Of a DNA stretch of 64,000 nt, positions 1 through 64,000 are shown piece after piece. The position numbers were made by a program, and so were the translations under genes. Origin of the DNA: Phreatobacter sp. (lineage in GTDB: Bacteria > Pseudomonadota > Alphaproteobacteria > Rhizobiales > Phreatobacteraceae); NCBI RefSeq assembly GCF_030691135.1, contig NZ_JAUYFA010000085.1, positions 62,001 to 126,000 of the forward strand. The letters run 5' to 3'. Each line of letters starts with the position of its first letter. Position 1 is the first letter of the stretch. The notes beneath the pieces were generated by a model. That model had not been told where the DNA came from, did not search any database, and saw only the letters and a program-made list of their open reading frames with translations.

Positions 1-92
1 ATTGGCTCGGGGATGGCGAGATCGGAGCGGGCGGCAGCGGCAAGGGCACCGAGAATGAAGAAAAGTATGACCGGCGAGAGAAGGACTTCCAT
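1..92 (-). CDS. Sodium-dependent bicarbonate transport family permease (SbtA-like), N-terminal fragment running off the window
   Basis: Complement of 1-92 reads MEVLLSPVILFFILGALAAAARSDLAIPEP, resembling the N-terminus of the SbtA/DUF897 family; truncated by the window edge. Confidence 0.6.
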   Translation of the reverse strand, partial: MEVLLSPVILFFILGALAAAARSDLAIPEP

Positions 93-101
93 CCGCCCAC
101 C

Positions 102-1115
102 TTACATGGTCGGGCCCGCCCTGTGATCCGCCTGCCCGCGCGTCTTCCACAGGCTGTAGAGGACGCCGCCGGCGAGCAGCCCAAAGGTGACCGCCAGCGA
201 GAGGGCCGGCGGCACCTTGTCGATGCCCAGGAGGTCGGCCGCGAACACCTTCGAGCCGATGAAGATCAGGACCAGGGCCAGCGCCGTCTTCAGGTAGTGG
301 AAACGGTGAACCATGGCCGCCAGCGCGAAATAGAGGGCGCGAAGGCCGAGGATGGCGAAGATATTCGACGTGTAGACGATGAACGGATCGGTGGTGATGG
401 CGAAGATGGCCGGCACCGAGTCTACCGCGAAGATGACGTCGGCGATCTCGATCAGGACCAGCGCCATGAACAGCGGCGTCATGAACCAGACCGTCCGGCC
501 ACTCTCGGGGGATTTCGGATCCGGCAGCTTCACGAAGAATTTCTCTTCGTGATGTCTGTCGGTTACGTTGAATCGCCGCCGCATGAAGGTCAGCACTGGA
601 TTGGTCGAGATGTCCGTCTCGCCTTCCTTGAAGACCAGCATCTTCACACCGGTGGCGATGAGGAACACGGCGAAGACGGAGAGAACCCAAGAGAACTGGC
701 TGACCACGGCGGCGCCGATGCCGATCATGATGGCGCGCAGGACGATGACGCCGATGATGCCCCAGAACAGCACCCGGTGCTGGTATTTCCGCGGCACCGC
801 GAAAAACGAAAAGATCATGGCGATGACGAAGACATTGTCCATCGCCAGCGCCTTCTCCACCGCGAAGCCGGTGAGATAGTTCATGCCTGATTCCGCCCCG
901 AGCGCCCACCAGACCCAGGCGCCGAAGGCGACACCGAGCGTGATGTAGAAGGCCGAGAGCAGCAGGCTTTCCTTCGTCTCGATCTCGCGGTGCCCCTTGT
1001 GGAGCACGCCGAGGTCGAGAACGAGCAGAACGATAACGATGGTGATGAAGGCAAGCCACATCCAGACCGGCTTGGTCAGCCAGACTGAAAACAGAAAATC
1101 AGAGAGGAGTTCCAT
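102..1115 (-). CDS. TerC/Alx family integral membrane protein
   Basis: 337 aa with ALAMDNVFVIAMIF and EIADVIFAVDSVPAIFAIT motifs, multiple TM segments. Confidence 0.93.
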   Translation of the reverse strand: MELLSDFLFSVWLTKPVWMWLAFITIVIVLLVLDLGVLHKGHREIETKESLLLSAFYITLGVAFGAWVWWALGAESGMNYLTGFAVEKALAMDNVFVIAMIFSFFAVPRKYQHRVLFWGIIGVIVLRAIMIGIGAAVVSQFSWVLSVFAVFLIATGVKMLVFKEGETDISTNPVLTFMRRRFNVTDRHHEEKFFVKLPDPKSPESGRTVWFMTPLFMALVLIEIADVIFAVDSVPAIFAITTDPFIVYTSNIFAILGLRALYFALAAMVHRFHYLKTALALVLIFIGSKVFAADLLGIDKVPPALSLAVTFGLLAGGVLYSLWKTRGQADHRAGPTM

Positions 1116-1288
1116 GATCGGACCCGTATCTCGAGGTTGCGAGATGATCCGACATCATGGCGTGAGCCATCAGAGGGGCCCGGATCGGGGGCAGAAAAGC
1201 CCGCCGATCATGGCGATAATGCGGCCGATCCAGGCCACATGCGGTGGCTGGCGGCCGATGCGACCAACCGCCTCAGCCCGCGCCCCGG

Positions 1289-2038
1289 TCAGCGGTCGCG
1301 ATGCTCGAAGCGCTGCCGCAGGGACTCGGAAATGCCGGTGCAGGTCTTCGCCGCCGGCCGGCGGAATGTTCCTGTCGTCGCCTTGGCGGGCTTCAGGGCG
1401 GCGAGCGCTTCGGCCTGCTTCACCGCCGCCTGGATGCCGTCGACCAGCGGCACGGGCACCCGCGCGCGCACGGTCTGGGCGAGGCCCGACAGGGGGGCAC
1501 CGGCGAGAATGACGACATCGGCCATGTGGTCGGCGACGACGCGGTTGGCGAGATCGACGAGGGCGGCTTCCTTCTCCTCCTGCACGTCGGCGAGCGAGGT
1601 GAAGGCGCCCTGCAGCGCGAAGATGCCGGCACAGCGGCCGCGCAGCCCGTTCCAGTCGAGGCACTCGTGATACCAGGGCACCAGTCCGCCGGAGAAGGTG
1701 ACGATGGCGAAGGAGCGTCCCAGCATGCAGGCGGTGAGCATGGCCGCCTCCGCCATGCCGACCACGGGGATGTCGAAGAGCTCCCGCGCCCCGCCGAGGC
1801 CCGGATCCCCGAAAGCCGCGACGATCGCGGCATCCACCTCTTGGTGGACCTCGGCGACCATCTCCAGCGCGACCCCTGCGCCGACCACCGCATCGGCGCG
1901 GGTGGCGATATAGGGGACGCCGCGCGGTGCGGTCATGGCGACGAGTTCGGTGTCCGGCGCCTTCACGGCCGCAGCGGCGGCCACCAGGCGATCGGTGACC
2001 GCCGCGCTCGTATTGGGATTGGCGATCAGCAGGCGCAT
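1289..2038 (-). CDS. Aspartate/glutamate/hydantoin racemase family protein
   Basis: MRLLIANPNTSAAVTDRL N-terminus and GMAEAAMLTACMLG. Confidence 0.85.
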   Translation of the reverse strand: MRLLIANPNTSAAVTDRLVAAAAAVKAPDTELVAMTAPRGVPYIATRADAVVGAGVALEMVAEVHQEVDAAIVAAFGDPGLGGARELFDIPVVGMAEAAMLTACMLGRSFAIVTFSGGLVPWYHECLDWNGLRGRCAGIFALQGAFTSLADVQEEKEAALVDLANRVVADHMADVVILAGAPLSGLAQTVRARVPVPLVDGIQAAVKQAEALAALKPAKATTGTFRRPAAKTCTGISESLRQRFEHRDR

Positions 2039-2279
2039 GGGTCACGGCTCGACGGCGAGAGGGCGGCGCGGGGCATCGCCCGTGCGGAGGCCGTAGTCCT
2101 AGCGGCTCGTTCCGCCGCGGTCACGCCCCCGCAGGCTTCCTGCGGCTTCGGCTGTTGACCCGGCGGCCTGCGGCGAACGTAATCATCCGTGACCGCGCCG
2201 ACGGCCGGTCGTGGCGAAGCAACGGGCAGGCGGATCAGGATCGATGGCGGCGGATGTGAGAGACGACCAGGAAGCGGCC

Positions 2280-2714
2280 ATGCCCGCCATCACCCTCTGG
2301 CTGGGCGTCGGAGGCCTCGCCCCGTTCCTGGTGCTGGCCGTTGCGCTCGTGGCCGGGGCGTCCCTGCCGCTGATCGGCGGTGATGCGGCGATCCGCGCGG
2401 CCCTGATGGTCTATGCGGTCGCCATCCTGTCGTTCCTCGGCGGCGTGCGCTGGGGAATCGCCATGGGCTACAGCGACGGCAACCTGGCGGTGCGCGACTT
2501 CATCATCGCCGTCATCCCCGCCATCGTCGGCTGGGCGGCCGCCCTTCTGCCGGCGACCGTGGGCCTGTGGGCGATGACCCTGGCCTTCGTGCTGCTCGGC
2601 TTGATGGACTACGGCCTCGCATGCCGCACGGTGGCGCCCGAATGGTACGGGCGCCTGCGGCTGGCGCTGACCGGGGTGGTGTCGGTGGCGCTCGCCGCGG
2701 CCGCGATGACCTGA
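2280..2714 (+). CDS. DUF3429-type inner membrane protein
   Basis: MPAITLWLGVGGLAPFLVL...AILSFLGGVRWGIAM; internal ATG at 2280 chosen as start. Confidence 0.75.
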   Translation: MPAITLWLGVGGLAPFLVLAVALVAGASLPLIGGDAAIRAALMVYAVAILSFLGGVRWGIAMGYSDGNLAVRDFIIAVIPAIVGWAAALLPATVGLWAMTLAFVLLGLMDYGLACRTVAPEWYGRLRLALTGVVSVALAAAAMT

Positions 2715-2763
2715 CGGCGGGTTGCCGCCAGGCAGCCGGACGGTTCCGGGGGCCGCCGAAGGT

Positions 2764-3000
2764 TCAGGCGGCCTTCGTGCGGCGGGAGCGGGTCTTGGGT
2801 AGCGCGGCGGCAGCGGCGCGCTCGATCGCGTCCTTCTGCTCCCGGGCGAGACGCAGCTCGCGCAGCTTGGCCATGTTGGCGGTGCGGGCACTGTTCGAAT
2901 CCGCGATGTCCGAGAAGATGCGGTCACGCGTGATCGACTGCTTCTGCACCTTGAGGAAAGCGGCATTGGCCTTCTGGTGCGACGGGGACAGGTCACTCAT
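2764..3000 (-). CDS. Small conserved hypothetical protein (78 aa)
   Basis: ORF with Lys/Arg/Ala-rich composition, directly after the cspA terminator on the same strand. Confidence 0.6.
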   Translation of the reverse strand: MSDLSPSHQKANAAFLKVQKQSITRDRIFSDIADSNSARTANMAKLRELRLAREQKDAIERAAAAALPKTRSRRTKAA

Positions 3001-3048
3001 GGAAAAAGACTCCGGTCGGGTCTTGGCCGCCGCGGCGGCCGCAGGTAC

Positions 3049-3076
3049 AAAAAAGGCCAGGCGTGAGCCCGGCCTT
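3049..3076 (-). terminator. Rho-independent terminator of cspA
   Basis: Minus strand AAGGCCGGGCTCACGCCTGGCCTTTTTT: GC stem followed by a T tract, downstream of the cspA stop. Confidence 0.85.
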
Positions 3077-3142
3077 CCCTATCAATTCGCCTTGTCGTCG
3101 GTCCCAGTACATCCGTGGCAACCGGACTGAGGCGAAGTGCAA

Positions 3143-3352
3143 TCAAGCAGCCTGAAGCTGTTCGGCCGCCATCTTGCCCGACTTGTTGTCGCGCATGACT
3201 TCGTAACCGAGCTTCTGGCCCTCGACGATTTCGCGCATTCCGGCGCGCTCGACGGCAGAGATGTGGACGAAAACGTCGGCGCCGCCGTCATCCGGCTGAA
3301 TGAAGCCGAAACCCTTGGTGGCGTTGAACCATTTCACTGTGCCGGTGGTCAT
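3143..3352 (-). CDS. cspA: Cold-shock protein, CspA family
   Basis: 69 aa [38 protein letters not shown] (RNP1/RNP2 motifs). Confidence 0.95.
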
Positions 3353-3492
3353 GAAGAACCCTCCCTTTTGGCAAAAGCAGACCTCCGCGCGGATGCGCGT
3401 CGGGGTAGAGCGATTTTCGAAGGGGGAAGTTCGTCAGAAGCGCGCCGAGGCGGCAATAAAACAAAGTTCAGCCGAGCAAACATCGATGACGC

Positions 3493-3521
3493 TGTATAGG
3501 ACCATTTCGCAGCGACTGCAA
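3493..3521 (-). promoter_or_regulatory. Putative sigma70-type promoter for cspA with a long 5' UTR
   Basis: Minus strand TTGCAG-17 bp-TATACA, about 140 nt upstream of the ATG. Confidence 0.5.
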
Positions 3522-3668
3522 GGAAAATCTTCTCCCGATCTTTTTGGGTCGTTGCACAGTGGTCCCGATAACGATGGATCCTGCTGGTAATATTCGCGCG
3601 AAGTGCAGCCTTTCCCAGCGTTCGCGCAGGCGGTTCCGCCCACGCCGCGGCGCGGGGCCGAAGCGCGC

Positions 3669-4244
3669 TCAGCCGGCGTCCGGTGGCGCCTGGTCGCCGT
3701 CCCCGAGGGGCCTCTGCATCAGGACGCAATCGACCCAGCGGTCTCGCTTCCAGCCGATGGACGGCAGCACTCCGACCACGGTGAAGCCGCAGGCGCGGTG
3801 AAGGGCGATCGACCCGTGGTTGCCGAGGTTCCCGATGACGGCGATCATCTGCCGATGGCCGAGCGCCGTGCACGTGTCGATCAGCCGGGTCAGCAATGCC
3901 GTGCCGACACCCCGGCCCTTCGCCGCGGGCGCAACATAGACCGAGTTCTCGCAGACGAAGCGATAGCCCGGCCGGCTGCGATAGGCGCTGGCATAGGCAT
4001 AGCCGACCACCGCGCCGCCGATCTCGGCGACGAGATAGGGATAGCCGGCTGCCAGCACCGCGGCCTGGCGCCGCGCCATCTCGGCCTCATCCGGCACCTT
4101 ATATTCGAACGAGGCGATCCCCTCCGCGACATTGGGACCATAGATGGCGGTGATGGCGGGGATGTCTGCCGCGGTGGCGGGACGGAGGATCGGGGTTGAG
4201 GCAGCGGACACGATGAACCTGATGCGATGAGCGACAGGGTTCAT
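3669..4244 (-). CDS. GNAT family N-acetyltransferase (phosphinothricin acetyltransferase-like)
   Basis: ILRPATAADIPAITAIYGPNV...VYVAPAAKGRGVGTALLTRLIDTC...LHRACGFTVVG. Confidence 0.9.
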   Translation of the reverse strand: MNPVAHRIRFIVSAASTPILRPATAADIPAITAIYGPNVAEGIASFEYKVPDEAEMARRQAAVLAAGYPYLVAEIGGAVVGYAYASAYRSRPGYRFVCENSVYVAPAAKGRGVGTALLTRLIDTCTALGHRQMIAVIGNLGNHGSIALHRACGFTVVGVLPSIGWKRDRWVDCVLMQRPLGDGDQAPPDAG

Positions 4245-4323
4245 TGTCCTCGCCCGCGCCGACGTTGCAAGATGGCTCAGCCGGCGCCAGCCATCGAAAA
4301 CCGGAGGATCGGAAAGTCTCGTC

Positions 4324-4521
4324 TCAGCTCACGCGCACGAAGCGGCGGATGCGCGAGCGGGGCTTGGCGACGCGGCGGGTCACGGTGACGCCACGGGTCG
4401 AGACCTCGATGCGGCGGTCCTGCGTGGGGACGAAGAAACGGGCCGTCTCGGATGCGCCGTCCACTTTCAGGAAGTCGGCGTCGTTGGCGCGCATGATCGA
4501 TTTCACTGAACCGAAGGTCAT
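4324..4521 (-). CDS. Hypothetical small protein (65-67 aa)
   Basis: ORF with GGGGAG Shine-Dalgarno upstream of the ATG at 4521. Confidence 0.5.
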   Translation of the reverse strand: MTFGSVKSIMRANDADFLKVDGASETARFFVPTQDRRIEVSTRGVTVTRRVAKPRSRIRRFVRVS

Positions 4522-4564
4522 ACGCAACTCCCCGCCACGAACGGGCGACCGCCTCGAAGAAAAA

Positions 4565-4639
4565 TGGAGCGGGAGAAGGGATTCGAACCCTCGACCCCAA
4601 CCTTGGCAAGGTTGTGCTCTACCCCTGAGCTACTCCCGC
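4565..4639 (-). tRNA. tRNA-Gly (anticodon GCC), CCA encoded
   Basis: GCGGGAGTAGCTCAGGGGTAGAGCACAACCTTGCCAAGGTTGGGGTCGAGGGTTCGAATCCCTTCTCCCGCTCCA folds as a cloverleaf; TTCGAAT T-loop. Confidence 0.95.
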
Positions 4640-4880
4640 ATCCGGGTACCCGCCAGCGCCAGGGCGCCGGGGGAGGGCGGTTCTATGCCAAAGGACGCCG
4701 ACGATTGCAATGGCCTGTTCCGACTTTTTTCAAGCCTCGCCCGCGGCCTGTCGCGCGTCCATGCTTTGACGGTTTGCGGGAGGACGGCTATCCCCAACCG
4801 GTGCCGCAGGTGCGGCGATGCGGGAGCAGGGGATGGGTTCGGGATTTCTCGCGCTTCCGGCGGCGGCGCACTATCGTTTG

Positions 4881-6179
4881 ATGGATGCGACAGTGCCGGC
4901 GGCGCTGGCCGAGATCGGCGCCGGTGGCGCCGGCGCCGCCGGTGCGGTGCGGGATGATGTCGTCCGCGCCGACATCCTGGTGATCGACGGGCGGGTCGCC
5001 GCCGTCGATCCGGCGGGCACGGTGCCGAGCGGGCCGGGCGTGGCGCCGGTCCGGCTCGACGGTGCCATGGTCTTTCCCTGCTTCGTCGATGCCCATACCC
5101 ATCTCGACAAGGGCCATATCTGGCCGCGGACTCCCAATCCCGACGGCACCTTTCCGGGCGCGCTCGCCGCCGTCGGGGAGGACCGCGCGCGCTTCTGGTC
5201 GGCGGCGGACGTCGAGGCCCGCATGACCTTCGCGCTGAAGGCGGCCTTCGCGCACGGCACTGCCGCCATCCGCACCCACATCGATTCCCTGCCCGCCCAG
5301 CTCGACATTTCCTGGCCGGTCCTCGCGGCGCTGCGCGAGGCATGGCGCGGCCGCATCGACCTGCAGGCCTCATCGCTCTGCGGCATCGACGTCGCGGTCG
5401 AGGACGGCTACCTGCCGCGCGTCGCGGCGGCGGCCACGCGGTTCGGCGGTGGCCTCGGCTGCGTCACCTACATGTCGCCCAACCTGCCGGTCGGGCTGGA
5501 GGCGATCTTCGCGACGGCCCGCGATGCGGGTTTGCCGCTCGATTTCCATGTCGACGAGACGATGGACCCGGGCGCCCATTCGCTGCGCCTGATAGCCGAG
5601 GCGGCGATCCGCCACCGCTGGACCGAGGCCGGCCTCGGCCGCATCGTGGTCGGCCATTGCTGCTCGCTGTCGGTGCAGCCGGAAGCCGAGGTCGCGCAGA
5701 CGCTCGATCGTGTCGCCGAGGCCGGCATTGCCGTGGTATCGCTGCCCATGTGCAACATGTACCTGCAGGACCGCCATCCGGGCCGCACGCCGCGCCGCCG
5801 CGGCGTCACCCTGTTGCATGAAATGAAGGCGCGCGGCATTCCGGTCATGGTGGCGAGCGACAACACCCGCGATCCCTTCTATGCCTATGGCGACCTCGAC
5901 ATGCTGGAGACCTATCGCGAGGCGACCCGCATCCTGCATTTCGACCATCCCGTCGGCGACTGGCCGCGCGCCGCCACCACGACTCCCGCCGAGGCCTGCG
6001 GCTTTGCCGGCCGCGGCCGGATCGCCGCCGGCACAGCGGCCGACCTGATCATCTTCCGCGGCCGGTCCTGGACCGAGCTCCTCAGCCGGCCCCAGTCCGA
6101 CCGCACCGTCATCCGGGCCGGGCGAGCCATCGACACCACCCTGCCCGACTACCGCGACCTCGACACGCTTTGGAGCTGA
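4881..6179 (+). CDS. Amidohydrolase family protein, cytosine deaminase-like
   Basis: FPCFVDAHTHLDKGH metal motif, IDLQASSLCGIDV, VASDNTRDPFYAYGDLDML; start could also be 4818. Confidence 0.85.
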   Translation: MDATVPAALAEIGAGGAGAAGAVRDDVVRADILVIDGRVAAVDPAGTVPSGPGVAPVRLDGAMVFPCFVDAHTHLDKGHIWPRTPNPDGTFPGALAAVGEDRARFWSAADVEARMTFALKAAFAHGTAAIRTHIDSLPAQLDISWPVLAALREAWRGRIDLQASSLCGIDVAVEDGYLPRVAAAATRFGGGLGCVTYMSPNLPVGLEAIFATARDAGLPLDFHVDETMDPGAHSLRLIAEAAIRHRWTEAGLGRIVVGHCCSLSVQPEAEVAQTLDRVAEAGIAVVSLPMCNMYLQDRHPGRTPRRRGVTLLHEMKARGIPVMVASDNTRDPFYAYGDLDMLETYREATRILHFDHPVGDWPRAATTTPAEACGFAGRGRIAAGTAADLIIFRGRSWTELLSRPQSDRTVIRAGRAIDTTLPDYRDLDTLWS

Positions 6180-6183
6180 CCCC

Positions 6184-7647
6184 ATGACGACAGGCGAGAC
6201 GCAATCCGGTGCTGCGGCGGGCGAGGCCCGCGCGCGCTATGACATCGACGGGCTCAAGGCCAGGCTCGCCGGCATCAAGACCGAGGACAATGCCAATCTC
6301 GTCCGCCAGAAGAGCCGCGACTTCTACTGGTACTCGCCGACGCTGAAGCGGCAGCTCGACCACGTCGTCGGCGACATCATCGTCTCGCCGACAAGCGAGC
6401 AGGAGGTGGTGCGCGTGCTCGCTGCCGCCCACGAACTCGGCATTCCCGTGACGCCGCGTGGCACCGGCACAGGCAATTACGGCCAGGCCATGCCGCTGGC
6501 CGGCGGCATCGTCCTCGACCTCTCCGGCCTGAACAAGGTGCTCACCGTCCAGCCCGGGCGCTTCGTCGCCGAGGCGGGAGCCGTCGTCGCCGACATCGAC
6601 AAGGTGGCCCGGCCGCAGGCGCAGGAAATCCGCATGCACCCCTCCACCTATGCCACGGCGTCGGTGGGCGGCTTCATCGCCGGCGGGTCGGGCGGCGTCG
6701 GTTCGATCACCTGGGGCGGATTGCGCGACGCCGGCAACGTGATCCGGCTCAAGGTCGTCACCATGGAGGCCAAGCCGCGGGTCCTCGATCTCACCGGCGA
6801 CGATCTCGCCAAGGTCGCCCACGCCTACGGCACCAACGGCATCATCACCGAGGTGGAGATGCCGCTCGGTCCGGCCTATCCCTGGACCGACCTCTTCTTC
6901 GGCTTCGACACCTTCGAACGCGCCAGCGCCTTCGCCAATCTGCTGGGCGAGGCCGATGGCATCGCCAAGAAGAATATCGCGGTCATCGCCGCCCCGGCGC
7001 CGCAGAGCTATTTCCTGCGCCACCAGGACTACATGCGCCCCGGCCAGCACGTGGTCATCGCCGTCATCGCCGACTTCGCGGTGGACGCTGCCTTGAACCT
7101 CGCCGCCAAGGACAGGGCTGAACTGCTCCTGCGTTCCGACAAGCTGAGCGATGACGAACGCCGCAAGCTGCCGCCCGGCTTCGAGCTGACCTGGAACCAC
7201 ACCACCCTCCGGGCGCTGCGGGTCGATCCCGCCATCACCTATCTTCAGGTGCTCTATCCCTTCCCCGACCAGGTCAAGCTTGCTGCCGCCCTCGAGGAGC
7301 GCTTCGGGGACGAACTGATCAGCCACCTCGAGTATGTCCGCTTCGACGGCAAAGTGACCTGTTTCGGCCTGCCGATGGTGCGCTTCACCACGGAGGAGCG
7401 GCTTGAGGAGATCATGAAGATCCACGAGGACATGGGCGCGCCGATCTTCAATCCGCACCGCTACACGCTGGAAGAGGGCGGGATGAAGCAGACCGACGCG
7501 GTGCAGCTCGCCTTCAAGAAGGAGGCCGATCCGCAAGGGCTGCTCAATCCCGGCAAGATGATCGCCTGGGAGGATCCCGCCTACGACTATGCCGCGGGCG
7601 GAACCTTCCTGTTCAAGGGGCTGGCGGCCGAAGGGGGCAAGGCGTGA
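6184..7647 (+). CDS. FAD-binding oxidoreductase (GlcD/VAO-type)
   Basis: VTPRGTGTGNYGQAMPLAGGIVLDLSGLN, HPSTYATASVGGFIAGGSGGVGSITWGGLRD, LLNPGKM C-terminus. Confidence 0.9.
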   Translation: MTTGETQSGAAAGEARARYDIDGLKARLAGIKTEDNANLVRQKSRDFYWYSPTLKRQLDHVVGDIIVSPTSEQEVVRVLAAAHELGIPVTPRGTGTGNYGQAMPLAGGIVLDLSGLNKVLTVQPGRFVAEAGAVVADIDKVARPQAQEIRMHPSTYATASVGGFIAGGSGGVGSITWGGLRDAGNVIRLKVVTMEAKPRVLDLTGDDLAKVAHAYGTNGIITEVEMPLGPAYPWTDLFFGFDTFERASAFANLLGEADGIAKKNIAVIAAPAPQSYFLRHQDYMRPGQHVVIAVIADFAVDAALNLAAKDRAELLLRSDKLSDDERRKLPPGFELTWNHTTLRALRVDPAITYLQVLYPFPDQVKLAAALEERFGDELISHLEYVRFDGKVTCFGLPMVRFTTEERLEEIMKIHEDMGAPIFNPHRYTLEEGGMKQTDAVQLAFKKEADPQGLLNPGKMIAWEDPAYDYAAGGTFLFKGLAAEGGKA

Positions 7648-7693
7648 CGGCGCGGCGAGCCAGCGAGCCGGCTCCTGTCACGCGCGGCTCCTG

Positions 7694-8275
7694 ATGCGCG
7701 TCCTCGTCCTCTACTGCCACCCCAATCCGGAGAGTTACGGGGCGGCCCTGCACCGGGCCGTCGTCGAGAACCTGACCGCCGCCGGCCATGTCGTCGATGA
7801 CTGCGACCTCTATGGCGAGGGCTTCGACCCGGTGCTCTCCCGCGCCGACCGTCTCGGCTATCACGACCTCGCCGCGAATACGCTGCCCGTCCAGACTCAC
7901 GTCGACCGACTGAAGGCGGCCGAGGCGATCGTCCTCGTCTTCCCCGTCTGGAATTTCGGCTTCCCGGCGATGCTCAAGGGCTATTTCGATCGGGTCTTCC
8001 TGCCGGGAATCTCCTTCGGCCTGGTCGATGGCCGCACCCAGGGCATGCTCTCCAACATCCGCCGGATCGGTGTCGTGACCACCTATGGCGCCACCTGGGC
8101 CAAGGCGACGCTGCTGGGAAATCCGCCCCGCAAGTTCTGCACCCGATCGCTCAGGGCCGTCACCGCGTTCAAGGCGTCCGTCACCTATCTCGCTCATTAC
8201 GACATGAACCGGTCGACGCCTGACACGCGCCAGGCCTTTGTGACGCGGGTCGCGTCGGTCTTTTCCCGTTGGTGA
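7694..8275 (+). CDS. NAD(P)H-dependent oxidoreductase (flavodoxin-like/NQO family)
   Basis: MRVLVLYCHPNPESYGAALH...FPVWNFGFPAMLKGYFDRVFLPG. Confidence 0.9.
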   Translation: MRVLVLYCHPNPESYGAALHRAVVENLTAAGHVVDDCDLYGEGFDPVLSRADRLGYHDLAANTLPVQTHVDRLKAAEAIVLVFPVWNFGFPAMLKGYFDRVFLPGISFGLVDGRTQGMLSNIRRIGVVTTYGATWAKATLLGNPPRKFCTRSLRAVTAFKASVTYLAHYDMNRSTPDTRQAFVTRVASVFSRW

Positions 8276-8380
8276 GCCGGCTCTTGTGTGTCACGCTCTC
8301 GTCACCATTGACGGCGAAACATGCGCCGGCTGCACATGCGCGGTCGCCGGGCGCTCGCGTCCCGCTGAGGGGGGAATGGC

Positions 8381-8887
8381 ATGACCAAGCTGAAGGACTC
8401 CGACAAGGGTTCGCGCGAGCCCTACCGCAAGACGATCGGCGCCCATATCCAGCACGCCGCGCGGCTTCATCGCACGCTGGTGGCGCGCAAGCTGACCATC
8501 CTCGGCCTCTATCCCGGTCAGGAACAGGTGCTCAAGATCCTTGCCGACGGCGGCGACATGACCATGGGCGAGCTCGCGGCGGCCCTGCGGGTCCGCCCGC
8601 CCACCGCCTCGAAGACGGTCGGCCGCCTCGCCGCCCAGGGCCTCGTCGAGCGCCGTAACGGCGGGTCGCCCGACGGGCGCCTCGTCCAGGTGGGGCTGAC
8701 TGCCGCGGGGGTGGAGAAGTCCGCCGCCATCGACGATCTCTGGTTCGCCGCCGAGGACGAGATGCTGGCCGACATGGACGGCAAGGACGTCAAGCGCCTG
8801 CGCAAGCTGCTGCGCCGCATGGAGAAGACGCTGCGTCCCCATGCCGAGGAACAGCCGGACGACGATGACGATGCCGAGGAAGCCTGA
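8381..8887 (+). CDS. MarR family transcriptional regulator
   Basis: Winged-helix: LYPGQEQVLKILADGGDMTMGELAAALRVRPPTASKTVGRLAAQGLVERR...DGRLVQVGLTAAG. Confidence 0.92.
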   Translation: MTKLKDSDKGSREPYRKTIGAHIQHAARLHRTLVARKLTILGLYPGQEQVLKILADGGDMTMGELAAALRVRPPTASKTVGRLAAQGLVERRNGGSPDGRLVQVGLTAAGVEKSAAIDDLWFAAEDEMLADMDGKDVKRLRKLLRRMEKTLRPHAEEQPDDDDDAEEA

Positions 8888-8893
8888 CGGGCG

Positions 8894-9772
8894 TCAGGCC
8901 TTGGGGCCGAGGGCGCGATAGGCCTCGATGACCAGCGCGTCGTCCGCCTTGCCGAGCCCCATGCCGGAGGCGGCGAGAAAGAGCTGGTGCGCAGCCGCCG
9001 CGAGGAAAAGCGGCGCGCGGGTGGCGTGGCCCGCATCCAGCACAATGCCGAGATCCTTGACGAAGATGTCGACTGCCGAGGTCACCGGCGGATCCTCCAT
9101 CAGCATGCGCGGGCCACGATTGTTCAGCATCCAGCTGCCGGCCGCGCTCGATCCGAAAATCTCCAGCAGCACCTTGGCGTCGAGCCCGGCCCGCTCGCCG
9201 AGCGCCAGCGCTTCCGCTGCCGCGGCGATGTGCACGCCGCACAGCAGCTGGTTGATCGTCTTCACCATGGCGCCGTCGCCGGCCTTCTCGCCGACCCGGA
9301 ACAGGCGCGAGCCCATCACCTGGAGGACAGGCTCCGCGGCATCGAGCACGGCGGCCGGACCCGACGCCATGATGGTGAGGGAGCCTGCTTCCGCACCCAC
9401 CACACCGCCGGAGACTGGCGCGTCGACGAAGCGGCGCTGGGTCGCCTCCACCTTCGCCCCGATGGCGGCGGCGCGGGCCGGAGCGCAGGTGGCGCAGAGC
9501 ACCACGACGGCATTGGGCGCGAGGGCGTCGAGGGCGCCGGCCTCGAACAGCACGGCCTCCGCCTGGTCGGCGTTCACCACCATCAGCACCAGCATCTCGG
9601 CACCGGCCGCGGCCTCTTTGGCCGAGGGGAACGGCGAGCCGCCGTTCTCCGCCAGCCAGGCCAGCGCCGCCGGGTTCGGGTCGGTGCCGCGGACGGTATG
9701 GCCGGCCTTGACGAGATTGGCCGCCATGGGGCGGCCCATGGCTCCGAGGCCAGCAAAGCAGATGGTGGTCAT
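8894..9772 (-). CDS. NAD(P)-dependent oxidoreductase, 3-hydroxyisobutyrate dehydrogenase / L-threonate dehydrogenase (LtnD)-like
   Basis: ICFAGLGAMGRPMAANLVKAGH, FVDAPVSGGVVGAEAGSLTIMASG, KTINQLLCGVHIAAAAEALAL. Confidence 0.9.
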   Translation of the reverse strand: MTTICFAGLGAMGRPMAANLVKAGHTVRGTDPNPAALAWLAENGGSPFPSAKEAAAGAEMLVLMVVNADQAEAVLFEAGALDALAPNAVVVLCATCAPARAAAIGAKVEATQRRFVDAPVSGGVVGAEAGSLTIMASGPAAVLDAAEPVLQVMGSRLFRVGEKAGDGAMVKTINQLLCGVHIAAAAEALALGERAGLDAKVLLEIFGSSAAGSWMLNNRGPRMLMEDPPVTSAVDIFVKDLGIVLDAGHATRAPLFLAAAAHQLFLAASGMGLGKADDALVIEAYRALGPKA

Positions 9773-9817
9773 GGGCAGGGTTCCAGGATGTAGGGTGGTT
9801 CGGTTCGCCCGACCCTC

Positions 9818-9840
9818 ATGCCCGGCCTCGCGCCGGGCAT
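9818..9840. repeat. REP-like palindrome ATGCCCGGC-CTCGC-GCCGGGCAT
   Basis: Perfect 9-bp inverted repeat with 5-nt loop, between ABC permease and dehydrogenase genes. Confidence 0.6.
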
Positions 9841-9864
9841 CCACGATTTTCTGCCGCGCCCGTC

Positions 9865-10800
9865 CTATTCCTTCACGGCGCCGGTCATGGCCGAGACATA
9901 GTGCTCGACGAAGAAGGCGTAGAGGATGACCAGCGGCAGCGAGCCGACCAGCGCGCCGGCCATCAGCGAGCCCCAGCGGAACACGTCGCCGTCGACGAAT
10001 TCCGAGACGATGGCGGTCGGCACCGTCTTGTTGGGGTTCGAGGAGATGAAGGTCAGGGCGTAGATGAATTCGTTCCAGCACAGCGTGAAGGCGAAGATGA
10101 AGGCCGAGATCAGGCCCGGGATCGCCAGCGGAATGATGATCTTGACCAGAATCTGCCAGCGGCTGGCGCCGTCGATCAGGGCGCATTCCTCCAGTTCGTA
10201 GGGAATGGTCTTGAAATAGCCCATCAGCAGCCAGGTGCAGAACGGGATGAGGATGGTCGGATAGGTCAGGATCAGCGCGAAGGGCGTGTCGAACAGGCCG
10301 TAGACATGGATGATGGTCGACAGCGGAATGAACAGGATCGACGGCGGCACCAGATAGGCGAGGAAGATCAGCCCGCCGACCGTCTGCGCGCCCTTGTAGC
10401 GGATCCGCGTGATCGCATAGGCGGCCAGCACCGAGGCGACAATGGACAGGAACGTGGCACAGACGGCCACGAACATCGTGTTCCACAGCCAGGTTGGATA
10501 GTTCGATTCGAACAGCAGCTTGTAGAAGTGGCGGAAGGTCGGCTCGCTCACCCAGAGCGGGTTGCCGCCGTGCAGGTCGAGCAGGTCCTGGTCCGGTTTG
10601 ATGGATGTGATGAACATCCAGTAGAACGGAAACAGCAGCACGACCACGATGATGAAGAGCGGAATATAGACCGTCACCGTCTTGCGCGGCAGGCTTTCCA
10701 GATAGCTCATGCCCTCGGAATGGTCGTCCTTGGCGGCCGAGCGGCTGAAGGCGCCGCTGGCCGCCGGGTTCTTCAGGTCGGTTCCGGCGGTGGTCGTCAT
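9865..10800 (-). CDS. Carbohydrate-type ABC transporter permease (MalG-like)
   Basis: PFYWMFITSIKPDQDL...EECALIDGASRWQILVKIIIPLAIPGL (EAA loop). Confidence 0.93.
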   Translation of the reverse strand: MTTTAGTDLKNPAASGAFSRSAAKDDHSEGMSYLESLPRKTVTVYIPLFIIVVVLLFPFYWMFITSIKPDQDLLDLHGGNPLWVSEPTFRHFYKLLFESNYPTWLWNTMFVAVCATFLSIVASVLAAYAITRIRYKGAQTVGGLIFLAYLVPPSILFIPLSTIIHVYGLFDTPFALILTYPTILIPFCTWLLMGYFKTIPYELEECALIDGASRWQILVKIIIPLAIPGLISAFIFAFTLCWNEFIYALTFISSNPNKTVPTAIVSEFVDGDVFRWGSLMAGALVGSLPLVILYAFFVEHYVSAMTGAVKE

Positions 10801-10848
10801 GTCCGGGCTCCGTCGGCGGGGGTCAGGCGGGCGGAAAGGGGGTGATGT

Positions 10849-11814
10849 TCAGTCATTGCTCTCGCCTTGCTGCCACTTGCGGCGCTGCAGCCCGAACCAC
10901 GAGAACATGATGGCGGCGAGGAGGAAGGGCACCATGGAGATGGCGATGGCCGCGCCCTCGCCGAGATTGCCGCCGAGAATGCCGCGCTGGTAGGACAGCG
11001 TCGCCATCAGGTGGGTGGCGTTGACCGGCCCGCCGCGGGTCATCGCCCAGATCAGCTGGAAGTCGGTGAAGGTGAAGAGGACCGAGAAGGTCATCACCAC
11101 CGCGATGATCGGCGTCAGCAGAGGATAGGTCACATAGCGGAAGTTCTGCCACCGCGTGGCCCCGTCCAGCGTAGCCGCCTCGTAGAGCGAGGGCGAGACG
11201 GTCTGCAGCCCGGCCAGCAGCGTGATGGCGATGAACGGAATGCCGCGCCAGATATTGGCGAAGATGACCACGCACTGGGCCATGAACGGGTCGCCCATCC
11301 AGTTGATGGGTGATCCACGGTCGATCAGTCCCATCTTCACCAGCCCCCAGGTGATGACCGAGAACTGGGTGTCGAAGATCCACCAGAAGGCGACGGCCGA
11401 GAGAACCGTCGGCACGATGAACGGGATCAGCACGACCGAGCGGACGAAGGCCTTGAAAGGCAGGTTGTTGTTGAGCAGCAGCGCCAGATAGAGGCCGATC
11501 GCGAACTTCACCGCCGAGGCGACGAAGGTAAAGACGATGGTGAAGATCAGGGCCCTGATGAAGTCGCTGTCGTCGCTGAGCCATTCGAAATTCTCCAGGC
11601 CGACGAAGCGCCCCTCGCGTCCGATGCGGGCGTCGGTGAAGCTCATCCACAGGCCCTTGCCCAGCGGGTAGACGAGGAAAAGCACAAGGAAGGCCATGGC
11701 GGGCACCATGAACCAGAAGCCCAGCCAGTTGCGGTTCACCTTGAGCTGTTGCCATGCCGAAGGCTCGCCTGGCATCGGGCGGGCTTCGGTGCGTGCGACG
11801 GCGGCATCGGCCAT
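10849..11814 (-). CDS. Carbohydrate-type ABC transporter permease (MalF-like)
   Basis: LVYPLGKGLWMSFTD...EAATLDGATRWQNFRYVTYPLLTP; start at 11814 preferred over 11853. Confidence 0.92.
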   Translation of the reverse strand: MADAAVARTEARPMPGEPSAWQQLKVNRNWLGFWFMVPAMAFLVLFLVYPLGKGLWMSFTDARIGREGRFVGLENFEWLSDDSDFIRALIFTIVFTFVASAVKFAIGLYLALLLNNNLPFKAFVRSVVLIPFIVPTVLSAVAFWWIFDTQFSVITWGLVKMGLIDRGSPINWMGDPFMAQCVVIFANIWRGIPFIAITLLAGLQTVSPSLYEAATLDGATRWQNFRYVTYPLLTPIIAVVMTFSVLFTFTDFQLIWAMTRGGPVNATHLMATLSYQRGILGGNLGEGAAIAISMVPFLLAAIMFSWFGLQRRKWQQGESND

Positions 11815-11840
11815 GAGGTTCTCCGGAGAGGCTGTCGGGA

Positions 11841-11894
11841 ACGGGGGCGGCACGCCGCCCCCGTCCGGAATGCGTCGGGCGGCTGTGCCGCCCG
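11841..11894 (-). repeat. Two adjacent strong hairpins between the SBP and MalF-like permease genes
   Basis: ACGGGGGCGGC-AC-GCCGCCCCCGT (11841-11864) and CGGGCGGC-TGT-GCCGCCCG (11876-11894). Confidence 0.7.
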
Positions 11895-11898
11895 GTCG

Positions 11899-13215
11899 TC
11901 AGCGGTAGATGCGGCGCAGCTGGCGCTCGGCGAGGCGGATGGCGCCCTCGACATCCTCCTTGCCGGTGCAGTGGTTGGCGAAGAGGTCGACCACGATGAA
12001 GTCGGCGATGGCCGTCGCCGCCTTTTCGTTGATCGGACCCCTGTAGCCGGCGGGGAAGGAACGCTTCGCCGACTCACGGAACACCCGCGCCTTGGGGTCG
12101 CGCGTCCAGACCGGATTGTTGTCGTAGGCATTGAGAACGTGCGTCAGGTAGCCCTCGGCCGCTTCCAGCCACGGATTGAAATTCTCCGCTTCGAGGATGA
12201 AGGCCATGAAAGCCTTGCAGGCGTTCGGGAACCGCGAATAGGTCATGCCGAACATCGGGAAGGCGAGCTGGATTTCCGCCGGCTTGCCGATCGGGCCGAT
12301 CGGCCAGAAGGCGTGGTCCATGTCGGCGGCGATTTCGCGCTGCTTGGCGTCCTGCGAGACCCTGGCTGCGGCATAGATCGAGATGCCGTTGGCCGTCAGC
12401 GAGATTTCACCCGAGAGGAAGGCGCGGTTGTTGTTCGAGTCGTTCCACGCCGCCGTCCCGGGAATGAAGGTGTCCCAGAGTTCCTTCGCGTAGCGCAGGG
12501 CCGCGCGGGTCTCCGCCGAGTTGATGGTGATGTTCTCCCGCTCGTCGACCTGGGCGGCACCGTGCGACCACAGGAGCCAGTGGGCGAAGGCATTGCCATC
12601 GCCGGTGGCGCGTCCCAGCGGGAAGCCGGAGGGCGTGCCCTTGGCCTTCAGCGCCTTGCAGAGCTCGAGGAAGCCCTTGGTGTCCTGGGGAACTTCGTTG
12701 AAGCCCGCGGCCTTGAGCATGGAGATTCGGTAGTTGATGTAGCCACCGTTGACGGCGACCGGGATGGAAATCCACTTGCCCGCGGACTTGCCGTAGGCCT
12801 CGGCCAGCGGCACCCAGCCGCCGTACTTCTTGCCGAGATAGTCGGCGACGTCGGTGACCTCCAGGCACTTCTGCGGGAAGAGATGCGGCACGGAATAGAG
12901 CGACCAGATGAGGTCGGGACCTGTGCCGGTATTGGCGGCGACCGAGGCCTTCGGCTGCACGTCGTCGAAGCTCTCGCTCGAGACGTTGACGCGGCAGCCG
13001 GTCGCCTGGGTGAAGGCCGCCACCATGCGGTTGAACTGGGCGTCTTCGGCTTCGACGAAGCGGCGCCAGCGCAACAGGTTCAGCGTGGCACCGGTTTCCG
13101 GTCTGAACGGCGAGGTCTGCGCCCAGGCCTTGGCCCAGTCGGTGAGGCCGGAGCCGGTGAGAACGCCCGCGGCGGCGGCGCCCTTGACGAGGGTACGACG
13201 AGTGAAGGCAGTCAT
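11899..13215 (-). CDS. Extracellular solute-binding protein family 1 (sugar-type ABC), Tat signal
   Basis: MTAFTRRTLVKGAAAAGVLTGSGL signal; LRWRRFVEAEDAQFNRMVAAFTQATG; operon context. Confidence 0.9.
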   Translation of the reverse strand: MTAFTRRTLVKGAAAAGVLTGSGLTDWAKAWAQTSPFRPETGATLNLLRWRRFVEAEDAQFNRMVAAFTQATGCRVNVSSESFDDVQPKASVAANTGTGPDLIWSLYSVPHLFPQKCLEVTDVADYLGKKYGGWVPLAEAYGKSAGKWISIPVAVNGGYINYRISMLKAAGFNEVPQDTKGFLELCKALKAKGTPSGFPLGRATGDGNAFAHWLLWSHGAAQVDERENITINSAETRAALRYAKELWDTFIPGTAAWNDSNNNRAFLSGEISLTANGISIYAAARVSQDAKQREIAADMDHAFWPIGPIGKPAEIQLAFPMFGMTYSRFPNACKAFMAFILEAENFNPWLEAAEGYLTHVLNAYDNNPVWTRDPKARVFRESAKRSFPAGYRGPINEKAATAIADFIVVDLFANHCTGKEDVEGAIRLAERQLRRIYR

Positions 13216-13280
13216 CAGGTTATCCTCCCATAAGGATCCGGAGCCCATCTTCGCCGTGGACCTTGCCGGTTTTTGTCGAA

Positions 13281-13333
13281 GCGGGTTTGCCCCGCCTGTT
13301 GGTTCAGGCGCGCCGGTGCTCTACTGGCGCGCC
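13281..13333 (-). repeat. Intercistronic hairpins between the ABC ATPase and SBP genes
   Basis: GCGGG-TTTGC-CCCGC (13281-13295) and GGCGCGCC-N11-GGCGCGCC (13307-13333). Confidence 0.6.
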
Positions 13334-14385
13334 AGGGTCTTTCCCGACTGCGCATCGAAGAGATGCGTCACCCGGCGATCAGTGCCCAAGCGGATCTTGT
13401 CGCCGGGCTTGAAGTCGTGGCGTTCGCGGAAAACGGCGATGACCTCCTGGCCGTCGAGCCGGGCGACCACCTGGATTTCCGATCCTGTCGGTTCGACGAC
13501 GACGACCTCGGCCTCGGCGCCAGCTTCGTTGTCGATGAGAAAATGTTCGGGCCGGATGCCGTAGATGGCCGGCTGGCCAGCCGAGGCCGACGGCGGCGTG
13601 CCGAGCGGCAGGCGGGCGCCGCCCTCCAGCACGAAAAACTGGCCGTCGATCTTGCCGCGGAGGAAATTCATCGCCGGCGAGCCGATGAAGCCGGCGACGA
13701 AGAGATTGACCGGGTTGTCGTAGAGATCAAGCGGCGCGCCCATCTGCTCGACGATCCCGTCATGCATGACCACGATCTTGTCGGCCATGGTCATCGCCTC
13801 GATCTGGTCGTGGGTGACATAGACGGTGGTGGTCTTCAGCCGCTGGTGCAGTTCCTTGATCTCGGTGCGCATGGCGACACGCAGCTTGGCGTCGAGGTTC
13901 GAAAGCGGCTCGTCGAACAGGAAAACCTGCGGGTCGCGGACGATGGCGCGCCCCATGGCGACGCGCTGGCGCTGGCCGCCGGAGAGCTGGCGCGGGAACC
14001 GGTCGAGCAGGGCACCGAGATTGAGGATCTCGGCGGCGCGCTTCACCTTGGCGTCGATCTCGCTCTGCGGGGCCTTCCTGAGCTTCAGCGAGAAGCCCAT
14101 GTTGTCGGCCACCGTCATATGCGGATAGAGCGCGTAATTCTGGAACACCATGGCGATGTCGCGCTCTTTCGGCGGGACATTGTTCACCACGCGGTCGCCG
14201 ATGGCGATCTCGCCGCCGGTGATGTTCTCGAGGCCGGCGATCATGCGCAGCAGGGTGGATTTGCCGCAGCCAGAAGGGCCGACCAGCACCACGAATTCGC
14301 CGTCCGCGATCGGAACGGAAACGCCATGGATGATTGCAGTCGAGCCAAAAGACTTGCGCACGTCGCGGATGTCGACGGATGCCAT
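13321..14385 (-). CDS. ABC transporter ATP-binding protein (UgpC/MsmK/MalK type)
   Basis: VGPSGCGKSTLLRMIAGLE Walker A, LSGGQRQRVAMGRAIVRDPQVFLFDEPLSNLD. Confidence 0.95.
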   Translation of the reverse strand: MASVDIRDVRKSFGSTAIIHGVSVPIADGEFVVLVGPSGCGKSTLLRMIAGLENITGGEIAIGDRVVNNVPPKERDIAMVFQNYALYPHMTVADNMGFSLKLRKAPQSEIDAKVKRAAEILNLGALLDRFPRQLSGGQRQRVAMGRAIVRDPQVFLFDEPLSNLDAKLRVAMRTEIKELHQRLKTTTVYVTHDQIEAMTMADKIVVMHDGIVEQMGAPLDLYDNPVNLFVAGFIGSPAMNFLRGKIDGQFFVLEGGARLPLGTPPSASAGQPAIYGIRPEHFLIDNEAGAEAEVVVVEPTGSEIQVVARLDGQEVIAVFRERHDFKPGDKIRLGTDRRVTHLFDAQSGKTLARQ

Positions 14386-14629
14386 TCACTTCCTCCCGTG
14401 GGTCCCTCGACCCTGCCTTCCGCCGCCGGCCCTTGACCTGGGCTCTGCGATCCGATCCCGTGGGACCGGTGCGACATGTGGCTTCGTTCAGGGGTCAGTG
14501 TGGCATGCGAAACTCGGAAATCAAGTGTGATCACGGTTTGGCATGGCTGAAATTCAATCGGTTGAAAGCGGTGATTTTTCTCCCGTATCGACCGATGCTC
14601 GTCATGCCGAAGCCTGAGGGAGACGACCC

Positions 14630-15595
14630 ATGACGAAGCCCGACCTGCTCATGACGGGCCCCATGATGCAGACCATCCAGGACCAGTTGGCGCAGCGTTT
14701 CACGCTGCACAAGCTCTGGGAGGCAACCGACAAGGAGGCCTTCCTGCGCCATCTGGCGCCGAGTGTCGTGGCCTTCGCCTCAGGCAGCCATGTACCCTGC
14801 GATCCCGCCCTGATGGGGCGGTTTCCCGGCCTCAAGATCGTGTCGTCCTTCGGCGTGGGCTATGACCATGTCGACGCCGCCTGGGCCGGTCAGAACGGCA
14901 TCGTCGTCACCAACACGCCGGATGTCCTCAACGAGGAGGTCGCCGACACCGCCCTCGGCCTGCTCCTCTGCACGATGCGCCAGTTTCCCCAGACTGACCG
15001 CTATCTGCGCGCCGGCAAATGGCTCGAGAAGCCCTATCCGCTGACCGGCACGCTGCGCGACCGCAAGGTCGGCATTCTCGGTCTCGGCCGGATCGGCAAG
15101 GCCATCGCCCGGCGCCTCGAGGCCTTCAATCTGCCGGTCGTCTATCACGGCCGCTCGGCCCAGCCCGACGTCGCCTACCGCTACTATCCCTCGCTGGTCG
15201 AGATGGCCCGTGACGTCAACGTCCTGATGATCGTCGCCCCCGGCGGCGCCGCCACCAACAAGATCGTCAACCGCGAGGTGCTTGAGGCGCTGGGTCCCGA
15301 CGGCGTCGTCATCAATGTCGGCCGTGGCACGGTCGTCGACGAGGCCGCGCTCGTCGAGGCGCTCCGGAACAAGACCATCCTCTCCGCCGGCCTCGACGTC
15401 TTCGAGGACGAGCCGCGTGTCCCCGCCGAACTGATGGCCATGGACCACGTCGTCCTCTTCCCTCATGTCGGTTCGGCGTCCGTCCACACGCGCAACGCCA
15501 TGGCGCAGCTCGTCGTCGACAACCTCGTCGCCTGGGCGAATGGCAATGGGCCGCTCACGCCGGTCGCCGAAACGCCCTGGCCGCCGAAGCACTGA
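14630..15595 (+). CDS. D-isomer specific 2-hydroxyacid dehydrogenase family protein
   Basis: VGILGLGRIGKAIARRLEAF, NVGRGTVVDEAALVEAL, GLDVFEDEPRVP. Confidence 0.95.
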   Translation: MTKPDLLMTGPMMQTIQDQLAQRFTLHKLWEATDKEAFLRHLAPSVVAFASGSHVPCDPALMGRFPGLKIVSSFGVGYDHVDAAWAGQNGIVVTNTPDVLNEEVADTALGLLLCTMRQFPQTDRYLRAGKWLEKPYPLTGTLRDRKVGILGLGRIGKAIARRLEAFNLPVVYHGRSAQPDVAYRYYPSLVEMARDVNVLMIVAPGGAATNKIVNREVLEALGPDGVVINVGRGTVVDEAALVEALRNKTILSAGLDVFEDEPRVPAELMAMDHVVLFPHVGSASVHTRNAMAQLVVDNLVAWANGNGPLTPVAETPWPPKH

Positions 15596-15602
15596 TCGGG
15601 CG

Positions 15603-15623
15603 GGAGGCGGTCAGGCCGCCTCC
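15603..15623. terminator. Putative hairpin terminator overlapping the NfeD stop codon
   Basis: GGAGGCGG-TCAGG-CCGCCTCC; stop codon of the minus-strand gene in the loop. Confidence 0.5.
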
Positions 15624-16060
15624 ACCACCAGAACGGCGCCCTGGAAATCCGTGACGCGGACCCGGGCGCCGGTGGCCAGATCCGGCCCCGTCACCAGCCA
15701 GACGGAATCGGCGATGCGGACGCGTCCGCGTCCTGCCTGGATCGGTTCCTCCAGGACGAATTCTTTGCCGATCATCGCCTCCAGGCGACGGTTGAGGTCG
15801 GGCTTGTCGCTGGTCGTTCCGTTGATGGACTTCATCACCTTCACCCAGCCGAAAAGGCAGAGCAGCGACAGCACCGCGAAAACCAGGAGCTGAATCTGCC
15901 AGGGGCTGGGAACGATGATGAAGATGATCCCCGTCAGCGCCGCCGCCGCGCCGAGCCAGATGAGGAAATAGCCGGGCACGAGGATCTCGGCCGCCATCAG
16001 GACCGCGGCGATGGCGATCCAGCTCCAGGCGCCCCAGGGCGCCAGCGTTGCGACGATCAT
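15611..16060 (-). CDS. NfeD family protein
   Basis: LMAAEILVPGYFLIWLGAAAALTGI and C-terminal OB-like GKEFVLEEPIQAGRGRVRI. Confidence 0.88.
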   Translation of the reverse strand: MIVATLAPWGAWSWIAIAAVLMAAEILVPGYFLIWLGAAAALTGIIFIIVPSPWQIQLLVFAVLSLLCLFGWVKVMKSINGTTSDKPDLNRRLEAMIGKEFVLEEPIQAGRGRVRIADSVWLVTGPDLATGARVRVTDFQGAVLVVEAA

Positions 16061-16061
16061 C

Positions 16062-17042
16062 TCAGCCCCCGGTGCTCGGCACGCTGCCGGCGCGTCCGGG
16101 CGGGCGCGGTGCCGGACCGTCCGGACCGAAGGCGGCCTTGGCGATCTCGCCGATGCCGGCCAGCGAACCGAGGATCTGCGTCGTCTCGATCGGCAGGATC
16201 AGCGTCTTCTGGTTCGGCGACAGGGCGAGACTCTCCAGGGCCTTCAGATATTTCTCGGCGATGAAGTAGTTCACCGACAGCGCATTGCCACCGGCGATGG
16301 CGGCCGACAGCATCTCGGTCGCCTTGGCCTCGGCCTCCGCCTGACGTTCGCGTGCCTCGGCGTCGCGGAAGGCCGCTTCCTTGCGGCCCTCGGCCTCGAG
16401 GATCTGCGACTGCTTCTCGCCTTCGGCCCGCAGGATCTCCGACTGCCGCTGGCCCTCCGCCTCGAGGATGACGGCGCGCTTCTCGCGCTCGGCCTTCATC
16501 TGCCGGCCCATGGCGGCGACGAGGTCGGCAGGCGGCGCGATGTCCTTGATCTCGATGCGGTTCACCTTGATGCCCCAGGGCGCCGCCGCCTGGTCGACGA
16601 CCCGCAGCAGGCTCTCGTTGATCGTGTCGCGGTTGGACAGCAGGGCGTCGAGGTCCATCGACCCCATCACCGTGCGAATGTTGGTCATGGCGAGGTTCAT
16701 CAGCGACAGTTCGAGCCGCGTGATCTCGTAGGACGAACGCGCCGCATCCAGCACCTGGAAGAACAGCACGCCGTCGACGGTCACCTTGGCGTTGTCCTTG
16801 GTGATGACCTCCTGGCTCGGAACGTCGAGCATCTGCTCCATGACGTTCACCTTGTGGCCGATCCGGTCGATGAACGGCACGATCAGCTTCAGGCCGGGAT
16901 GCAGGGTCCGGACGTAGCGCCCGAACCGCTCGACCGTCCATTGATAGCCCTGCGGCACCGTCTTGATGGCGGCGAAGAGAAACAGGATCACGACGAGGGC
17001 GACCGCGACCAACGCGACGTCGCTACCGGTGAATGGGAACAT
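16062..17042 (-). CDS. SPFH domain/Band 7 (stomatin-like, QmcA-type) protein
   Basis: TVPQGYQWTVERFGRYVRTLHPGLKLIVPFIDRIGHKVNVMEQMLDVPSQEVITKDNAKV; start at 17042 preferred. Confidence 0.94.
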   Translation of the reverse strand: MFPFTGSDVALVAVALVVILFLFAAIKTVPQGYQWTVERFGRYVRTLHPGLKLIVPFIDRIGHKVNVMEQMLDVPSQEVITKDNAKVTVDGVLFFQVLDAARSSYEITRLELSLMNLAMTNIRTVMGSMDLDALLSNRDTINESLLRVVDQAAAPWGIKVNRIEIKDIAPPADLVAAMGRQMKAEREKRAVILEAEGQRQSEILRAEGEKQSQILEAEGRKEAAFRDAEARERQAEAEAKATEMLSAAIAGGNALSVNYFIAEKYLKALESLALSPNQKTLILPIETTQILGSLAGIGEIAKAAFGPDGPAPRPPGRAGSVPSTGG

Positions 17043-17260
17043 GGTGTCTCTCCGTTGCGGACATAGACGCGAGGCGCCGGGCGTGTCGGCGACCGGGTCC
17101 GACGCGATGCCGCGAACGGCAATCACCTGCGCCCGCAGCAGGACCGCCCACCGTGATCCGGTGCCGCGAGAAGGCGTATCACGACCGGTGGAGGGAACCA
17201 CGCACATATTGCAAGGCCATGGCGCAGGCGTCGGTCAGGTGTTTCTTCCGCCGCGGCTTT

Positions 17261-17331
17261 GTTGCGAATGTCTCGCAACTGGCTTGACATCGGCGACCGC
17301 TGTCCTCATCTTATTGCAAATGAGTTGCAAC
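17261..17331 (+). promoter_or_regulatory. Tandem 19-bp operator-like dyads flanking a sigma70-like promoter of the metal ABC operon
   Basis: GTTGCGAATGTCTCGCAAC (17261-17279), TTGACA (17284-17289), ATTGCAAATGAGTTGCAAC (17313-17331). Confidence 0.65.
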
Positions 17332-17373
17332 AGCGATGTTGCCGTGGAACTATGGTTCTGAGCAGGTGATGCG

Positions 17374-18342
17374 ATGATCGTCGACGTGAGCCGCCGTACC
17401 CTTCTAGTCCTCGCCGCCACGACGGCCGCCGCCACGCCCTGGCCGGCCCTCGCCCAGGGCGCTCGGAAGCCGTCCGTCGTCACCACCACCGCGATGCTGG
17501 CCGATGCCGTGCGGATGCTGGCGGGCGAACAGGTCACCGTCGAGGCGCTGATGGGCGAGGGGGTCGATCCGCACCTGTACCGGCCGACCCGTGCCGACAT
17601 CGTCAAGCTGACCCAGGCCGACCTCGTCATCGCCCATGGCCTCGGTCTCGAAGCCCAGTTCCGCGAGACCTTCCTGCAGTTGGCCCGCCGTCGTGCGCCC
17701 CTTCTCGCCGCTGAGGCGATTGCTCGCGACAGACTGCTCAAGGATGAAGAGGTCGCCGACAAGCCCGATCCCCATGTCTGGATGGATCCTTCTCTCTGGG
17801 CCGTCGTCGTGCGCACCGTCGCCGACGGCCTTGCCGGGCTGGACCTGACGGGCCGCACCAAGGTGACGCCGGATCTCGCACCGGCACTCGCCCGGATCGA
17901 GGCGCTCGGTGCCTATGCCGGCCAGGTGCTTGGCTCGATCGCGCCGGAGCGCCGCGTCCTCGTTACCGCCCATGACGCCTTCGGCTATCTGGCCCGCGCC
18001 TATGGCTTCGAGGTTCACGGCATCCAGGGCCTGTCGACCGAGAGCGAGGCGGGGCTCCGGGCTATCGAGGGGACCGTCGATCTCGTGGTCACCCGCGCCA
18101 TCCCCGCCATCTTCGTCGAGAGCTCGGTCTCCGACCGCAACATCCGCGCCGTCATTGAGGGCGCCGCCCGCCGCGACCGCCGCGTCGTCGTCGGCGGCGA
18201 GCTCTTCTCCGACGCCATGGGCAAGCCGGGCACCTATGAAGGCACCTATGTCGGCATGATCGACCATAATGTCACGACCATCGCCAGGGCGCTCGGCGGG
18301 GCGGCTCCCGAAAAGGGCATGTCCGGCCGGCTGACGGGCTGA
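17374..18342 (+). CDS. Metal (Mn/Zn) ABC transporter substrate-binding protein
   Basis: VVTTTAMLADAVRMLAGEQVTVEALMGEGVDPHLYRPT; HVWMDPSLW; SRRTLL signal. Confidence 0.94.
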   Translation: MIVDVSRRTLLVLAATTAAATPWPALAQGARKPSVVTTTAMLADAVRMLAGEQVTVEALMGEGVDPHLYRPTRADIVKLTQADLVIAHGLGLEAQFRETFLQLARRRAPLLAAEAIARDRLLKDEEVADKPDPHVWMDPSLWAVVVRTVADGLAGLDLTGRTKVTPDLAPALARIEALGAYAGQVLGSIAPERRVLVTAHDAFGYLARAYGFEVHGIQGLSTESEAGLRAIEGTVDLVVTRAIPAIFVESSVSDRNIRAVIEGAARRDRRVVVGGELFSDAMGKPGTYEGTYVGMIDHNVTTIARALGGAAPEKGMSGRLTG

Positions 18343-18347
18343 GGGGC

Positions 18348-19106
18348 GTGGACAGGCTCGCCATCACGCCACCCGAGGCCCTTGCCCCTGCCATAGGCCA
18401 CCTGGCCGTCGTGGGGCTCTCGGTCGCCTATCGCGGCGTGCCCGTTCTCTCTGACGTCACCTGGAGCGCGCCTGCCTCCGGGCTCACCGCCATCGTCGGG
18501 CCGAACGGGGCGGGCAAGTCCACCCTGATCAAGGCGATCCTCGGGCTGGTGCCCTCTACCGGCCGTGTCACCATCGGTGGCCGGAGCGTCGACGCGATGC
18601 GCGACGCCACCGCCTATGTTCCGCAGCGGGCGACCGTGGACTGGGACTTTCCGGCAACCGCCCTCGACGTCGTCCTGCAGGGCATGGTGCGCGAGCCCGG
18701 CTGGTTCCGCGGCTATGGCCGGGCCCGCCGGGAACGGGCTCTTGCCCTCCTCGACCGCGTCGGCCTCGCCGATCTCGCCTCCCGCCAGATCGGGCAGATG
18801 TCCGGCGGCCAGCAGCAGCGCGTCTTCCTCGCCCGCGGCCTCGCCCGCAACGCCGCCATCCTCTTCCTCGACGAGCCGCTGGCCGGCGTCGATGCCGCAT
18901 CCGAACGCATCATCCTCGACGTCTTCGATACCCTCGACCGCGATGGGCGGTTGGTCGTCTGTGTCCACCACGATCTCGGAACGGTCTCCGAGCGCTTCGC
19001 CGACGTGCTGGTGCTGAACAAGACGGTCATCGCCGCAGGACCGGTGGCGTTGGCCTTCACCCCGCAGAACCTCGCGCGCGCCTATGGCGTGCCGCTGACG
19101 GTCTGA
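18348..19106 (+). CDS. Metal ABC transporter ATP-binding protein
   Basis: VGPNGAGKSTLIKAILGL; AYVPQRATVDWDFPATALDVVLQGM; MSGGQQQRVFLARGLA. Confidence 0.95.
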   Translation: MDRLAITPPEALAPAIGHLAVVGLSVAYRGVPVLSDVTWSAPASGLTAIVGPNGAGKSTLIKAILGLVPSTGRVTIGGRSVDAMRDATAYVPQRATVDWDFPATALDVVLQGMVREPGWFRGYGRARRERALALLDRVGLADLASRQIGQMSGGQQQRVFLARGLARNAAILFLDEPLAGVDAASERIILDVFDTLDRDGRLVVCVHHDLGTVSERFADVLVLNKTVIAAGPVALAFTPQNLARAYGVPLTV

Positions 19107-19109
19107 GGC

Positions 19110-20006
19110 ATGGACGCGATCACCGCCCAGCTCCTCGCCGTCGTCACCTTCCAGGCCGGTTTCAACACGACCGTGGTCATGCTCGGCGCCGCCGCGCTCG
19201 GCTGCGCCGCCGGGGCGGCGGGAACCTTCGCCATGCTGCGGCGCCGGGCCCTCGTTTCCGACGCCGTGGCCCACGGCACACTGCCCGGCATCGCCGCGGC
19301 TTTCCTTCTCGCCGCCCTGCTCGGTCGGGCACCGCGCGAGGCCGGCTGGCTTATGGGCGGCGCGGGTATTGCCGCGCTCATCTCGCTCCTCGCCATCGAA
19401 TGGCTCGGCCGGCGGCCCCGGGTCGGCCCCGATACCGCCACCGCTGCGGTTCTCGCCGCGGGCTTCGGCCTCGGCCTGGCGCTCATGTCGGTGGTCCAGA
19501 CGCTGGCCGTCGGCCGCCAGGCTGGGCTGGAGTCTCTCCTGTTCGGCTCGGCGGCGGGCATGCTCCCCGGCGAGGCGCAGATGATGGCCGTCCTCGCCGT
19601 CTTCGTGCTCGTCGTCATCGCGCTGCTGCTCAAGGAGTTCTCGGCCGTCGCCTTCGATCCGGACTTCGCCGCGACGGTCGGCCTGCCGGTGGCGCGTCTC
19701 GACGCGCTGGTCGCGCTGGTCTGTGCCGTCGTCGTGGTGGCCGCTCTGCCGATCGCCGGCTTCGTCCTCGCCGTCGCCCTCGTCGTCATCCCGCCCGCCG
19801 CCGCCCGCTTCTGGTCCGACCGCGCCGGCACCGTCGTCGCTGTCGCCGCCGCCATCGGCGCCGTCTCCGCCTTTGCCGGCGCGGCGCTCTCGGCTGTCCT
19901 GAAGGACACGCCGACCGGCCCGGCCATCGTGCTGGTGGCGGCCCTCCTGTTCACGCTCAGCCTGGTCTTCGGGCGCGCTCGCGGTCTCCTGAGGGGCACC
20001 GGGTGA
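19110..20006 (+). CDS. Metal ABC transporter permease (ABC-3 family)
   Basis: SDAVAHGTLPGIAAAFLLAALLG; FDPDFAATVGLPVARLD. Confidence 0.93.
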   Translation: MDAITAQLLAVVTFQAGFNTTVVMLGAAALGCAAGAAGTFAMLRRRALVSDAVAHGTLPGIAAAFLLAALLGRAPREAGWLMGGAGIAALISLLAIEWLGRRPRVGPDTATAAVLAAGFGLGLALMSVVQTLAVGRQAGLESLLFGSAAGMLPGEAQMMAVLAVFVLVVIALLLKEFSAVAFDPDFAATVGLPVARLDALVALVCAVVVVAALPIAGFVLAVALVVIPPAAARFWSDRAGTVVAVAAAIGAVSAFAGAALSAVLKDTPTGPAIVLVAALLFTLSLVFGRARGLLRGTG

Positions 20007-20902
20007 TGGCCGAGTTCTGGATCGTCGATTTCGTCCCGCTGCTCGCCGCGAGCCTTTCGGCGCTCGCCTGCGCCCTCGTCGGCAATCTTCTCATCCTGAC
20101 CCGGCGCGCCATGGCCGCCGATGCCCTGAGCCACGCCGTCGTCCCCGGCGTGGTGGTGGCCGTCGCCATCACAGGACTGTCGGGGAGCATCGTCGTGCTC
20201 GCCGGCGGGCTGGCCGCCGCCTTCGCCGCCTCCGGCCTCGTCGCCTTCCTCATCCGCGCCGGCCGGGTGGAGCCCGGCACGGCGCTCGGCGTCGTTTTCA
20301 CCACCTTCTTTGCCTTCGGCATCCTGGTGCTCGAATGGACGGGTCTCTCGCGTACCGGCTTCGACATCCACCACGTGGTGACCGGCTATCTGGAGGGCCT
20401 CATCTGGGTGAGCCGCGATCCCGGCGGCACGGCCGGGTTTTTCCAATCGCTCATGGACCTGCCGCAGGTCGTCTTCGAACTCGCCCTGGTCCTCGTCCTC
20501 GTCGCCGCCATCCTTGCCGCCTTCCGAAAGGAATTCGCGCTCCTCGCCTTCGATCCTGTGTTCGCGCGGGCGAGCGGCCTGCCGGTCGGCCTGCTGGAGG
20601 CCGCCCTCCTCACCGCGACGGCACTCGCCTGCACCGCCGCCTTCAAGTCGGTCGGCGTCGTTCTGGCCGTCGCCATGATCGTCTGCCCGGCCGCGACCGC
20701 CCGTCTTCTGACGACGCGGCTGTCGCACCAGATGGCGCTTTCGGCCGCCATCGCGCTCGCCACCGTCTTCGCCGGCTATGCCGCCGCTGTCTTCGGGCCG
20801 CGTCTGTTCGGCTCCGCGCTGGCGCTGAACGCGGCCGGAACCATCGGCGCCATGGCCGGTCTGGCGCTCGCCGCGACCGCCGCATTGCGGGCACGCGGCT
20901 GA
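20006..20902 (+). CDS. Metal ABC transporter permease (ABC-3 family), second subunit
   Basis: ADALSHAVVPGVVVAVAITG; FDPVFARASGLPVGLLEAALL; TGATG overlap with the preceding gene. Confidence 0.92.
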   Translation: MAEFWIVDFVPLLAASLSALACALVGNLLILTRRAMAADALSHAVVPGVVVAVAITGLSGSIVVLAGGLAAAFAASGLVAFLIRAGRVEPGTALGVVFTTFFAFGILVLEWTGLSRTGFDIHHVVTGYLEGLIWVSRDPGGTAGFFQSLMDLPQVVFELALVLVLVAAILAAFRKEFALLAFDPVFARASGLPVGLLEAALLTATALACTAAFKSVGVVLAVAMIVCPAATARLLTTRLSHQMALSAAIALATVFAGYAAAVFGPRLFGSALALNAAGTIGAMAGLALAATAALRARG

Positions 20903-21004
20903 CCTGGCGCAAATCCATCGGCGCTGTGGCCGCGTAACAGCTTTCAACCTGGACCATTCAGGCGTATCACCCGCGCCACCGAGACAGATCCACCGCGAGT
21001 CCCC

Positions 21005-22036
21005 ATGCGCGAGATGAAACTTCCTGCCGACCACGTGCCCGTGAAGACCGGCAAGATCGGCGTGTTGCTGATGAACCTCGGCACTCCCGACGGCACCGAC
21101 TATTGGTCCATGCGCCGCTACCTGAAGGAGTTCCTCTCCGACAGGCGCGTAATCGAGACGTCGCGCGCCATCTGGTGGCCGATCCTCAACCTGATCATCC
21201 TGCAGACCCGGCCGCAGAAGAAGGGCAAGGACTACGCGACGATCTGGAACACCGAGAAGGACGAGAGCTTCCTCAAGACGATCACCCGCAACCAGGCGGA
21301 GAAGCTCGCCGCCCATCTGCAGGGCGTCAGCCCTGACATCCATGTCGAATGGGCCATGCGTTACGGCAATCCCGCCATCAAGCCGGCCATCGAGCGGCTG
21401 ATGGCGCAGGGCTGCGACCGCATCCTCGCTTTCTCGCTCTACCCGCAATATGCGGCCGCCACGACGGCCACCGCCAACGACCATGTGTTCCGCGCCCTGA
21501 TGGCGATGCGCTGGCAGCCGACCCTGCGCATCGCGCCGCCCTATCACGACGAGCCCGCCTATATCGCCGCCCTCGCCCAGTCGGTGCGCGACCATCTCGC
21601 CACGCTGGATTTCGAGCCGGAGGTCATCCTCACCTCGTTCCACGGCATGCCGAAGAGCTATCTCCTGCGCGGCGACCCCTACCACTGCCATTGTGCCAAG
21701 ACCTGGCGTCTGCTGCGCGAGGAACTCGGCTACACGACCGACCAGATGATGATGAGTTTCCAGTCGCGCTTCGGGCCTGACGAATGGCTGAAGCCCTACA
21801 CCGACGAAACTGTCGAGGCGCTCGGCAAGAAGGGCGTCAAGAGGCTCGCCATCATCGCCCCGGCCTTCTCCTCCGACTGCCTGGAGACGCTGGAGGAACT
21901 CGCTGGCGAGAACCGCCACATCTTCGAGGAGCACGGCGGCGAGAAGTTCACCTACATTCCCTGCCTCAACGATTCGGATCCGGGCATGAAGGTGATCACC
22001 ACCGTGGTCGAGCGGGAACTGCAGGGCTGGATCTGA
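21005..22036 (+). CDS. hemH: Ferrochelatase
   Basis: GVLLMNLGTPDGTDYWSMRRYLKEFLSD; ILTSFHGMPKSYLLRGDPYHCHCAKT; PAFSSDCLETLEE. Confidence 0.96.
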   Translation: MREMKLPADHVPVKTGKIGVLLMNLGTPDGTDYWSMRRYLKEFLSDRRVIETSRAIWWPILNLIILQTRPQKKGKDYATIWNTEKDESFLKTITRNQAEKLAAHLQGVSPDIHVEWAMRYGNPAIKPAIERLMAQGCDRILAFSLYPQYAAATTATANDHVFRALMAMRWQPTLRIAPPYHDEPAYIAALAQSVRDHLATLDFEPEVILTSFHGMPKSYLLRGDPYHCHCAKTWRLLREELGYTTDQMMMSFQSRFGPDEWLKPYTDETVEALGKKGVKRLAIIAPAFSSDCLETLEELAGENRHIFEEHGGEKFTYIPCLNDSDPGMKVITTVVERELQGWI

Positions 22037-22093
22037 CACGCCGCCCTCGGCGCGAGCCGCTGCCCGCCTCCGCGACGGCGTTCGGCGCCGCTT

Positions 22094-23326
22094 TCAACCC
22101 ACCGGCCGCGTGTCCTCGATGACCTTCCCGTCATTGGGCAGCGAGCCGGGCTTCACCGGCTCCACCGCGCCCTTCAGCTTCAGGATCGCCAGCACGCTCT
22201 CGCCGACGGCGTGAACGAATTCCGGCGAGCGTGCCCGTGATTCCACCATCAGCGTCATCGCGTCGGTCTCGCCGTTGCGCGCCACCACCAGCCGTGCCCG
22301 TGCGATCTCCGGATGGCGCCGGATCACCTCCGCCACCTGCTCGGGGCGCACGAACATGCCCTTCACCTTGGCGGTCTGGTCGGCACGGCCCATCCAGCCC
22401 TTGATGCGGGTGTTCGTCCGCCCGCAGGGGGAGGCGCCGGGAAGGATCGCGGTGAGGTCGCCGACGGCAAAGCGGATCAGCGGATGGTGCGGGTCGAGCA
22501 CGGTGATCACCACCTCACCGACCTCGCCGGGGGCCACGGGGTCACTGGTCCCCGGCCGGACGATCTCCAGGACGATGTCCTCGTTGAGCACCAGGCCCTC
22601 ACGCGCCTCGCTCTCATAGGCGATGACGCCGCATTCGGCGATGGCATAGGTCTGGTAGGCGTCGACGCCGCGGGAGGCGATCTCCTTCTGCAGCGAGGCC
22701 GGGAAGGCCGCTCCCCCGACCAGGGCCCGCTTGATGGAGGAGGCGTCGCGGCCTTTCTCCCTGGCCGCGTCGAGCAGGATCTTCAGGAAGTCGGGAACGC
22801 CGGCATAAGCGCTGGGACGGTAGGCCTCGATGAGATCGAGCTGGGCCTCGGTATTGCCGGGACCGGCAGGGATGACGGCGCAGCCGACCGCCCGGGCTCC
22901 GGAATCGAAGCACCAGGCCCCCGGCGTCAGGTGATAGGACAGCGTGTTCAGCACGATGTCGCCGCGCTTGAAGCCCGCCGCCGCCATGGCGCGCCCGACC
23001 CGCCAGACATCATGACCGATCGCCTCCGGTTCGAAGATCGGCCCCGGCGACATGAACAGCCGACCGAAGGCACTGGCCTTGCCCGGAACGAAGCCGCCGA
23101 AGGGCAGCGCCACCTTCTGCAGGGCCGGCAGGTCCGACTTGCGCTGGACCGGCAATTCCGCGAGGGCCGACCGCGTGGTGATCCCGCGCGGGTCGATCTT
23201 GCCGAGGTGCCGCCGCCAGGCGGGAACCTTCATCGCCGCGGTGAGCACCTGAGGCAACCGCTTCATCAGATCCTTCTCGCGCGCGCCCTCGTCGCGCGTT
23301 TCGCGCTTGTCGTAATGGCCAGCCAT
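22094..23326 (-). CDS. Phenylacetate-CoA ligase-like (AMP-forming) protein
   Basis: LMKRLPQVLTAAMKVPAWRRHL...TYAIAECGVIAYES...GRADQTAKVKGMFVRPEQVAEV. Confidence 0.87.
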   Translation of the reverse strand: MAGHYDKRETRDEGAREKDLMKRLPQVLTAAMKVPAWRRHLGKIDPRGITTRSALAELPVQRKSDLPALQKVALPFGGFVPGKASAFGRLFMSPGPIFEPEAIGHDVWRVGRAMAAAGFKRGDIVLNTLSYHLTPGAWCFDSGARAVGCAVIPAGPGNTEAQLDLIEAYRPSAYAGVPDFLKILLDAAREKGRDASSIKRALVGGAAFPASLQKEIASRGVDAYQTYAIAECGVIAYESEAREGLVLNEDIVLEIVRPGTSDPVAPGEVGEVVITVLDPHHPLIRFAVGDLTAILPGASPCGRTNTRIKGWMGRADQTAKVKGMFVRPEQVAEVIRRHPEIARARLVVARNGETDAMTLMVESRARSPEFVHAVGESVLAILKLKGAVEPVKPGSLPNDGKVIEDTRPVG

Positions 23327-23455
23327 GGTGGTCTCCCTCGGGAGGGAGTATCGGCGCTTGCCAGGGCCGCGCCAAGTCCGACCTTGGTCCGAACGAACCC
23401 GGAGGCCGCAGAAATTGCGTTTCGATCAAGCGGGGTCGATAGAACGGACAGGTCG

Positions 23456-24172
23456 TCAGCCGGCCCAGCCGCAGGCGTTCAGCGCGGCCTCCATCGCCGC
23501 CGGCGGCGGTGCCTCCGCCGCGACCGGCGGGCGCTTCGGATCGTAGGGCAGTACGATGGACCGGGCGAGGAGATGCAGTCCCGGTCCGCCCTGTCGGGGC
23601 GCGGCGCCGTAGATCGTGTCACCGAGAATGGGAAAGCCGCTCTCGGAGCAATGGAGCCTCAACTGGTGCGTCCGCCCGGTGACGGGCTCGAGCGCCAGCC
23701 AGGTCCGGCCTTCGTGCCGGCCGAGTACCGTGTACCGCGTCAGCGCCGGCTGGCCCTGCGGGTCGGCTTTCATCCACCAGCCGCGCTTCGGGTCGCGCGG
23801 GCTCATCGCCAGCGCGATCTCGCCGGCCGCCGCCGCGGGCCCGCCCTCCACCACCGCCCAGTAGGTCTTGCTGACCTCGCTGCGCTTGAACATCAGGCCG
23901 AGCCGCTCCAGCGCCCGCCGATGGCGGCCGAGCACGAGGCAGCCGGCGGTGTCCTTGTCGAGGCGATGGGCGAGTTCCGGCGGCCGCGGCAGGCCGAAGC
24001 GCAGCACGTCGAGATGGTCTGCGAGCGTCTCGCCGCCGCCGGGACCCTTGTGCACCGGCAGGCCCGCCGGCTTGTTCAGGATGAGGATGCTGGCATCGCG
24101 GTAGAGAAGCCGCGGGATCAGGCCGAGCGGATCGTCGGGGACGGGATGGGAGGGCGGCGTCGAGGTGGACAT
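23456..24172 (-). CDS. RluA-family RNA pseudouridine synthase
   Basis: NKPAGLPVHKGPGGGETL, ELAHRLDKDTAGCLVLGR, TGRTHQLRLHC. Confidence 0.94.
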   Translation of the reverse strand: MSTSTPPSHPVPDDPLGLIPRLLYRDASILILNKPAGLPVHKGPGGGETLADHLDVLRFGLPRPPELAHRLDKDTAGCLVLGRHRRALERLGLMFKRSEVSKTYWAVVEGGPAAAAGEIALAMSPRDPKRGWWMKADPQGQPALTRYTVLGRHEGRTWLALEPVTGRTHQLRLHCSESGFPILGDTIYGAAPRQGGPGLHLLARSIVLPYDPKRPPVAAEAPPPAAMEAALNACGWAG

Positions 24173-24333
24173 GGCCCATCCATAGTGCGGGCTCCGCGCG
24201 CCCGCCAGCCCGGCGCCGATGCAGGGCAGCGCCCCACCGGCCTAGCCATAGCCCGCCATCCGGCCTAAATGCCGGGTGTGCCGGGGTCGCCGCCCGCACC
24301 TCCTCACCCTGTCGACAGCGAGATTCTGCGCCG

Positions 24334-25419
24334 ATGCCCGATCAGCCGAAGCCCGACGAGCCGAAGCGGCCCGGTTTCTTCAAGCGGCTGTTCGGCCAGG
24401 ATGCACCTGTGGCCCCGGAGCCCGTCACGCCCGCGTCGGCCGACGTCGCGCCCGCAGCCCCGCCCGCAGCCCTGCCCGAGGTTCCGCCGACCGAGCCGCG
24501 GAGCTGGTGGCGCCGGCTCACCGATGGCCTGTCGCGCACTTCGTCCCGGCTTGGCACCGGGGTCACCGACCTCTTCACCAAGCGCAAGCTCGACCATGCG
24601 ACGCTGGAGGAGCTCGAGGACCTGTTGATCCAGGCCGATCTCGGCGTCGAGACCGCCGGGCGCATCGCCGGGGCGCTTTCCAAGGGCCGTTTCGGCAAGG
24701 ACATCGCGCCGGAGGAAGTGCGCGCCGTCCTCGCCGGCGAGATCGAGGCCGTGCTCGCCCCTGTCGCCCGGCCCCTCGTGATCGACGCCGCGGCCCGGCC
24801 CTTCGTCATCATGGTGGTCGGCGTCAACGGTGCCGGCAAGACCACCACCATCGGCAAGCTCGCCGCCAAGTTCCGCGCCGAGGGGCGCTCGGTCCTGCTG
24901 GGCGCCGGCGACACGTTCCGCGCCGCCGCCATCGAGCAGTTGAAGATCTGGGGTGAGCGCACCGGCGCTCCCGTGGTCACCCGGCCGCAGGGTTCGGATG
25001 CGGCGGGCCTCGCCTTCGATACGGTGAAACAGGCGCAGGAGGCGGGAACCGATGTCGTCATCCTGGACACGGCCGGCCGGCTGCAGAACAAGTCGGAACT
25101 GATGGCTGAGCTCGAAAAGGTCGTGCGCGTCATCCGCAAGGTCGATGCCGCGGCGCCGCACGCGGTGCTCCTCGTCCTCGACGCCACCACCGGCCAGAAC
25201 GCGCTGACCCAGGTCGACGCCTTCGCCCGCACCGCCGGCGTGACCGGCCTCGTCATGACCAAGCTCGACGGCACCGCCCGCGGCGGCATCCTCGTCGCGG
25301 TGGCGGCGAAGACCGGGCTTCCAGTTCATTTCATCGGCGTCGGCGAGGGCATCGACGACCTCGAACCCTTCGCGGCGCAGGATTTCGCCCGCGCCATCGT
25401 CGGCCTCGACGAGAGCTGA
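24334..25419 (+). CDS. ftsY: Signal recognition particle receptor FtsY
   Basis: [66 protein letters not shown]. Confidence 0.97.
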
Positions 25420-25423
25420 GCGC

Positions 25424-25678
25424 TCAGTGCGGCAGGGGGTGATGACGCCCGTGGCGGTGGTGGCGATGCCGCGGCGCGGGACGTATCTCGGCCGTTCCGG
25501 CGGGCGCGAAGTAATAGGTCCGCGGCGTCACGATCGGGCGATAGATCACCGGCCTGTCGGCAACGTGCCAGCCGGTCCAGAACGGGCTCGCCGCGGCCGG
25601 CGCCGCCGGCGCGAGGACGGCCACGAAGGCGCCCATGGCGAGCGAGCGGATGGTCGGGGTCGGCAGGCGGCGTGACAT
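25424..25678 (-). CDS. Small secreted His-rich hypothetical protein
   Basis: Ala-rich signal peptide followed by C-terminal HRHHRHGRHHPLPH. Confidence 0.55.
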   Translation of the reverse strand: MSRRLPTPTIRSLAMGAFVAVLAPAAPAAASPFWTGWHVADRPVIYRPIVTPRTYYFAPAGTAEIRPAPRHRHHRHGRHHPLPH

Positions 25679-25792
25679 GGCGATACTCCGGATACGAAAA
25701 CCGAGAATGCCCCAACAGAGTCACCAATCCGTTTCCGCCTGCGACGCCCGGACCGGGTGCCGACGGCCTCGCGATCGGCTAGAACCATCCTC

Positions 25793-26044
25793 ATGAGTGC
25801 AAACGGCCCGAGACCCGACGACGACGCGAAGCGACAGGAAGAGGCGCGGCGCATCCTGGAGCGCACCCACCGCGATTCCGCGCCGATCCTCGAATCCGCC
25901 CTGCGTCGCAGCGGTGACTTCCTCGCCGCCCGTGGCGAATCCGACGACCCCGCCGAGATCTGGGGCAAGCGCATCGGCCGCATCCTGGCGATCGCCGTCG
26001 GCATCGGCTGCGTCGTCTATCTGGTGGCGATCTATGGCCGCTGA
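25793..26044 (+). CDS. Small hypothetical membrane protein (C-terminal TM)
   Basis: In-frame ATG at 25793; IGRILAIAVGIGCVVYLVAIYG TM helix; overlaps the next gene. Confidence 0.65.
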   Translation: MSANGPRPDDDAKRQEEARRILERTHRDSAPILESALRRSGDFLAARGESDDPAEIWGKRIGRILAIAVGIGCVVYLVAIYGR

Positions 26045-26456
26045 GGCGATCCCCGCGGCCTTCGCTGACCTCAAGGCGCCTGATCTCGAGGCATTCGAGG
26101 CGATCGCCGCCGCCGCCTATACCGGCCTGCCTGAGGATTTCCGCGCCCTCTGCAAGGGCCTCGTCATCCGGCTCGAGGATTTTCCCACCGAGGAAGTCCT
26201 CAAGGAGATGGAAGCCGAGAGCGACTTCGATCTTCTCGGCCTGTTCCAGGGCACGGGCATGCCGTTTCAGTCCGTGCAGTATTCGGGCACCATGCCCAAC
26301 ATGATCTGGCTCTACCGGCGGCCGATCCTCGACTACTGGGCCGAACATGACGAGACCCTCGGTGCCGTCGTCGCCCATGTGCTGATCCATGAGATCGGCC
26401 ACCATTTTGGCCTGTCCGACGCGGACATGGAGGCGATCGAGCGGCGCGGGGAGTGA
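26034..26456 (+). CDS. Metallopeptidase family protein (minimal zincin-like, HExxH)
   Basis: PNMIWLYRRPILDYWAEH...VAHVLIHEIGHHFGLSDADM. Confidence 0.92.
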   Translation: MAAEAIPAAFADLKAPDLEAFEAIAAAAYTGLPEDFRALCKGLVIRLEDFPTEEVLKEMEAESDFDLLGLFQGTGMPFQSVQYSGTMPNMIWLYRRPILDYWAEHDETLGAVVAHVLIHEIGHHFGLSDADMEAIERRGE

Positions 26457-26478
26457 GGGGCAGGGCTTCGACGGCGCG

Positions 26479-26982
26479 TCAGCCCTTGCCGAACTTCCAC
26501 CACTTCTTCTTCTCCTCCGGCATGTCCTCGCCGGGGGCGGGCGGGGCCACCACCTTCGAGAAACTCTCGAAGAACTCGCCCGCCAGCTTCTTGGCGGTGG
26601 CATCGATCAGCCGCGAGCCGAGCTGGGCGATCTTGCCGGAAATCTGGCTCTTGACGTCATAGGTGAGGAGCGTCACCCCTTCGCTCTCCTCCGTCAGCTT
26701 TACCGTGGCACCGCCCTTGGCCATGCCGGCGACGCCGCCATTGCCCTCGCCGGAAATCGTGTAGCCGTTCGGCGGATCGATGTCGGAGAGGGTGACGCTG
26801 CCGGAGAAGCTCGCCTTGACCGGGCCGATCTTCAGCACCGCCTTGGCAGCGAAACCGTTGTCACCGGTGCGCTCCATGCTCTGACAGCCGGGAATGCACT
26901 GGCGAAGCACGTCGGGATCGTTGAGCGCCGCCCACACCACTTCCCGCGGGGCCTCGATACGCTGGGTGCCGGTCATGTCCAT
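26479..26982 (-). CDS. CoxG-like SRPBCC family protein (carbon monoxide dehydrogenase subunit G type)
   Basis: MDMTGTQRIEAPREVVWAALNDPDVLRQCIPGCQSMER. Confidence 0.93.
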   Translation of the reverse strand: MDMTGTQRIEAPREVVWAALNDPDVLRQCIPGCQSMERTGDNGFAAKAVLKIGPVKASFSGSVTLSDIDPPNGYTISGEGNGGVAGMAKGGATVKLTEESEGVTLLTYDVKSQISGKIAQLGSRLIDATAKKLAGEFFESFSKVVAPPAPGEDMPEEKKKWWKFGKG

Positions 26983-27072
26983 GGGATGAGGCTTTCGATT
27001 GGGGCGATTTCGGAGCGGAGACTAGGACCGGCGGCGGGCGGCTGTCGAGCCCGTCTTCGGCAGCAGACCCGG

Positions 27073-27984
27073 TCAGCTGCCCGGCTTCTCGCCGGCCGGC
27101 CATTCGACCGCCTTGAGCGCGTCGGCCAGCCGGGCCTTGGCCGAACCCGGCCGCAGCGGCTTCTGCTGGCTGTCATGCGGCGCCCAGCCCGACAGGGTGA
27201 CGACCTGGAAGGTAGCGCGGATGCGGCCGTCGGGATCGGCGAAGCGCTCGTGGTAGATGGCGGCCATGCGCAGCAGCGTCGCCCGCTTCAGGGGCACCCG
27301 GCGGCGGGCGACCAGCGGGTTGGTGGCGCCCATGGCGCGAAGGTCCCGCATCAGCGCGAAGACATCCCGATAGCGCACCGTCAGCCGGTCTGAATCCGTG
27401 ACCGGCAGCGCGAAGCCCGCCCGTTGCAGCAGGCCGCCGATGTCGCGCACATCGGCGAAGGGGGCGACACGCGGTGAGAGCCCGCCGTCCAGCTCGCTCT
27501 CCGCGGCGGCGAAGGCCTGGCGCAGCTCGGTCAGGGTGTCGCCACCGAGCAGCGCCGCGAGAAACAGGCCGTCGGGCTTCAGCGCCCGGCGCACCTGCAC
27601 GAAGAGACCCGGAAGGTCGTCGACGAACTGCATGCCCAGCGCCGAGACGGCCAGGTCGAGGCTCTGATCGGCGAAGGGCAGCGCCTCGGGGGCGGCGACG
27701 ACGACCGGCCCGGCGCGCCGCCGGGCCAGCTCCTCGACCGCCTCGGTCGCCAGCACGACCGGCCATCCCCGTGCCGCGAGGGCGTCCCGCAGCGCATCGG
27801 TCGGGGTGGCGATATCGGCGAGGGACGTGAAGGTCCGCTGCACCAGCATCAGCCGGTCGCCGAGGTCCTCGGCGACGCCGGCCAGCAGAAAGTCCGCCAC
27901 CTCGCCCCGCGCGGCGCGAACCCGGCGCCGTCCGGCGAGTTGGTTGTCGAAATGCTGCATTGTCATCGGCGGCATATGGTGCAT
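27073..27984 (-). CDS. SAM-dependent methyltransferase (NDUFAF5/BioC-like)
   Basis: ALPFADQSLDLAVSALGMQFVDDLPGLFVQVRRALKPDGLFLAALLGGDTLTELRQAF. Confidence 0.9.
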   Translation of the reverse strand: MHHMPPMTMQHFDNQLAGRRRVRAARGEVADFLLAGVAEDLGDRLMLVQRTFTSLADIATPTDALRDALAARGWPVVLATEAVEELARRRAGPVVVAAPEALPFADQSLDLAVSALGMQFVDDLPGLFVQVRRALKPDGLFLAALLGGDTLTELRQAFAAAESELDGGLSPRVAPFADVRDIGGLLQRAGFALPVTDSDRLTVRYRDVFALMRDLRAMGATNPLVARRRVPLKRATLLRMAAIYHERFADPDGRIRATFQVVTLSGWAPHDSQQKPLRPGSAKARLADALKAVEWPAGEKPGS

Positions 27985-28067
27985 GGCCCATCCTGCGTCA
28001 AATTCGCGACGAGCCTTGCCCTTCATCGTCTTTGCCGCGAAATATCGCCCGAGAAGAAGGATCAGAG

Positions 28068-28901
28068 ATGTTGAAGGCATGGCGCGTCACCTGGGACGCA
28101 GTTGACCGGTTCCTGGCCAACGACGGCTGGGCGACCGCCAGTCACATCGCCCTGAACGGGCTGATGTCGCTGTTCCCGTTCCTCATCCTGGTGACGGCGC
28201 TCGCGAGCTTCGCCGGCGCGCGCCCCTATGGCGACGAGGTCACGCGCATTCTGCTCGAGGCCTGGCCGGAGGTGGTGGCCCGGCCGATTGCGCGGGAGAT
28301 CGAGACCGTTCTGACGACGACGCGCACCGACCTCCTGACCATCGGTGCGCTTCTGGCCGTCTATTTCGCCTCCAACGGTGTCGAGGCGCTGCGCACCTCC
28401 CTCAACCGCGCCTATGAGGTTCGCGAAAGCCGCTGGTGGTACATGTGCCGCCTGGAATCCATCGCCTATGTGCTCGTCGGCGCCCTCGCCTTGCTGGTGG
28501 CGGCAGTGCTCGTTGTCCTCGGCCCGCTGATCTGGGCGACGGCGGTACGCCACGTACCGGGTATCGCGCCGCTCGGCTGGGTGGTTCTGTTCCTGCGCGT
28601 GGCGGCGGCGTCCCTCGTCATCGTCATCGCGCTGACCGTGGTGCATCTGCTGTTGCCGGCCGGGCGCCGCCGGTTCATCGACGTGCTGCCGGGCATCGTC
28701 ATCACCCTGGTGCTCTGGCTGGCCGCCGGTACCCTTTTCGGCACCTACCTCGCGAATTTCGCCCAGAACTACGTCAACACCTATGCCGGTCTCGCCTCGG
28801 TCATGGTGGCGCTGGTCTTCCTCTATTATTCCGCCGCCATCTTCGTCCTTGGTGGCGAGCTCAATGCGGCGATCGGGCGCGCCAGCGGCCGCATCGTCTG
28901 A
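28068..28901 (+). CDS. YihY/BrkB family inner membrane protein
   Basis: ASHIALNGLMSLFPFLILVTALASF; NTYAGLASVMVALVFLYYSAAIFVLGGELNA. Confidence 0.93.
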   Translation: MLKAWRVTWDAVDRFLANDGWATASHIALNGLMSLFPFLILVTALASFAGARPYGDEVTRILLEAWPEVVARPIAREIETVLTTTRTDLLTIGALLAVYFASNGVEALRTSLNRAYEVRESRWWYMCRLESIAYVLVGALALLVAAVLVVLGPLIWATAVRHVPGIAPLGWVVLFLRVAAASLVIVIALTVVHLLLPAGRRRFIDVLPGIVITLVLWLAAGTLFGTYLANFAQNYVNTYAGLASVMVALVFLYYSAAIFVLGGELNAAIGRASGRIV

Positions 28902-28907
28902 GGCGGA

Positions 28908-30179
28908 TCACACCGTCCGCAGCGCCGTGATAGGGTCGAGCATGCTCGCCCGCTTGGCCGGATACCAGCCGAAGAAGACGCCCACCAGCCCCGAGAACAG
29001 GACGGCGCCGAAGATCGACTGCGGCTCGACGAGGAGCGGCCAGCCGAAGCGGGCGGAGACCCCGAACGCGGCGCCGAGCCCGACCATGATGCCGATGACC
29101 CCGCCGATGGCGGCCAGAGATGTCGCCTCGATGAGAAACTGGCGCATGACGTCGCGCCGCCTGGCGCCGACCGCCAGCCTCAGCCCGATCTCGCGCGTGC
29201 GCTCCGTGACGCTCACCAGCATGATGTTCATGATGCCGATGCCGCCTACAGCGAGGGAAATCGCCGCGACCGCCGCGAGCAGCAGCGACAGGGTGGTGGC
29301 GGCGCCGGCAGCGGTATTGGCGATTTCCGTGAGGTTGCGGATCTGGAAATCGTCCTCCTGGCCGGGCTGCAGCCGGTGACGCTGGCGTAGCAACTGGCGC
29401 ATGTCGTCCTCCGCCTGCGCCATGCTCTCGCCCTGGCGGATCTTGACGTGGATGACGCCGACCGAGCGGGCATTCGCCCGGTTCACGCCGACGAGCCTCT
29501 GCCGGATGGTCGGCAGCGGCACGAAGCTGGTATCGTCCTGGTCCTGGCCCATCATCGACTGGCCCTTGGAGACCATGACGCCGATCACGGTGAAGGGGAC
29601 GGCGCGGATGCGGACGGTCTCGCCGATCGGGTCGACGCCGTCGCCGAAGAGATTGCGCGCCACGGTCTGGCCGAGAATCACCACCTGACCCCCGCGGGCG
29701 GTCTCCTCCGGCTCGAACAGGCGGCCGGAGGCGATGGGCCATTCCCGCGCCTCGAACCAGCCGAGATCCACGCCCACCACCTCGGTGAACCAGTTGTTGC
29801 CGCCGGCGACCACCTGGGTGCGGGTGCGGCTGTTGGGTGCGGTGACCTGGACGCTCGCCACCTCCGCCTCGATGGCGCGCGCATCGTCTTCCGTCAGTGA
29901 GGACGACGCACCCAGCCCGAGGCGCACGCCGCCCTGGGTGACGTTCCCCGGCAGGACGATGAAGAGATTGGCGCCCAGCGACTGGACCTGCGCCAACACG
30001 CGGTCGCGGGCGCCGCCGCCGATCGCCACCATGGCGATCACCGCCGCCACGCCGATCACCATGCCGAGCATGGTCAGGGCCGAGCGCAGCTTGTGTGCCC
30101 GCAGGGCCGACAGGGCTTCGCGGATCGCTTCCATCATCGACATGCTGCGATGATAGCAGACCGTCACCGGCGCACACAT
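28908..30179 (-). CDS. MacB-family ABC transporter permease
   Basis: EALSALRAHKLRSALTMLGMVIGVAAVIAMVAIG; VGGIGIMNIMLVSVTERTREIGLRLAVGA. Confidence 0.94.
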   Translation of the reverse strand: MCAPVTVCYHRSMSMMEAIREALSALRAHKLRSALTMLGMVIGVAAVIAMVAIGGGARDRVLAQVQSLGANLFIVLPGNVTQGGVRLGLGASSSLTEDDARAIEAEVASVQVTAPNSRTRTQVVAGGNNWFTEVVGVDLGWFEAREWPIASGRLFEPEETARGGQVVILGQTVARNLFGDGVDPIGETVRIRAVPFTVIGVMVSKGQSMMGQDQDDTSFVPLPTIRQRLVGVNRANARSVGVIHVKIRQGESMAQAEDDMRQLLRQRHRLQPGQEDDFQIRNLTEIANTAAGAATTLSLLLAAVAAISLAVGGIGIMNIMLVSVTERTREIGLRLAVGARRRDVMRQFLIEATSLAAIGGVIGIMVGLGAAFGVSARFGWPLLVEPQSIFGAVLFSGLVGVFFGWYPAKRASMLDPITALRTV

Positions 30180-30275
30180 GAATTGCCCGTCATGAGCGAC
30201 TTCCGTTGAGGAATATTAATGCACGAAAGGCGTGTGTGTTTCCCTACGGTAAGATATGTGCTTTTTTGTGGGGCA

Positions 30276-33128
30276 ATGACACCCATGCGTGATTCGGCCC
30301 AAGATGGCGGGGAGCATGCGGCGCCGTCACCCGGCGGATCCATCCGGTTTGGGCTGAACTGGTATCTCGCCGGCCTGGTGGTCGTGGCACTGGCGCCCAT
30401 GATCGTCGCCGCTGTTGTCTCTCTTCTCCAGGCCGGACGGGCCTATGAGACGGCGGCCGCTGCCCGCCTTCTCGATACGGCCCGCACATTGGCGCGGGCA
30501 GCCGAGGGCGAACTCGCGGCCGGCGCGACGCTCCTCGACGTGCTCGTCCGGGTGCCCCATGCCGTTCCGTCGACGGAAGGCGTCGATCCCTGGGCCGCTG
30601 CCGCGGAACAGAAGATCGGTGGCCGGCTGGTGGAAGAGGTTTTCGCGACCCTGACTGGCATCCCTGAAGGGCAGGGCCTGTCGCCGCAGGGCATCCCGCT
30701 GGACGTCCTGCGGCGGGCCATGCAGACGGGCAAGGCCGCCGTCTCGGACCTCTTCACCGATCCTGGCTCGAATTCGAAGCGGATCGCCATCGCCGCCCTC
30801 GTGGCTTTCGACGAGGCCACCATCCGCTTCGCTGCGCTCGTGATCCCGCCGGGGCGCCTGGTGCACGCCCTTCAGCAGTCGGATCCGACCGAAACCGGGC
30901 GCGTGCTGGCCGTCGTCGACGGTCGGGGTCATTTCATCGCGCGCTCACGCGATGGACCTGCCTTTGTCGGCCGGCCGGTGCCCGAGTTCGCCAGGATCAA
31001 GGCCGTCGGCACCGAAGCCGGCATTTTCGAAGGCCAGACGGCCGACGGTCGTTCGGTTGTCTTCGCGTTCCAGACGCTCAAGGGGACGCCGGGCTGGGTT
31101 CTGGGCGTGGGTGAACCGCTCAGCGTCTTCCGCGCCCGCAACCAGGCTCCCCTGATCGACCTCGGTATCGGCGCCGTCGGCGCGCTCCTGCTCGCCTTGC
31201 TCGCCGCGGCCTGGATCGGCAAGACGGTCCTGCGCCCGGTCCAGACCCTCGTCACGCGGGCGAGGCAGGTTGCGGCAGGGAACGATGGCGCGGCGCCGGC
31301 CGTGGTCGCGCCCTCGGGAATCGCCGAGTTCGAGGATCTTCGCCGCAGCCTGGAAGTGTCGGAACAAGTCCTGCGTGACCGTGCAGAGGCGCAAGGACAG
31401 GTCGCCCGAAGCCTGGCGCAGAGCGAGAAGCGGTACCGTTTGCTCGCCAGCACGGGTGCGCTGGTCTTCTGGCACCGGGACACGGCAGGCGTCGTCAGCG
31501 CTACCGGCTGGGAACGGCTCGCGGGCTCGTCCACTGACCTCGACGCTCCTTGGAGCGCCCTGGATCTCTCCTGGTACGAAAACCTTCATCCCGACGACGC
31601 GCCGGTCGTCCGCGCCGCCTGGATCGACGCCCAGCAGAGCCGCGACCAGTTCGACATCGAATACCGCATCCGTCGCGCCGACGGCACCTGGCGCTGGGTC
31701 CGGTCGCGCGGCACGAAGGTCGACAGCGAGGACGGCACCGGCGAGGAATGGATCGGCGTGATCGAGGATGTCGGTGCACGCCGCGATGCCCAGGCCCGCA
31801 TCGCCTATCTCGCCCAGCATGACCCGATGACCGGGCTCGGCAATCGGCTGTTCTTCCAGGACCGTCTCGCGGCTGTCTGCGGCGGCGGCCCGGCTGCGGC
31901 CCAGACGGCGGTGCTGTGCATCGACCTCGACCGGTTCAAATGGGTCAACGACGCCCTCGGCCATGCCATCGGTGATGCCGTCCTGGCGATGGTCACGGAG
32001 CGTCTGAAGGCCTGCATCCAGCCGGGCGACATCGTCGCCCGGATCGGCGGCGATGAGTTCGCGGTCATCCAGGTGAACGGCGCCCAGCCCGAAGCGGCCT
32101 CGTCCCTTGCCCATGCCATCGTCGAGGCGGTCGCCGCTCCCATGCCGATCGGTGACCATTCCGTGGCGATCACTGCCAGTGTGGGCATCGCCATGCCGGA
32201 TGAGGAAGGTCCCGTTGCCGTCCTGCGCAATGCTGACATTGCCCTGGATCGCGCCAAGATGGACGGGCGCGCCCGGTTCGCCTTTTTCGAACAGGCGATG
32301 GACGCCTCCATGCAGGTGCGCCTTCGCCTGGAACGCGACCTCAGGACGGCCGTTGCGCAGGGCCAGTTCGCCCTGCATTACCAGCCCATCGTCGCGGTCG
32401 GCTCCGGCGCCCTCGTCGGTTTCGAGGCGCTCGTCCGCTGGCACCACCCCGAACGCGGCACGGTGCCACCGGGCGATTTCATCGGCCTGGCCGAAGATAT
32501 CGGGCTGATCGGCGCACTCGGCCGCTGGGTGCTGGAAAAGGCCTGCGCCGACGCAGCCCTGTGGCCGCGTCCGGTCAAGGTCGCCGTCAACGTATCTCCG
32601 AAACAGCTTGCCGACAGCAACTTCCCCGATGTCGTCGACGCGACATTGAAGCGCTCTGGCCTCGCGCCGGCGCGGCTGGAACTGGAGATCACCGAAAACG
32701 CGCTGATGGACGATGTCGAGGGCGCCATGAACGCGCTCCTCCGCCTCAAGCAGACCGGCTGCGCCCTCGCCATGGATGATTTCGGCACAGGCTATTCCTC
32801 GCTCGGCTACCTGCGCACATTCCCCTTCGACAAGGTCAAGATCGACAGGTCCTTCGTCAAGGATCTGTCGGAGACCAAGGAGAGCAGCGCCATCATCCGG
32901 GCCGTGACGGGCATGTGCGGCAGCCTTGGCATCATCAGCACGGCCGAAGGCGTGGAAACCGAAGAACAGCTCGCCTTCCTGCGTGAGGAAAACTGCTCGG
33001 AAGCCCAGGGCTACCTCTTCGGGCGTCCGGTGCCCGCGGCGGAGATCCCCGCCGTCTTCGAGCGGTTCCAGGGCGGCAATGTCCTGACGCTGGACGCCTT
33101 CGCCAGGACCGGTGCCGTCCGCGCATGA
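30276..33128 (+). CDS. PAS-GGDEF-EAL bifunctional diguanylate cyclase/phosphodiesterase, membrane anchored
   Basis: ARIGGDEFAVIQ, GFEALVRWHHPERG, DDFGTGYSSLGYLRTFPFDKVKIDRSFV; start uncertain (30219/30276/30285). Confidence 0.94.
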   Translation: MTPMRDSAQDGGEHAAPSPGGSIRFGLNWYLAGLVVVALAPMIVAAVVSLLQAGRAYETAAAARLLDTARTLARAAEGELAAGATLLDVLVRVPHAVPSTEGVDPWAAAAEQKIGGRLVEEVFATLTGIPEGQGLSPQGIPLDVLRRAMQTGKAAVSDLFTDPGSNSKRIAIAALVAFDEATIRFAALVIPPGRLVHALQQSDPTETGRVLAVVDGRGHFIARSRDGPAFVGRPVPEFARIKAVGTEAGIFEGQTADGRSVVFAFQTLKGTPGWVLGVGEPLSVFRARNQAPLIDLGIGAVGALLLALLAAAWIGKTVLRPVQTLVTRARQVAAGNDGAAPAVVAPSGIAEFEDLRRSLEVSEQVLRDRAEAQGQVARSLAQSEKRYRLLASTGALVFWHRDTAGVVSATGWERLAGSSTDLDAPWSALDLSWYENLHPDDAPVVRAAWIDAQQSRDQFDIEYRIRRADGTWRWVRSRGTKVDSEDGTGEEWIGVIEDVGARRDAQARIAYLAQHDPMTGLGNRLFFQDRLAAVCGGGPAAAQTAVLCIDLDRFKWVNDALGHAIGDAVLAMVTERLKACIQPGDIVARIGGDEFAVIQVNGAQPEAASSLAHAIVEAVAAPMPIGDHSVAITASVGIAMPDEEGPVAVLRNADIALDRAKMDGRARFAFFEQAMDASMQVRLRLERDLRTAVAQGQFALHYQPIVAVGSGALVGFEALVRWHHPERGTVPPGDFIGLAEDIGLIGALGRWVLEKACADAALWPRPVKVAVNVSPKQLADSNFPDVVDATLKRSGLAPARLELEITENALMDDVEGAMNALLRLKQTGCALAMDDFGTGYSSLGYLRTFPFDKVKIDRSFVKDLSETKESSAIIRAVTGMCGSLGIISTAEGVETEEQLAFLREENCSEAQGYLFGRPVPAAEIPAVFERFQGGNVLTLDAFARTGAVRA

Positions 33129-33229
33129 CGCAGCGTTGATCCATGCGTGGCGCGGAGCTTCCCGTCTTGCCGGGCTTGGGCTAAGGGCTTGGCCGATCTG
33201 AACCTCATAGCGCCAGCCCGAGGATCGCC

Positions 33230-34480
33230 ATGGCCAAGTTCGTGCCCCCCGTCTCCCCTCTCGCACCGAAGACGGTGCCGTCCATGCCGCCCATCGCGGG
33301 CGTGACCCTGGCTACAGCCGAGGCCGGTATCCGCTACAAGAACCGCACCGACGTGCTGGCCGTCGGCCTCGCCGCGGGCACGACGGTCGCCGGCGTCTTC
33401 ACCCGGTCGAAATGTCCGTCCGCGCCGGTCGACTGGTGCCGCGCCAACCTGTCCGGCGGACAGGCACGGGCCCTCGTCGTCAATTCCGGCAACGCCAACG
33501 CCTTCACCGGCCGCAAGGGCCGTGACGCCGTGGCGCTCACCGCGAAGATCGCCGCCAAGGCGGCCGGCTGCAAGCAGTCCGAGGTCTTCCTCGCCTCGAC
33601 CGGCGTCATCGGCGAACCGCTCGACGCGACGAAATACGATGCCGTGCTGGACGCGACCTTCGCCGCCGGCCGGGCCGACGGCTGGCTCGACGCCGCCAGG
33701 GCCATCATGACCACCGACACCTTCCCGAAGGTCGCGACGGCGACGGCCACCCTCGGCGGGGTCACGGTCACCATCAACGGCATGGCCAAGGGCGCCGGCA
33801 TGATCGCCCCGGACATGGCCACGATGCTCTCCTTCGTCTTCACCGACGCGCCGATCGATGCCCCCGTCCTGCAGGCGCTCCTGTCGAAGGGCGTCAAAAC
33901 GACGTTCAACGCCGTAACGGTGGACAGCGACACCTCCACCTCCGACACCCTGATGCTGTTCGCCACCGGCGCAGCGGAACAGCGCGGCGCGCCGCGCATC
34001 GCCGAAACCGGCGACCGCCGGCTCGCCGGCTTCCGCAAGGCCCTCCAGGCCGTGCTCGCCGATCTCGCCGAACAGGTCGCCCGCGACGGCGAGGGCGCGC
34101 GCAAGCTGGTCCATGTCGTGGTCAAGGGGGCCGTCTCCGGCGCCTCGGCGTTCCGCGTCGCCAAGTCGATCGCCGACTCGCCGCTGGTCAAGACCGCGAT
34201 CGCCGGCGAGGACGCCAATTGGGGGCGCGTCGTGATGGCCGTCGGCAAGGCGGGTGAACCTGCCGAACGCGACCTTCTGTCGATCTCCTTCGGCGACATC
34301 CGGGTCGCCCATCGCGGCGAGCGGGACCCGGCCTATGACGAGGCGGCCGCCAGCGCGGTGATGAAGGCGGATGTCATCACCGTCACCGCCGACCTCGGCC
34401 TCGGGCGCGGCTCCGCGCGGGTCATGACCTGCGACCTGACGAAGGACTATGTCGCCATCAATGGCGACTATCGCTCCTGA
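33230..34480 (+). CDS. argJ: Bifunctional glutamate N-acetyltransferase/amino-acid acetyltransferase ArgJ
   Basis: [41 protein letters not shown]. Confidence 0.96.
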
Positions 34481-34560
34481 CGAGATGTCACCCGATGGCG
34501 CGCCAGTCGCGTATTCGTCACCGCAAACGTTAACTTCTGTCGGTTAGAAAAGGAACCGCC

Positions 34561-34980
34561 ATGACCTTGAGGCTGGTTTTCGTCGCCGCCTGCGCCCTGG
34601 TCGACTCGGACAACCGGGTCCTCCTGGCGGAGCGGCCGGCAGGCAAGCCTCTCGCGGGTCTTTGGGAGTTTCCCGGCGGCAAGGTCGAGCCGGGCGAGAG
34701 GCCGGAAGAGACACTGATCCGCGAGCTGCGCGAGGAGCTCGGGATTCGTGTCGAGGAGCCCTGCCTCGCGCCACTGACCTTCGCCAGCCACGCTTACGAG
34801 ACCTTCCAGCTGTTCATGCCGCTGTGGGTCTGCCGGAGATGGGAAGGGAGCGTCCAGGGTCTCGAGGGTCAGCGGCTTGCATGGGTCAAGCCAGGCCGGC
34901 TGAGGGATTATCCGATGCCGGCAGCCGACGAACCGTTGATCCCTTTCCTCACCGAATTGCTCGGCGAGGCGCGCGACTGA
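34561..34980 (+). CDS. mutT: (Deoxy)nucleoside triphosphate pyrophosphohydrolase, MutT type
   Basis: Nudix box GGKVEPGERPEETLIRELREELGI. Confidence 0.93.
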   Translation: MTLRLVFVAACALVDSDNRVLLAERPAGKPLAGLWEFPGGKVEPGERPEETLIRELREELGIRVEEPCLAPLTFASHAYETFQLFMPLWVCRRWEGSVQGLEGQRLAWVKPGRLRDYPMPAADEPLIPFLTELLGEARD

Positions 34981-34994
34981 GAGGAGACGCCAGG

Positions 34995-35183
34995 ATGGCC
35001 CGCAGCTTTCGGCAGATGATACGCCTGATCGGGCGCTTCAATTCGGACAGCTCTGGCGCCACGGCGATCGAATACTCGCTCGTCGCCAGCGGCATTGCCG
35101 GCGTCGTGATCCTGGCGGTCTATACACTCGGCGACACCGTCAACGAGACGTTCTTTAACAGACTGGTCAACGCCTGGAAGTGA
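34995..35183 (+). CDS. Flp family type IVb pilin
   Basis: DSSGATAIEYSLVASGIAGVVILAVYTLG; in-frame ATG at 34995 with GAGGAG upstream. Confidence 0.9.
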   Translation: MARSFRQMIRLIGRFNSDSSGATAIEYSLVASGIAGVVILAVYTLGDTVNETFFNRLVNAWK

Positions 35184-35191
35184 TCGTGCCG

Positions 35192-35241
35192 GCCCGCGTG
35201 CCATCGTCGCGGCGGCGCCGCGACGATGCCGTCTTGCGGGC
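35192..35241. terminator. Putative bidirectional hairpin between pilin and phaB
   Basis: Perfect CATCGTCGCGGC-GGC-GCCGCGACGATG core with outer GCCCGC/GCGGGC stem, no T tract. Confidence 0.6.
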
Positions 35242-35249
35242 TGGCGGCC

Positions 35250-35975
<726 letters not shown>

Positions 35976-36080
35976 GAATGAACTCCCTCGCTGGCGTTCC
36001 CTAGAATCAACGATTCGTTGTTCCCGTCGCCTTGTCGGACGGGTTGTATCATCACTTCATCGGGGGTAGATGAAGAACCT

Positions 36081-36105
36081 GCCGGAGGCGGTCACCGCCT
36101 CCGGC
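36081..36105 (-). repeat. Intercistronic hairpin between phaA and phaB
   Basis: GCCGGAGGCGG-TCA-CCGCCTCCGGC. Confidence 0.65.
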
Positions 36106-36136
36106 GAAGAGTGTCGGCCGAGGGCCGGTCGCGGGC

Positions 36137-37312
36137 TCAGCGCTCGATGCACATGGCGACGCCCATGCCACCGCCGATGCACAGCGTCGCCAGGCCCTTC
36201 TTGGCATCGCGCCGGGCCATTTCGTGCAGGAGCGTGACGAGCACACGGGCGCCGGATGCGCCGATCGGGTGGCCGATGGCGATGGCGCCGCCATTGACGT
36301 TCACCTTGTCGGTGTCCCAGCCCATATCCTTGTTCACCGCGATCGCCTGGGCGGCGAAAGCCTCGTTCGCCTCGATGAGGTCGAGATCCTTCACGGTCCA
36401 GCCGGCCTTTTCCAGGGCCTTGCGCGAAGCCGGGATGGGCCCCGTACCCATGATGGCGGGATCGACGCCGGCGGTCGCCCAGGACCGGATCGTGGCGAGC
36501 GGCTTCAGGCCGCGCTTCTCCGCTTCCGACCGCGTCATCAGCACGATGGCGGCGGCGCCGTCATTGATGCCCGAGGCGTTGCCGGCGGTGACGGTGCCGT
36601 CCTTCTTGAAGGCGGGCCGGAGCTTGCCGAGGGCGTCGATGGTGGCGCCGTCGCGGATATACTCGTCCGTGTCGACGACGATGTCGCCCTTGCGGGTCGA
36701 GATGGTGACGGGGACGATCTCGTCCTTGAACCGCCCGGCCTTCTTGGCCGCCTCCGCCTTGTTCTGCGAGGCGACGGCGAACTGGTCCTGCTCGTCCTTG
36801 GTGATCTGCCACTTCTCCGCGACATTCTCGGCGGTGACGCCCATGTGGTAGCCGTGGAAAGCGTCGATCAGGCCGTCCTTGAGCATGGTGTCGACCATCT
36901 CCATGGACCCCATCTTGGTGCCGTTGCGCAGATGCGCCACGTGGGGGGCCATCGACATGCTTTCCTGGCCGCCGGCGACGATGATGTTGGCGTCGCCGTT
37001 GGCGATCTGCTGCATGCCGACGGCGACGGTCCGCAGGCCGGAGCCGCACAGCTGGTTCAACGCCCATGCGGTCTTCTCCGCGGGGATACCAGCCTTCATC
37101 GCCGCCTGCCGGGCGGCGTTCTGACCCTCGCCGGCCGTGAGGATCTGCCCGAAGACGACCTCGTCGACCTCATCCGGCCTGACATTGGCGCGCTCGAGCG
37201 CGGCCTTGATGGCGATGGCGCCCAGTTCATGGGCGGGAAGCGACGAGAGCGCTCCATTGAACGAACCGACGGCCGTTCGGGCAGCGCCGACGATGACGAC
37301 GTCCTCGGACAT
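36137..37312 (-). CDS. phaA: Acetyl-CoA C-acetyltransferase (beta-ketothiolase)
   Basis: [64 protein letters not shown]. Confidence 0.97.
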
Positions 37313-37547
37313 GAAAACCTCCTGATTGTGCCTGGCGCCTGGTGTGTCGGGCGGCGACCTTCACGCTGACCTTGTCTGTGGCGCCGCGTCACTGTCAACC
37401 GCGCCAATCTGCCAATCCGCCGGGCTGTGTGCGGCGCACGGGAGCCGCGCTGCACAAAACCATGGCAGCACCTGACAAAACACCCTATCGTGACGGTCTC
37501 ATGGCGCTTTCGGGGGAAGAGCGCCGCGAGCACGTCCAGGGGGAACG

Positions 37548-38231
37548 ATGGCTAAGAATGATCCGGTCACGATCAAGAAATACGCGAACCGCCGGCTCTA
37601 CAATACGGGCACCTCGACCTACGTGACGCTTGAGGACCTTGCTTCCATGGTCAAGGCGGGTGAGGACTTTCTCGTCTACGATGCCAAGTCGGGCGACGAC
37701 ATCACCCGTTCGGTGCTGACCCAGATCATCTTCGAGCAGGAGAACAAGGACGGCCAGAACCTGTTGCCGGTTTCCTTCCTGCGCCAGCTCATCCGCTTCT
37801 ACGGCGACAGCATGCAACTGCTCGTGCCGCGCTATCTGGAGCTGTCGATCGACACGCTCTCCAAGGAGCAGGACCGGCTGCGCCAGCAGCTCTCGACCGC
37901 GGTCGGGGTCAACCCGCTGGTGGCGCCCTTCGAGCAGCACATTCGCCGCAACATGGACCTGTTCGAGAAGGCCTTCACGATGTTCACGCCCTTCGCGCGG
38001 CGCGAGGACGGCGAGGCGACTGCCGAAGAGGCGACCGGCGAGGCCAAGGTTTCGGGCGATGCCAAGCTTTCGGGCGATGCCAAGCTTTCGGGCGGTGCCA
38101 GGGTTTCGGCCGGTGCCAGGACTGCGGGCGAACCTGTGACGGTGGCAGCGCCGGCCGCCGGCGAACTCGACGAGTTGAAGAACCAGCTCTCCGCCATGCA
38201 GAAGAAGATCGAGAGCCTGTCGCGGAAGTAA
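37548..38231 (+). CDS. phaR: Polyhydroxyalkanoate synthesis repressor PhaR
   Basis: VTIKKYANRRLYNTGTSTYVTLEDLASMVKAGEDFLVYDAKSGDDITRSVLTQIIFEQE. Confidence 0.95.
   Translation: MAKNDPVTIKKYANRRLYNTGTSTYVTLEDLASMVKAGEDFLVYDAKSGDDITRSVLTQIIFEQENKDGQNLLPVSFLRQLIRFYGDSMQLLVPRYLELSIDTLSKEQDRLRQQLSTAVGVNPLVAPFEQHIRRNMDLFEKAFTMFTPFARREDGEATAEEATGEAKVSGDAKLSGDAKLSGGARVSAGARTAGEPVTVAAPAAGELDELKNQLSAMQKKIESLSRK
38043..38132 (+). repeat. 18-bp in-frame tandem repeat (about 5 decaying units) in phaR
   Basis: gccaaggtttcgggcgat / gccaagctttcgggcgat / gccaagctttcgggcggt / gccagggtttcggccggt / gccaggactgcgggcgaa. Confidence 0.9.
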
Positions 38232-38258
38232 GGCGGGCGGACCCGCCGGCGACCCCCG

Positions 38259-40001
38259 TCAGGCGCTGCGCGCCAGCACTGTCGTGGCCGGTGTCAGCCA
38301 CGGTCGTGCGTCGCTGGCCGGGCCGGTATGGTCGCCCTGCAGGTAGTTGCAGCCGAGCTCGGCGAGGGTGACGGCGACCTCTTCGCTGGGAACCCATTCC
38401 GCGATCGTCGTCAGGTTCATGTGACGCGCCAGGTCCAGCAGGGCCTTGACGAAGTGTCGATCGTCCGGATTGGCGTGGAAGCTCGCGACGAAGGCGCCGT
38501 CGATCTTGACGCAATTGATTCCGAGCTTCCGCAGGTTGCGGAACGAGGTATGGCCGGCGCCGAAATCGTCGATCGCCACCCGGCAACCCAGCCCCTGGAC
38601 GCGCGCGACGAACCGGCGGGTGTCCTCGACATCGGCGATGGCCGAGGTCTCGGTGATCTCGACCATCAGCCGCTCGACCGCCGCCTGATGTGTCCGATGA
38701 TAGGCTTCAAGGGATCTCAGCCAGCTCATGTCCATGGTGGTCGCGGGCGACACGTTGACCGACAACCGTAGATCGGGCGCGGCGATCAGCTCGGTCATGG
38801 TGAGTTCGAGGACGCGCGCATCCACCAGCCGCACGAGGCCGAGCTTCTCGGCCAGCGGCACGATGGCGCTCGCCGGCAGCAGCGTGCCGTCGGCGCGGCG
38901 GATGCGCAGCAGGCACTCGTAATAGGCCGTGCGCCGGTCGGGCGTCGCCGTCACGATCGGCTGGAAGGCGAGGCCGATGCGCCGGTCGTTGAGGGCGGAG
39001 ACGATCTCGTCCGTGATCTTCAGGTTCTCCTGACGGACGCGTTCACGCTCAAGGCTCGGCGCATAGATATGAAAGGCCCCGCGCCGACGGGACTTGATGC
39101 CGTCGAGAGCCTCCTGCGCGCGCCCCAGCATGGCCGCCAGGCTGTCAGCGTGCCGCGGTGCGATGATCCCCCCGATCGTCACGGTGATGGCGACCGGGCC
39201 GGCCCGCGTGAGGAAGATGTCCTCGCGAACCGCGCTCAGGATGCGTTCGGCGGCGATCTCCATGTCCTCGGGATGACAGTTGCGGATCAGCATGCCGAAC
39301 TTGTTGCCGGAAAGCCGGCCGAGCAGGTCGCCGCCGCGCAGCCGGGTGCGGATGCGCTTGCCGACGGCGGCGATGATCTCGTCGGCGATGTCGAATCCAT
39401 AGGCTTCGTTCACATGGGCCAGATTGTCGACAGCCGCGACCAGGAGGCCGATCGAGCCGCGCACCTTGAGGGCGTCGGCGAGCGAGGTTTCCAGCACCTC
39501 GCAGAAGCGGTGGCGGGAGAGCTGCCCGGTCATCGGATCGATCTCGCTCGCCTCGATCAGGCGGCGGCGGGTCTCGTAGCTCTCGGTGATGATGCGGACG
39601 GCACCATGGGCGCGCAGCGGTCGCCCGTCGGTCGAGGCGAACCAGCGCCCGGAATCCTCGACCCAGTGGGTCGCGCCCTCTTCGGTCTGGATCGCATATT
39701 CGATGGCATAGGCGACGCCCTCGCCGCGGTCCACGTGCGGTGAGTTGACGATGGCCTCGTAGCGGCCGGCCGGTGATTCCTTCGCCAGCATCTGGGCAAA
39801 AGCCCGGCCCGAGGCAAGGTGCCGGGGGCCGATCCCCAGCACATTGCCGGCGTTGTCGCTCCAGGTGATGCGATCGGAGGGAATGGCCCATTCATAAGTA
39901 GCCGTCCCGACCGAGGACAGGATGTCGGCGGTCGCGGCGGCTTCTGCATCCGCGGGGAGTGCTCCGTCGTGGCCTGCGCTGATGATGTCGGCCCGATCCA
40001 C
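38259..40001 (-). CDS. PAS-like/degenerate GGDEF/EAL domain protein
   Basis: LGRLSGNKFGMLI in place of GGDEF; YYECLLRIR (ExLxR); AIDDFGAGHTSFRNL; GTG start at 40001 inferred. Confidence 0.88.
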   Translation of the reverse strand: MDRADIISAGHDGALPADAEAAATADILSSVGTATYEWAIPSDRITWSDNAGNVLGIGPRHLASGRAFAQMLAKESPAGRYEAIVNSPHVDRGEGVAYAIEYAIQTEEGATHWVEDSGRWFASTDGRPLRAHGAVRIITESYETRRRLIEASEIDPMTGQLSRHRFCEVLETSLADALKVRGSIGLLVAAVDNLAHVNEAYGFDIADEIIAAVGKRIRTRLRGGDLLGRLSGNKFGMLIRNCHPEDMEIAAERILSAVREDIFLTRAGPVAITVTIGGIIAPRHADSLAAMLGRAQEALDGIKSRRRGAFHIYAPSLERERVRQENLKITDEIVSALNDRRIGLAFQPIVTATPDRRTAYYECLLRIRRADGTLLPASAIVPLAEKLGLVRLVDARVLELTMTELIAAPDLRLSVNVSPATTMDMSWLRSLEAYHRTHQAAVERLMVEITETSAIADVEDTRRFVARVQGLGCRVAIDDFGAGHTSFRNLRKLGINCVKIDGAFVASFHANPDDRHFVKALLDLARHMNLTTIAEWVPSEEVAVTLAELGCNYLQGDHTGPASDARPWLTPATTVLARSA

Positions 40002-40227
40002 TACGTGTCCGCCTGTGGTTGTCTGATTGCCTCCAATAGGCCGTAAAACAATGAAGGAAACCTTGTGAATCCTCCGCTGCAGCGAGGAATATGACCTAAC
40101 GTCATGCCGGGAATGATTTTTCCCGACCCGTCCAATTGTCCCGATCTGGAACGCGACAGCCGGCACGCGCGTTGCAACTGACATCCTGTCGATCGGCAGC
40201 GGCCGGTCAGCCATCACGGAGCGGGAC

Positions 40228-40566
40228 ATGACGACGGTCAAGCCAGCAGGTGCCTCCCAGCCTCTCCGCTGGCGTCGCCGTGACGACGACCGCTTCGGCG
40301 CCGCGCGCCGCCCGGCCGGCAGCTTCGGCGAAGCGCTCAGGACGCTGCCCGCGCCGCCGCAGCCCGACCGCTTCGACGAGGAACGGGCGCCCAGCACCCG
40401 CCCCGCCGCTGCCTTCATCGCCCAGCTGCTCGCCGCCCGCCTCAATGTCACGCCGGCGCGCCGCCGCAGGCGTTCCGATCGGGAAGAGGTGGATGCGCGC
40501 TACCAGGCCGCCGATCCCGCCACACGGCCGACCGCCAGCGGCTCGCTGATCCGCCGCGACGTCTGA
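40228..40566 (+). CDS. Hypothetical Arg/Pro-rich protein (112 aa)
   Basis: ORF MTTVKPAGASQPLRWRRRDD...; follows a divergent intergenic region. Confidence 0.55.
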   Translation: MTTVKPAGASQPLRWRRRDDDRFGAARRPAGSFGEALRTLPAPPQPDRFDEERAPSTRPAAAFIAQLLAARLNVTPARRRRRSDREEVDARYQAADPATRPTASGSLIRRDV

Positions 40567-40582
40567 GCGGGAAGGCTGGCCC

Positions 40583-42172
40583 TCAATAGCCGAGGGCGAG
40601 GCCGTCCTTGCGCGCGTCCGAGCCGCCGACCAGGAAACCCGACTGGTCGATGCGGATCATCTGGCCGCCGCCGATCGGCTTCACCGTCACGTCGACGTCG
40701 TGGCCCATGGCCCGCACCTTCTCGATGGTGGCGGCCGGCCAGGTCGGCTCGACCGTGGTCTTCTCGCCCTCGAAGAAGGCGCGCGGGGAATCGATCGCCG
40801 CCTGCGGGTCCATGCCGTAATCGACCGTGTTGCAGACCACATGGGCATGGCCCGACGACTGGTAGCTGCCGCCCATCACCCCGAAGGTGCAGGTGACCTC
40901 GCCCTTCTCCAGCATCATCGCCGGGATGATCGTATGCATCGGCCGCTTGCCCGGGCCGATGCAGTTCGGGTGACCGTCCTCGAGGTTGAAGCTCGAGCCG
41001 CGGTTCTGCAGCAGGATGCCGGTCTCCGGCGTGCAGATCTTCGAGCCGAAATGGTGGAAGATCGAGTTGATGAACGACACCGCCATCCGGTCGCGATCGA
41101 CGATCGAGCAGTAGATGGTGTTGGTGCCGGGCGGTGGCGGGATCAGGCGGGCGGTGCGCTTGCCCGGATCGATCATGCCGGCGAGGGTCCTGGCGAAATC
41201 CTTGGAAACGAGCTGCGCGACGGTGACCTTCATCGCGGCGGGGTCGCCGATGTGGCTGTCGCGCAGCGAATAGGCGAGGCGCGCCGCCTCGATGCCGAGA
41301 TGCAGGCGCTCCGGCGATGTCGGGTCCATGCCCTTGACGTCGAACTGTTCGAGGATGTTGAGGATGATGAGGGCAGTGATGCCCTGACCGTTCGGCGGCA
41401 GTTCGGCGATGCCGGTGCCCTTGTAGTCACCGACGACCGCCGTCTCGACCGTGCCGCGGTGGGAGGCGAGATCCTCCAGCGTCAGAAGCCCGCCCTTGGC
41501 CTTCAGCGTGCCGACGATGTCGGCGGCGACCCGGCCTTCGTAGAACCCCCTGGCGCCCTTGGCGGCGATCTCCTCGAGGGTCGCGCCCAGCGCCGCGCTG
41601 GTCATGCGCTCGCCGGCGGTGGGCGCGCGTCCGTTGAGGAGGTAATGGCGCGATGCACCGGCATCCTTCGCCAGCGCCGCGGCATCCGTCGGCCAGTCGA
41701 AGGCGACGCGCGGCGTCACCGGCCAGCCTCCCTTGGCGTAGCGGATGGCGTGCTGCAACACCCGGCCGAGGTCGAACCGGCCATGGGTCTTCAGGATCGT
41801 TTCCCAGGCCTCGATGGCGCCCGGCACGGTGACGGCGTGAACCGAGTCGGTGGGAACGGACGTCAGCCCTTCCGACCGGAGCCTGTCGGCGGTCGCCGCC
41901 TTGGCCGCACGGCCCGAGCCGTTATAGCCCCAGATCGGCTGGCCGGGCTTGGAGATCAGCGTGAAGCAATCGCCGCCGATGCCGGTCATGTGCGGCTCGA
42001 CCACCGCCATGACGCCGACCGCCGCGATCGCCGCATCCGCCGCCGTGCCGCCGTCCCTCAGGATGTCGATGGCCGCCGCCGTCGCGAGGGGATGGGAGGT
42101 CGCCGCCATGGCCTCCGTCGCATAGGCGGGCGAGCGTCCGGGCTTGTGGAAGTCACGCGTCTGATAGGTCAC
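40583..42172 (-). CDS. ggt: Gamma-glutamyltransferase family protein
   Basis: ATSHPLATAAAIDILRDGGTAADAAIAAVGVMAVVEPHMTGIGGDCFTL; GNYL-type C-terminal DARKDGLALGY; start approximate (ORF opens at 42283). Confidence 0.92.
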   Translation of the reverse strand: MTYQTRDFHKPGRSPAYATEAMAATSHPLATAAAIDILRDGGTAADAAIAAVGVMAVVEPHMTGIGGDCFTLISKPGQPIWGYNGSGRAAKAATADRLRSEGLTSVPTDSVHAVTVPGAIEAWETILKTHGRFDLGRVLQHAIRYAKGGWPVTPRVAFDWPTDAAALAKDAGASRHYLLNGRAPTAGERMTSAALGATLEEIAAKGARGFYEGRVAADIVGTLKAKGGLLTLEDLASHRGTVETAVVGDYKGTGIAELPPNGQGITALIILNILEQFDVKGMDPTSPERLHLGIEAARLAYSLRDSHIGDPAAMKVTVAQLVSKDFARTLAGMIDPGKRTARLIPPPPGTNTIYCSIVDRDRMAVSFINSIFHHFGSKICTPETGILLQNRGSSFNLEDGHPNCIGPGKRPMHTIIPAMMLEKGEVTCTFGVMGGSYQSSGHAHVVCNTVDYGMDPQAAIDSPRAFFEGEKTTVEPTWPAATIEKVRAMGHDVDVTVKPIGGGQMIRIDQSGFLVGGSDARKDGLALGY

Positions 42173-42388
42173 CGGGGCATCCTCCCTCGCCCGGGACTTT
42201 CGCCGGGACTGAAAAACTGTCATCACCGGCTTGCGGCCGCAATCTTGTTCTAAGGATAACACAAGAACGCGGTCGCCCGCCACGATCCGGGTGGGTCCGG
42301 CTTGTGCACGGGGCGCAGGGCTTCAAGCAAGCACGCCCCGGCCGGGCCGCCCATGCGCGATTGCCGACACCCCTTCACGGAGCCGACG

Positions 42389-42820
42389 ATGAGCCTGACC
42401 CTCGACATCTGCCGAACCCTTGCCGACGCGGCCCTCGCCACCGGCCGCGAGAAGGGCATGAAGCCCCTCGGCGTGGTCATCGTCGACGCCCGCGGCGCCG
42501 TCCGCCTGACACTCGTCGAGGACGGCAATGCGCCGCTGCGCGCCGACATCGCCCATGGCAAGGCCTTCGGCTGCGTCATGGTGGGCGTCGGCGGCCGGGC
42601 GCTGGAGCGCATGGCCAAGGATCGCCCGCATTTCGTCACCGCCCTCGGCGGCCTGACGAAGGACCGGATTGCCCCGGTTCCCGGCGGCGTGCTGATCCGC
42701 GACGCGGCCGGCGCGGTGCTCGGCGCCGTCGGCATCTCCGGCGACAGCTCGGACAATGACGAGGTCTGCGCCCTCGCCGGTATCGCCGCCGTCGGCCTCA
42801 AGGCCGATACCGGCGCCTGA
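42389..42820 (+). CDS. GlcG/HbpS family heme-binding-like protein
   Basis: MSLTLDICRTLADAALATGREKGMKPLGVVIVDARGAVRL...VPGGVLIRDAAGAVLGAVGISGDSSDNDE. Confidence 0.9.
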   Translation: MSLTLDICRTLADAALATGREKGMKPLGVVIVDARGAVRLTLVEDGNAPLRADIAHGKAFGCVMVGVGGRALERMAKDRPHFVTALGGLTKDRIAPVPGGVLIRDAAGAVLGAVGISGDSSDNDEVCALAGIAAVGLKADTGA

Positions 42821-42831
42821 TCCCCCTACGG

Positions 42832-42862
42832 AAAAAGGCCGGTCTCGCGACCGGCCTTTTTT
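42832..42862. terminator. Bidirectional Rho-independent terminator between GlcG-like gene and rpmF
   Basis: AAAAAGGCCGGTC-TCGC-GACCGGCCTTTTTT. Confidence 0.92.
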
Positions 42863-42885
42863 CAGATGCGATGGGACCCGTGCGA

Positions 42886-43077
42886 TCAGTCGTTGGTCGT
42901 GGTCTTCGGCTTCAGGATCTGCTTGCCGCGATACATGCCGGTCTTCAGGTCGACATGGTGCGGGCGGCGCAGATTGCCGGAGTCCTTGTCCTCGACATAG
43001 GTCGGGGCCACGAGGGCATCATGCGAGCGGCGCATGCCGCGACGCGAGGGCGACGTCTTTCTTCTCGGAACGGCCAT
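42886..43077 (-). CDS. rpmF: 50S ribosomal protein L32
   Basis: [22 protein letters not shown]...[22 protein letters not shown]. Confidence 0.96.
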
Positions 43078-43241
43078 GGAACTCTCTTCTGGCGGGGCCG
43101 TAGGGGTCTGCCCCCCAGGCGAACGGCGAAACGTGAGACGCGGGCCTATACACGCTTTCGGCGGGGCGTGCCAGAGGCCGGCACAGGTTTTGTCGAATCG
43201 TCGGCTGGATGGCTGCAGGACGCACCCGGATCCTGCAATGC

Positions 43242-44273
43242 TCAGCCCCGATAGGCGAACTGGATCAGCAGAGTCCGCTGCAGGAACGAGAAATTGTTGT
43301 CCGACACCAGGGTGACGATGGTCTCGCCCTCGCCGTTCCGGTGGACGGCGATACCCTCCATGTTATCGATCTGCGAGGACATGTCCGCCGACAGCACGAT
43401 CGGGCCGTCGAGGGTCGCCCCGGCGCGGATCGCGTCGCTGGCGATCCGCCTGATACGGAAGGCGACGCCACGCCAGGCCGAAAACCAGCGCTCCAGCAGC
43501 AGCATGTCGCCGCCCGGCAGGAAAGCGAGGTCGGTGACATCGAAATCATTGGTCCGCCGGACGAAGATGTCGCGCGCCGCTCCCGGGCCGATCAGAAATC
43601 CGCGGATATCGCCCTCGGGGTTCAGCGCCCGTTCGGAAATGGCGAGCAGCGTGCCGGCGAGCGGCGAGGGGCGCGGCACCATGCCGAGCGCCTCGATGCC
43701 ACGGTTCGGCGGCATCCGGGTGGCGCCCATCGGCACCGGCGACGGCACCCCGCGGGCGAGGACCCCCTCGCGGCCGAACGTGTCGAAGCGGAAGATGCGA
43801 TGGGTGCGCTCGACGCCGACATAGGCCGTGCCGCCCTCGATCCACAGGCTCTCCGTATCCCAGTTGCCGGTCTCCGCCAGCGGCCGGCCGCCGGGGCCGA
43901 GCACCGCCGCCATGCGCGCCCTGGACAGTCCGGAGAGGCGGCCGCCCTCCATATCGATGCCGGCGGTGAGCCATTGGCCCTGGTCCGACAGGGCCGTGAG
44001 GCGCTGGCCCGTAGCGTCGGTGCGCAGCGCCGACAGTCCGCCGAAGCCGCGGTAGTCGGATTGCAGTTCCAGCCCGCCGCGAAAGGCGAAGGCGCCGAAC
44101 TCCTGCTTGTCAGCCTCGCGCGGGGTGAAGGCATTGATCGGGAAGGAGCGGATGTCGATGTCGACCGGCGCCCGCGGCACGGGGTTGCGTGCCGCGGCGG
44201 CAGGAGCGAGCGCAGGCAGGGCCGCGAGGCCCCCGGCGAGGGCGAGGACCCCGCGCCGTGTGGGATGGACCAT
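43242..44273 (-). CDS. Esterase-like activity of phytase family protein, Tat signal
   Basis: [22 protein letters not shown] signal; [66 protein letters not shown]. Confidence 0.88.
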
Positions 44274-46171
44274 CAGGCGACCCGCCGGCGCTTGGCGCCG
44301 CCCGAGGCGCCTTCGCTGGCATGTTCGTCGAAGAGTTCGGCGAGTTTCTCGGTCATGGCACCGCCCAGCTCCTCCGCATCGACGATGGTCACGGCGCGGC
44401 GGTAATAGCGCGTCACGTCATGGCCGATGCCGATGGCGATGAGCTCCACCGGCGAACGGGTCTCGATCTCCTCGATGATCCAGCGCAGGTGGCGTTCGAG
44501 GTAATTGCCGGGGTTCACTGACAGGGTCGAATCGTCCACCGGCGCACCGTCGGAGATCATCATCAGGATCTTGCGCTGCTCGGAGCGGGCGAGCAGGCGC
44601 TTGTGCGCCCAGTCGAGCGCCTCGCCGTCGATGTTCTCCTTCAGAAGCCCTTCGCGCATCATCAGGCCGAGATTCTTGCGCGCCCGGCGCCAGGGTGCAT
44701 CGGCCGACTTGTAGATGATATGCCGGAGGTCGTTGAGGCGGCCCGGATTGGCCGGCTTGCCGTTCTGCAGCCAGAACTCGCGCGCCTGCCCGCCCTTCCA
44801 GGCACGGGTGGTGAAGCCGAGGATCTCGACCTTGACCCCGCAGCGCTCCAGCGTCCGGGCGAGAATGTCGGCACAGGTCGCCGCCACCGTGATCGGGCGG
44901 CCGCGCATCGAGCCGGAATTGTCGAGCAGCAGCGTCACCACGGTGTCGCGGAAGTTGGTGTCGCTCTCCTGCTTGAAGGACAGCGCCGCCATCGGGTCCA
45001 TGATGACGCGCGGCAGGCGGGCCGGATCGAGGATGCCCTCCTCCAGGTCGAAGTGCCACGAGCGGTTCTGCTGCGCCATCAGGCGGCGCTGGAGGCGGTT
45101 GGCGAGCCGGGAGACCACCGGGCCGAGATTGGACAATTGCTTGTCGAGATAGGCGCGTAGCCGGTCGAGCTCTTCCGCGTCGCAGAGGTCGGGCGCGTCG
45201 ATGATCTCGTCGAATTTCGGGGTGAAGGGCTTGTAATCCGGCCCCTTGCGCTCGGCGGTCTGGCTCTTCGGCCGCCACGGCTCGCTGGCATCCTCGGAAT
45301 CGCCGAGATCATTCTCGTCGGGCAGTTCGGCGGTCTCGGCGTCGGAGGCCTCCTGGGCGCCGTCGGGCGCCTCGTCGGCCATCTCCTGGGCATCCTCCAT
45401 CTGCATGCCTTCGGAGGACTCCTCGTCCTGGCTGTCCGGGCTCTCCCCCGATTCCGGCGTCTCCTGCTCCTGGCTGTCGGAGCTGTCCTCGTCATTGTCC
45501 TCGTCGGCGCGGCCCTGCTCGTCGCCCATGTCCAGCGAGGTCAGGAGGTCGCGCACGGCCTTGCCGAAGGCGCGCTGGTTGTTCTCGAGCCCGACGAGCG
45601 CCTCGAGATTCTTGCCCGCCTTGGTCTCGATCGTCTCGCGCCACAGGTCGACGATCTTCGCGGCCTGGGCCGGTGCGGCCTGGCCGGTCAGCTTCTCGCG
45701 CACCATCAGGGCGAGGGCATCCTCCAGCGGCGCATCGGCCTTGTCGGTGATCTCCTCGTACTTGCCCATGCGGTGGTAGTGGTCCTCCAGCCGCGCGGTG
45801 AGGTTCTGCGCCACGCCCGTCATGCGGTTGGAGCCGATCGCCTCGATGCGGGCGTTCTCCACCGCCTCGAACACGGCGCGCGCCGCCTGGCCGTCGGGCG
45901 TCATCTGCCGGTGAACCTTGGCATTGTGAACCGCGAGCCGCAGCGCAATGGCGTCGCCGTGGCCGCGCACAATGGCCGCGTCCTTGGCGGTCATCTTGCG
46001 CGGCGGCTCGGGCAGGCGCGCCTTGTCGCCGGCGAGGCCGGGCTTGTCGGCGGCATAGGTGACCTCGAGGTCGCGGCGGGCGATCGCGCGCATGCAGGAG
46101 GCCACCGACCGCTTGAACGGCTCGGTCGGGCTTTCCTTGGTGTTCGGCTTGGCCTTGGAATTGGAGCTCAC
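44273..46171 (-). CDS. cobT: Cobaltochelatase subunit CobT
   Basis: Acidic central region, [44 protein letters not shown] (VWA); GTG start at 46171 inferred. Confidence 0.95.
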
Positions 46172-46614
46172 GAAAGATCCTTTTTCAGCCAGATGCGGCG
46201 GTGCCCGGGCGGAAAATCGCCGAGCTCGCCATAAACCTCGTATCCCAGCTTCTGATAAAAGCCGTCGCCCTGGAACGAGAAGGTGTCGAGATAGACATGG
46301 CGCGCGCCGCGCTTCGCCGCCACCGCCTCGGCCCTCGCCATCAGCTCCGTGCCGAAGCCGGTGCCGCGCAGGGCCTCGTCGAGCCATACGAGCTCGATGA
46401 AGCACCAGTTCCACATCGTATAGCCGACGACACCGCCCTTGATGGTCCCCGCCTCGTCGCGCACGGAGACGGCGAAGCGCTTCCACTTCGACGGCCCGGC
46501 CTGCGCCACGTTATAGGCGACGAGGCCCTTCTCGATGGCCCGCGCCGTTTCGGCGACGCGGGTTTCGACGGCGACGACGAGGCCAGCCTTCGGATGTTTC
46601 GTCCGGCTGGCCAT
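46168..46614 (-). CDS. GNAT family N-acetyltransferase
   Basis: [56 protein letters not shown]. Confidence 0.92.
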
Positions 46615-46633
46615 GCCGTCTTCCCCGCGGGTC

Positions 46634-47623
46634 TCAGCTCAGCGCCACGTTGACAGCGCTTTCCGGCAGTTCTTGGCCGAAGCAGCGCTGGTAGAATTCG
46701 GCGACCAGCGAACGCTCCATCTCATCGCACTTGTTGAGGAAGGTGAGCCGGAAGGCGAAGCCGATATCCTTGAAGATGTCGGCGTTCTCGGCCCAGGTCA
46801 GCACGGTGCGCGGGCTCATGACGGTGGAGAGGTCGCCGTTCATGAAGGCGTTGCGGGTGAGATCGGCAACACGGACCATCTTGTTCACCTGGTCGCGGCC
46901 CTCGGCCGTCTTGGCGAAATTCTTCGCCTTGGCGAGGATGATGCCGACTTCCTGGTCGTGCGGCAGATAGTTCAGCGTCGTGACGATAGACCAGCGGTCC
47001 ATCTGCGCCTGGTTGATCTGCTGCGTGCCGTGATAGAGGCCGGTCGTGTCGCCGAGGCCGACCGTGTTGGCGGTGGCGAACAGGCGGAAGGCGGGATGCG
47101 GGCGGATGACGCGGCTCTGGTCGAGCAGCGTCAGACGGCCAGAGGATTCAAGCACGCGCTGGATGACGAACATCACGTCCGGGCGGCCGGCATCATACTC
47201 GTCGAAGCACAGCGCGACATTGTGCTGGTAGGCCCAGGGCAGGATGCCGTCGCGGAATTCGGTGATCTGCTTACCGTCCTTCAGCACGATCGCGTCCTTG
47301 CCGACGAGATCGATGCGCGACACGTGGCTGTCGAGGTTGACGCGGATGCAGGGCCAGTTGAGGCGGGCGGCGACCTGCTCGATATGGGTCGACTTGCCCG
47401 TGCCGTGATAGCCCGAGACCATGACGCGGCGGTTGTAGGCGAAGCCGGCGAGGATCGCCAGCGTCGTCGGCTTGTCGAACAGGTAGTCCGGGTCGAGGTC
47501 CGGCACGTGGTCGCCGCCCTGCGAATAGGCGGGAGCGACCATGTCGGAATCGATGCCGAACACCTGGCGCACAGGGATGGTCGTATCCGGGAGTCCGGAC
47601 ACATTGTCAGTCTGCACTGTCAC
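46634..47623 (-). CDS. cobS: Cobaltochelatase subunit CobS (MoxR-type AAA+)
   Basis: [44 protein letters not shown]; start at 47623 inferred. Confidence 0.95.
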
Positions 47624-47777
47624 GAAAGAACCTCCGATGCCGCGTTCGGCGCAGCGAGCCATAACCACATGATGGCGGCGACCTTACCAGATCGCATCCA
47701 AAGCCCGGAAGGGTGACCTTCGCGGGAATGCCATTCGAAATTCTGATGCGTCGCATCATGGTGCCGACCGTCCAGGG

Positions 47778-48410
47778 TCAGCAGAAGCCGACGGATTTCA
47801 GATAATTATAGGCCTGGATGATCTCGCGCAGCTTGTCCTCGCGCGAGCGGTCGCCGCCATTGGCGTCCGGATGCAGGCGCTTGGCGAGCTCCTTGAACCG
47901 CGCCTTGATCTCGGTCGCGGTGGCGTGGATGTCGAGGTTGAGCGTGTCGAGCGCCTTGCGCTCGGCATTGCGGATCATCCGGCCTTCGGGCTCGCCGGTG
48001 CGCTCGCTGGCCTGGCGCCACTCCGTGCCGTCGAACATGCCGAAGGGGTCGGCGCCCTTGCGCGGGTCGAAATGGGGCTTGGGCTCCTCGCGCCGTCCGG
48101 TCTTGGTCCAGGAGTTGACGCCCATGCTCCAGGTCGGCCGGTGCCCGGTAAGCGCATCTTTCTGGTAGGCCGCGACCGCCGCGTCGTTCATGCCCGCGAA
48201 ATAGTTGTAGCTGGCGTTGTATTCCTTGACGTGGTCGAGACAGAACCAGACGAATTCGCCCTCGCGGTCCCGCCCCACCGGGGCACGGTGCGTCGCCTCG
48301 CAGGGACAGCCGTTGAAGCCGCACACGCGCATGCCCGGCCGGGCACGGGTGCGCCGGTCGTCGCCGGGCTTGACCCGGATGCTGTCGAAATAGGGCGAGT
48401 CGATCTTCAT
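47778..48410 (-). CDS. J domain-containing protein
   Basis: ALDTLNLDIHATATEIKARFKELAKRLHPDANGGDRSREDKLREIIQAYNYLKS (HPD). Confidence 0.93.
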   Translation of the reverse strand: MKIDSPYFDSIRVKPGDDRRTRARPGMRVCGFNGCPCEATHRAPVGRDREGEFVWFCLDHVKEYNASYNYFAGMNDAAVAAYQKDALTGHRPTWSMGVNSWTKTGRREEPKPHFDPRKGADPFGMFDGTEWRQASERTGEPEGRMIRNAERKALDTLNLDIHATATEIKARFKELAKRLHPDANGGDRSREDKLREIIQAYNYLKSVGFC

Positions 48411-48567
48411 GATGTCCAGCGAAGCAGAAGCCGATTATGGGGCTGGCGGGTGGCCGCGGCAAGGCGAGCCACCGGGCAGCCGGCCTCCGCAGGCCGCCCT
48501 TGACCCGGCGTCGCGGCGCTGCGAAGGGTCGGCGATCCCGCCACCGAACGGTTCGGAAAACGTCGCC

Positions 48568-49173
48568 ATGACCATGACCCTGCACTCGTCCGCCCTTTCC
48601 CCCTTCGGCCGAAAGGTGAAGCTGGCGCTGTACCATCTCGGCCGCCTGGCCGATGTCACCGTCGTGACGACCGATACGATGAATGCCGAAGATCCGATCC
48701 GTCAGCGCAATCCCCTCGGCAAGATTCCGGCCCTCGTCCTCGCCGACGGCACGGTCGTCTACGACAGCCGCGTCATCATCGAGCACCTTGACATCGCTGC
48801 CGGCGGCAAACTCATCCCCGCGGAGCCGAAGGCCCGCACCGCGACTCTGACCCTGCAGGCGCTCGCCGACGGCATCATGGATGCGCTCATCCAGCAGCGC
48901 TACGAGGCGGTGTTCCACGACGAGGCGGCACGCTCGGAGAAGTGGCTCGCCCACCAGCGCGGCAAGGTCGAGCGGGCGATGGCGGCGCTCGAGGCCGCGC
49001 CCCCGGCTCTCGCCATCCATGTCGGCACGATCACGCTGGCCTGCGCCCTCGGCTACCAGGACATCCGCTTCGAGGGCGCCTGGCGCAAGAGCCATCCGCG
49101 CCTGGTCGCCTGGCTCGATGGCTTCATCGCCCTGATACCCGAGGCCTGGGACGCCACTTCGGCGAAGGGCTGA
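48568..49173 (+). CDS. Glutathione S-transferase family protein
   Basis: MTMTLHSSALSPFGRKVKLALYHLG...RQRNPLGKIPALVLADGTVVYDSRVIIEHLD. Confidence 0.94.
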   Translation: MTMTLHSSALSPFGRKVKLALYHLGRLADVTVVTTDTMNAEDPIRQRNPLGKIPALVLADGTVVYDSRVIIEHLDIAAGGKLIPAEPKARTATLTLQALADGIMDALIQQRYEAVFHDEAARSEKWLAHQRGKVERAMAALEAAPPALAIHVGTITLACALGYQDIRFEGAWRKSHPRLVAWLDGFIALIPEAWDATSAKG

Positions 49174-49175
49174 GC

Positions 49176-49847
49176 CTATTCGAGGCCGAAGCGCAGCGCC
49201 GCAGCCGCGGCGATCGGCGCGAGCACCAGGCTCATCAGCGACAGCGCCACCAGGATCGTGAAGGGCTGGCCGAAGGGCAGCGGCCCGACGATCGCGGCAT
49301 TGGTCGCCGCCACGCCGAAGATCAGCACGGGGATGGTCAGCGGCAGGACGAGGATGGCCATCAGCAGGCCGCCGCGCCGGAGCGACACCGCCAGCGCGGC
49401 GCCGACCGCGCCGATGAGGCTGAGCGCCGGGGTGCCCGCGCCCAGCGTCAGGGCGACGGCGCCCATGGCCTCCGGCGGCACGTTGAGGAGGAGCCCGAGA
49501 ACCGGGGCCGCCGCAACCAGCGGCAGGCCGGTCGCCAGCCAATGCGCCGCCGCCTTGGTGGCGATGACCAGCGGCAGCGGCGTCGGCGCCATCATCATCA
49601 GGTCGAGCGAGCCGTCGTCGGCATCCGCCTGGAACAGGCGGTCGAGACCGAGGAGCGTCGCCAGCAGCGCACCGATCCACAGGATGGCGGGGCCGATTCG
49701 GGCGAGGAGGTTCATGTCGGGTCCGACGCCGAACGGCACGATGGTGACCACCGCGAGAAAGAACACGACGCCGACCATCGCCCCGCCGCCGATGCGCATG
49801 GCGAGAAGGAGGTCGCGGCGGAAGATGGCGGCCAGCGGTCCGGTCAT
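49176..49847 (-). CDS. ccmB: Heme exporter protein CcmB
   Basis: AIFRRDLLLAMRIGGGAMVGVVFFLAVVTIVPFGVGPDMNLLARIGPAILWIGALLATLLGLDRLFQADADDGSLDLMM. Confidence 0.94.
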   Translation of the reverse strand: MTGPLAAIFRRDLLLAMRIGGGAMVGVVFFLAVVTIVPFGVGPDMNLLARIGPAILWIGALLATLLGLDRLFQADADDGSLDLMMMAPTPLPLVIATKAAAHWLATGLPLVAAAPVLGLLLNVPPEAMGAVALTLGAGTPALSLIGAVGAALAVSLRRGGLLMAILVLPLTIPVLIFGVAATNAAIVGPLPFGQPFTILVALSLMSLVLAPIAAAAALRFGLE

Positions 49848-50449
49848 GCCGCGCTCCCGATCGCCAGTTCGCGCGTCGGCAGGCCGAGCGGGCCATGGGT
49901 GGCGGCGAGAATCAGCCCGCCGGCGGCCACGTGATCGGCCATGATGCCGGCCAGCACCTTCTGGCTGGCAAGGTCGAGGGCGGCGGTCGGCTCGTCGAGG
50001 AGCCAGATCGGCCGGGTGACGGTCAGCAGCCGGGCGAGAGCCAGCCGCCGGCGCTGGCCGGCGGAGAGATAGCCCGCCGGCAGGGCTGCGAGATGGCCGA
50101 TGCCGAGCCTCTCCATGGCGACCTCCGGGCCCTGGCCACCGCCGCCGAGATAGCGGGTCCAGAAGGCGAGGTTCTCGGCAACCGTCAGCGATCCCTTGAA
50201 GGCGTCCTGATGGCCGCAATAGTGGCAATGTTCGCCCACATTGGCTTCCGGGTCGCCGCCTTCGAGCACCAGGCTGCCCTCCTCGATGCGCACCAGTCCG
50301 GCGATCAGGCGCAGGAGGCTCGACTTGCCCGCCCCGTTCGGTCCGGTGACCTGGACGGCCTCGCCCGCCTCCAGAACGAAGCTCAGACCGGCAAAGACGA
50401 TCCGGCCGCCGCGCTGGCAGGTCAGGGCATGGGCGGTCAGGCGCATCAT
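49844..50449 (-). CDS. ccmA: Heme ABC exporter ATP-binding protein CcmA
   Basis: VTGPNGAGKSSLLRLIAGLVRIEEGSL; LSAGQRRRLALARLLTVTRPIWLLDEPTAALD. Confidence 0.94.
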   Translation of the reverse strand: MMRLTAHALTCQRGGRIVFAGLSFVLEAGEAVQVTGPNGAGKSSLLRLIAGLVRIEEGSLVLEGGDPEANVGEHCHYCGHQDAFKGSLTVAENLAFWTRYLGGGGQGPEVAMERLGIGHLAALPAGYLSAGQRRRLALARLLTVTRPIWLLDEPTAALDLASQKVLAGIMADHVAAGGLILAATHGPLGLPTRELAIGSAA

Positions 50450-50629
50450 GCCGCATTCCTACGCGACGAAAGGGTGATCCGCGAGAGGCGATAAGCGCTT
50501 CTAACCATATGGCGGGCTGATTGGAATCCCTCTATAACCCCGCCGATCGGCCGCCGCGTCTCATGCGTCATTCGAGGGCCCAGGGTTCGGGCGCGACGTC
50601 GGCCTCCAGATTGAGGGGATCATCGCTAC

Positions 50630-53350
<2,721 letters not shown>

Positions 53351-53547
53351 CCAGCCTGAATCCGCGATCCGTTTCCACCCTGACGGCGGCTTGGCAAGCG
53401 TCAAGCCGCCGTTATGCTGTGTGCAGGAGCGGGGGCTCACGGTCGTTTGCGCGGTTTTCACCCAACCGTGAGTAGCGGCCATGGTCTATGCGGGCGTAAA
53501 CAACGCTCGCGGAACCGAATGGGTTCCCGAAATCGGGGCGGATTTCG

Positions 53548-54315
53548 ATGTTGCTTGGCAGGATCTGCGGCGCACTCGCGTGCGCTTTCATCGCATGGGG
53601 AGGAGCGCAGGCGTCACCGCTTCAGCGTCCCACTGCCGTGGTCGAACTCTTTACCAGCCAGGGCTGCTCGTCCTGTCCGCCGGCCGACCGCTTCATCGCG
53701 GACATGGCCGACCGTCCCGACGTGATCGCCCTCACCCTGGCGGTCGATTATTGGGACTACCTCGGCTGGCGCGACACCCTCGCCCGACCGATCCATGCCA
53801 AGCGCCAGAAGGCCTATGCCTATCTGCGCGGCGACCGCCAGATCTATACCCCGCAGATGATCGTCAACGGCATCGGCCATGCCATCGGTTCCGATCGTCC
53901 CGCGGTCGAGCGCGTGATGGAACAGACCCGCGGCCAGACCGGCGTGCTCTCCGTGCCGGTGACGCTGCGCATGAGTGGCGACACGATCACCATCACCTTG
54001 CCCCAGTCGAATGTCGGCCTCGGTGCCGACAATCCCGCCACCGTCTTCCTGTTCGCCGTCTCGTCGCGCCAGCCAGTGGAGATCACCCGTGGCGAGAACC
54101 GCGGCCAGACGATGATCTACCGCAACGTCGTGCGCTCCCACACCGTTCTCGGCGAATGGACCGGCGGCGAGCGGACCTTCACGGTCTCGCGCCGCGAGCA
54201 GGTCGCACCGGAATGCGAGCGGCTGGCGGTTCTCGTTCAGGCCGGGACGCCGCGGCGTCCGGGGGCGATTGTCGGCGCCGCCATGATCGAGATGCCGGCA
54301 CTCGCCATCCACTGA
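53548..54315 (+). CDS. DUF1223 domain-containing (thioredoxin-like) secreted protein
   Basis: VVELFTSQGCSSCPPADRFIADMADRPDVIALTLAVDYWDYLGWRD. Confidence 0.93.
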   Translation: MLLGRICGALACAFIAWGGAQASPLQRPTAVVELFTSQGCSSCPPADRFIADMADRPDVIALTLAVDYWDYLGWRDTLARPIHAKRQKAYAYLRGDRQIYTPQMIVNGIGHAIGSDRPAVERVMEQTRGQTGVLSVPVTLRMSGDTITITLPQSNVGLGADNPATVFLFAVSSRQPVEITRGENRGQTMIYRNVVRSHTVLGEWTGGERTFTVSRREQVAPECERLAVLVQAGTPRRPGAIVGAAMIEMPALAIH

Positions 54316-54327
54316 AGGCGGTCGGGC

Positions 54328-54591
54328 TCAGGCCCGCGCCATCCACACCATGTCGGGCGCGACGATGCCGGGAACGTCTTCCTCGTCGATGCGGCGGACG
54401 GCATCCACCGAGACCATCTTCTCGGCATTGAGCGGGCAGACGCCCCGCCTGACGAGCTCGCGGCCGAGGCTCTTGCGCACATGCGCTGCCGCCGTTTCCT
54501 CAATGTCGGCCTCGATGAATCGGATCGCCGCAAAGCGCGAACCGGTCGCGCTGTCGGTTTCTCCACGGGCGTCGCAACGATACCAGGGCAT
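54328..54591 (-). CDS. Hypothetical protein
   Basis: ORF from internal ATG (MPWYRCDARGETDSATGSRFAAIRFIEADIEETAAAHV). Confidence 0.6.
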   Translation of the reverse strand: MPWYRCDARGETDSATGSRFAAIRFIEADIEETAAAHVRKSLGRELVRRGVCPLNAEKMVSVDAVRRIDEEDVPGIVAPDMVWMARA

Positions 54592-54726
54592 GATCCTGTC
54601 CAATTTCCTGTTCAAGCCTCTCCCAACCACATCGACGTTGAGAGAGCGTTGAGAAGTTTGCTTAACCATTCATGCGCATCCATGCGCCTGATGGGCATGG
54701 GTGGTCCCGGGTAAGGAAAAGGTTCA

Positions 54727-55278
54727 ATGGCTGAATATGACCTGAAGGGCGGCAGCGACCTGCTGCCGCGCCGCATGATCCTCGTCGGAGCCGGCGCTTC
54801 GCTCCTTCTCGGAGCCTGCTCGGCCCCTCCGGTGGTGGCGCCGTCCCAGCCGAGCTTCTACCGCAACCTCGCGCAGGCGGGCGCGCGCGTCGATGCCGCC
54901 ATGGCCGCCGAGATGATCTCGGGCTTCCGTCGCAACAACGGCCGGGGCGCTCTCGCCGTCGACCCTGTCCTGATGACGGTGGCGGAAGCCCAGGCCTCGG
55001 CCATGACGCAGGCGGATCAGGTCGGCGTCCGCACCGGCGCCGTCGCCGCCCGGCTGACCACGGCCGGCTATCGCCACCGCGCCGCCGTCGAGAACACCTC
55101 CGCCGGCTATCTCACCCTCGCCGAGGCCTTTTCCGGCTGGCGCGATTCGCCTCCCCATCGCGCCAACATGCTGAACCCCGCCGTCACCCGCCTCGGCATC
55201 GCGACGGGCTTCCGCCCGGGCTCGCGCTACCGCGTCTTCTGGGCGCTCGTGCTGGCCGAGCCGACGGCCGCCGCCTGA
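54727..55278 (+). CDS. CAP (SCP/PR-1) domain lipoprotein
   Basis: LLPRRMILVGAGASLLLGACSAP lipobox; AEAFSGWRDSPPHRANMLNPAVTRLGIA. Confidence 0.92.
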   Translation: MAEYDLKGGSDLLPRRMILVGAGASLLLGACSAPPVVAPSQPSFYRNLAQAGARVDAAMAAEMISGFRRNNGRGALAVDPVLMTVAEAQASAMTQADQVGVRTGAVAARLTTAGYRHRAAVENTSAGYLTLAEAFSGWRDSPPHRANMLNPAVTRLGIATGFRPGSRYRVFWALVLAEPTAAA

Positions 55279-56181
55279 TCAGGCCGGGTCGCCCGAGGCG
55301 AGATACCAGTCCATGATCTCGCGGCCCTGCATGAACACCAGTTCGGGCCGGGACGCGAGCTCGGCCAGCAGCGTCTCCAGGACGCCGATGCGATGCGGCA
55401 CCCCGAGGATGAAGGGGTGGAGGGCGAAGGCCATGACCTTGGGCCCGCCCATCGGCCCGGGCTTGCGCGACTCGGCGATCAGCCGATCGGCCTGGGCGAG
55501 TGTCCGGTCGAGATATTCACGCGCCGCATGGTGCTGGATCATGATCATCGGGACGTCGTTGAGCTCGACCGAATAGGGCATGGTCAGCACTGTCCCGGAC
55601 GCCGTCTTCAGCCGGCACGGCAGGTCGTCCACCACCCAGTCGGCAATATAGCCGATGCCTGCGGCGGCGAGATGGTCGGCGGTCTCCAGCGTCTGCGTCA
55701 GGCCCGGGCCGAGCCAGCCTGCGACGGGATCGCCGGTGAAGGCCGACAGCGTCTCCACGGAGCGGGCGATCATCGTCTTCTGGTCGTCGATCCGGTGGGT
55801 CGGCACCTGGTGCCAGCCATGGCCCATGAACTCCCAGCCCGCATCGCGCGCCGCGCCGGCCAGTCGCGGATAGTCGAGTACCACCGAACCATTGATGGCG
55901 AGGGTGGGGCGGATGCCGTGCCGTGCGAAGGCTTCGGCGAAGCGCCAGAAGCCCACCCGCATGCCGTATTCGTGCCAGGCCCAGTTGGCGATGTCCGGCT
56001 GCAGGGCGGCGCCGGTGGGCGCTACCAGAACCTGCCGCGGCATCGGGTTCTCGATGCGCCAGTTCTCGACGTTCACCACCGGCCAGACCGCGACGGACTT
56101 GCCGTCGGGCAGGGCGGTGCGCGGCCGGTCGATGGCGGCGGTATAGGCGAGGCGTTCTTCGGGGCGCAGCGGCTCGGTCAT
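55279..56181 (-). CDS. Polysaccharide deacetylase family protein (PuuE allantoinase/cyclic imidase-like)
   Basis: PTLAINGSVVLDYPRLAGAARDAGWEFMGHGWHQVPTHRIDDQKTMI...GWLGPGLTQTLETADHLAAAGIGYIADWVVDDLP. Confidence 0.88.
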   Translation of the reverse strand: MTEPLRPEERLAYTAAIDRPRTALPDGKSVAVWPVVNVENWRIENPMPRQVLVAPTGAALQPDIANWAWHEYGMRVGFWRFAEAFARHGIRPTLAINGSVVLDYPRLAGAARDAGWEFMGHGWHQVPTHRIDDQKTMIARSVETLSAFTGDPVAGWLGPGLTQTLETADHLAAAGIGYIADWVVDDLPCRLKTASGTVLTMPYSVELNDVPMIMIQHHAAREYLDRTLAQADRLIAESRKPGPMGGPKVMAFALHPFILGVPHRIGVLETLLAELASRPELVFMQGREIMDWYLASGDPA

Positions 56182-56301
56182 GGGCAGATGGCTCGGTTGT
56201 CCGGTGAGAGTGGTTCCCGGCCTCTCACCCCTGACACACGTCCTCACCCTTGCCCCACGTGTGGGGAGCGAAATGAGTCAGGGGCCGGGAGCGGAAGGAG
56301 G

Positions 56302-57073
<772 letters not shown>

Positions 57074-57081
<8 letters not shown>

Positions 57082-57925
57082 GATGGGTCGGGCTCCAGGC
57101 GAGCAGGCGGTTGCCGATCATCACGACGATCCGGTCAGAGATGTAGCCGGCGATGCCGATGATGATCATGCCGCAGATGACGAGTTCGGTACGCGACAGG
57201 GTGCGCCCGTCCATGATGACGGCGCCGAGACCCTGCGGCACGCCGGTCATCTCGCCGACCACGATGACGAACCAGGCGAGGCCGAGGCCGAGCCTCAGGC
57301 CGGTGAAGATCGAGGGCAGGGCCGCCGGCAGCACCACCTTGTAGAACTGGGCATTGCCCTGGCAGCCGAGCATGGAGGCCGCCTCGAAGAGCTTCGGGTC
57401 CACCGAGCGGACGCCGAAGACCGTGTTGAGGAGGATCGGATAGAAGGCGCCGAGGCAGACGAGGGCGAAGGCCGAGCGCGGACCGAGGCCGAAGAGGATC
57501 ATCGAGAGCGGCAGCCAGGCCGTCACGGGGATCGGGCGCATCACCTGCAGGAAGGGATCGAGCACCATCCGTGCCGTGGGGATGCGGCCGATCATCAGGC
57601 CGAGCGGCAGGGCGAAGAGGGCCGCGAGCGCGAAGCCGCCATAGACGCGCCCCATCGAGGCGAAGAGATGGGTCAGCAGGGTCCCGGAGAAGGCGTCGTC
57701 ATAGATGCCGCCGACGGCGAAATCGATCATGTATTCGCCGACCTCGTAGGGGGTCGGGATGAGGCGGGTCCAGCGCTGCGTGGTGGCGACATGCCAGAAG
57801 GCGAGCAGAAGGGCCGGCACGATGAGCGCAAGCACCATCGGCTTGACCCGGGCCCACGGCGTCTTTCCGACAGGCTTCTCGATGATCACGGCCGCCGGCG
57901 GCGGCACCGTCTCAACCAGCGCCAT
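57074..57925 (-). CDS. ABC transporter permease (SsuC/TauC type)
   Basis: DPFLQVMRPIPVTAWLPLSMILFGLG...FEAASMLGCQGNAQFYKVVLPAALPSIFTGLRLGLGLAW. Confidence 0.95.
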
Positions 57926-57960
57926 GGGTCCAGTCCTCTCGTGCCTTGAAAGCGATTAGG

Positions 57961-57987
57961 GGCGCCGCCCGTGGTGCGGGCGGCGCC
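57961..57987 (-). repeat. Strong intercistronic hairpin between SBP and permease genes
   Basis: GGCGCCGCCCG-TGGTG-CGGGCGGCGCC. Confidence 0.75.
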
Positions 57988-58003
57988 GGGTCGATCAGCC
58001 TGA

Positions 58004-58957
58004 TCAGGCGGAGATCTCGTTGGAGAACTTCGGGTTGAGGAACTTGGCGAAGTCCGGCAGGGCGCGGATCTGGCGCAGCGACAGCATCTGCTCGGCATAG
58101 GTCCGGGCCTGCCGCAGCATCGTCTCGTCCATCTTCCAGACATACTCGACGTTGTTGGCGCCGAGCGCGTGCTCGACGGCCGCGCGGTTGGCGCCGAGCC
58201 GCTGCACCGTCATGTCCGCGACGGCCTGCTTGTTCGCGACCATGAACTCGACCGCCTTGCGGTGGATGCCGAGCGCCGCCTTCACCAGGTCCGGCTTGCC
58301 GGAAACCGTGTCCTCATGGGTGCCGAAGATCATGTTGAGGCCGCCCATATTGGTCCCGTAGGGATATTCGACCAGCTGGCCGACGCCCGACGAGATCGAC
58401 AGGCCCGGTCCCGGCTCGGCGCCGACATAGGCGTCGATGTCGCCGCGCGACAGCATGGCGTGCATTTCGCCGAAGGGAACGCGAACCGCCGTGATGTCGC
58501 GGATCGAGAGACCCTCCATGCGCAGGCGCTCCATGATGAAGACCTCCTGCGTCGAGCCCGGCCAGATGCCGACCCGCTTGCCCTTCAGGTCCTTGACGGT
58601 CTTGACGTCGGAGCCCGCCTTGGAGACGACGCCCATGCCCCTGTTGGAGAAGGCGCCGACCACCACCACCGGCTCACCGGCGGCCGCACCCAGCGTCGCC
58701 GCCGCGATGCCGAAGGCACCGAAATCGACCGACTTGGTGACGACGGCGTTCTTGCCGTCTGTCGGGCTGTCGAAGGTGATGATCTCGATCTTGGTTCCGG
58801 CCGGCGCGAAGCGCTCGTAGAAGTGCGGCGGCATGGAGTGGATGAGGCGCAGCGAGCCCATCTTGATCACGCGCTCCTGGGCGCGCAGCACGGAGGGGGC
58901 CGAGAGAGTGCCGGCAGCGAGGCCGGCGCCGATGAGGAAGTGACGGCGAACGATCAT
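58004..58957 (-). CDS. ABC transporter substrate-binding protein (SsuA/TauA/NMT1-like), Tat-like signal
   Basis: MIVRRHFLIGAGLAAGTLSAPSVLRAQ; DVKTVKDLKGKRVGIWPGSTQEVF; FGEMHAMLSRGDIDAYVGAEP. Confidence 0.92.
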   Translation of the reverse strand: MIVRRHFLIGAGLAAGTLSAPSVLRAQERVIKMGSLRLIHSMPPHFYERFAPAGTKIEIITFDSPTDGKNAVVTKSVDFGAFGIAAATLGAAAGEPVVVVGAFSNRGMGVVSKAGSDVKTVKDLKGKRVGIWPGSTQEVFIMERLRMEGLSIRDITAVRVPFGEMHAMLSRGDIDAYVGAEPGPGLSISSGVGQLVEYPYGTNMGGLNMIFGTHEDTVSGKPDLVKAALGIHRKAVEFMVANKQAVADMTVQRLGANRAAVEHALGANNVEYVWKMDETMLRQARTYAEQMLSLRQIRALPDFAKFLNPKFSNEISA

Positions 58958-59043
58958 GGGAGTGACTCCGTTGGAAGGGGTTGCGGGTTGGATCCCGTCT
59001 GCTTGTGTGACCCGCCGGTCGTTTGGGCGGGGAAGGCGATCAG

Positions 59044-59442
59044 TCATGCGGCCTGGCCCGAAAGCGCGGCGATATAGGCCCGCCAGCCACCGTGGGCGGT
59101 GATGTCCTCGGCGCCGGCGAGGCCTTCGGGTTCGACGAGAAAGCCTTTCGGCGTGGTGCCGTCGGCGAGCTTCAGCGTGCCGATGCCCAGCGGCGAGGGG
59201 ATCGTGTCGACGAAGGTGCCGAAGCCGGTCGGCGGCAGTGCCCAAACCTCGCAGGCGATGGCCGCTCCGGTTCCTGCCGCAACCCGGATCAGGCCGGGCC
59301 GCTTGGGCGGGCCACCGGCCAACGCGTAGAGCTTGTAATCGGGCATCGTCTGCACGATGCGCCGGAAGGTGGCGCCCCGGCTGGTGAGCTCGCCGTTGAG
59401 CGGCATGCCCGACAGATGCGCCCCGACGACGACGATTTCGAT
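59044..59442 (-). CDS. Stand-alone allophanate hydrolase C-terminal-like domain protein
   Basis: VVVGAHLSGMPLNGELTSRGATFRRIVQTMPDYKLYAL...EVWALPPTGFGTFVDTIPSPLGIGTLKLADG.TPKGFLVEP. Confidence 0.88.
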   Translation of the reverse strand: MEIVVVGAHLSGMPLNGELTSRGATFRRIVQTMPDYKLYALAGGPPKRPGLIRVAAGTGAAIACEVWALPPTGFGTFVDTIPSPLGIGTLKLADGTTPKGFLVEPEGLAGAEDITAHGGWRAYIAALSGQAA

Positions 59443-59512
59443 CATGTCCTGCACTTCGGTCTCCCGAGGCTTCTGTTCATGGGGTGCGGCATCGCCATGG
59501 CCTCTTACCGTC

Positions 59513-60892
59513 TCACGCCGCAGCCGGGGACGCGGCATGGCGCCGCTCGCCCGCCGCCGCCACGAAGGCTGCGCCCAACCGCGCCAGCGCCGCATCGCTT
59601 CCCCGCGGGCCGATCAGTGTGATGCCGGCCGGGAGACCGTCCGGTCGGAACGGACCGGGCACCGAGAGCGCGGCGAGGTCGAGCAGGTTGACGAAATTGG
59701 TGTAGGTGCCGAGCCGGCTGTTAGGGCCGATGGGATCGGCGGCGAGGTCGGCGAGGGTCGGGAAGACCGGCGCCGTCGGCACGACCAGCGCATCGACCCT
59801 CTCCCACACGTTTTCCGTCGCACGCCGCAGCGACGCCAGCCGGTAGAGCCCTTCGAAGGCGTCGGTCGCGGAGAAACGCTCGGCGGCCCCGACGATCAGC
59901 CGCGTCACCGGATGCACGTCGGCGGCATTCGTCGCGAGGAAGGCGCGCATCGCCGCGTGGCGCTCGGCCACCCAGGGGCCTTCGTAGAGCAGCTTCGCCA
60001 CGTCGAAGAAGGCGGTGAAATCGATCTCGGCGGTGCTGTCGGCGAGCGGCGTGACGAGGCTGAGCGCTGCCATAAAGGCCTCCGCCATGGCACCGTCACC
60101 GAAGAACAGCCGGTCGGCGTTCCGCGGCACGCCGAGCCTGGTGATCACCGCGGCACCCGACGGCAGATCGTTCGGCACCGGCCGCGAATAGGCATCCTCG
60201 GGGTCGAGGCCGCGCATCACCGCATAGGCGGCGAAGGCGTCTTCGACGCTGTGCGCGAAGACCGAGACGCAGTCGAGCGTACGGCAGGCCGGCAGCACGC
60301 CCCGGGTGGAGAGGGCGCCGAGGGAGGGCTTGAGGCCGACGAGGTCGTTGAGCCCGGCCGGCACCCGGCCGGAGCCCGCCGTGTCCGTGCCGAGCGCGAT
60401 CGGCACGATGCCCCGCGCGACGGCGATGGCCGATCCCGACGACGAGCCCCCCGGCACGCGCGCCGGATCGAAGGCGTTGCGCGGGATCGGATAGGGCGAG
60501 CGCACCCCGACGAGGCCGGTGGCGAACTGGTCGAGATTGGTCTTGCCGATAACCAGGGCGCCCGCCGCGACGAGCTTCTCGACGACGGTCGCCGACCGGT
60601 CCGGCAGGAAGGAAAAGGCGGGGCAGGCCGCCGTCGTGGGCAGACCTGCGACGTCGATATTGTCCTTCACCGCGACCGGTACGCCCCAGAGCGGAAAGGC
60701 GACGGGATCGAAGGGCGGCAGCGCCGCCGCCCTGGCCTGAACATCGGCCTCGGGGCGCAGATGGATGAAGATGCCGGGATCGTCCACCGCCGCGATACGG
60801 CGATAGACGGCCGCCACCGTCGCTGCGACGGGCGTTCCGCTGGCATGGCCGGCATGGAGGTCGGTGATCGTCGGTGCGCGTTCGCTGTGCAT
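59513..60892 (-). CDS. atzF: Allophanate hydrolase-like amidase (amidase-signature domain only)
   Basis: GVPVAVKDNIDVAGLPTTAACPAF; VPGGSSSGSAIAVARGIVPIALGTDTAGSGRVPAGLNDLVGLKPS (Ser-cisSer-Lys triad motifs). Confidence 0.9.
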   Translation of the reverse strand: MHSERAPTITDLHAGHASGTPVAATVAAVYRRIAAVDDPGIFIHLRPEADVQARAAALPPFDPVAFPLWGVPVAVKDNIDVAGLPTTAACPAFSFLPDRSATVVEKLVAAGALVIGKTNLDQFATGLVGVRSPYPIPRNAFDPARVPGGSSSGSAIAVARGIVPIALGTDTAGSGRVPAGLNDLVGLKPSLGALSTRGVLPACRTLDCVSVFAHSVEDAFAAYAVMRGLDPEDAYSRPVPNDLPSGAAVITRLGVPRNADRLFFGDGAMAEAFMAALSLVTPLADSTAEIDFTAFFDVAKLLYEGPWVAERHAAMRAFLATNAADVHPVTRLIVGAAERFSATDAFEGLYRLASLRRATENVWERVDALVVPTAPVFPTLADLAADPIGPNSRLGTYTNFVNLLDLAALSVPGPFRPDGLPAGITLIGPRGSDAALARLGAAFVAAAGERRHAASPAAA

Positions 60893-61065
60893 GGTCCTGC
60901 TCGTGCGCAAGCCATGTCGCAATGCACGTGCCAGATCGCCCATGCTCGATCATTCGACCGGTGGGGCCGTTCCGAGCGCCTCGCCAGTGTCGGTCAAGAG
61001 TTTGAGAAGGCGACAGAAAAAGAGGCCTGGCAGCGATGGTCGGCATGCCCAACGGGAGCATCGCT

Positions 61066-61078
61066 ATTGTATGCAAAT
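61066..61078. promoter_or_regulatory. Candidate GntR-family operator ATTGTATGCAAAT
   Basis: Near-palindromic TTGTATGCAA between the GntR gene and atzF. Confidence 0.4.
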
Positions 61079-61123
61079 AACCCGGTGGGCGTAAAACATG
61101 CCCAACATAAAGGCAATTGCCTT

Positions 61124-61825
61124 TCATGTCGCTTCCGTCGTCGCCTTCGCGAGGTCGTCCCAGGCGCGGGCGGAAAGCCCGATATGGTCGCGCATCGCAG
61201 CCGTCGCTCGAAGGCTGTCGGCCCGCAGGATCGCCTGGACGACGAGGCTGTGCTCGTGGTGGGAACGGGCGAGACGGTCGCGGCCCTCGAACTGGGCGCG
61301 CCGGAAGGGAGCGAGCCGGCGGCGCGTCGCGGAGGCGAGTTCGGCGAGATAGCTGTTGTGCGATCCGCCATAGATGCTCACGTGGAAGGCGATGTTCGCC
61401 GCGCTATAGGCGTCGAGGTCGCCGGCGCGCACCAGGATGGCCATGGAGCGGTGCAGGTCCTCCAGCGCCGCGCGCTCGGCGCGATTCATCTGCGTCGCGC
61501 TGAGCCCGGCGCTCAAAGCCTCCAGTTCTCCCATGACGGCGAACATGTCGCGCAGCTGGGCGTGGTTGGGCTTGGCGACCACCGCGCCGCGATGCGGCCG
61601 GATCTCGACGAGCCCGGACGCCGACAACTGGCGCAGCGCTTCGCGCACCGGGGTGCGCGACACCGCATATTCGGCGGCGATCTGCACCTCGTCGAGGGCA
61701 GCACCCGGCTGCAGCCGCCCGGTGACGATGGCCTCGGCGAGCCGGGTCTGGAGTTCCTCGGTGCGCGTCCCCCGCACCGCCGGCGGACTGGCGCGCAGGT
61801 CGCCGGGCGAAGTCGTGGCGGTCAT
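61124..61825 (-). CDS. GntR family (FCD-type) transcriptional regulator
   Basis: ELQTRLAEAIVTGRLQPGAALDEVQIAAEYAVSRTPVREALRQLSASGLVEIRPHRGAVV. Confidence 0.95.
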   Translation of the reverse strand: MTATTSPGDLRASPPAVRGTRTEELQTRLAEAIVTGRLQPGAALDEVQIAAEYAVSRTPVREALRQLSASGLVEIRPHRGAVVAKPNHAQLRDMFAVMGELEALSAGLSATQMNRAERAALEDLHRSMAILVRAGDLDAYSAANIAFHVSIYGGSHNSYLAELASATRRRLAPFRRAQFEGRDRLARSHHEHSLVVQAILRADSLRATAAMRDHIGLSARAWDDLAKATTEAT

Positions 61826-61838
61826 GGTGGGTGCGCCG

Positions 61839-62828
61839 TCAGGGAGCGATGGTGGGAAGGGCGATGCGCAGGGGGCCGATCTGCAGGCGCCCCTCGCTTG
61901 CCCGCAGGTTGAAGATGCGGCCGGGCTTGCCTTCGACATCCGTCGGCCGGCTCGCCAGGGTCATCGCGCCGGCGGCGAGAGGACCGAGCGCGGCACCGAG
62001 GCCGCTCGCCTGCAGCGCCGCTTCGACATTGGCCACCCTGAGCTCGATCTCGCCGTCCGGCTTGCCCTCGGGCGTCAGGCGCAGCGTGCCCTTGGCCACC
62101 GCCACTGCCGGACCCTGCACGAGGCGCAGCAGGACGAGGTCGATCGCCCCGCCAGCCGCCTGCCATTGCCGGACGGGCAATACCTGTGCGCGGCTGGGGT
62201 TGCGCAGCAGCTTGCGGGCGACAAACTGGATCTCCGCGTCGACCGGCGCCATCGGGCGGACCGCGAAGGTCGCGCTCTTGAGGCTGGCGACGACGTCGAT
62301 GCTGACGGGGTCGGTGCGGTTCGGGCGGGTGTGCAGTTCGCCGCGCGCGGCCTTCACCAGCACCACGCCGTCGCGCACGACCTCCAGCCCGTCGATCACG
62401 GCGTTGGAACTGTCGTAGCCGCCGACCTGCAACTGGGCGGAGGCCTGGGCGAGCCGCCATGTCGCCGTGGTGACCGAGGGATCGCCCTCCGTCACCACCG
62501 TCATCGGGCCGGTCCATTCGGAGATGACGTGGCCCGGGCTCCAGATCTGCGAGACCACCTTCAGCGTCTCGAACCGGTAGGTCTGGTAGGGGCGGGCCTC
62601 GTCCCTCAGTTCCACCATCGGCTTGCTGCAGGTGATCTCCATGCGGAACGGATAGCCGCCGCGCGAGCGCTCGCCGCACTGGATAACCCGGCCGTTGGCG
62701 GCTTCCGCCGCGAGCCAGCGCTGGATGGCGTCTTCGGCGCGGCCGGAGCCCCAGGCCCAGACGGCACTCCAGCCGGCGATGGCGATGCCGATGACGACGA
62801 GGGGCAGGATGATGGTGCGTGGTCGCAT
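61839..62828 (-). CDS. DUF2125 domain-containing protein
   Basis: VVIGIAIAGWSAVWAWGSGRAEDAIQRWLAAEAANGRVIQCGERSRGGYPFRMEITC. Confidence 0.9.
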   Translation of the reverse strand: MRPRTIILPLVVIGIAIAGWSAVWAWGSGRAEDAIQRWLAAEAANGRVIQCGERSRGGYPFRMEITCSKPMVELRDEARPYQTYRFETLKVVSQIWSPGHVISEWTGPMTVVTEGDPSVTTATWRLAQASAQLQVGGYDSSNAVIDGLEVVRDGVVLVKAARGELHTRPNRTDPVSIDVVASLKSATFAVRPMAPVDAEIQFVARKLLRNPSRAQVLPVRQWQAAGGAIDLVLLRLVQGPAVAVAKGTLRLTPEGKPDGEIELRVANVEAALQASGLGAALGPLAAGAMTLASRPTDVEGKPGRIFNLRASEGRLQIGPLRIALPTIAP

Positions 62829-62915
62829 GGACTCCGTCCGGCGGGGATGCTTGCACAGGGAGGGCTGGGTCTATAGCAGAACCTTCAGGACTCGTCCCTC
62901 ACTCCGTCAAGTCGC

Positions 62916-63446
62916 ATGAAGCAGGAATCCGGCGATCTTTGGGTCTTCGGCTACGGTTCGCTGATGTGGCGACCGGGCTTTGCCTTCGTCGAGCGCCATC
63001 CCTCGCGCCTCGTCGGACTGCACCGCTCGCTCTGCGTCTATTCCCATGTCCATCGCGGTACGCCGGAACAGCCAGGCCTGGTCCTCGGGCTCGATCGCGG
63101 CGGCACATGCCGGGGCATGGTCTTCCGCGTCGAGGCGGCATTGGCCGACGCCACCGTCGCCTATCTGCGAGAACGCGAACAGGCGACTTCGGTCTATCTC
63201 GAGGTTTATCGCAACGTCACGCTGGAGAGCCCCGACAGGCCCCGTGTCCACGCCCTGACCTATATCGTCGACCGTGGCCATGCCCAGTATGCTGGCCGCC
63301 TGCCGCTCGACCGGCAGCTCCATATCGTCCGGCACGGGCACGGCCGATCCGGCGCCAATCCCGACTATGTGCTCAACACGGTGAAGGCGATCGAGGGTCT
63401 CGGTTTCCGCGACCGTGACCTGCATTGGCTGGCCGGGCGGCTTTAG
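62916..63446 (+). CDS. Gamma-glutamylcyclotransferase (ChaC-like)
   Basis: DLWVFGYGSLMWRPGFAFVERHPSRLVGLHRSLCVYS. Confidence 0.94.
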   Translation: MKQESGDLWVFGYGSLMWRPGFAFVERHPSRLVGLHRSLCVYSHVHRGTPEQPGLVLGLDRGGTCRGMVFRVEAALADATVAYLREREQATSVYLEVYRNVTLESPDRPRVHALTYIVDRGHAQYAGRLPLDRQLHIVRHGHGRSGANPDYVLNTVKAIEGLGFRDRDLHWLAGRL

Positions 63447-63467
63447 GCCGTCCGGGATCCTGGAACC

Positions 63468-64000
63468 TCAGGGCGTCTCGCCGCGCAGCAGCTTGGGGAC
63501 GTCGCCGGTGATACCGGCGGCCTGGCGGATGAAGAAGTTCTTCAGGCCCGGCAGACGGTCGACGAGGCCGAGGCCGAGATCGCGCACGAAGCGGACCGGC
63601 TGCGAGCCGTTGGAGAAGAGCCGGTTCAGCCCGTCGGTCGTGACGCCCATGACCGTCGTGTCGAAGCGCCGCCAGCGCTGGTAGCGGGCCAGCACGTCGG
63701 CAGCGCCATGGTCCATGCCGAGCCTTGCGGCATCGGCGAGACATTCGGCCAGCGCCGCGACGTCGCGGAAGCCTATGTTGATGCCCTGGCCGGCGATGGG
63801 ATGGATGACATGGGCCGCGTCCCCCACCAAAGCGAGGCGGGGCGCCACGAAGTCCCGCGCCACCTTCAGGCCGAGCGGATAGGCGGCGGGCTTGTCGAGC
63901 AGGGCAATCTCGCCGAGGCGGTGGCCGAAGCGCGTCTCGAGCTCGTCCAGGAACAGCTCGCGCGGCAGCCGGCACAGCCGTTCCGCGCGACCGGTCTCCT
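63468..64000 (-). CDS. UbiH/UbiF family FAD-dependent hydroxylase, C-terminal part (5' end off window)
   Basis: LALVGDAAHVIHPIAGQGINIGFRDVAALAECL; frame stays open to the window edge. Confidence 0.9.
   Translation of the reverse strand, partial: ETGRAERLCRLPRELFLDELETRFGHRLGEIALLDKPAAYPLGLKVARDFVAPRLALVGDAAHVIHPIAGQGINIGFRDVAALAECLADAARLGMDHGAADVLARYQRWRRFDTTVMGVTTDGLNRLFSNGSQPVRFVRDLGLGLVDRLPGLKNFFIRQAAGITGDVPKLLRGETP

Follow-up and report, generated by a model that had tools for sequence, protein, structure and literature searches.

In work of Diaz-Mireles in 2005, the sitABCD operon of R. leguminosarum reportedly carries two Mur sites, MRS1 and MRS2. In this organism, both sitABCD and mntH are under manganese (Mn)-responsive repression by Mur (PMC5575495). 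In R. sphaeroides, the Mur box of sitA is located between the -35 and -10 elements (PMC6956336), and at the arsR gene of Helicobacter pylori, Fur occupies several operators round one promoter and represses through DNA compaction (PMC5007355). A comparable arrangement is predicted in the genome of a Phreatobacter species, within a stretch of 64,000 nucleotides that was analysed as a whole (the window). Here, two dyads in the promoter region of an importer of the TroABCD type are predicted to be, and very probably are, a pair of operators for the Fur-family protein Mur. Like the Mur operators of sitABCD and mntH in R. leguminosarum, they place a Fur-family box before Mn-importer genes, although the importer is TroA-type, with a His-His-His-Asp pattern, unlike that of sitABCD (PMC5575495). 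R. sphaeroides sitA is likewise a Mn-importer gene with a Mur box in its promoter (PMC6956336). As at H. pylori arsR, several Fur-family operators are predicted at a single promoter; however, both motif and spacing differ from those at arsR, where compaction is the reported means of repression (PMC5007355). The predicted regulation is of a known kind, with a layout conserved in relatives.

Paired dyads at the promoter of a TroA-type importer

The sequence-only reading of this DNA had described two 19-bp dyads with a shared consensus, centred 52 bp apart, with TTGACA between them and a -10 element abutting the second. The sequence bears out each of these points: the dyads and the TTGACA occupy the positions given in Table 1, the centres fall at 17270 and 17322, and CATCTT ends at 17312, with the second dyad beginning at 17313.

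Table 1. Predicted promoter elements, operators and genes of the importer locus (window coordinates).
Feature	Position	Strand	Description
-35 hexamer TTGACA	17284..17289	+	Invariant in the genus; begins 22 nt after the start (17262) of the box 1 17-mer core
Predicted -10 CATCTT	17307..17312	+	CANNNT pattern after a 17-bp spacer; weak consensus match
Box 1, upstream operator (predicted)	17261..17279	.	GTTGCGAATGTCTCGCAAC; centred on 17270, near -49 relative to the predicted start; PWM score 20.0
Box 2, downstream operator (predicted)	17313..17331	.	ATTGCAAATGAGTTGCAAC; over the predicted start at about 17319; PWM score 24.8
TroA-type metal-binding periplasmic protein	17374..18342	+	PF01297; best solved match TroA 1TOA/1K0F; without a His-rich loop
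ABC transporter ATPase, TroB/MntA-like	18348..19106	+	Profile matches
ABC-3 family permease 1	19110..20006	+	PF00950
ABC-3 family permease 2	20006..20902	+	PF00950; ATG overlapping the permease 1 stop codon

The 7+7 inverted repeat of dyad 1 is perfect, and dyad 2 matches at six of seven pairs, the mismatch being at the outermost pair. When RTTGCRAATGNNTYGCAAY is searched with up to two mismatches, 0.04 matches per shuffled window are expected by chance. The genome scan suggested in the sequence-only reading confines exact matches to the shared pattern to the two dyads: TTGCRANNNNNTYGCAA occurs exactly twice in the 4.2-Mb genome, both times at the dyads (reversed control, 0), which are also the sole exact matches to TTGCRA-N5-TYGCAA. 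Compared with the alphaproteobacterial Fur/Mur box TGCRAAT-N-ATTYGCA, a 7-1-7 inverted repeat, box 2 has one mismatch and box 1 has two; with up to three mismatches allowed, this motif is found 10 times per strand genome-wide versus 2 for the control. The Irr box (ICE) is a TTTAGAA-type repeat, which neither dyad resembles when judged by eye.

A stricter consensus promoter scan did not report the -10 CATCTT. In the aligned orthologues, a 17-bp spacer is followed by an element of this type, with A as its second base and T as its sixth. Because the -10 pattern and the spacer are readable in these alignments, transcription is predicted to start at about 17319, within box 2. The promoter has no Rfam family match that would indicate a riboswitch.

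Pfam and NCBIfam assign the operon to a ZnuA/TroA family protein, an ABC ATPase, and two ABC-3 permeases, with none of the Mn- or Zn-specific NCBIfam models reaching its cut-off. The solved structure closest to the binding protein is Treponema TroA, and the His, His, His, and Asp residues aligned with its ligands (His68, His133, His199, and Asp279) are retained. TroA binds both Mn and Zn. That TroA-type binding proteins can take Zn counts against the Mn reading, and the metal transported here may be Mn or Zn. The ferrochelatase gene hemH lies directly 3′ of the operon (21005-22036, + strand), as it does in 7/7 relatives in which the region is covered. Elsewhere in the window, 16 kb from the importer, an RNA element of the terC family (Rfam RF03067, 50.9 bits; 1140-1191, - strand) lies upstream of an ORF predicted to encode a TerC-type membrane protein (102-1115, - strand); proteins of the TerC/Alx group have been connected with the export of Mn. 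A match to the alphaproteobacterial sRNA ar35 (3046-3179, - strand) scores 45.2, barely above the gathering score of 45.

Regulators encoded by the genome

Three Fur-family genes are encoded, namely one Fur/Mur protein (C111), Irr, and a Zur-like protein. The best solved matches of the Fur/Mur protein are 5FD5/5FD6 (200 bits), which carry the PDB label ferric uptake regulation protein and correspond to R. leguminosarum Mur, and 4RAY (193 bits), Magnetospirillum Fur. The Zur-like protein scores 115.6 bits against the Zur model, below the cut-off of 167, and is named Zur because of its best match and its own sites. No DtxR/MntR protein (PF02742) and no NRAMP protein was found in the genome. The preference for Mur-type boxes in the sequence-only reading thus gains support from the fit to the Fur/Mur motif, the presence of a Mur/Fur protein, the lack of MntR, and the genes adjoining boxes in the genus, considered next.

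A candidate Mn regulon in the genus

An orthologue of the importer is present in 10 of 11 relatives of the same genus, with G006 as the sole relative without a troA orthologue. Alignment of the upstream regions with the window indicates that both boxes are kept in eight of these ten orthologues, with TTGACA also standing out, while two (L125 and L126) have lost box 1 and kept box 2; box 2 is therefore retained in all ten. Across the 11 relatives, the box search gave 67 forward and 56 reverse matches, whereas the reversed control gave 4 and 5. A box precedes mntH in four genomes of the genus (G003, G006, G007, and G008), and G006 has two boxes at mntH, 56 bp apart. Other genes adjoining boxes encode an MntE-like exporter, Irr, an OprB-type porin, and an outer-membrane barrel.

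In G008, a Mur-type box precedes the gene for the MntE-like cation exporter (L197, at about 2015), which scores 450.5 bits against a cut-off of 500. An importer-type box at an exporter is unexpected under simple repression. A further Mur-type box in G008 stands immediately before irr (L195, at about 2009) and would tie Mn sensing to the iron regulator.

In the genome of the window, the only other strong box has one mismatch to TTGCRAATNATTYGCAA and is located at 1988 (L202, C33), 125 bp before a gene starting at 2113. This gene encodes an outer-membrane barrel without a Pfam family, and both box and gene are kept in three relatives. The protein is modelled with moderate confidence (pLDDT 67) as a barrel of 12 strands resembling various outer-membrane channels. 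MnoP of Bradyrhizobium is a known outer-membrane Mn channel (PMC9334652). Occurrence of the motif at other metal-homeostasis genes, which the sequence-only reading had set as a test, holds for the genus (mntH, the MntE-like exporter, and irr), whereas in the window's own genome the one further strong box precedes the gene for the outer-membrane barrel, which counts against the Mur reading. The additional boxes in the genus, before mntH, the outer-membrane barrel, the MntE-like exporter, and irr, make a Mn regulon likely as a prediction from motifs.

Layout of the two boxes and proposed mechanism

Homologous operons across the alphaproteobacteria mostly have two boxes: of the 109 promoters compared, one box or more was found in 85 and two or more in 71 (3.0 and 0.0 for a Markov control), an enrichment that is somewhat inflated since the PWM was built partly from promoters that were later scanned. 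The spacing between boxes falls at 27-32, mostly in Rhodobacterales, or at 50-53, the range of Chelatococcus, the genus of the window, and other Hyphomicrobiales; a few pairs have other spacings. Of the 65 box-TTGAC pairs within range, 63 have the start of the box 1 17-mer core 22 nt before TTGAC, and the other two have it 19 nt before. The 22-nt value is common to 15 protein clusters (72% identity cut-off) and recurs at mntH of G003, G006, and G008. Promoters without TTGAC break the pattern, as in Chelatococcus, where a TTGC element occurs about 17 nt on. Box 2 starts either 6-10 or 30-34 nt after TTGAC, and lies over the spacer and -10 in Rhodobacterales and over the start site in the genus of the window. 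The position of the R. sphaeroides sitA box, over the -35/-10 spacer, corresponds to that of box 2 in the Rhodobacterales promoters examined, whereas box 2 of the window genus is about two turns further downstream (PMC6956336). Box 1 alone is kept in L044, L073, L079, L130, and L146. In L045 and L062, the pair is displaced relative to TTGAC (by +8 and +38), giving a third layout.

Among 24 good boxes in a scan of 385 alphaproteobacterial genomes, a gap of 6 is commonest (six boxes), followed by a gap of 0 (five boxes), with many other gaps also present. The 22-nt layout is thus the commonest but not universal, and box-N5-TTGAC was rejected as a general rule. Another layout common in the class has good boxes fused straight to TTGAC (GCATTGAC), as in G254, G313, G466, G497, and G525. 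With one spacing taken per protein cluster, helical phasing between the boxes has a mean resultant of 0.75 at 10.5 bp; since a null that shifts the two spacing groups as blocks gives p = 0.61, this phasing is not claimed as evidence for the looping or cooperative repression that the sequence-only reading had suggested from a spacing of about five turns, although either may occur.

It is proposed that, as long as Mn(II) is abundant, dimers of Mur loaded with Mn would bind both boxes. Mur on box 2 would cover the edge of the -10 and the start site, while Mur on box 1 would cover the DNA just upstream of the -35, probably touching the -35 itself; RNA polymerase would therefore be excluded. Once Mn falls, Mur would leave and the importer would be made. 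In this genus the main operator is probably box 2, since two species keep it alone, and box 1 may add strength or sharpness, with or without cooperativity between the boxes. Alternatively, Mur bound to box 1 may contact RNA polymerase in a set geometry, perhaps trapping it or activating when metal-free, rather than plainly blocking it. This is suggested because box-N5-TTGAC (22 nt) is retained at nearly all tro-type promoters of alphaproteobacteria in which TTGAC is recognisable, and recurs at the unrelated gene mntH in three members of the genus, while box 2 moves by about two helical turns. Such contact is considered unlikely.

Iron, zinc, and other regulators

A different possibility is that the Fur/Mur protein does occupy the boxes but senses chiefly iron, as Fur rather than Mur, so that a Fe/Mn importer would be under iron control. 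It is nearly as close to Magnetospirillum Fur as to Mur, and these near-equal scores make an Fe(II) co-repressor compatible with the sequence; in addition, the irr gene of one relative (G008) has a box. Fur/Mur of R. sphaeroides also affects both iron and manganese genes (PMC6956336). However, the examined boxes of the genus precede mntH and the MntE-like exporter, and the box-flanking genes examined, which cover part of the sites, include none recognised as a siderophore-receptor or feo gene. Control mainly by iron is accordingly judged unlikely.

Zinc control through Zur would suit the TroA/AztC-like ligand pattern of the binding protein, which is compatible with zinc, and Zur is encoded in the genome. 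The Zur core of proteobacteria has been published as GTTA-N5-TAAC (PMC4176598). Sites of the Zur type (TGTTATANTATAACA) are located before znuABC and before a COG0523 GTPase gene, with none at the importer promoter, which sets zinc control apart from this promoter. The znuABC operon is located in another part of the genome, and its ZnuA, a paralogue of the TroA-like protein, carries a His-rich loop typical of zinc proteins. As the GTTA-N5-TAAC / TGTTATANTATAACA core is absent from the dyads, their identity as Zur boxes was rejected. The sequence-only reading had ranked Zur behind Mur, an order upheld by the location of Zur's own boxes elsewhere, and zinc control of the importer is very unlikely.

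The identity of the dyads as operators of MntR (DtxR family) was also rejected, given the lack of a PF02742 protein. Use of the dyads by an unrelated regulator, whether MntR or an unknown one, is hardly credible: Mur binding is a prediction, and the homologues of Halomonas, Verrucomicrobia, and Azospirillum have no box, so that the transporter is regulated otherwise elsewhere, but no DtxR-family protein was found in the genome and both motif and regulon fit Mur.

Significance

A literature search on Mur operators found little. The reading of the dyads as Mur operators assigns a regulator to an importer for which database models do not decide between Mn and Zn, and probably assigns the metal as well. 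The natural variants, with two boxes at two spacings, box 1 only, or box 2 only, offer a direct test of what paired Fur-family operators are for. The picture of Mur repression would change if the constant box 1 to -35 distance stems from contact with RNA polymerase.
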